From assembly GCA_963971285.1 (NCBI GenBank), contig OZ020265.1, positions 6,426,270-6,490,269 of the forward strand: a stretch of DNA of 64,000 nucleotides, written 5' to 3'. The stretch is from Astropecten irregularis (Eukaryota; Echinodermata; Asteroidea; Paxillosida; Astropectinidae). Both the position numbers and the translations under genes were made by a program. Positions within the stretch are counted from its first letter, which is position 1. Every line of letters begins with the position of its first letter. The notes under the pieces are model-generated. The model was not told the DNA's origin. It ran no database searches and saw only the letters and a list, made by a program, of their open reading frames with translations. Shown here one piece after another: positions 1-64,000 of the stretch.

Positions 1-269
1 TGAAGTGTGTACTGCACTAGTCCAGCTTTCTAGTGATTTGTTTTTCCTTGCACAAATAAAATGGTTCCTAAATTGATGATTTTGGCCACAATTTTGCATA
101 AAATTTCTGTTTTCCTAGATACATGAATGCCACAGGTCTAGTGAAAAAAGTTCAGGTCTCGAAAAATGCTTCAGTATTAAACTAGACCTGCTGTCCAGAG
201 CCCAAGCCAGAGCCAGAGCAGGAGCCAGAGCCAGAGCCAGAGCCAGAGCCTCTGCCCTTTGATACCTAC

Positions 270-458
270 CTTGTTTGGTTCGTTGTATGACCATTGGATT
301 GTCCAGCAGCCAGTCAGTCATTGATTGGTTCTTGTATGCGATGCTCCGAAAATGCCGCCCCCCATTTACATTCCATGTGCCCACGCCCACTCGCAGGGGG
401 ACAGAATCTGTGATGTCATCTTCTCGTTCGCAGACGGTACGTAGAACACTCGGAGAAG
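270..458 (-). CDS. Synaptojanin exon 11: entry to the 5-phosphatase domain
   Basis: The exon encodes the SAC to 5-phosphatase linker, then [20 protein letters not shown] and [10 protein letters not shown]. The GTWNVNGG strand opens the inositol polyphosphate 5-phosphatase fold, whose catalytic blocks lie beyond the left edge. The donor is at 268-269. A short (GAGCCA)n tract at about 190-250 follows in the intron. Confidence 0.93.
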
Positions 459-3400
459 CTGTGGATACAAGAAGCACAATTTTATACGTGAATCACATGA
501 TATACATGTAGCAATAGAGTCTTTAGTCTGGGAAATTCAAATTGGGGTGTTTATATGCAATGAAAGAAGTCTACGTACAAGATACTATTCAGATTTAACT
601 CGCACATGCGAATCTGGCACAAACATATTGTATATTCCACTAAATTGTCCCACAGGGAGATATTCCCGTATTACTTAATGATAGGAGTCCGCTGGGCCGG
701 CGCCAGTTGGTGCCAGTTCGCCAATGCAATTTGCTGTGGCGCCTAGTGTCGCCAATAAGGAGCCTAGTGGCGTGCAGTGGCTCAAACTGCCTCCCAACTG
801 GCTCGTGGTGGCCGGTAACGGCGCCAACAATTTAATTTGGCGGCAAGAACATTTCAAAATTTTTGAAATTTTTGTCGTGCCACTTGCATCGAGCAATCAG
901 CGCGAAGTGTCCACCAAGTGGCACCAAATGGCGCAAACAATCCGCCTATTGCAATCCACTGGAATGTAATGGCGCGCATCAAGTTGCGCCACTACGCGCC
1001 AATCACAAATCCCGAACTGGCACCAACTGGCGCCGGCCCAGTGGACTCCTAGCATAAAATATCCTCCAATCCAATGAACTAAAACATTTAGCATTCTCTA
1101 TCTTTATCAAACTAAAACAGCGAAGCTGTCATGGCTCGCTGCAGCCACGTACAATTACAAACATGATAGCAAATTAAAAATATAAGTTATAATTTATAAA
1201 TTATAAATACATATATACAGGGTGTCCCAAAAAAAAAACCCGCAACACTTTGCGTCGGAACTATTATATGAAAATTCAACTGTTTATCACTTCAAGATTC
1301 AGATATGTGATGCAGCCATGTCTTAGCTATCACCATGCATAAGAATTTGAGCAAAATTGGACTAAAATTGAGTGAAAAATAACTAAGACTGAATTACCTA
1401 ACCTCAAAACCTGATTTTCATCTTTCTTTCATACACATTATGCGTGTATTGACCACTATGCGTGTTATCCTTGCAAATTTGTTTTTAAGGAGTGCTCTTT
1501 CAGTTGGTCAATATTTTCGCCAATTTCAGCCCCAATATCCTTAAATTCTACATGGTGATAGCCAAGACATGGCTGTATCACATATCTGAATCTTGAAGTG
1601 AGAAACAGTTTTAATTTTATCATAATGGGTCCCGACACAGTGTTGCGTTTTTTTCTGGGACACCCTGTATAACGTACAGTACATGTAAGTGGGACCAGGA
1701 ATACATGTAGGTGTACGAATACACTGTGTTACTTTGTTAGTATGCACATGAACTATCACAACTTACAATGAGGTATCGGATAAAACAAATATGACCAGTA
1801 CATACTACAAAATCTCTGACAGCAATTTTCCAAAGGGTACAACAACTGAAGAATCTTGTTTGTTTATTGGGCATGGGGGGTCAATTACTTTCCTAAAAAA
1901 CTCAAAATAACTACCAACCACACAGGAACAGAAAATGACGAACAAAAAAACTCACCGATGAAATTTTCAACTGAAAAGTCATCCAAAGTTACGTAGTGAA
2001 AATGAAACCAAAATCTCTCATAGTTACATTGTGCGGCTAGTTTGTGAACTTTAACATGATTTTAAGGTAAACAAAGAAAAATTGAAACATTTTTCTTTAT
2101 TCACCTTTCAATGACTTAAAATTCAGTCAGTTTCCCTTGTGGTTATTTGATGATTATATTACTTAAAAAAAGCAATATCTTCTTTGAGTGATCCCCCATG
2201 TACCGTTCCCAGGTTGCAGCATTGCTGTATGTATCGAAGGATCAAAGGTGATTGTCAGCGAGTACTAGACAAGCTGTCTTCCTGTGTTTCATCTATCAAC
2301 CAATGGATGATGCAAAATATGCTGCAGCTAAACCAGAGCAAGACAGAGTTCATTGTTTTTGCCAATCCCCGTATACTTCCCACATTTTCAGATCTAGAAT
2401 TAAGATTGGGCGATTTATCCATTCCTGCTTCCAATTCCGTTAAGAATTTAGGTGTTAAACTGGATGGTTCTCTAAACATGTCACATCATGTCAGTTTACT
2501 GTGCAAGACCATCAATTACCACATACGTAACCTTTGGCGTATCCGACGTTTCATCTCTCAAGATGCATGTCAACATGCTGTCAGAGGTCTGGTCCTGTCC
2601 CGTCTTGACTATGCCAATTCTCTTTTGTTTGGCGCGCGTGAACAAGACCTTAAACGCTTGCAGTTCTTCAGAATAAAGCTGCGCGGCTGGTTTTTGCTTG
2701 TGGACGTGATCGGCCCTCTGCTGGCTTGTTGAATGAGCTGCATTGGCTCCCCGTGAAACAGCGGATTCTCTTCAAAATACTCACCATTGTGTATAAATGT
2801 CTTCACGCTCAAGCCCCTTCATACCTAGTTAATCTTATACAGTTACTTCACAACAATGCTACACACAGTCATCGACTCCGCTCATCCTCTGACCTCACCC
2901 GGCTTTCTATCCCTAGATCCAAGAAGAAAGCCGGGGATAATTCCTTCAGCGTAGCAGCACCCCGCCTATGGAACGAGCTCGCTGTTGATCTCAGAGAGGC
3001 GGAGTCTATGTCTGTGTTCAAACGTTTGCTTAAAACATTCTTATTCCCAGACCCTTCCTGAACTGCCTGTTGATTTTGTATGCATTGCTTGTATTCTTAG
3101 TATATTCTGTTCTGTCTGCCCCTTGTACTTTTTTGTTTGTTTTGTTTTTGTAGTCTTTCTCCTCCATGTAAGGCGCTGTGTTCTTTGTAGAGCGCCATAG
3201 AAATGCTCTGTATTATTATTATTATTATTATTATCGGTGAAAAGATCCTTGGGATATGGCAGTGTGTGCGTGGTTTCATGGCTTCTGACTGCCAAACGAA
3301 CAAAGATAATTAACTATTGGGATCACCACCAACGTAGGGCTGGATGGGTCAGTTGCTAGAGCGCCTGTACGGTATTCAGGAGGTCGCCGGTTCGAATACC

Positions 3401-6400
3401 GCTGCTTTTTCTTCGTTTACTCTTCAATGACTTTAAATTCAGTCAGTTTCCCTTGTGGTTATTTGATGATCATGATTTTAAGGTAACAGAGAATTTCACA
3501 GCACCAGTAATTTTGTGAGTAATGTACAATTTCAATTTGTCAAGTGCTGCTTAACGCAAGCTCTCGAAAAAGGACGCTACAATGTGACTCAAAAACAAGT
3601 CAACCGGGATTGGTGAAGTTTTTCCAAAGAAAGAAATGACGCTCAAAATTTCAGAAAATGATATATTTAACAAGCATTCTCTCCTGCTCATTAGAAAAAG
3701 AATGAAACAAATTGTCATTCCTATAAGAGGAGTTATGTCTATTTTAATAAAGGTACTCATTTTGCAAGCTGTCCATAGAATGTTAATGCTTGACTGAATC
3801 TAAAAAACTAAGTATTAAAGGTACAACACATGATTGTTAAAGGTCACATGACTGCACTCACACTCTGTCTGATCAAGCATGTACATGAAATAATAAGCAT
3901 GTGACAATTTGTGCTCAATCGGACATCTGAGTCACAAGAAAAGTTCTCAATTATTCTTATAAAACATAAAGAATGGTTTTGATCTTACCTTGAGATCAAA
4001 ACTGCTTCCGGTCTTTGTTTGACTAATTTCTGGATAAATACACCATTTCAGGTGGAAATATTTCAACGGTATGTTTCTACAAGCACCATCTTCATACCCT
4101 GAAAGTTATATGTAAATCTGTGAGCATTTCTGTTTGGGTATGTTACCAATCCTGTATTGTACCTTTAAAGTAGCAAAAACAGAGTATAAAAGAGTACTTT
4201 ACATTTTTTTTGTCAAGTATTACATGAGCAGCTTGCAAAATGAGTACTTTAAATTTGTGCAGTACATGTATTGATGAGGGTAATAGGGTAATGCATACAA
4301 AGTTAAAAAATAACTGCGCAGACCGACTTACCGTGGAGGTGGCTCTTGGGCAGCAGCGCCCCTGCTTTGTCGGCCAGTTCGCCGACCAGCGAGTTGCCTA
4401 GCAACAAGATGTCAATGGCCTCTTGTTTGCTGCCGTCAAAGAAGTTGTTCTGTATCGTGCGTGTTACTGAGCGCGCTCCGTCTCGTAACTTCCCAGCCTA
4501 CGAAAAGACGAAAATCCAAAATGCAATTTTCTTTACGACAAAGTCCAACACTGTGCAGTATCCCTATGGCACATTCTGTAACCCTAACCCCCTGGGCATT
4601 TTGGCTAGGAACCTTCCTGAATATACCAAAGTCCAGCACTGTGCAGTATCCCTGTGGCTCTAACTTTCAGAGTCCCTAAATTCCAACAATACCATCTTAG
4701 GGAGAGAAACCTTAAATACCAGTTGGGCCAAGCCTCTTAAAAGCCAGGCCAGGCCTGGACTCTTGGGCTTCTATAATCCCCAGCCTTGAACTATCAACTT
4801 CAAGCCCCTGCTGTGTCCTGGACAGTATCCAGAAGCCAGGCTTGATTGATTTGAAGCAGCTCTATTGTAGTGAAGTTCAGGGCTGACAAGAGGAAAATTT
4901 CAGGCCTGGGCCTGGCCAGGCTTTCCAGTGGCTGGGCCCAACCAGTATTAGAGTTTCTCTCCCTAAAATGGATTCTGCTAGCTTATTGGTGAAAGAAAAA
5001 GCAACGTACCCTCGTCCTTCCTTCAAGAGCTCCAGTCCCGGCGTAGATGCGGCTGACGTGGTCGCCATTCAGCGCCCAGATCGTCTTATAAACTTCCTCG
5101 AATCTAGACAACATCTGGGGTTTGTTAGCAAGTCCAAATGCCTCAAGTTGCCTCGGAATCATCTGAAAAAAGAACGATCATCATGAACACCAATCAATCA
5201 GTGGGAGCGTGCACAATGGCAGTGCCTTGCCGCATCTACCTTTAAGAGGTACTCCTTCGGTCTCCTGATGGCCATCCCCCAGGTTACCACACGACCCATC
5301 CCCATCTCAGCAAAATATCTGACGCAACCATGTTTTATGTGGATGCCCTACCGGGCGAGTCCTGTGGTAGTGTGTGGTAAGCAGCTCTTGTCTTGTGTGG
5401 TAGCACTGATCTATACAAACTGGATTGGTCGCGGGTGCAGTGATTAGACGGCGAGCCGTGAAGTCACCAGCGGCCATGTTAGGATATTCAGCACAATACT
5501 CATTGCACTGCATGACTGCACAGCAAGCAGTGCAGCAATTCTCTGTATACGCCGGCTGCCGCGCCTGCCAATGTATTGAATATCCCAAAATGGCCGCACG
5601 GATGCTTCACCTGCAGAGCAGCGCGACCTATCCAGTTTGTATAGATCAGTGTGTGGTAGGTGCAGAGGGTTAGGGTTAATATCCAGTCCCCCTGTGGAGA
5701 CTGTGGTAATGTGTGGTAATGTGTGGTAATGTGTGGTAAGCAGCTTTGTCTCATGTGGTAAGTGAAGAGGGTTCATAGAGTTAAATAAAAGACTAAAGTG
5801 CGCGTTTTTATTCAACATGAGAGTTGTTTGCACTCCGGCATGGACGCGCAGCCGCCATCTTTCCTGTGGTGACTGAGCAGCCGCAGTAGAGTACAAATAC
5901 GGTACCTGGATGTTACTTGTTGAACTGCGCGCAATGTGCCCGACGCGATGGGTATTTTATACACAGTGCTGCGCGCACGAACCGGGGTAAGAACATGAAC
6001 GCACAACTTGGAATGGGTCGTGCGCATTAAAGGCGTCGGCCATGGTTCAGGTGCACAGAGTACACACTCTAGTTTTTTATTTAATGTCCATGGAGATGAT
6101 TGGTCCTTACCAGGAGGCCAAAGAAGGCCTGTACAGCATTGGTCCTGTCCAGACAGTCCAGACAATTAGTCCGTATGGTGCCAGTCTGCACACTGCAACA
6201 ACACAACAAGATGAGAATTATAAGACGGAGAATCATTAAAGGTAGTATCATACTTTGGTATTAAGAAACCAAAACAGAAATGTTCACAGATTTACGTATA
6301 ACTTACAAGGTATGAAGATGGTGGTGGTAGAAACATACCGTTCACATTTTTCCACCTGAAATGGTGTATTTATCTAGAAATTAGTAAAACAACGACCGAA

Positions 6401-8684
6401 AATCTTTTTGATCTTTTAAAAGATCAAAAATAAAAGAGAAAAGACTTCAGAAATACTGTGGATGTTTTTCAATGTTTTCTCAAAAAGTGGGCACTGTCCT
6501 TTGTATGGGACTGAAATTTTCATAGATGACTGTGACAGTATCTGTTTTGACATTTGTGCCCATGAATCTGTATTTCTTTGATAAAAACCAAAGTATGATA
6601 CTACCTTTAATACAGTGCGGGCTAAGTCACTGAAAAGTCTGGGGTCGATTTCTTATGTTGCATTGTAGCCGCGCATAGAAGTCGAAGGATACAATGGGTT
6701 ATCCTTCCTATATCGAGATACAATAGATCGTAGGACTTCCTAAAATTGACCCCTGACCTGGCCTGAAATCCTTCTCTTGTCAGCCCTGAACTTCACTACA
6801 ATAGAGCTGCTTTTAATCAATCAAGCCCGGCTTCTGGATACTGTCCATGATCAATGTGGACTCAATCTGTCAATCAGGTTTATAGAGCCAACTATGATCC
6901 AGGGCACAGCAGGGGCTTGAAGTTGATAGTTCAAGGCTGGGGATTATAGAAGTCCAAGAGCCCAGGCAAAGCCCAGGCCTGGTCTGGCTTTTCAACTATG
7001 ATCCAGGACACAGCAGGGACTTGAAGTTGATAGTTCAAGGCTGGGGATTATAGAAGCCCAAGAGCCCAGGCAAAGCCCAGGTCTGGTCAGGCTTTTCAAC
7101 TATGATCCAGGACACAGCAGGGGCTTGAAGTTGATAGTTCAAGGCTGGAGATTATAGAAGCCCAAGAGCATAGGCAAAGCCCAGGCCTGGCCAAGCTTTT
7201 CAGTGGCTTGGCCGGACCACCATTAATGCTTCTCTCCCTATGGTCATTATGTGCAAACCTTCTCTCTTAGGGGCATCACTAACATAGGGCTGGACAGCTC
7301 AGTTTGCATGAGAGGGCGCTGGTTCGAATCCGGTCAGTTTCCCTTGTGGTTATTTGATGATTATATTGATTAAAAAGCTTGAGTGATCCCCCATGTACCG
7401 TTTCTCATGTTGCAGCATTTCTAATGCAGCACGTATCTTTAAATGATCCTTGGGATAAAATAGCGGTATGCGAGTGGTTTCATGGCTTCCCACTGCCAAA
7501 CGAACAAAGATAATTGACAAGTTGGGACACCACCAACATAGGGCTGGATAGCTCAGTTGATAAGAGCGCCTGTACAGTATTCCGGAGGTCGATGGTTCAA
7601 ATCCAGTCAATTTCCCTTGTGATCCTTTGATTCTTTGATAAAAAATCTTAAAATTACTTCTTTTCTTGCTCCTCTAGGTGAAAGAACTTAAAAGCGTCGA
7701 GGTATTTCTGAACTTTGGACTGCAAAATCTTCAAATTCAGTATTTCAGAGGTCTCTGGTGCGAATCCAGTCAGTTTCCCTTGTGATTATTTGATTCTTTT
7801 AAAAAAAATCTTAAAATTACTTCTTTTCTTGCTCCTCTAGGTGAAAGAACTCAAAAGCGTCGAGGTATTTCTGAACTTTGGACTGCAAAATCTTCAAATT
7901 CAGTATTTCGGAGGTCGCTGGTTCGAATCCAGTCAGTTTCCCTTGTAGTTATTTGATTCTTTACATAACAAAATCTTAAAATTACTTCTTTTCTTGTTCC
8001 TCTAGGTGAAAGAACTCAAAAGCGTCGAGGTATTTCTGAACTTTGGACTGCAAAATCTTCAAATTCAGTATTTCGGAGGTCGCTGGTTCGAATCCAGTCA
8101 GTTTCCCTTGTGGTTATTTGATGCTTCAAAAAAAAAATCTTAAAATTACTTCTTTTCTTGTTCCTCTAGGTGAAAGAACTCAAAAGCGTCGAGGTATTTC
8201 TGAACTTTGGACTGCAAAATCTTCAAATTCAGTATTTCGGAGGTCGCTGGTTCGAATCCAGTCAGTTTCCCTTGTGGTTATTTGATGCTTCAAAAAAAAA
8301 ATCTTAAAATTACTTCTTTTCTTGTTCCTCTAGGTGAAAGAACTCAAAAGCGTCGAGGTATTTCTGAACTTTGGACTGCAGAATCTTCAGATAATCTCGT
8401 TGCCGGGACATCTGATGGTAGTCAAACAGAATGTGTGCAATGTCTTGAGAATGTGGTGAGTTCTTGTGGTGATTCTGTGGAGAGAACAAAGAGGAATACA
8501 AGTAAGTTTCACCACTTCACCACCGGAATTTTGTTGTTTTGTTTTTACCGGCTCTCATTATCAGTCACCGGTCAAATAGAGGTCGTCTGGCCGGGCCATG
8601 TGCGCAGGGAGCTATGCGGGCACACAATGGTTGAATACTGCCGGACTCAAAAATATGCCCCGACCGTAAACATTTTAAACCAAA

Positions 8685-8716
<32 letters not shown>

Positions 8717-11700
8717 TCGAGAAAAAAAAAAAAAAAAAAAAAATATCGCAAATTTGTATGCAGATTAAAAGCTTAAAAGGAGCAAAAGATGGAAACCAGA
8801 CTGGTTAAAGTTGTTATGTAATTTCTTGTCTTTATTTGACACGTCAAATACTGTGATATACAGGGGAAAAAGCATTTAATACCCCAGGAAAAATTGAATT
8901 AAAAAAAAAAAAATCCGCCCACCCTACCCTATTTTCCAAACCTCTGTTACGCCAATACAACAATTTTTTTTTTATGGCCTAAGTATCGCCAATAGCCTAC
9001 TCGGAGTAGGTTGCCGACACCGAAGAAAAGGCAATAGCGATGCCGATTAAAAGGCGATAGCGATGCCGATTAAAAGGCGATAGCGATGCCGATTAAAAGG
9101 CAATAGCGATGCCGATTAAAAGGCGATAGCGATGCCGATTAAAAGGCGATGGAGTTGATTTCTACAGAAATGAAATGCCGTGTTTTAGTGTTATTTAGCG
9201 GTATTAAAGTTGGCTCTGTGGAAACATGCTAATAGACCGGTGTCTGATCAGGGGTCGATTTCACCAAACTCTCCACAACTTACTATAATCGTATGACTTG
9301 TTGGATAGGCCCCCTACAATGGGTTATCCTTCTTAACTCGAGTTACGATCGATTGCAGGGCTTCGTGAAATCGACGCCATAAGTAATAGCCAGAGTCAAT
9401 ACCTGGAATGCTTTGCTGAGTAGGTCCTCGCCTTCTTTACTGCCTAACAGATTGACGATGACCTGGTCGCCATACTGAGTCTTGATCATGGACATATGCC
9501 TGGCAAAACAACAACATTAATTGTAATCATAAAACCAACACTTTAAAATTAGTCATTGAAAAATGAACAAAGAATAATTGAATGGAGCAAGATTTAAACC
9601 AGCAACATCCGGAATACGGTACAGGCACTCTACAAACAGTTGGTAAGAGCGTTGGTACGATGTTCCGAGGGTCACAGGTTCGAATCCTGGAGCCTTGGGA
9701 TAAAGCGGTATGTGGTTTCATGGCTACAGACTGCTCAACGAAAAAAGATAATTGACTATTAGGGACACCACCAACATAGGGCTGAGTAGCTCAGTTGGTA
9801 GAGCACTGGTATTGCATTCTGGGGGTCACAGGTTTGAATCCTGGAGCCTAGGGATACACGGGTACGTGACTGGTTTCATGGCTTCTGACTGCCAAACGAA
9901 CAAAGATAATTGACCATTTGGGACACCGCCATCATAGGGGCAGGGTAGCAGTTGGTAAGAGCACCGGTGTGGTGTTCTGGGGGTCACAGGTTCGAATCCT
10001 GCTCACAGCGACGTCGTGCTCACCTGTCAAACGCTGGGGCTGACGCTTCATACCCTCTAGCCATTCTGACCCTGTGAGACCCCACCTGCAACCCTGGCTG
10101 TTCCCAAAAGAGCGGAACCGACCCGCGCGTCTGTACGAAAGACGAAATGCTCACATCGTCCAAAAAGATGACCTGAAAAATTAAATTAAACAAAATGTTT
10201 TTTAAATATAAAAAAAAAATATGAACCAAAAAAATTATACAAAATCAATAACTCCCCTTTCGTCCTGATCCTCTCATCCATTTATGTGTATCTTTTCTTG
10301 CATGTTCTTGTCCTCTTGTCATTTAGCCTTTGAGAAAAGTCCTGCTAGGATCAAAACGCCCAGGGGCCAATTTCATAAAACTGTTAAGCACAAAAATGTG
10401 CTAAGCACGACATTTCTGTCTAAATAAAAACAGAGTTAACAACCAAATTTCCACGTGTTGTGTATCACTTGTGATTGTTCTTTGGCTGTTGTTCGCTGAC
10501 CATGAATATCAAATGGAATTTTCAATGGTGGTTTGTTTTATTGGGTGAGACATTTTTGTGCTAAGCAAATTTTTGTGCTAACAGTTTTATGAAATTGGCC
10601 CCAGGAGCCAAAGAGCCCAGGCAAAGCCCACGTCTGACCTGGGGTCGATTCCACCAAACTCATCGTTACTTTTACTATCAATCGTAGGACATATGATGCA
10701 TGGCAACCTGCTACGTAGAAGTCTAAAGACACGATGGGTTAGCCTTCATATCTCGAGTTGCGATTGATCGTAGGGCTTCGTGAAAGCGACCCCAGGCATT
10801 TCAACAGTGCCTGGGGCCAACTTCACGGCCCTGCTTAGCACAAAAATTGTGCTAAGCAATTTGTTGTGCTTAAAGGTAATATCATACTTTGTTTTTTCAT
10901 CAACAAAATACAGATTCATGGGCAAAAATATAAAGCAAATGCAGTAACAGTCATCTGTGAAAATATCAGTCCCATACGGTGCCCGCTTTTTGAGAAAACA
11001 GTGAAAAACGGCCACAGTATTTCTTAATCTTGTCTTTGTTCATTTATTTTTGATCTTTTAAAAGATTTTCGGTCAATGTTTTACTAATTTCTGGATAAAT
11101 ACACCATTTCAGGCGGAACAATGTTAATGGTATGTTTCTAACATCACCATCTTCATACCCTGTAAGTTATATGTAAATCTGTGACCATTTCTGTTTTAGT
11201 TTCTTACCAAAGTATGATACTACCTTTAACAGCTCCATGAAATTGGCCAAAGTATGAAAGATTCTCTCCCTAAATTTCTCGTCTCGTACCTGTTCAGTTT
11301 CGCAAAAGTTTGCGACCTGCCCGTCGTCGTTTGTCCCGCGGACATTAAATCGAGTCCCCGCCCGTTCGCAGCTCAGTCTCGATATGAGACAAGCTTTTGC
11401 CTGCCTCGTTCCGCAGTAGATGGTTCGAATCTCAACACCTCCGCACATGACAACCAGTAACCAATCAGAACAGTTGACATTGTAGCGCTGTAGATGCAGG
11501 TGAAGGGTTCGATTCCTGTTTGTGGGGTCCAAATAGAAATGGTTATATGATTGTATTATAAAATAATGCATAGACCTATTCTATATGAATAAAACCAAAA
11601 ACATCAAATTCTGCTGGCTATACGCCTTTTTCACGGCGCATCCATGTTTGTCGCCTTCCTTGTATACCCGTTGGAAAAGATAACACAAATTCCCAAAAAG

Positions 11701-14700
11701 AAAACGGGTACCAGACTATTTCGAATCCAAGCCTCGGTTTGATTACACTGCTTTGAATGGGGATGGATGCACCGTGAAAAAGGTCTATATTGAATTAAAG
11801 GTAATATCATACTTTGGTTTTTGTCAAAGAAATGCAGATTCACGGGCAGAAATATCAAGAAAGATACAGGAACAGTCATCTGTGAAATTCCCAGTCCCAT
11901 ACCGTGCCCACTTTTTGAGAAAACTGTGAAAAACAGCCACAGTATTTAAAAAAAAATATCACTGTTATTTTTTAATCTTTTTAATGATGTGTTTCTACCA
12001 TCACCATGAGCTTCATACCCTTTAAGTTATACATGTAGGTATTAAATCTGTGAAGATTTCTGTTTTGGTATACTACCAAAGTATGATACTACCTCTTATT
12101 TAAGCTATATAATTTTTCTAGATTTATCAAAAGAATGATGTTACGTGAGGGAACTTCAACATGGAGATGTGATGTGTTTTGGTGTCGTAAGCTTTGGAAG
12201 TTTGCAACATCACTGACAAGGAATAAAATCTATAGAATGACCTAATTATCTTGATTTAAGGATTTTTTTGTCTGTAGAATGATCTTGATTGACATTATAT
12301 AGAATTTTCTGAAGAATGATCTTCATTTACCCAAAGAATCTGTTATCCTAATAATAATAATAATAAACCGTTTTTTATATAGCGCATATCACAATCAACG
12401 TATGACGTCTCTATGCGCGTATTACTAATATCCCTGGTAATTGGGCTACAATTATTACAATCCTGAAACCATCTCAACTCCCTGTGGAGTATCCAGCCCC
12501 GGCTGCCGTATTCAGTGCATAGAGACTAATCAAACCACAAAGCCATCTCTACCCTCGCAGGTACCCATTTACATCTGGGTGAAGAGGAACAATATGTGAC
12601 AAAGCGTCTTGCCCAAGGACGCAAGCACCATTAACCCATGGCTGGATTCGAACCCACAATCTGTAGATTGACCACAAGACTTTGAGTTCAACACGCCAGA
12701 CCGCTAGGCCACAGCACTCCACCTATCTGTAGAATGACCTTGATTTACAAATGAGATCTGTAGAATGATCGTGATTTAAAAATGGAATTATCTGTAGAAT
12801 GATGTCATCTTCAATCACCAACAGATCTGTTTTCTGAGAATGATCTTGATTTTAATACAAGGGGAATTATCTGTAGAATTGTCTTCATTTTATACCCAAA
12901 GAATCTGTTATCCTATCTGTAGAATGACCTTGATTTACAAATGAGATCTGTAGAATGATCGTGATTTAAAAATGGAATTATCTGTAGAATGATCGTGATT
13001 TAAAAATGGAATTATCTGTAGAATGATCTTAATTTAAAAATGGAATTATCTGTAGAATGATCGTGATTTAAAAATGGAATTATCTGTAGAATGATCGTGA
13101 TTTAAAAATGGAATTATCTGTAGAATGATCGTGATTTAAAAGTGGAATTATCTGTAGAATGATTGTGATTTAAAAATGGAATTATCTGTAGAATGATCAT
13201 GATTTAAAAATGGAATTATCTGTAGAATGATCATGATTTAAAAATGGAATTATCTGTAGAATGATCGTGATTTAAAAATGGAATTATCTGTAGAATGATC
13301 GTGATTTAAAAATGGAATTATCTGTAGAATGATCGTGATTTAAAAATGGAATTATCTGTAGAATGATCGTGATTTAAAAATGGAATTATCTGTAGAATTG
13401 TCTTAATTTTATACCCAAAGAATCTGTTTTCTGTATAATGATCTTCATTTACCAAAACAATCTTATATACATGTATGTATAGTGATCTTAATTTACAAAG
13501 CCGTATCCTCTTTGAGTGATCCCCCATATACCGTTCCCAGGTTGCAGAATTGCTGCGTGTTTCATTGAAACGATCCCTGGGGTATGGCGGTGTGTGTGTG
13601 GTTTCATGGTTTCTGACTGCCAAACGAACAAAGATAATTGACTATTGGGGTCACCACCAACGTAGGGCTGGATAGCTCAGTTGGTAGAGGTCCTGTACGG
13701 TATTCAGGAGGTCGCCGGTTCAAATCCAGCTCCAGTCAATTTGTCTTTGTTCACTTTTCAATCATTTACAAATGGAAAATCTGTAGAATGATTTTCATTT
13801 TTAATACCAAAAATGAATCTATTATCTGTTGAACGATCTCCGCTTACCAAAAGAATCTGTTATCTGTAGAATGGTCTTGGTTCTGCCGCTGGGCACACAG
13901 ACTCAGGTCAAACGGCGCCTGCTGCGTCGAGCTGGACCAGACAAAGTAGAACGTTCCGGAGCTAAGAAGCTTCCTGACCTCACTGATGCGCTCCTCGTCG
14001 CTAGGGTCCCGTCTCAACGAGATGAAGGTTGTTGCCGTAATACGGAAAATCTCGGAGGAGCCTACCTTGCCGACAGACACACAACCAGTGACGATCACGA
14101 GATATAGGATTGTCTGTTCACCTGAATTTAAACGCAATATGAAAATCGTCACATATAAAATATGGACAAAATCTGATAACATCTTAGGTAGAGAAACTAT
14201 ACACCGATACAACGGCGCGACCATGGGCCAATTTTACGGCGCTGCTTAGCACAGACATTTGCTAAGCATGACATTTCTGTCTTACTAAAAACAGGGTTAA
14301 CAACCAAATTTCGAAGTGTTGTGTATCGCTTGTGATTGTTCTTTGGCTGTTGTTCACGGAACATGAATTTCAAATGAAATTTTTAATGGTGGTTTGTTTT
14401 ATTGGGAAAGACATTTTTGTGCTAAGCAAATTTTTGTGCTTGTGCTAGGCTTGGGACTTATTTTGATTCTGCCATTTTAGGCCCTCCAAAACAAATGAAG
14501 GGATCGGCCACACAACGAAGCCAAAGCAAGGCTCCAGCTTCGCCGTGTATCTCAAGCCCTTCATTTCATGATTTAGGCTACGAAAGACGGCAGCAAAATA
14601 AATCCCAAGCCTAGCCTCAACAAATCCTGCTTCGGAAAATGTCGCACGCGTACAGCACTTACCGATATTGAGCCGAAGAACGCCAAGGCAACCGTAACCG

Positions 14701-16395
14701 TCGAGTAATTTCTGATACTGTTTCTTCAGGGTCTCCGTTTCAGCTTGGCCTGTTTAACGATTAAACATGAAGAGAAATAACCACAAGGGAAACTGACTGG
14801 ATGATTCTTAGTTTATTGAAAGGTGAAGAAAGAAAAAATTACAGGAGCCGGATTCGAACCAGCGGAAAACATCGATTTTCATCACACGGAATGATTGTGA
14901 GTACAAATAGGCTGCATTTCATCCCTGACAATTGGACATGACGGAGAAGAGATGGAACGATTTTCAAGCTGATTTGTGATGTTTTTTTTTGTCATTTGGG
15001 GACATTTTCGTCTAAAGTGCATGCCATGAAGTACAATTTTTTTCGTGCACAACACATTTAAGTGTCAATGGCGCTAGACCGACCGTCAACCCCAAAATTA
15101 AAAAAAGGGAGTTCAGCGCCCCAGTTACTGGGTCTAACTTGTTTGACAAAGTATGAGTGAGCTGTTTTAGTTCTGTCACCTTTACTTTAGGCTTGGAAAG
15201 AATTCCAATGACATCTGACAGCCATTACGGAAAAAGGGTTATATCCTCCAAGAGTTAACTTATTTGATGCAAGTCATAATGAACTTCAATTTCAGGTGTA
15301 TAACACTGGGGTAGCATATCTGAAAAGTGAGATTTTCAGTGTTTTTTTACCTACAATGATACATGTACATACGTACATACTTTGAATGCAGCAGTAGCCA
15401 TTTTTCTCATAACACCCTCTGTCGGTCCCATGTAGCCTATTTTGTGCACAAGTAATGGCCGTCAGTGGAATTCTTCCCCATACCCTTTGAAACAAAATGG
15501 CAATGCCCCAAAATCGGGGATTGTGATAAGACGGGTCCCAAAACTATAAAGGAAAGGAAAACTACTTTTTGGAAAGTTACTTACCTCCTTTTTATACCTC
15601 CATGCCTAAATATACCTTGGTGATGTCCTCTTCTACATAATTATTAGCGAGGTTAATTTTGTGGAGAGAGGGCAGGGCTTTGATTTTTGAGGGAAATTAT
15701 ATGGGGTAAAGGCTAAAAGAGTAAGACAGTAACGAAGATGGAACTTTTCAAGGCCGCAGAAGAGAATAGTCTGGTTTCCACCCCTGAGATTGGTCAAGTG
15801 ACGTGGGAAATGACCTTCAGACAATTTGAAGACTATTGGAGTATTGATCTGTTGAGTCTGGGCACTAGACTAGCCAGACCAGACAAAATGGCCTCTCACG
15901 ATTAGACGGGCTGTTTTCAAGTTTGCAAGAAGCATGTAAGAAAATTGCATTTTTACATCGAAATGAAATTGAAATGTTGCACAAATTTCTTCTGTCTGGG
16001 GTTTTGTCAAAAGTATCATTTTTGAGGAGTAGAAACTATTTAACTTTTAAGGGCTAAAATAATCAATGTGTTTGGGGATCCCTTCTTATCACAATCCCTT
16101 CAAAATCAAAACATCGGAGACAGTTGTACCCCGGCCCCGCCCACTTAATTAACACTAATAGTTAGTGGATAGGAGTAACGTAGAGTGCACGACAGGTGCT
16201 GCAGTGCTGGTTAGGTTTGGCCGATTCTTACTCTCAAAACAACCACCGACTCGGACCGATTAACTTACTCAAGACTGCAACGGCGTCGGATTCAAACAGC
16301 AACGTCTCCTGTCTCTTCCGTGTCTCTAGGATAACAGAATACGGCGGCTCTAGTTTGTGGTAAATTCGGAAAGATTTTCCGAAAGTTTGGGCCAT
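270..16395 (-). CDS. SYNJ1/SYNJ2-like: Synaptojanin, 5' part (SAC domain and start of 5-phosphatase domain)
   Basis: Synaptojanins remove phosphates from phosphoinositides on endocytic and synaptic membranes through an N-terminal SAC domain and a central inositol 5-phosphatase. Eleven exons splice in frame: 16269-16395, 14663-14749, 13848-14121, 11290-11515, 10024-10172, 9403-9499, 8314-8474, 6111-6192, 5010-5162, 4332-4497 and 270-458 (1711 nt, about 570 residues). Every border is GT/AG. The start ATG at 16395 lies in a good context (AAAAATGG), and the first residues, [15 protein letters not shown], match the family N-terminus. Residues such as [49 protein letters not shown] and the SAC motif near residues 384-390 are very close to vertebrate synaptojanin as I recall it. 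The gene continues past the left edge, so most of the 5-phosphatase and the proline-rich tail are absent. SYNJ1 and SYNJ2 cannot be told apart here. Confidence 0.96.
682..1051. mobile_element. MITE with about 39-bp terminal inverted repeats
   Basis: The left end, TAGGAGTCC followed by CTGGGCCGGCGCCAGTTGG, is matched by its reverse complement at 1013-1051. The interior is rich in GGCGCC and GCCAGT motifs. No coding capacity is seen. It lies in synaptojanin intron 10. The superfamily is not clear. Confidence 0.75.
1218..1667. mobile_element. mariner-like MITE (CAGGGTGTCCC ends)
   Basis: The ends CAGGGTGTCCCAAAAAA and TTTTTTCTGGGACACCCTG are inverted repeats. Each is flanked by TA, the usual Tc1/mariner target. 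A second internal inverted match (attcagatatgtgatgcagcc against its complement) suggests a foldback structure. No transposase is seen. Confidence 0.8.
1670..2095. other. Intronic DNA with no recognised feature
   Basis: AT-rich intron 10 sequence. I see no repeat family, exon or RNA gene here. Confidence 0.5.
2098..3475 (+). mobile_element. tRNA-headed repeat split by a LINE fragment
   Basis: The body of the tRNA-type repeat is seen at 2098-2240 (TCAGTTTCCCTTGTGG, then CTTTGAGTGATCCCCCATGT). It resumes at about 3240 with GATCCTTGGGATATGGC, the conserved TTTCATGGCTTCTGACTGCC, a tRNA-like head at 3338-3405 with B-box GGTTCGAATACC, and the CAGTCAGTTTCCCTTGTGG tail. The LINE fragment lies between the two halves. 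Confidence 0.7.
2216..3235 (+). mobile_element. CR1/L2-type LINE, 3' end of reverse transcriptase ORF
   Basis: Translation gives the C-terminal part of a non-LTR reverse transcriptase: [78 protein letters not shown] and [11 protein letters not shown]. These are the typical blocks of the CR1/L2/Rex group. The reading frame shifts once near 2665, so this copy is dead. The catalytic YXDD region is missing because of 5' truncation. The 3' end runs through GTAGAGCGCCATAGAAATG into an (ATT)n tail, as in L2-like elements. It is nested in an older tRNA-headed repeat. Confidence 0.85.
3819..4164. mobile_element. TTAA-flanked MITE, family 2 (AGGTACA ends)
   Basis: The copy is flanked by TTAA on both sides, and its ends AGGTACAACA and TGTACCT are inverted. 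The interior shares the block TTTCTGGATAAATACACCATT with family 1. The TTAA target is typical of piggyBac and Kolobok transposons. No transposase is seen. Confidence 0.75.
4689..4972. mobile_element. Inverted-end repeat with CCTGGCCAGG core (104-bp-unit family), short copy
   Basis: The ends TTAGGGAGAGAAACC and TTCTCTCCCTAA are inverted, followed inside by GGGCC(C/A)AGCC and AAAAGCCAGGCCAGGCC. This copy carries only part of one internal unit (GCCTTGAACTATCAACTTCA). Longer copies occur elsewhere in the window. Confidence 0.75.
5403..5653. mobile_element. MITE with about 30-bp inverted ends
   Basis: CACTGATCTATACAAACTGG at 5404 returns as its reverse complement, CCAGTTTGTATAGATCAGTG, at about 5633-5652. 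The inverted match continues a few bases further inside (GGTCGCG). There is no coding content. It is followed by a short (GTGTGGTAAT)n run at 5700-5740. Confidence 0.7.
6111..6192 (-). CDS. Synaptojanin exon 8: SAC catalytic motif
   Basis: This 82-nt exon encodes [18 protein letters not shown] followed by AVQAFFGLL. It holds the CX5R(T) active site of SAC phosphatases, with the cysteine near residue 384 and the arginine near 390. The catalytic residues are intact, so the SAC domain looks active. It joins exon 7 in phase 2 and exon 9 in phase 0. Confidence 0.95.
6240..6606. mobile_element. TTAA-flanked MITE, family 1
   Basis: The ends AGGTAGTATCATACTTTGG and CCAAAGTATGATACTACCT are inverted and flanked by TTAA (6236-6239 and 6607-6610). 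The interior is conserved: TCTGTGAAAATTTCAGTCCC, GATCTTTTAAAAGATC and CTGGATAAATACACCATTT. This is the most frequent family in the window. Confidence 0.85.
6755..7243. mobile_element. 104-bp-unit inverted-end repeat, three internal units
   Basis: Three tandem internal units (AACTATGATCCAGG, AGCAGGGGCTTGAAGTTG, ATAGAAGCCCAAGAGCCCAG) lie between ACTTCACTACAATAGAGCTG on the left and the GCTTCTCTCCCTA end on the right. The left end is replaced by a GGGTCGATTTC-type palindrome at about 6645-6755. Confidence 0.75.
7258..7650 (+). repeat. tRNA-headed repeat, two heads
   Basis: Two tRNA-like heads (7280-7335 and 7540-7605) with TAGCTCAGTTG A-boxes and GGTTC(G/A)AATCC B-boxes are joined by the usual body (TTTCCCTTGTGGTTATTTGA, TGATCCCCCATGTACCG, TTTCATGGCTTCC). 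Both heads are too diverged to be functional tRNA genes. Confidence 0.7.
7648..8313 (-). repeat. Four 164-bp tandem copies fusing part of synaptojanin exon 7 to a tRNA-repeat tail
   Basis: The 3' end of exon 7 with its donor is repeated at about 7658, 7821, 7986 and 8150, before the true exon that starts at 8314. Spacing is 163-165 bp. Each copy holds about 78 nt of exon (encoding [20 protein letters not shown]), then CGGAGGTCGCTGGTTCGAAT and CAGTTTCCCTTGTGG from the tRNA-headed repeat, then intron sequence. The copies have donors but no acceptors. Confidence 0.88.
8690..9145. repeat. A-rich tract, GCCTAA-ended element end and 22-bp tandem repeat
   Basis: 8672-8745 is mostly A. 8940-8985 carries CAATACAACAATTTTTTTTT and ATGGCC, a repeat end also seen near 44245-44282. 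9031-9145 is about five copies of a 22-bp unit (GCGATAGCGATGCCGATTAA). Confidence 0.6.
9535..10012 (+). repeat. Tandem tRNA-headed units (three heads)
   Basis: Three plus-strand heads at about 9635-9695, 9779-9848 and 9935-10005 have GTCACAGGTT(C/T)GAATCC B-boxes. They are separated by spacers of about 85 bp carrying TTTCATGGCTTCTGACTGCC and AAAGATAATTGACYATT. A minus-strand head fragment precedes them. It lies in the intron between synaptojanin exons 5 and 6. Confidence 0.7.
10364..10601. mobile_element. Palindromic element A, intact (GGGGCCAATTTCAT ends)
   Basis: Inverted ends GGGCCAATTTCATAAAACTG and its complement are flanked on both sides by CAG. The interior has AACAACCAAATTTCCACGTG and CACTTGTGATTGTTCTTTGG. 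The CAG duplication fits a 3-bp CWG target, as described for PIF/Harbinger elements; that assignment is inferred. Confidence 0.75.
10622..10800. mobile_element. Palindromic element D (GGGTCGATTTCACC ends)
   Basis: GGGTCGATTCCACCAAACTC pairs with its complement near CTTCGTGAAAGCGACCC. The interior holds AATCGTAGGAC and GATGGGTTAGCCTTC. Related copies lie at about 9244-9382, 41987-42124 and 42752-42892. Confidence 0.7.
10814..11251. mobile_element. Element A copy interrupted by a family 1 TTAA MITE
   Basis: The left half of element A runs to 10873, the MITE occupies 10874-11225 with TTAA on both sides, and the right half (CAGCTCCATGAAATTGGCC) ends near 11251. The MITE is therefore younger than this copy of element A. 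Confidence 0.75.
11618..12095. mobile_element. ACGCCTTTTTCACGGCGCA MITE followed by a family 1 TTAA MITE
   Basis: 11618-11791 has inverted ends (TATACGCCTTTTTCACGG and CCGTGAAAAAGGTCTAT). A close relative lies at 48609-48779. 11798-12095 is a family 1 MITE with a clear left end and a decayed right end. Confidence 0.65.
12351..12720 (-). mobile_element. tRNA-headed SINE with L2-like tail
   Basis: On the minus strand the head reads GTGGAGTGCTGTGGCCTAGC with B-box GGGTTCGAATCC. The 3' end is GCGCTATATAAAAAACGG followed by (TTATTA)n, like an L2/CR1 LINE tail. It lies inside the minisatellite, and an uninterrupted copy of the target occurs at about 12905-12930. Confidence 0.8.
13500..13765 (+). 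repeat. tRNA-headed repeat
   Basis: CTTTGAGTGATCCCCCATAT, TTTCATGGTTTCTGACTGCC, then a head GGGCTGGATAGCTCAGTTGG with B-box GGTTCAAATCC and the tail CTTTGTTCACTTTTCAAT. Confidence 0.75.
14228..14450. mobile_element. Palindromic element A, diverged copy
   Basis: GGGCCAATTTTACGGCGCTG, TTAGCAC and CTTGTGATTGTTCTTTGGCT match element A. The right end is lost. Confidence 0.6.
14777..15140 (-). repeat. tRNA-repeat tail plus part of an unclassified repeat
   Basis: 14777-14866 is a minus-strand tRNA-type fragment (GGGAAACTGACTGGATGATT, GGATTCGAACCAG). 14890-15140 has an inverted relative at about 57735-57975 (GACCCAGTAACTGG, CTGAACTCCCTTTATT), so it is another dispersed repeat. Confidence 0.6.
15513..16105. 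mobile_element. Possible MITE with GGGATTGTGATAAGA ends
   Basis: GGGGATTGTGATAAGACGGG at the left is matched by its complement, TTCTTATCACAATCCC, at 16081-16105. The interior, partly rich in A and T, has no coding signal. Confidence 0.55.
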
Positions 16396-16608
16396 TTTTT
16401 GTTGGGATTATTCGCTGTCAGACTGCGGATGTGAACTGTCGGTCTTATTCCAGCCTCTAACTCATAGCCTTTTTGTGCACTGTATAGGGTCTGTGTACAG
16501 ACTATTCCTGTCACCTCGCTGATGAACTACAGAGGGCGCTATAACTGCACAAAGGGTGCACCAACAGAGGGCGCACCACAGTAAATAACTTGATTTTCAT
16601 TGATCTCA

Positions 16609-16976
16609 AAGGTTTTATCACTACTTTGGTTTTTGTCCAAGAAATACAGATTCATGGGCAAAACTATCAAGGAAGATACAGTAACAGTCATCTGTGAAAA
16701 TTTCAGTCCCATACGGTGCCCACTTTACTGAGAAAACAGTGAAAAACGGCCACAGTGGTTTTTTTTAAAAAGTCTTTTCTGTTTTTTGTTTTATCTTTTA
16801 AAAGATCAAAAAGATTTTCGGTCGTTGTTTTACTAATTTCTGGATAAATACACTATTTCAGGCGGAAATATTTTAACAGTATGTTTCTACCACCACCATC
16901 TTCATACCCTGAAAGTTATACGTAAATCTATGAAAATGTCTGTTTTTGTTTCTTACCAAAGCATGATACTACGTTT
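16609..16976. mobile_element. TTAA-type MITE, family 1, upstream of synaptojanin
   Basis: The core is conserved (TTCATGGGCAAAACTATCAA, GATCTTTTAAAAGATC-like centre, TTTCTGGATAAATACACTAT), with a decayed left end and a right end GTATGATAC-like before TTAA. It lies about 210 bp upstream of the synaptojanin start codon. Confidence 0.65.
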
Positions 16977-17222
16977 AAGTGCATAATATAACATGCGATA
17001 TTATCAGAAATAAGGGTATTATCTCGTTTGGGTATTTAAGACGGAAGACAAGTTTAAACAGAACAGTTTGAATAATCACTTCATCACACGGCCATCTTTT
17101 TTTCATGCTGGTAAATTTTATTAAATTTTCCCTTCAACCATTAATATTCAAATTAGTGCTATAAGCGTGAAACATTTTCTTTGGAATGCAAATGTCGGAA
17201 TAATTATAACTACTGATATAAT

Positions 17223-17358
17223 GAGTGCGTTCGTTTAGTTCCCACGAGTCAACATCAGTCTTGCCAGTGAACCTCATCACCGCCCTCTCGCTGCTTGTTT
17301 TCCCACAACCATTCCCAGGTTCAGGGCTGCCCCATAAAAGCTAAACGAACACACTCTA
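17223..17358. mobile_element. Short palindromic element (GTGCGTTCGTTTAG ends)
   Basis: GAGTGCGTTCGTTTAGTTCC pairs with CTAAACGAACACACTC. A relative lies at 60264-60395 (GGTGCATTCGTTTAGCTC and GCTAAACGAATGCACCC). Confidence 0.65.
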
Positions 17359-17637
17359 TGCAAGTTACGCTTAAAATAGTGAAAATAACTAAACAATTTG
17401 GAAGAGAATTGTAACGGAGGATTGTGAAACTTGGAGTCATCGAACGGAAGCAAATTGTTGTCAGTCAATAATTTTGAAACGGCTAATGGTGAAAAATTCA
17501 TCCACTAGTTCACATGAAAAGGAACCTCAAGTTATGGTATGTACGAGTAGGGTTGCATGTAGGATTCATAAACCTCAAGTTGTATAATGCAGCCTGCAGA
17601 TAGGCCCTATACTCTCTCTCTCCAACGAAAAAGTTAA

Positions 17638-18006
17638 AGGGATGGTACAGAACTGGTTTTTGTGACAAAACCGTTGCTGACAGTGAAAGCACATTATGAA
17701 ATCCATCATATACCTTAACTGACAAAACTGTAGAAGTTTGAGGTCAATCAGCAATCTGGGTCACGAGAAAATAGTGAAAACCCGTTTATTTTTTTCAGCG
17801 ATATTATTGCGTTCATAATAAGACGCTTCGAAGCGATTTATTCCAATCGGAAAAATTGTTTCATTTATTTCTCAACGAATAATGGCATTTCAGACAAAAG
17901 CATTTCATGTGATGTTTTCTCCTATCATCACCATTATACTGTGTACGTTTTATGTGAATCTGTGATCTTGAAGTGTATTTTGTCTCACCAATTCTGTACC
18001 ATCCCT
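17638..18006. mobile_element. TTAA-flanked MITE, family 3 (AGGGATGGTACAGAA ends)
   Basis: Inverted ends AGGGATGGTACAGAACTGG and CCAATTCTGTACCATCCCT lie between TTAA sites at 17634-17637 and 18007-18010. A half copy lies at about 61336-61488. Confidence 0.8.
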
Positions 18007-18783
18007 TTAACTATTTTCAACATGAAAACATTCTTATCTGGTCTCGTTTTGTGGAAATTTTCTTTTTGGGGGGAGCAAAAAAGAAGCTGTGCTGTTTGGA
18101 AATTTAATCCGATGAAGTTTGAACCAATAAAGAAATATTCCGATTTCAAATTGCCTGATTTTTCTTTTTCAATATAATTATTATAGCACCAGAAATTGAA
18201 AATTAGGGACGCAACTTTTTTTAGCGCTTGCTCCGGGTGCCGTTTTCCCTAAAATACGCCACAGATTATTAGCTATTTTAAGGAAACATTCGTTTGATGG
18301 GACCAGTTATTGAGTGAAACTACTACAACGAAATTACATAATGTTGTAGATAAAACTGAATTGAAAAGAAAATAAGGACGATATAGTTCGGTTAAAGAAA
18401 CCACAACCAATGATATACGAGTTATTCTAATAACTAATAAAATATTCTACTAATATTTATGACATATCCGTGCGATATTCTGCTATTTCGCTAGGAATAT
18501 CTAGGACAGGTTCAACATTATCCGTTGTCAAGAGGTATCAAATGTAATCCGAGGAAGCCTGTATAAAAACATGGGTAAGAACAGAACAAGAAAATTCAAG
18601 GTTATGATAAAGTCATTGGATTTAGTTGCGATTTTGACTCAGGGTCAATAGTCGTAAGGTCACTTCCAGAGATTGAAATGACACATAGTGGTTGATTTAA
18701 CGGCTCCCTACGATCGATCGTAACTCGAGTTACGAATTAGGATAATCCATCGTATCATACAACTTCTACGTGGGGCTGCGATG

Positions 18784-19657
18784 CAGCGGCGTAGCTACGG
18801 GGGGGCCTGGGGGGGCACGTGCCCCCCCACAAAATCTGTGTGCCCCCCCAGGTGCCCCCCCACAAAAAATCGTGGGTATAGAAAAAAATGTAAGTGTTAT
18901 CTGCAGGGTATGATAGCTATAAAGGAAATAAAAACAACTTAACAGCTTCTACTGTTCCAAAATTATATTTTTTACTTTCAGCAAATGTTCCTGAGTCCTT
19001 AAAACCCTATAGTGAAGAAATCTGTGCAAAATTTCAGTGTAAAAATGCAATTTTCTTACGCGCTTACGGTTGCGAACTTCAAAACAGCCCATCTGCCATT
19101 TTGTCTGGTTTGGCTAGTTAGTCTGGTCCCCAGGTTGAATTTCTCCCGCTCATTAGTGTTGGATTAAAAAGAAATAATGAAGTAATAGTATAAATAAATG
19201 AATAAATTTTTCGGAACAATTGCTTCCAAAATAAGGCTCAGATTGCACCAGAGAATATCTAGAACCCCTGAGCTTCCAGGGCCCTTAAGCGGGCCCTGGA
19301 CCCCGGCCGCAAGGCCTTCGCGCTTATCCAATGATTTTCCAGGGAGCGTGGAAATAAAATACGCCAATTCAATAGCGATGGATGCGTTTCGGGACGATCA
19401 AAGCTAGCTAATTTTGTCTTCCCCCTCTTTTTCAGCTCTTTTGGAGTCTTTCTGTTTCCCTTTTATTAATTTTTTTTCTGGTTTTTTTTTTTTTTTTTTG
19501 CTTGAAGAAAAGGTTGCCCCACGCCAGCTAGATCCGCCCCCCTGCATTTCTCATATTTTGCAAATCTCCAGTTTTGAAAAAATTCCGGGTGCCCCCCCAC
19601 AAAATTCCAAGGCCCCCCCAGTGCCCCCCTGCTGAAAAAATCCTAGCTACGCCGCTG
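18784..19657. mobile_element. hAT MITE, 8-bp target duplication
   Basis: The ends CAGCGGCGTAGCTACG and its complement (TAGCTACGCCGCTG) are flanked by the exact duplication CTGCGATG (18776-18783 and 19658-19665). Both subterminal regions carry long C runs (GTGCCCCCCCACAAAA). The 874-bp interior has no recognisable transposase. It splits a GGGTCGATTTC-type palindrome (about 18690-19715). Confidence 0.9.
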
Positions 19658-19719
19658 CTGCGATGCATCGTAAGTCCTACGACTGACGGTTATTACGGTT
19701 CCGATGAGTTTGGTGAAAA

Positions 19720-20163
19720 TGATCGGATTAATTATTTTGATCTCGGGGTAAGATCAAACCCATTGTTTTTATGTTTCATATTAAGAAAAAAAATGAGTCA
19801 GGTTTTCGCTATTTTCTCGTGACTCAAATGTCCGATTGAGCTCAAATTTTCACAGGTTTATTATTTCATGTACATGCTTGATCAGACAAAGTTTGAGTGC
19901 AGTTCTGGGACAAGTTAATACAAATCATGTATTACAGTATACCTTTAAATGTATAACAAATTCTACATGATTGGTAAAGGTCACAGATTAAAACTATTTT
20001 CGGTATAATTTTGTTGTACTAATTTCTGGATAAATACATCATTTCAGGCGGAAATGTTTCAACGGTATGTTTCTACCAGCACCATCTTCATACCCTGAAA
20101 GTGATACGTAAATCTGTGAACATTTCTGTTTGGGTATGTTGCCAATCCTGTACTGTACCGTTA
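19720..20163. mobile_element. Family 2 TTAA MITE, rearranged copy
   Basis: GATCTCGGGGTAAGATCAAA, TCCGATTGAGCTCAAATTTT, then TTTCTGGATAAATACATCAT and CAATCCTGTACTGTACC match family 2. The order suggests two half-copies joined. Confidence 0.6.
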
Positions 20164-20225
20164 AGAATCTAGCAGAGAAAGTACTTAGAATGTAATAAAT
20201 TCTCTAGGTTAATTCAAATTTAATC

Positions 20226-20560
20226 AACAAATAACCACAAGTGAAACTGACTGAATTTAAGGGATATTTTTTTCCCGATACGCGCAGCAATGCTGCAACC
20301 TGTGAACGATACATGGGGGATCACTCAAAGAGGATGAAATGATCCTTGGGGTGTGGCGGTGTGTGCGTGGTTTCATGGCTTCTGACTGCCAAACGAACAA
20401 AGATAATTGACTAAATTAGGTCACCACCAATATAGGGCTGGATAGCTCAGTTGGTATTGGTATAGAGCGCCTGTACGGTATTCAGGAGGTCGCTGGTTCG
20501 AATCCCGCTCCAGGCATTTTTTCTTTGTTCAATTTTCAATTAATTCAAATCTATTGAACT
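20226..20560 (+). repeat. tRNA-headed repeat with inverted front part
   Basis: 20226-20335 carries the body in reverse orientation (AGCAATGCTGCAACCTGTGA, GGGGGATCACTCAAAGAGGA). The rest is forward with a head at 20437-20512 (GGGCTGGATAGCTCAGTTGG, a short GGTATT insertion, B-box GGTTCGAATCC). It ends about 10 bp from the stop codon of the peptide gene. Confidence 0.7.
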
Positions 20561-20570
20561 TTACATACCA

Positions 20571-20782
20571 TTATATGCCAATAATGGCGAGTGCTGCCTT
20601 GCCAATTAAACCGGCAGCTGTCCCGATGATATCCATGAAATTTTGAAGCCGTTGCTGTTCTTCAAGGTTCATGCAAGTCATTGGATTCCCACGGCAAGCA
20701 GGGCCAAGTAGAGGTGGAACAAAAAATTCAAGATCCGTCTCGGAGTTCGGCTCACCTTCTTCGAAGTTGAACAGACTTTCTT
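20571..20782 (-). CDS. Peptide precursor exon 3: neutral hydrophobic cassette
   Basis: It encodes residues 95-164 and the TAA stop. It starts EESLFNFEEGE, parallel to PISLPDNFEESG of exon 2, has two cysteines (ACRGNPMTC), repeats LEEQQRLQ, and ends NFMDIIGTAAGLIGKAALAI and IGI. The last helix has one Asp and one Lys, so its net charge is about zero. Confidence 0.86.
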
Positions 20783-23700
20783 CTGCAAACATCAACCAAA
20801 CAACATGCCAAAATTACAGTGTTGTAGTCGAGTACATTTTCTCCGAGTACTTTGACTACCGAGTACCAAGACAGGTCGAGTACTTTGCCAGTCAAGTACA
20901 ACTACTTGTGCACCCGAGTACAAGTACGAGTACAAGTACTTATCTTCCGAGTACGAGTACGAGTACAAGTACTTATCTTCCGAGTACGAGTACGAGTACA
21001 AGTACTAGCAGTGGCGTCGCCAAGGGGGGGGGGGCAGGGGGGGCACGTTCCCCCCCTGGAAAACCTCGTGCCCCCCCCCCCCGCGTGCCCCCCCCCCCCC
21101 ATTTGAGATTTGGGTTGGTGAACAAAATATAATATATATTATTGTATAGTGCCCCCAACATTTGCTAGTGCCCCCCTTGTGCCCCCCCCCCCAGACTCAA
21201 AAGTCTGGTGACGCCACTGAGTACTAGTATCTTCCGGAAAAAACAAAACGAACAAGTTGCGCTGTAGCTGATCTAAAAATGGTAGTCAACACACGTGACT
21301 ATGCATTGCAACAGTAATACGTTACAACAACGTAAACGCCAGGCACGGCGAAGTCTATTTTCCAGACTCAACTATTCATAAGCATGTAATTTCTATAATT
21401 ATGCTACATATGATTCGTTGTTAGAATACTCAGATCCACGACCTGAACAGATTTTTTTTTATCGAGTACTCTTTTTCGAGTACGTAGATGCTCGAGTACA
21501 ATTTTTGGATGTCGAGTTCCGAGTATTTTGTAGCCCGAGTAGAAGTACCAAAGGACGAGTGCGAGTATTTATATATTTCCGGCTGAAAATGCTATATTTA
21601 TCCAGAAGATAATTAATAAAACAAAGACCGAAAAACCATTCTTTATGTTTTATAAGAAAAATTGAGTTTGTTTTTCGCTGTTTTCTCGTGACTCAGATGT
21701 CCGATTGAGCTCAAACTTTCACAGGTTCATCATTTCATGTACATGCTGGATTAAACAAGTGTGAGCGCTGTTCTGTTCTGTCACCTTTACCAATCATACA
21801 TTTAAAGATGATGTTCAACACTCAACAAACCTCGCTTTATTTGTTAAAACTATTATCCTTAAATTACTTGACATGAGAAAAAATATTTATTTAAAAAATA
21901 TTTCATTGTACACAGAAAGAGAGTATCTTTGGATGAATTTTCTCGTCAGCCCGCAAGCTCTCCAAAATTCAGATTCTCTGAATTTCGTCAATGGGGGCAG
22001 CAGACAAATTTGTGTGATTTCGTGACGTCAGATATGGGAGCCAAAATATTTTGAACGGAAGGCTCCCATATCTGACGTCACGAAATCATACAGATTTGTC
22101 TGCTGTCGCGCGCCATTGACAAAATTCAGAGAATCTGAATTTTGGGGAGCATGTTGGGAGAAAAAATCCTATAGTTATAGTTCTAACAAATAAAGCGAGG
22201 TTTAGTGTTGAACATCCTCTTTAAAGGAAGTATCATACTTTGGTAAGAAACCAAAACAGAAATGTTCACAGATTTACGTATAACTTTCAGGGCATAAGGA
22301 TGGTGCTGGTAGAAACCTACCGTTAATTTTTTTCCGCCTGAAATGGTGTATTTATCCAGAAATTAGTAAATCAACGACCGAAAATCTTTTTGATCTTTTA
22401 AAAGATCAAAAATAAAAGAGAAAAGACTTAAGAAATACTGTGGCCGTTTTTTCAAGATTTTCTCAAAAAGTGGGCACCGTATGGGACTGAAATTTTCACA
22501 GATGACTGTTACTGTATCTTCCTTGATATTTTTGCCCATGAATCTGTACTTCTTTAGGCCTTTTCACACGACGCTAAAAAAACTCTCAACCATTGAGAAA
22601 TTCTCTCATGGTTGCGAAATCTTACAAAAGTGTCATCGTGTGAAAGGACACCAATGCTTGAGAGTGACCGACGTCCCTGGTGAATCCTTGAGAGATTTTG
22701 ACCGAGGTCACCTACGACAAAATCTTCCGCTAGCGGAAGATTTCTCAAGGGACCCTTGAGATCTATCGTGTGAATAGAGAACAGCCCCTTTTGTACGACG
22801 TCCCTTGCGAAGTGCTTTCCAATGCGCATGTGTGATACACCGGTTTCATGGCCTTTGCATACCACGTGCTTTACCGCTCACCCTCATCGTCACATTGGTA
22901 CTAGCAGCGTTTACATTCATAAAATGCATAGTCTATCGACTACCCGCGTTCCGTCTCAAGGGAGGCTTGCGAAATGTTACACTGTGCCGTGTGAAAGGAC
23001 GCAAAAGCAGCCAGTGTAAAACCGTTTTGTAAGATTTCGCAACCTTGAGAAAATGTCTCAATGGTTGAGAGTTTTTTTGGCGTCGTGTGAAAAGGGCTTT
23101 TGACAAAAACCAAAGAATGATTACCTATTAGAATCCGTCTCAGAAAGATATTTGAATGTTTGAATTTTCTTAGCTTTACTAAGCGTTAGACCTACATACC
23201 ATTAGGCAAGGATCCTGGGGCCGTCACGGTGCCGCCGAACTTTTTGACAGCTTTCTTTGCAATCGCCAAGGCAGCTTTCTTCGCCATTTTCTTCAAAAAG
23301 CCTCCAATACCTTGAAGACGCTGTTGCTCTTCAAGATCCGAGTCCCCACCGCCGTGACGGGCATGATGCTCCGTGTCTACAGCAGCCCCACTTTCTTCAA
23401 AGTTGTCGGGCAGACTTATTGGTTCTGAAACATCAACAAAACAATATGGTACACATTGAACACGACAATTATTGCTAAAAGGTAGTATCATACTTTGGTA
23501 TAGGAAACCATGACAGGAATCTTCACAGATTTACCTGTAACTTAGAGGGTATAAAGATGGTGATGGTAGAAACATACCGTTAAAATTTGTCTGCCTGAAA
23601 TACTGTATTTATCCAGAAAAGAGCAAAATCAATGACCCAAAACAATTTAGATCTTTTAAAGAACAAAATATAACGGTGAAAAGACATACGAAATTCTGTG

Positions 23701-24633
23701 GGCGTTTTTTACTGTAATTCTCAAAAAGTGGGCACCGCATGGGACTGAAATTTTCACAGATGACAGATACTGTATCTGTCTTGACTGCCCATGAATCTGT
23801 ACTTCTTTGACAAAAACCAAAGTATGATACTACCGTAAATGACTAAAATGTTTTCATTTTTTTTAAAATGAAAATCAGAAATGTGTACGAAATTTGAACA
23901 AATCAATTGAATTATTGTTGAAGTCATTGAAAAGTGAACAAAGAAAAAAAACGACTGGAGCGGGATACAGACCAGCGACCAACGGAATACGGAGTACAGG
24001 CGCTCTACCAACTGAGCTATCCAGCCCCAGTATATTAGTGGTGTCCCTAATAGTCAATTATCTTTGTTCGTTTGGCAGTCAGAAGCCATGAAACCACTCA
24101 CATACCGCCATATTGTATCCCAATGACCATTAAGATACGCGCAACATTAGCAATGCTGTATTCAAAACCTGAGAAACGGTACATGAAATGTGACCAGCTC
24201 TGTAAAAATGAGGCATAAGTCACACATTTTGACAAACTGAATTATCTGTATTATGAGAAAGAATGCGTCATGAGGTTTAAATATGGTCTATGTTTAAGGT
24301 CTGTAGCATTCTACATTCTACAGATATACTAATTCTAAAACACAGAATCGTCCTATTATTCTACAAACTCTTCCCATGTTTCATAAGCTATAACTTGTAA
24401 AACATGCTGAGTGACATGTGACTCATTTTCGCAGAGCGAGTCACAAATATATAACCACAAGGGAAACTGACTGGATCTAAACTGAGTCATTGAAAAGTGA
24501 ACAAAGAAAAATTGACTAGAGCGGGATTCGAACCAGTTTCAAAGCTGTTCAATATAGATCAAAACGATAACTTACCTGCCACGATAGCTGCGACACAAGC
24601 GACGAGCAAGACTAACAGCACACAGCGAGCCAT
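20571..24633 (-). CDS. Secreted two-cassette antimicrobial-type peptide precursor (not assigned to a named family)
   Basis: Three exons (24576-24633, 23200-23424, 20571-20782) splice GT/AG, both introns in phase 1, into 164 residues. The order is a signal peptide (MARCVLLVLLVACVAAIVA), an acidic pro-part, LEEQQRLQ at 50-57, a cationic helix GIGGFLKKMAKKAALAI from 58 onward (eight lysines, no acidic residue up to 84), a second acidic part with C124 and C131, LEEQQRLQ again at 134-141, and a 23-residue hydrophobic helix to the stop. An acidic pro-region before a lysine-rich amphipathic helix is the usual layout of secreted antimicrobial precursors, and permeabilising microbes is the inferred role. 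I do not recognise a named family. Other readings are a venom-like or signalling peptide. The gene model is strong; the function is inferred. Confidence 0.85.
20806..21250. mobile_element. GAGTAC-rich repeat carrying a hAT MITE
   Basis: The outer sequence is a run of CGAGTAC and GAGTACAAGTACTT motifs (20830-21008, resumed at 21228). It is split by a hAT MITE. More CGAGTAC motifs at 21470-21570 suggest the far end of the same element. It lies in intron 2 of the peptide gene. Confidence 0.6.
21009..21219. mobile_element. hAT MITE, 211 bp, 8-bp target duplication
   Basis: The ends CAGTGGCGTCGCCA and TGGTGACGCCACTG are inverted and flanked by AGTACTAG (21001-21008 and 21220-21227). The subterminal parts hold long G and C runs. 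Confidence 0.9.
21580..21799. mobile_element. Half copy of TTAA MITE family 2
   Basis: TATTTATCCAGAAGATAATT, GTGACTCAGATGTCCGATTG, TTTCATGTACATGCTGGATT and ACCAATCATACATTTAAAG match one half of family 2. It ends at a TTTAAAG shared with the next element. Confidence 0.65.
21800..22224. mobile_element. Foldback element between TTTAAAG sites
   Basis: Nearly the whole element is one long inverted repeat. AGATGATGTTCAACACT and ACCTCGCTTTATTTGTTA at the left return inverted at the right, and GGGAGCC with its complement flanks the centre near 22050. TTTAA borders both ends. Confidence 0.8.
22225..23125. mobile_element. TTAA MITE family 1 split by a CCTTTTCACACGACGC element
   Basis: The MITE runs 22225-22555 and resumes at 23100 (TTGACAAAAACCAAAGAATG). 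The insert, 22556-23099, has inverted ends GGCCTTTTCACACGACGC and GCGTCGTGTGAAAAGGGC, extended by ACTCTCAACCATTGAG. Confidence 0.8.
23200..23424 (-). CDS. Peptide precursor exon 2: cationic cassette
   Basis: This symmetric 1-1 exon of 225 nt covers residues 20-94. The acidic part has D and E clusters and an HHARHGGGD stretch, then LEEQQRLQ and GIGGFLKKMAKKAALAIAKK, then AVKKFGG and a tail TVTAPGSLPNG. Lysine pairs recur every three to four residues, fitting one face of an amphipathic helix. A GG pair at 83-84 may mark trimming or amidation; this is uncertain. Confidence 0.87.
23478..23835. mobile_element. TTAA-type MITE, family 1, in intron 1 of the peptide gene
   Basis: The ends AGGTAGTATCATACTTTGG and CCAAAGTATGATACTACC are clear. 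The flanking TTAA sites are mutated. Confidence 0.75.
23915..24215 (-). repeat. tRNA-headed repeat (minus strand)
   Basis: The head, read on the minus strand, is GGGGCTGGATAGCTCAGTTG then GGTAGAGCGCC. The B-box is degraded. The body with GGCAGTCAGAAGCCATGAAA follows to about 24190. A shorter tail fragment lies at 24440-24535. Confidence 0.7.
24576..24633 (-). CDS. Peptide precursor exon 1: signal peptide
   Basis: It encodes a 19-residue hydrophobic leader with small residues before the likely cut (AAIVA then E20). The ATG context is ACACCATGG. The donor is GCAG/GTAAGTT, phase 1. Confidence 0.88.
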
Positions 24634-24690
24634 GGTGTAGGCCTGGTAGACTCGGTGAGACGAAGGTACCGAACCACACCAAACAGTGCC

Positions 24691-24698
24691 CTTATAAG
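24691..24698 (-). promoter_or_regulatory. TATA box of the peptide gene
   Basis: On the minus strand GCTTATAAGGG lies 58 bp upstream of the ATG. That leaves room for a short 5' leader of about 30 nt. A core TATA box suits a strongly inducible small secreted-peptide gene. Confidence 0.6.
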
Positions 24699-24699
24699 C

Positions 24700-25480
24700 A
24701 TTCTGCCGTCCCATTCTAATCTACTGCGCACGTTTCAAGTGACCGAATACGAGGAACAATGATACTTTGGTGACAATTTCATTCTGGATACTTCAGCTGA
24801 TGAACCTACCAGCAATTTTCTGTGGCTCATCATCGGAAAATATAACAACGAAAAGGAGAAATATTGTTAACAAACTGTGATCGGTAATGAGTTTCAGCTG
24901 CAATTTCATCTTATACCGAAATAGAAAACTTACGAAGCCACGAAACTCCCTCTAAACAGAGCAGACGTTTCTAAAGTTGCAACTCTCATTAATTTTCTGA
25001 AATTTTATACGATACGACCACGCACCAAATTACCGAAAAACAACAACAAACATCTTCATGTTTGTAATTCGACTATAAAAACAATTATAGACCTTTCTTT
25101 TATTTACAAACATTGGCCCGTAGTTGGCATGGGCGGCCAATGTTGCAAATCATTTCATCTTCTCGAAAGACGGCGTGACCAAATTCAACATTTTTACAAA
25201 AACTTTCCATAGCTGTACAAAATACATACCACCATTGCTTGTGTTGTTTCCATTACATTCAGCAATATATTTCAATGTTTATGAATCGTTGTTGTGTTCA
25301 AATTGTGGTTATTTTTTTTTATGCCCGGCTTTGATGGCTCTCCGTAGTTTCCGCCATCTTGGTTGGCACAAACTTGGGCTGTGACTTTGCAAAAATTGCA
25401 GGTAGGTTTATGAGCTGAGAAAACAACCATTTCGCCGGAACGAGAGAAGTAGGTATACGTTTGTATACACTTTCGGAACT
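24700..25480. other. Upstream of the peptide gene, no recognised feature
   Basis: Apart from the TATA box nearby I see no repeat, ORF with family likeness, or RNA gene. Inducible promoter elements of the peptide gene would be expected here, but I could not identify any with confidence. Confidence 0.45.
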
Positions 25481-25528
25481 TAATACCGCTCCCAATTGTC
25501 TGACATTGTTCGGCATGTTTCCCTTAAA

Positions 25529-25892
25529 GGTAGTATCATACTTTGTTTTTTTTTATCACAGAAATACAGATTCATGGGCTAATATATCAAGGAAGATACA
25601 GTAACAGTCATCTGTGAAAATTTCAGTCCCATACGGTGCCTACTTTTTGAGAAAACCGTGAAAAACGGCCACGGTATTTCTGAAGTCTTTTCTCTTTTAT
25701 TTTTGATCTTTTAAAAGATCAAAAAGACTTTCTGTCGTTGTTTTACTAATTTTTGGATAAATACACCATTTCAGGAGGAAAATTTTTAACGGTATGTTTC
25801 TATCACCACCATCTTCATACCCTGTACGTTATCCGTAAATCTGTGAACATTTCTGTTTTGGTTTCTTACCAAAGTATGATCTTACCTTTAAT
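25529..25892. mobile_element. TTAA MITE family 1 flanked by 45-bp direct repeats
   Basis: The element is intact with TTAA at both sides. The flanks carry a duplicated host segment (TTAATACCGCTCCCAA, TTGTTCGGCATGTTT) at about 25481-25528 and 25889-25936. Confidence 0.8.
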
Positions 25893-25988
25893 ACCGCTCC
25901 CAATGTTCTGAAATTGTTCGGCATGTTTTCCTTAATTGATGAGCAGTTCAATTCAGCTGCATGGTTTGCCATTAGTGCATTGAAACCA

Positions 25989-26113
25989 GTGCTGTGAGAC
26001 TCGAGTCCGGTCTTGGACTCGAGACCGGTCTCAAGACGAATATTGCCGGACTTGGTTTCCCCCTCAGACTCCCCACTGGACTCGGACTCGGACTGACCGG
26101 ACTCGGACACAGC
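25989..26113. mobile_element. Short inverted-end element, CAGTGCTGTG ends
   Basis: CAGTGCTGTG at the left and CACAGCACTG at the right are inverted and extend into GAGTCCGGTC. The interior is a run of GGACTCG motifs. Confidence 0.65.
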
Positions 26114-26259
26114 ACTGACTGAAACTTTGTTTTATACTTTGTTTGAAATGTCCTCCGTGGTTATAATGATGAATGTGTCCAATTTCTGATGAAAATTTCA
26201 AAAACAGAGAGAAGGGAAAAACGATGCGAGGTTGTGGGACGAGTTTGTCTGCATCAGAC

Positions 26260-26365
26260 GTAGTTGCGATGATCGTAACCCTAGGTCTGACATTAGGACT
26301 GGGACCTAAGGTCCCTAAGGTCCCAGTCCCCATGTCAGACCTAGGGTTACGATCATCGCAACTAC
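26260..26365. repeat. Near-perfect 106-bp palindrome
   Basis: GTAGTTGCGATGATCGTAAC and CCTAGGTCTGACAT return as the reverse complement, around a GGGACCTAAGGTCC centre. The outer GCATCAGACG and CATCAGACGG are direct, not inverted, repeats. A half-site relative lies at 58040-58080. Confidence 0.8.
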
Positions 26366-26467
26366 ATCAGACGGTTCTACATTATTTGTTTATTATTGAC
26401 TGAGAAATTTGGTCAGTAACATCAAATTTTCACAGCCTCAAATCTATATTAAGTTATGGGATGGATA

Positions 26468-26714
26468 TGGGGCCAAATTCATGGCCCCGCTTAGCAAAAA
26501 AAATTTGCTAACCATGAAATTTCTGTCTATAATAAAAACAGGATTAACAACCACATTTCCATGTGTTGTGCATCACTTGTGATTGTTCTTTGGCTGTTGT
26601 TCGCTGACCACGAGTATCAAATGGAGTTTAATGGTGGTTTGTTTTATTGAGCACGACATTTTGTGCTAAGCATTTTTTTGGTTGGTGCTTAAAACAACTC
26701 CATGAAATTGGCCA
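26468..26714. mobile_element. Palindromic element A copy
   Basis: GGGCCAAATTCATGGCCCCG, TTGTGATTGTTCTTTGGCTG and CCATGAAATTGGCC match element A. Confidence 0.7.
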
Positions 26715-26719
26715 ATGAT

Positions 26720-27420
26720 TCGCTGCCAATTTGATGACGTCAAATTCGCTGTCACCGGCCTGCTGTGTGCACACTGGAAAAAAGATTATCGGTACACCTC
26801 TAGCGCCCTCTCGTGGACGTATTTGCCTCATTTCAAAACTGTACACATTATTCTACACACCAAGTTTGCCTTGAAATTTAACGTAAGTCTCATAATTACA
26901 AATAGGATATTAGAGAGATACGTAAGCATGTAAAAGTGGACATTAGGGAGACATCGGGAATTAAGGAGACTTTTTGATGTCTCCCTAAGAAATTTTTACC
27001 GTCCATATTTTAATAGAAGACAGAGAATGCTCTCAATATGAACATAATGTCAATTTCAAGTTCATTGGTTTGGAGGATGTTTATAAATAGGTAAGTAAAG
27101 TTTGTGCACGACCCTATGGGAAAGTCTCCCTAAGGTCACATCCTCGGTTATTATCATTACTAGAACAAGACAAAACTGAAACCTGGTTAACGTGAATAAA
27201 CATGGGTTTATTTTATACACAAAAATATTACAAATTAAATCATTGTGCATTCCAAAACAAAATGATGCCACAAATGCACCAAGTACAGTCATTAAAAACA
27301 TACAAATTAATACTGGTTGTTATTAAAAAAGATAATTTTTTTTATTGGTATATAAGAAAAGGAATAAATGGCATATAATACACTGCATCTATTACGGGAT
27401 AAAAATAATTTCTTAATTAT
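26720..27420. other. Intergenic DNA with no recognised feature
   Basis: AT-rich sequence with a short inverted motif around 26940-26985 (AGGGAGACAT against ATGTCTCCCT). No gene signal is seen. Confidence 0.45.
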
Positions 27421-27425
27421 AGGGG

Positions 27426-27646
27426 GGGCGTTTACGAAACCCAGGTTCCGTCTCAGACTCCGGCTCCATTTCATGAGTCCATTTTGAAATAGCGGGTATC
27501 CAAAAACAAAAGGCTTTTGGCTGCAGTTCTGAAGTAGATTCTCTGGTTTGAAAAGGAAAACTTCTGCTTTAATGTAATACCCGACTTATATTTTTAGCAT
27601 ATGGATGACAAAGCTGGAGCCTGAGCCTCCGTTTTCGCAAACGCCC
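27426..27646. mobile_element. GGGCGTTTACGAAAC element (GGAGCC family)
   Basis: The ends GGGCGTTTACGAAAC and GTTTTCGCAAACGCCC are inverted. Next to them lie GGCTCC and GGAGCC hexamers. The core has AAAAGGCTTTTGGCTGCAGT. Confidence 0.7.
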
Positions 27647-27777
27647 ATAGTTTCATAACCATACCCTCTGCACCTACAAGTCAAGTGCTGCTTGGAAAGG
27701 AATGGTTATTATATGCCTGGATAACGATGCAGCTTAATCATCTGAATATATGTATGCTTAAAAGGTTAATTTCATAA

Positions 27778-28347
27778 TTCAATAATCTTCAGCCTTGAAC
27801 TATCAACTTCAAGCCCCTGCTGTGTCCTGGATCATAGTTGAAAAGCCAGGCCAGGCCTGGGCTTTGCCTGGGCTCTTGGGCTTCTATAATCCCTAGCCTT
27901 GAACTATCAACTTCAAGCCCCTGCTGTGTCCTGGATCATAGTTGAAAAGCCTGACCAGGCCTGGGCTTTGCCTGGGCTCTTGGGCTTCTGTAATCCCCAG
28001 CCTTGAACTATCAACTTCAAGCCCCTGCTGTGTCCTGGATCATGGTTGAAAAGCCTGACTAGGCCTGGGCTTTGCCTGGGATCTTGGGCTTCTATAATCC
28101 CCAGCCTTGAACTATCAACTTCAAGCCCCTGCTGTGTCCTGGATCATAGTTGACACTATAAACCTGATTGACAGATTGAGTCCACACTGATCATGGACAG
28201 TATCCAGAAGCCAGGCTTGATTGATTTCAAGCAGCTCTATTGTAGTGAAGTTCAGGGCTGACAAGAGGAGAATTTCAGGCCTGAATGTCTGGGCCTGGCC
28301 GGACTTTTCAATGGCTGGGCCCGACCAGTATTCAAGTTTCTCTCCAT
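27778..28347. mobile_element. 104-bp-unit inverted-end repeat, four internal units
   Basis: Units start near 27791, 27894, 27999 and 28103 (CAGCCTTGAACTATCAACTT). The right part ends with CAGTATTCAAGTTTCTCTCC. The unit number varies between copies in the window. Confidence 0.8.
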
Positions 28348-28496
28348 TAACTCAAGATGGTTTTCCTTGAGTACATGTAGCTTTATAAACGTGTACTGTT
28401 TTATGTCTTAAAAAGTGAGCATTTATACTGTTGTTTATAAAGTTTGGATACCAAATGCATCTGTGTACTCTCAATATATGAAATATACAACAAGTT

Positions 28497-28878
28497 TAAA
28501 AATACAGTACGAGATTGGTAACATATCCAAACAGAAATGTTCACAGATTTACGTATAACTTTCAGGGTATGGAGATATGTGCTGGCAGAAAAATGCCATT
28601 AAAATATTTCTGCCTGAAATGGTGTATTTATCCAGAAATTTGTAAAACAAAGACCGAAAACAGTCTTGATCTTGGGGTAAGATCAAAACCATTTTTTATG
28701 TTTTAAAAGAAAAATTGAGTCAGGTTTTACCTATTTTCTTGTGACTCGGATGTCCGATTGAGCTCAAAATTGCACAGGTTTATTATTCCATGTACCGGGG
28801 CCTACATGATGCTGGATCAGACAAAGTGTGAGTGCTGTTCTAGCTGTGATCTTTACCAATCATGTATTATACTTTTAA
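28497..28878. mobile_element. TTAA MITE family 2, older copy
   Basis: ATTGGTAACATATCCAAACA, TTATCCAGAAATTTGTAAAA, TGTCCGATTGAGCTCAAAAT and CAATCATGTATTATAC match family 2. The ends are decayed. Confidence 0.65.
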
Positions 28879-29154
28879 ATAATCAGGAGTAATACTAGAA
28901 AAGATTGTGTACTTTCAAAGCATACTGTACTTAGGTATGCATACTTGTAGTTTGCGTATTTCAATTGTTTTTCGTGTTCACATAGTGTGTTAAGACAGAG
29001 GACAATGAACAACAATCAAACCATTCTTGTCTTCGAACGGACTTTTAGTTCAAAGTTGTCCGTATTGATTCGAGGACAGAAAGACAAAGGAACAACAATG
29101 AAACCATCGAATAAAGTTTTCTGTATAAATACAAACTAGAAGCTAATGGAAAAG

Positions 29155-30290
29155 TACTGTAGGTTTTCTTCACGTTTTGTAGAACATGCAAAAAGTCGGT
29201 TCTGCGGCCAATTCACTAACGCTTTGAGATCATCGCTAAAGCCCAAATCCATCGCTAAATGGAGAATCAATCGCAAAGTAACGATATCATATCATGTATG
29301 ATAGCGATGATCGAGAAATACAACTTTAGTGAAATTGGCCCCTGGCGTTGCAAACAGATGTTTTGATGATCTCGTTTTTGTAGCACAACCAAAAAGTCGG
29401 TTCTGGCGTTGCAAACGTCACACAAGATAGAATACGGTTATCCGTGGTTTTCTTCACGTTTTTGTAGAACAGGCAAAAAGTCGGTTCTGGCGTTCAAAAC
29501 GTCATGCTAGACAGAAAGAATTGTTCTTGGTGGTTTTCTTCATGTTTTGTAGCACAATAAAAAAATAGGTTCTGGCGTTGAAAACGTCACTCTAGATTGG
29601 AAGTACTGTTCTCGCAGGTTTACTTGACATTTTTGTAGAACGGGCATAAAGTCGATTCTGGCGTTGCAAATGCCACGCTAGACAGAAAGAAATATTCTTG
29701 GTGGTTTTCTTCACATTTTTGTAGCACATGCAAAAAGTCTGTTTTGGAGTTACAAATGCCACGCTAAGAAAGTAATGTTCTCGCAGGTTTTCTTCACGTT
29801 TTTCAGTAGCACAGGCAAAAATTCGGTTTGGGCATTGCAAACGTCATGCAAGGTACAAATGTTCTCGCAGGTTTACTTCACATTTTTGTAGCACATGAAA
29901 AAAGTCGGTTTTGGAGTTACAAACGCCACGCTAAGAAAGTAATGTTCTCGCAGGTTTTCTTCACGTTTTTCAGTAGCACGGGCAAAAATTCGGTTTGGGC
30001 ATTGCAAACGTCATGTGGGTACATATGTTCTCGCAGGTTGACTTCACATTTTTGTAGAACGGGCACAAAGTCGGTTTGGGCATATACAAACGCCACGCGA
30101 GATAGATAGGAACATTCTCATCGGTTCTCATCTCGTTTTCGTAGCACAACCAAAAAGTCGGTTCTTAGAAAGTAATGTTCTCAGTGGTTTTCTTCACGCT
30201 TTGTAGCACCAGCAAAAAATTTGGTTGTGGAAAGAAATGTTTTCGCAGGTTTTCGTTATGTTTTGAAGAACAGGCAAAATCCTTGGCATA
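29155..30290. repeat. 84-bp tandem array just downstream of TBC1D2
   Basis: About a dozen diverged units carry GTTTTCTTCACGTTTTTGTA and CAAAAAGTCGGTTCTGGCGT, spaced about 84-86 bp (for example 29391, 29475, 29562, 29647, 29731, 29816, 29900, 29984, 30066, 30150). A palindromic element B (about 29213-29343) interrupts one unit. Confidence 0.85.
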
Positions 30291-30314
30291 CACGTTCACG
30301 TCCAAACACGTACC

Positions 30315-30320
30315 TTTATT
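30315..30320 (-). promoter_or_regulatory. Possible TBC1D2 polyadenylation signal
   Basis: AATAAA on the minus strand lies about 14 nt after the TBC1D2 stop codon. Such a short 3' UTR would be unusual, so the real signal may be further on. Confidence 0.3.
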
Positions 30321-30333
30321 CTTCTCTCGTTCT

Positions 30334-59784
<29,451 letters not shown>

Positions 59785-60263
59785 GTTTGTTTTGATCTTG
59801 ACTAGTAGTAGCTAGACTTGTACAAGTCTCACGTCAATTTTTTGTAAGGGGGCGTGGCGCGTGGGTACATTATCCGGTTATTTTATCTGTAGATTCGTCC
59901 TAAATTGCTAGTCAAACTTGCCCTTAAGCTTATAATGAAGTATAATGTAATTAATATAAAATCGCTAACCTTTGGTCAAGAATTTTGTGGTTTTGGTAAT
60001 GTTGTTTAGACGTAAAGCGACTGGAGACAAAGACCACACGCGCCGTGGCGGAACCACATGATTGTGTGGTCTTTGCTTCCAGCCGCTAAGCAGACTGAGC
60101 GACAAATTACCGACCCCTTTGATAACAGCAATCTCAACACAAAAATTATTAATAATCATTTCCGGTGGCGTTATGATTATTAGTTTTTCAATTTGGTTTA
60201 CCTTTGTGACACTGACAATTGAGGCAAAACAAAAGACGAGAACGTACTGACTTAACAACCTTG

Positions 60264-60790
60264 TGGGTGCATTCGTTTAGCTCTCCCAGGTCGACCAGTC
60301 AACTTCGTCCCAATTCCCTTGCTTGTTTTGTGCAGTATAGCCCGACCATTCCCAGTAAGGGCTTACCCTTGTTAGCTAAACGAATGCACCCAGTATTGAT
60401 CATGTCTAGCGCCCTCTGCTGACATCATGTGACGTGACCAAACTAGCGTGTGATAGGACGAAGTAGTTTAAAGGTAATATCATACTTTGGTTTTTATCAA
60501 AGAAATGCAGATTCATGGGCAAAAATATTAAGGAAGATACAGTAACAATCATCTGTGCACACTGTGAACATCTGAAAACAGTGAACAATATTTCTTTAAT
60601 TTCCTCTTTTATTTTCGATCTTTTAAAAGGATTTACGGGTCGTTATTTTATTAATTTCTGGATAATTACACCATTTCGGGAGGAAATTTTTAATGGTATG
60701 TTTCTACCAGCACCATCTTCATACCCTGTAAGTTCAATTCTGTCAACCGTTTCTGTTTTGGTTTCTTACCAAAGTATGATACTATCTTTA
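60264..60790. mobile_element. GTGCATTCGTTTAG palindrome and family 1 TTAA MITE
   Basis: 60264-60395 is the relative of 17223-17358. 60472-60788 is a family 1 MITE with AGGTAATATCATACTTTGG and CCAAAGTATGATACTATCT ends flanked by TTAA. Confidence 0.72.
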
Positions 60791-60794
60791 ATAA

Positions 60795-61330
60795 TCATGT
60801 GCACTATTTATCACTTACAGATTCAAACTATAGACCGTCGCTAAATTTGTGGCAATTAAAAACTTGATACAAGAATTCTGCATAAACTGACAAGAAATTC
60901 CGAAAAGGTAATCAAACATTTATTCGTTACTCTAATTTATGATGAAAATTAATGATTAATATCAATGAACAAACATGAAAAGTAAACTGACGTGATTAAA
61001 ATATTCGACTTATTCAACAAATACAATTCGTGAATCACAACCTCCTGCACTGTGTTAAAAACCTTTTTTTGTGGATTGAACTATATCAAAGCAGGATAAC
61101 CGGCCGAAAAACCTCAAAGACATGATTTCAAAATTATACTAAAATGATTCCAAAAACGAACAGTTCTGCTCAGATTTTGCGTGGATGTTGCAAAATACTC
61201 AATTATTTAACATGTGTATTTTTTTTTATTTCAACAAAATTATTCATATTTTCTCAATTTTGATATATTACCATCCTGCCTCAATTTCTACAAAAAGGTC
61301 TTTATTTTTTGTTACCAATCCTGTGCCGAA
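60795..61330. other. Intergenic DNA with no recognised feature
   Basis: AT-rich sequence between the TBC1D2 start and the end of the peptidase gene. No repeat or exon is recognised. Confidence 0.45.
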
Positions 61331-61333
61331 ACT

Positions 61334-61708
61334 TTAAAGGGATGATACAGAACTTTTTTTTGAAAAAACAAAAACATTGCTGACAGTGAAAGCACATTAT
61401 GTAATCCATCATATACCTTAACTGATAAACATGAAGAAGATTGAGGTCAATCAGCCATCTGGGTCGCGAGAAAATAGTGAAAACCCGTTTGCACAAAAAT
61501 TTGCTTAGCACAAAAATTGTTCGCCCAATAAAACAAACCACCATTGAAAATTCCATTTGATATTCACGGTCAGCGAACAACAGCCAAAGAACAATCACAA
61601 GTGATACACAACACGTGGAAATTTGGTTGTTAACCCCGTTTTTATTACGAAAGAAATGTCATGCTTAGCAAATGTTTGTGCTAAACATTTTTATGAAATT
61701 GGCCCCAG
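61334..61708. mobile_element. Half of TTAA MITE family 3 joined to palindromic element A
   Basis: 61336-61488 matches the left half of family 3 (AGGGATGATACAGAACTT, AGTGAAAGCACATTATGTAA). It passes directly into a left-truncated element A ending GAAATTGGCCCCAG. Confidence 0.7.
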
Positions 61709-61942
61709 GCTAACTCTTTTAAGACTGGCTAAGCAGTAAGACTGCTTCATTGCAATGGTCTAACTTATCATTAGATCGACTAACTCCAAGCCCTTTAAGA
61801 CCGGCTATTAGGCACCGCTTATTGCAACCCACCCCAGACCTAGCTTTTATCCCAAACAGTCCCATAATGCATTCCTTATAATATCTTCACTGCAGACTTC
61901 CGGTTATTATTGTACGAAAAGGGTCGGTATGAGTACAATGAC

Positions 61943-62207
61943 TTAGGCAACCTCCATGAGTGCACTAGCTGCAGACTGAATGGTGTAAATAGCGACGGAG
62001 AGTTGTTTCTTCACAATGTTCCATTTCTCTGGGTCTGGGTTGTTATCAATGTCAAACATGGCGTCCACGATGCCTGGGAATTTGTCACTAGCGTAGTTGT
62101 CTCTACTGCTAGGTGCAAAGAGAATGTGCCTGTGTGTGTAACGGGAAATAGAAGACAGTTAGGCTAAGGCTATACCGGGCGTTTACGAAACGGAGACGTA
62201 GACTTAC

Positions 62208-62242
<35 letters not shown>

Positions 62243-64000
62243 CTGCTCAGGCTCACTGCTCAGGCTCACTGCTGAGTCTGAGTATGAGGCTGAGGCTGAG
62301 ACTGAGGCTCAGCCTTATGCTCAGGCCTAGGCTCAGCCTCATGCTCAGGCTGCAGGCTCCGGCACCATTTCGCGAATCCAGTCTAAAACTAGAACAGCGA
62401 AGCTGTCGTGGCTCGCTGCAGCCTTACGTGCAGTTACAAACATGATACAAACATTAACTGCAGAATGAAGCACAAGTATTCCTATCTAAATGTAGCAACC
62501 TCAGTAGTGCAACAAGCCCTGCATGCACAATGTACGATTTTATGATTAACACGCCCCTCCCACAGCCCTAAACTTAAAGAGGCCAAAACAGTTTTAAACA
62601 ACTTCAACATTATTTTTTTCATTGATGATAATAACAACATTATTTTGGACAACATGCAAACACAGACACACCCGTCCAATTTTTTTTCAACATTTCACAA
62701 AATGGAGCCTGAGCTTGAATATGCACGATTAAGTATGAATATTCATCAAGAACCTACCTGACAAACGGACGATCTGGTAGACCTTGCGGATCACTGAATG
62801 TACGTTCAAATAGAGACAGCTGGTCGTTCAGCATACGTATCAACAGCACACTGGTGACAAAGACCAATAGTAAAATCACACATGATAATCAATACGTACA
62901 AATATGGAGGTATAACCATACAGACGCATGAAGAACAACCAGAGCAACTTTTCATGGGATGTTTTCTGCTTCTGACTTGTATTCGGTCATTGTTTGCCGA
63001 GCATAACATTTACAAGGAGTTTTGGTAATTGGCACACTGATCTTAATAGCAATTAGAACAAAAATCCCAACATGAAATTTAAAATGGACATACTCAGTTT
63101 TGTCGGCAGAGTCCACTCGCTTCATGAAGTTGGTAGCAGCGCTGGTAAGATTATTCACAGCCGACTCCATGTCATCTGAAACGAACAGAAATATATCCAA
63201 GTCAGGAAACTTGAAACATCCCTGAAAAGAATGGTACGTAATAATGAACTACAAGCAGACTACCAGTACCAGCAGCCGAAACGTCGCTACCAGCAGAGTT
63301 TAAAAGTTTTATTTCAGCAGTAAAATAGAAAATTTAGTATTGAATCAGTAAGCAGAGCTGAAATGATCGAGCTTAACTAAGCTATAGATGAGGTAATGTG
63401 AGGTGAGCTTTATACTGATCTGATCTGATCTCAGCTGATCTGATCTGATCTCAGCTGAGCTGAACTGATCTGAAATGATCTGATCTGAGCTGAACTGATC
63501 TGAGCAAAGCTGATCTGAGCTGATCTGAGGTGATCTGAGTCGATCTGTGCTGAACTGAGCTGATCCGAGTTGAGCTGATATGATCTGATCTGATCTGATC
63601 TGAGCTGAGTTGATCTGAGTTGAGCTGATCCGAGCCGATCCGAGCCGATCCGAGCCGATCCGAGCCGATCTGATCTGAGCAGATCTGAGCTAAACTGAGC
63701 TGATCTGAGCTGATCTGAGCTGAACTGAGCTTAACTGAACTGATCTGACCTGACCTGAGCTTAGCAGCACTGAGCTGAACTGATCTTAGCAGTACTGAGC
63801 TGAACTGAGCTGATCTGATCTGATCTGAGCTGATCTGAGCTAAGCAGCACTGAGCTGAACTGAGCTTATAGCAGCACTAAGCTGAGCTTATTTGAGCTTA
63901 TTTGAGGTGAGGTGAGGTGAGGTAAGCTGCATGAGCTAAACAAAACTGAGCTGATTTGATCATCATCATCATCGTCATCATCAAACTTACCAAACATGAT
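61943..64000 (-). CDS. NAALAD2-like: Glutamate carboxypeptidase II family (FOLH1/NAALAD2-like), C-terminal exons
   Basis: Four exon parts are visible: 63991-64000 (the last 10 nt of an exon cut by the window), 63094-63175, 62758-62850 and 61943-62129 with the TAA stop. They read [90 protein letters not shown] and [20 protein letters not shown] with MEVA at the end. This is the helical dimerisation domain of membrane zinc peptidases that cleave N-acetylaspartylglutamate and folate polyglutamates. The zinc-binding catalytic domain lies to the right. The order of LPDRPFxRHxxxAPSS and FPGIxDAxFDI is diagnostic. FOLH1, NAALAD2 and NAALADL1 cannot be separated firmly. Confidence 0.93.
62177..62372. 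repeat. GGAGCC-family element, (GGCTCA)n tract
   Basis: GGGCGTTTACGAAACGGAG opens it. GGCTCAGGCTCA and CTGAGGCTGAG repeats follow to 62360, then GGCTCCGGCACCATTTCGCG. The far end is missing. Confidence 0.75.
63400..63960. repeat. GATCTGAGCT-type tandem repeat
   Basis: About 560 bp of 5-bp words (GATCT, GAGCT, GAACT) in loose 10-bp order, then (ATC)n at 63958-63982. It fills most of the intron before the last-but-two exon of the peptidase gene. Confidence 0.88.

Follow-up and report, generated by a model that had tools for sequence, protein, structure and literature searches.

Peptides from coelomocytes of Asterias rubens are said to have been described in a 2004 paper. Only a small number of antimicrobial peptides have been recorded for asteroids, with PpCrAMP of Patiria pectinifera being the sole asteroid entry in the table of a 2025 review (PMC12466427); this and the following systems are taken as excerpts of the cited papers present them. 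A. rubens also has the secreted KARTESH and CHUPA precursors, which combine a signal peptide, an acidic region, and a four-Cys mature peptide, are raised after injury, and have homologues in other echinoderms (PMC11891777). Centrocin precursors of sea urchins consist of a 20-aa signal peptide, a 30-aa pro-region, a 30–32-aa cationic heavy chain, a 24-aa interchain, and a short light chain that carries an N-terminal pyroglutamate in one case (PMC4805251). In Bombina, the bombinin, bombinin H, and feleucin precursors co-encode a 27-aa cationic helix starting with GIGG and a hydrophobic peptide, with acidic segments between them; in combination with the bombinin, one of two tested feleucins showed synergy and the other an additive effect (PMC4070539). 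Amphibian skin antimicrobial families have a conserved signal, an acidic propiece, and a hypervariable mature peptide (PMC7106915), and the multigenic myticalins of mussels similarly combine a conserved signal and an anionic propeptide with a hypervariable cationic peptide (PMC5577615).

Here, we analysed a window of 64,000 nucleotides from the starfish Astropecten irregularis (contig OZ020265.1, positions 6,426,270 to 6,490,269). On its minus strand lies a gene with three coding exons, GT/AG splice sites, and two phase-1 introns (495 nt including the stop codon, 164 aa; Table 1). The encoded precursor comprises, in this order, a signal peptide, an acidic pro-region, the motif LEEQQRLQ, a peptide with a charge of +8, an acidic spacer, a second LEEQQRLQ, and a neutral hydrophobic peptide. 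The preliminary description had proposed this exon structure, which was confirmed to the base (coordinates, frame, and splice sites), and the motif was found where it had been placed, ahead of each of two helix-like segments, the first with the claimed eight lysines and no acidic residue. The two-cassette secreted precursor thus stood as described, except that it is not a stand-alone gene, as 80 signal-exon matches and four-cassette paralogues were identified.

Table 1. Features of the window gene and its upstream region (positions within the window)
Feature	Position	Strand	Description	Basis
TATA-like box	24691..24697	-	TTATAAG, ~60 nt ahead of the start codon	similar in 3 other copies inspected
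5'UTR-like block	24634..24693	-	positions -60 to -1, conserved with exon 1	95% mean pairwise identity, 16 copies
Exon 1	24576..24633	-	start codon and signal peptide MARCVLLVLLVACVAAIVA; phase-1 donor GTAAGT	sequence
Exon 2	23200..23424	-	acidic pro-region, LEEQQRLQ, cationic peptide 1; phase-1 donor GTATGT	sequence
First LEEQQRLQ	23312..23335	-	residues 50-57, putative processing site	sequence
Peptide 1 core	23231..23311	-	GIGGFLKKMAKKAALAIAKKAVKKFGG, 27-mer GIGG...FGG; 8 Lys, 0 Asp/Glu	composition; helix in single-sequence AF2 model
Exon 3	20571..20782	-	acidic spacer (two Cys), LEEQQRLQ, peptide 2, stop	sequence
Second LEEQQRLQ	20643..20666	-	residues 134-141	sequence
Peptide 2	20574..20642	-	NFMDIIGTAAGLIGKAALAIIGI; net charge 0, hydrophobic	helix in low-confidence AF2 model

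Two paralogues (A and B) flank the window gene at a distance of approximately 1 Mb, one on each side (C30:5.468 Mb and C30:7.482 Mb), and have the same three-exon, phase-1 layout with open frames. Each encodes four cassettes, some of them containing Cys and all preceded by a sequence ending in LQ, and the cassettes inside one precursor are strongly unlike each other. These paralogues of matching structure, the purely silent divergence between the window gene's two LEEQQRLQ coding sequences (four silent and zero replacement differences between the 24-mers, compared by eye), and the high-copy conserved signal exon indicate that the structure is more than chance. A donor-like TG/GTATGT, not mentioned in the preliminary description, directly follows the stop codon of exon 3 and resembles the end of exon 2; exon 3 therefore seems to have arisen by duplication of exon 2, or an intron in the 3'UTR could follow.

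The signal exon is present at 80 genomic places scattered over six contigs (33-nt pattern with up to 3 mismatches allowed; reversed control 0), and exon 1 of the window gene shares 92–97% DNA identity with the other 39 copies among the matches listed. An Asp-rich acidic exon was found downstream of 58 of the 80 signal exons (strand-flip control 8). Of 39 payload exons rich in Arg, Lys, and Cys, 32 lie less than 3 kb behind an acidic exon (strand-flip control 0); these basic payloads are separate exons, and six have a common Cys pattern. Payload charges within the family reach +51. Behind 17 signal exons, such as those at C30:1.552-1.600 Mb, C29:11.637-11.873 Mb, and C30:5.913 Mb, no acidic exon and no recognized payload was found. 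The payload-exon analysis superseded a scan of the 1.3 kb after the acidic exon, in which basic payloads of at least +15 gave a weak signal (6/21 unique loci vs. 1/21 on the other strand, after 5 loci without a phase-2 donor and 4 duplicates had been dropped from 30). One payload exon (C30:8.249 Mb) looks broken and, judged by eye, seems to be out of frame with its own acidic exon, and stops were found inside 2 of 17 Arg/Cys-type payload matches. Beyond roughly -100 to +66, homology among the signal-exon copies varies from copy to copy, which, together with the 58/80 copies ahead of an acidic exon, disfavours a mobile element and makes gene duplication the better fit.

With its recurring signal exon, and given the acidic exons downstream of many copies and the payload exons behind them, the window gene appears to belong, as a divergent member with several cassettes, to an extensive superfamily of starfish precursors, defined by a near-identical signal exon and differing positively charged peptides. 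This superfamily is apparently undescribed, as no prior description of it or of the gene was found in the open-access literature (PMC). When six exons were compared with the superfamily acidic EQTTEADLPNTSLGETD exon, only exons 3 and 2 of paralogue A exceeded all 1200 shuffles, both weakly (E 0.003 and 0.02, respectively), and no homology was detected for the exon-2 pro-region of the window gene, so that its membership rests on the signal exon. Exon 2 and the acidic exon both start at a phase-1 acceptor, and a cationic payload after an acidic segment, a feature of the superfamily, is present in the window gene.

The pro-region has a net charge of -8, compared to +8 for peptide 1, and AF2 predicts helices over both peptides (single-sequence models, mean pLDDT 68.5 and 62.2). 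Compared with shuffled sequences of identical composition, peptide 1 does not stand out in its helical hydrophobic moment (p 0.14), and amphipathicity was consequently rejected as proof for this peptide; for peptide 2, the same comparison gave p 0.016. An uncharged peptide such as peptide 2 is unusual as an antimicrobial peptide on its own. We consider it probable that the gene encodes a secreted host-defence precursor for two membrane-active peptides in a bombinin-like co-peptide layout, antimicrobial activity being the best reading we infer from the sequence. If the gene is expressed, its signal peptide would direct the precursor into the secretory pathway, where the acidic segments may mask lysine-rich peptide 1 until release. 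Cleavage would then free this cationic, probably membrane-disrupting helix, and the second, neutral helix may act with it, perhaps synergistically, as in bombinin precursors. The same release may instead supply a chemical deterrent against predators or epibionts in body-wall or mucus secretions rather than immune effectors of the coelomic fluid. We regard this as unlikely; a conserved signal, a variable cationic payload, and many copies also fit secreted defensive peptide arsenals, and lytic helices would suit either use.

It is distinctly unlikely that the window gene is a duplicate that is not expressed or is degenerating while other family members make protein. The family holds the broken-looking members mentioned above, and the donor-like sequence at the end of exon 3 could be a remnant, but the frame is open, the splice sites are canonical, a TATA-like box is present, and the motif has diverged only silently.

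Regarding processing, each of the 10 cassettes counted in the translations (two in the window gene and four each in A and B) comes after a motif ending in LQ, and neither KR nor RR occurs in the whole 164-residue protein. A protease recognising the repeated QQxLQ-type sequence, rather than a dibasic convertase, may thus cut ahead of each helix, either after Gln or after Leu, in which case the exposed Gln could form an N-terminal pyroglutamate. More than one peptide in each precursor, together with the recurrence of a processing motif, would also be expected of a multi-peptide neuropeptide, hormone, or attractant precursor. This is quite improbable given the lacking dibasic sites, the strong divergence between cassettes of one precursor, and the Arg/Lys/Cys-rich, highly charged payloads elsewhere in the family.

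The preliminary description had matched the gene to no named family and proposed a protein search, which, like the structure and domain searches, revealed no credible relative. The precursors of the window gene and paralogue A had no match at E<=1 in a protein database of uncertain starfish content, a PDB search returned only noise (best E 0.068, a trehalase), and the only Pfam match was below the cut-off (best E 0.039). Centrocin, one of the families it had set aside, has a similar order of parts, from signal peptide and pro-region to cationic chain, interchain, and light chain. Centrocin chains are joined by a disulphide (PMC4805251), whereas the window gene has Cys only at residues 4, 13, 124, and 131 and none in residues 58–94 or 142–164, which contain the two peptides, so that these cannot form a disulphide heterodimer. 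Against the three heavy-chain-type sequences available from that source, neither peptide 1 (p 0.17–0.71) nor peptide 2 (p 0.08–0.55) aligned better than shuffles. Membership in the centrocins was rejected for the missing interchain Cys, making a centrocin-type precursor very improbable. Strongylocin membership was likewise rejected, since a six-Cys mature peptide is lacking and only two Cys lie outside the signal peptide. PpCrAMP is set apart by description only, as a Cys-rich beta-hairpin. The KARTESH/CHUPA layout, also compared by description only, resembles the four-Cys payloads of the superfamily, but these precursors have dibasic cleavage sites (PMC11891777) and the window gene lacks a peptide of this four-Cys kind; searching the PDB with a profile built from superfamily payloads of that type gave no match to KASH2 entries at E<=10.

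Aligned with a GIGG-type bombinin, in one of 10 tests, peptide 1 exceeded 99.7% of its own shuffled versions (p 0.0022), and the window gene likewise encodes a GIG-type helix and a hydrophobic co-peptide together in a single precursor. Processing of the toad precursors occurs at KR and GKR sites and involves amidation (PMC4070539), in contrast to the LQ-ending motif here, and the likeness is probably convergent given the different phylum. The superfamily shares its overall layout with the amphibian families, but the starfish pro-piece sits on an exon of its own, often an Asp-rich repeat, the payloads are rich in Arg, Lys, and Cys, and the subfamily of the window gene is multi-cassette. Myticalins share the multigenic organization and the arrangement of conserved and hypervariable parts, but their propeptide is C-terminal with a dibasic site, and signal and mature peptide are on one exon (PMC5577615).

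Charge balance is reported for frogs (PMC7106915) but is not robust in the starfish superfamily. The Spearman correlation between pro-region and payload charge was -0.81 with the window gene included and locus L054 left out (n = 8) and -0.57 (p 0.14) without the window gene and with L054 restored, and charge balance was rejected as proof for this loss of significance. The Asp-rich minisatellite exons, with net charges down to -121, could bind calcium in a secreted polyampholyte for skeleton, mucus, or adhesion, a role that is extremely improbable for the window gene, which is not Asp-rich itself and belongs to a superfamily with basic payloads on separate exons, six of them with a common Cys pattern.

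Returning to host defence, the superfamily may tentatively be seen as a modular arsenal, in which 80 or more near-invariant 5'UTR/signal exons became coupled to different acidic and cationic payload exons through duplication and exon exchange. From each precursor, the class of the window gene would release two to four peptides of unrelated structure by a non-dibasic, LQ-directed protease, and the 17 signal exons without a recognized partner may lead to unseen payload types. If true, a constant secretion exon with changing payloads would help to explain effector diversification in an animal without adaptive immunity, and the family would offer a set of peptides to test along with LQ as a potentially new signal for processing. 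Retrieval of the family from starfish RNA-seq data should be easy given how little the signal exon varies. Between paralogues A and B, all differences are substitutions or indels that keep the frame (9 and 24 nt), with 9 silent and 18 replacement changes in 286 aligned codons (dN/dS 0.55 by simple counting).

The minus-strand gene W was re-derived from the sequence as three exons with GT/AG boundaries and two phase 1 introns, encoding 164 codons plus a stop, and thus reproduces the model of the preliminary description in full. The precursor begins with a signal peptide (MARCVLLVLLVACVAAIVA, delimited by eye), predicted to direct it into secretion, followed by an acidic pro-region (residues 20-57) terminating in LEEQQRLQ. 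Peptide 1 starts at residue 58 with GIGGFLKKMAKKAALAIAKKAVKKFGG and precedes an acidic spacer that contains two Cys and again terminates in LEEQQRLQ (residues 134-141), after which peptide 2 (NFMDIIGTAAGLIGKAALAIIGI) occupies residues 142-164. The earlier observation that this motif occurs twice, each time before a helix-like segment, also held, with the copies ending at residues 57 and 141. Computed net charges are -8 for the pro-region, +8 for the peptide 1 core, -8 for the spacer, and zero for peptide 2. The 24-mers coding for the two motif copies show four differences, all silent (counted by eye). Both exons 2 and 3 end near ...TAATG/GTATGT, with the stop codon of exon 3 immediately preceding this sequence, so exon 3 probably arose by duplication of exon 2 and has since become terminal.

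Exons of the precursor gene W in the window
Feature	Position	Strand	Basis
W exon 1	24576-24633	minus	re-derived from sequence, GT/AG
W exon 2	23200-23424	minus	re-derived from sequence, GT/AG
W exon 3	20571-20782	minus	re-derived from sequence, GT/AG

Pieces of a tRNA-Tyr-like repeat, probably SINE-derived, lie beside W and within its intron 1 (window 20436-20516 on the plus strand, 23946-24011, and 24489-24536).

Protein searches of the 475.7 Mb assembly identified two close paralogues on the contig that carries W, A (C30:5.468 Mb, minus strand, 294 aa) and B (C30:7.482 Mb, plus strand, 289 aa), both with complete three-exon models and phase 1 introns. Of the three cassettes in their exon 2, two contain CRCxPWLPVC and the other is GIGDFLKDMAKKAALAIAKKAVKKFGG; exon 3 adds a fourth, beginning KKKNKFGRKRGRHAKGKSQ. 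An LQ-ending motif (QQRLQ, QQWLQ, EQQLQ, or QQQLQ) precedes all ten cassettes of W, A, and B. Two indels that preserve the frame (9 and 24 nt) separate A from B, together with 9 silent and 18 replacement changes over 286 codons; the resulting dN/dS of 0.55 fits coding sequence under mild or relaxed constraint. Long blocks aligning at 85-99% identity across much of the 10 kb compared indicate that the two regions arose by recent inverted duplication; duplication during assembly is the less likely alternative. A and B are thus not independent witnesses.

W contains neither KR nor RR, and the usual convertase sites are therefore missing, except for KK inside peptide 1. The invariant LQ before the cassettes instead points to a protease that accepts Leu at P2 and Gln at P1, or to cleavage on the N-terminal side of Gln, which would yield pyroglutamate, as reported for the N-terminus of one centrocin light chain (PMC4805251). 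Single-sequence AF2 predicted one helix in the 74-residue exon 2 piece (residues 28-62, spanning LEEQQRLQ and peptide 1; pLDDT 88-90 over 41-60, mean 68.5) and one in the second piece (39-67 of 69, the second LEEQQRLQ and peptide 2; mean 62.2).

Acidic segments paired with cationic peptides, as in W, are also described for amphibian (PMC7106915) and mussel (PMC5577615) precursors. Functionally, the closest analogue is the bombinin precursor, which encodes a hydrophobic peptide together with a helix of the GIGG type; one feleucin acted synergistically with bombinin and one additively (PMC4070539). We infer that peptide 1 would kill via membranes and that peptide 2 may be synergistic. Peptide 1 aligned with that bombinin better than its own shuffles did (p = 0.0022, one of ten tests), and none of three centrocin-type sequences aligned with peptide 1 above shuffles (p = 0.17-0.71). 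Searches with W, A, and family sequences gave no credible match in the protein database, PDB, or Pfam, in line with the initial failure to assign W to a named family. Cationic defence peptides that are encoded by genes and carry acidic pro-pieces are a known kind, and what appears new is the family, its multi-cassette LQ layout, and the extent of signal-exon reuse in one starfish. No prior description was found in open-access PMC. By its title, a 2004 report concerns peptides from A. rubens coelomocytes.

The signal exon places W in a larger superfamily of precursor genes, for which the counts from protein and DNA searches of this assembly are lower bounds. The W signal exon with its 5'UTR (131 nt) gave 40 scored matches at 92-100% identity among 113 candidates, and a 33-nt signal-exon pattern (≤3 mismatches) occurred at 80 places on contigs C10, C12, C25, C29, C30, and C142 (29 exact; reversed control 0). 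Over 16 copies, mean identity was 95% in the 5'UTR and 96% in the signal CDS, and only 31-76% in upstream blocks and 34-68% in the intron. The copies may include pseudogenes. At C30 8.250-8.254 Mb, four tandem signal exons ~590-790 nt apart, either alternative first exons or dead copies, lie upstream of one acidic exon; four family genes at C30 9.968-9.998 Mb (~8.25 kb spacing, identical match scores and extracted ORFs) represent a recent tandem amplification.

Most signal-exon copies are followed by an acidic exon starting EQTTEADLPNTSLGETD, often running on as an Asp-rich repeat, found at at least 67 places (E ≤ 1, weakest 0.32; 57 once neighbours were merged). Stops occur in 11 of the 67, and in the single case read (C10:3.548 Mb) the stop lies within the splice donor 3' of the exon. 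An acidic exon lies within 8 kb on the same strand for 58/80 signal exons (strand-flip control 8), pairings accounted for by 46 of the 57 merged exons. The 22 lacking one include W, A, and B; of the other 19, two are followed within 4 kb by a payload of known type, and the 17 with nothing recognised may precede unseen payload types. Signal exons without a recognised acidic exon include those at C30 1.55-1.60 (four copies), 1.78, and 5.91 Mb and C29 7.37 and 11.64-11.87 Mb, plus others. In-frame coding minisatellites enlarge two acidic exons (C12:3.298 Mb and C30:4.695 Mb) to ~250-350 codons.

Searches for two kinds of basic payload exon (E ≤ 0.01) located one that is rich in Arg and Cys (at least 17 places, stops in two) and one with Cys and KAYWRKxN repeats (at least 24, stops in none). 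After merging, 32 of 39 payload exons lie <3 kb downstream of a same-strand acidic exon and seven do not (flip control 0). Six hand-picked payloads, one from a seemingly frameshifted copy, share a C-L-x4/5-C-x9-C-x5-C core, whose profile matched nothing relevant in the PDB. Pro and payload charges were opposed (Spearman -0.81) in eight hand-assembled pairs (W, the genes at C30 8.245 Mb and C10 3.548 Mb, and five of the six payloads with a charge of +15 or more), from which the locus L054 was omitted as unconvincing. This opposition is only suggestive, because the coefficient is -0.70 with L054 and -0.57 (p = 0.14) with L054 and without W.

Beyond the signal exon, the link of W to the superfamily is weak. 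Against a profile of 16 acidic-exon starts, exons 3 (E = 0.003) and 2 (E = 0.02) of A scored above all 1200 shuffled sequences, and no exon of W or B did so. The three genes W, A, and B are best regarded as a divergent subfamily with the shared signal exon, their own multi-cassette exons, and an LQ motif replacing basic sites.

Elsewhere in the window, an open frame at 11167-11580 (minus strand) matches the SacI-homology domain (Syja_N, PF02383, E = 8e-20), a 104-105-nt tandem unit recurs at six dispersed places (6889, 27778, 42325, 43372, 45366, and 51057), and a 34-nt minisatellite of ~27 copies with at least two open frames spans 52542-53448. COX1 at C131:32162-33484 is free of stop codons under the bacterial code, and this contig is possibly bacterial. 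The mitochondrial code of this assembly is consistent with an echinoderm, in which table 9 is used, and its inverted ND1/ND2 block is the arrangement of asteroids, so the host is probably a starfish. When tables 5, 9, and 13 were compared for COX1 of the 16.3 kb mitochondrial contig, table 9 (AAA = Asn) yielded residues that we take to be conserved, and ND1- and ND2-like frames (named by eye) lie on the strand opposite COX1.
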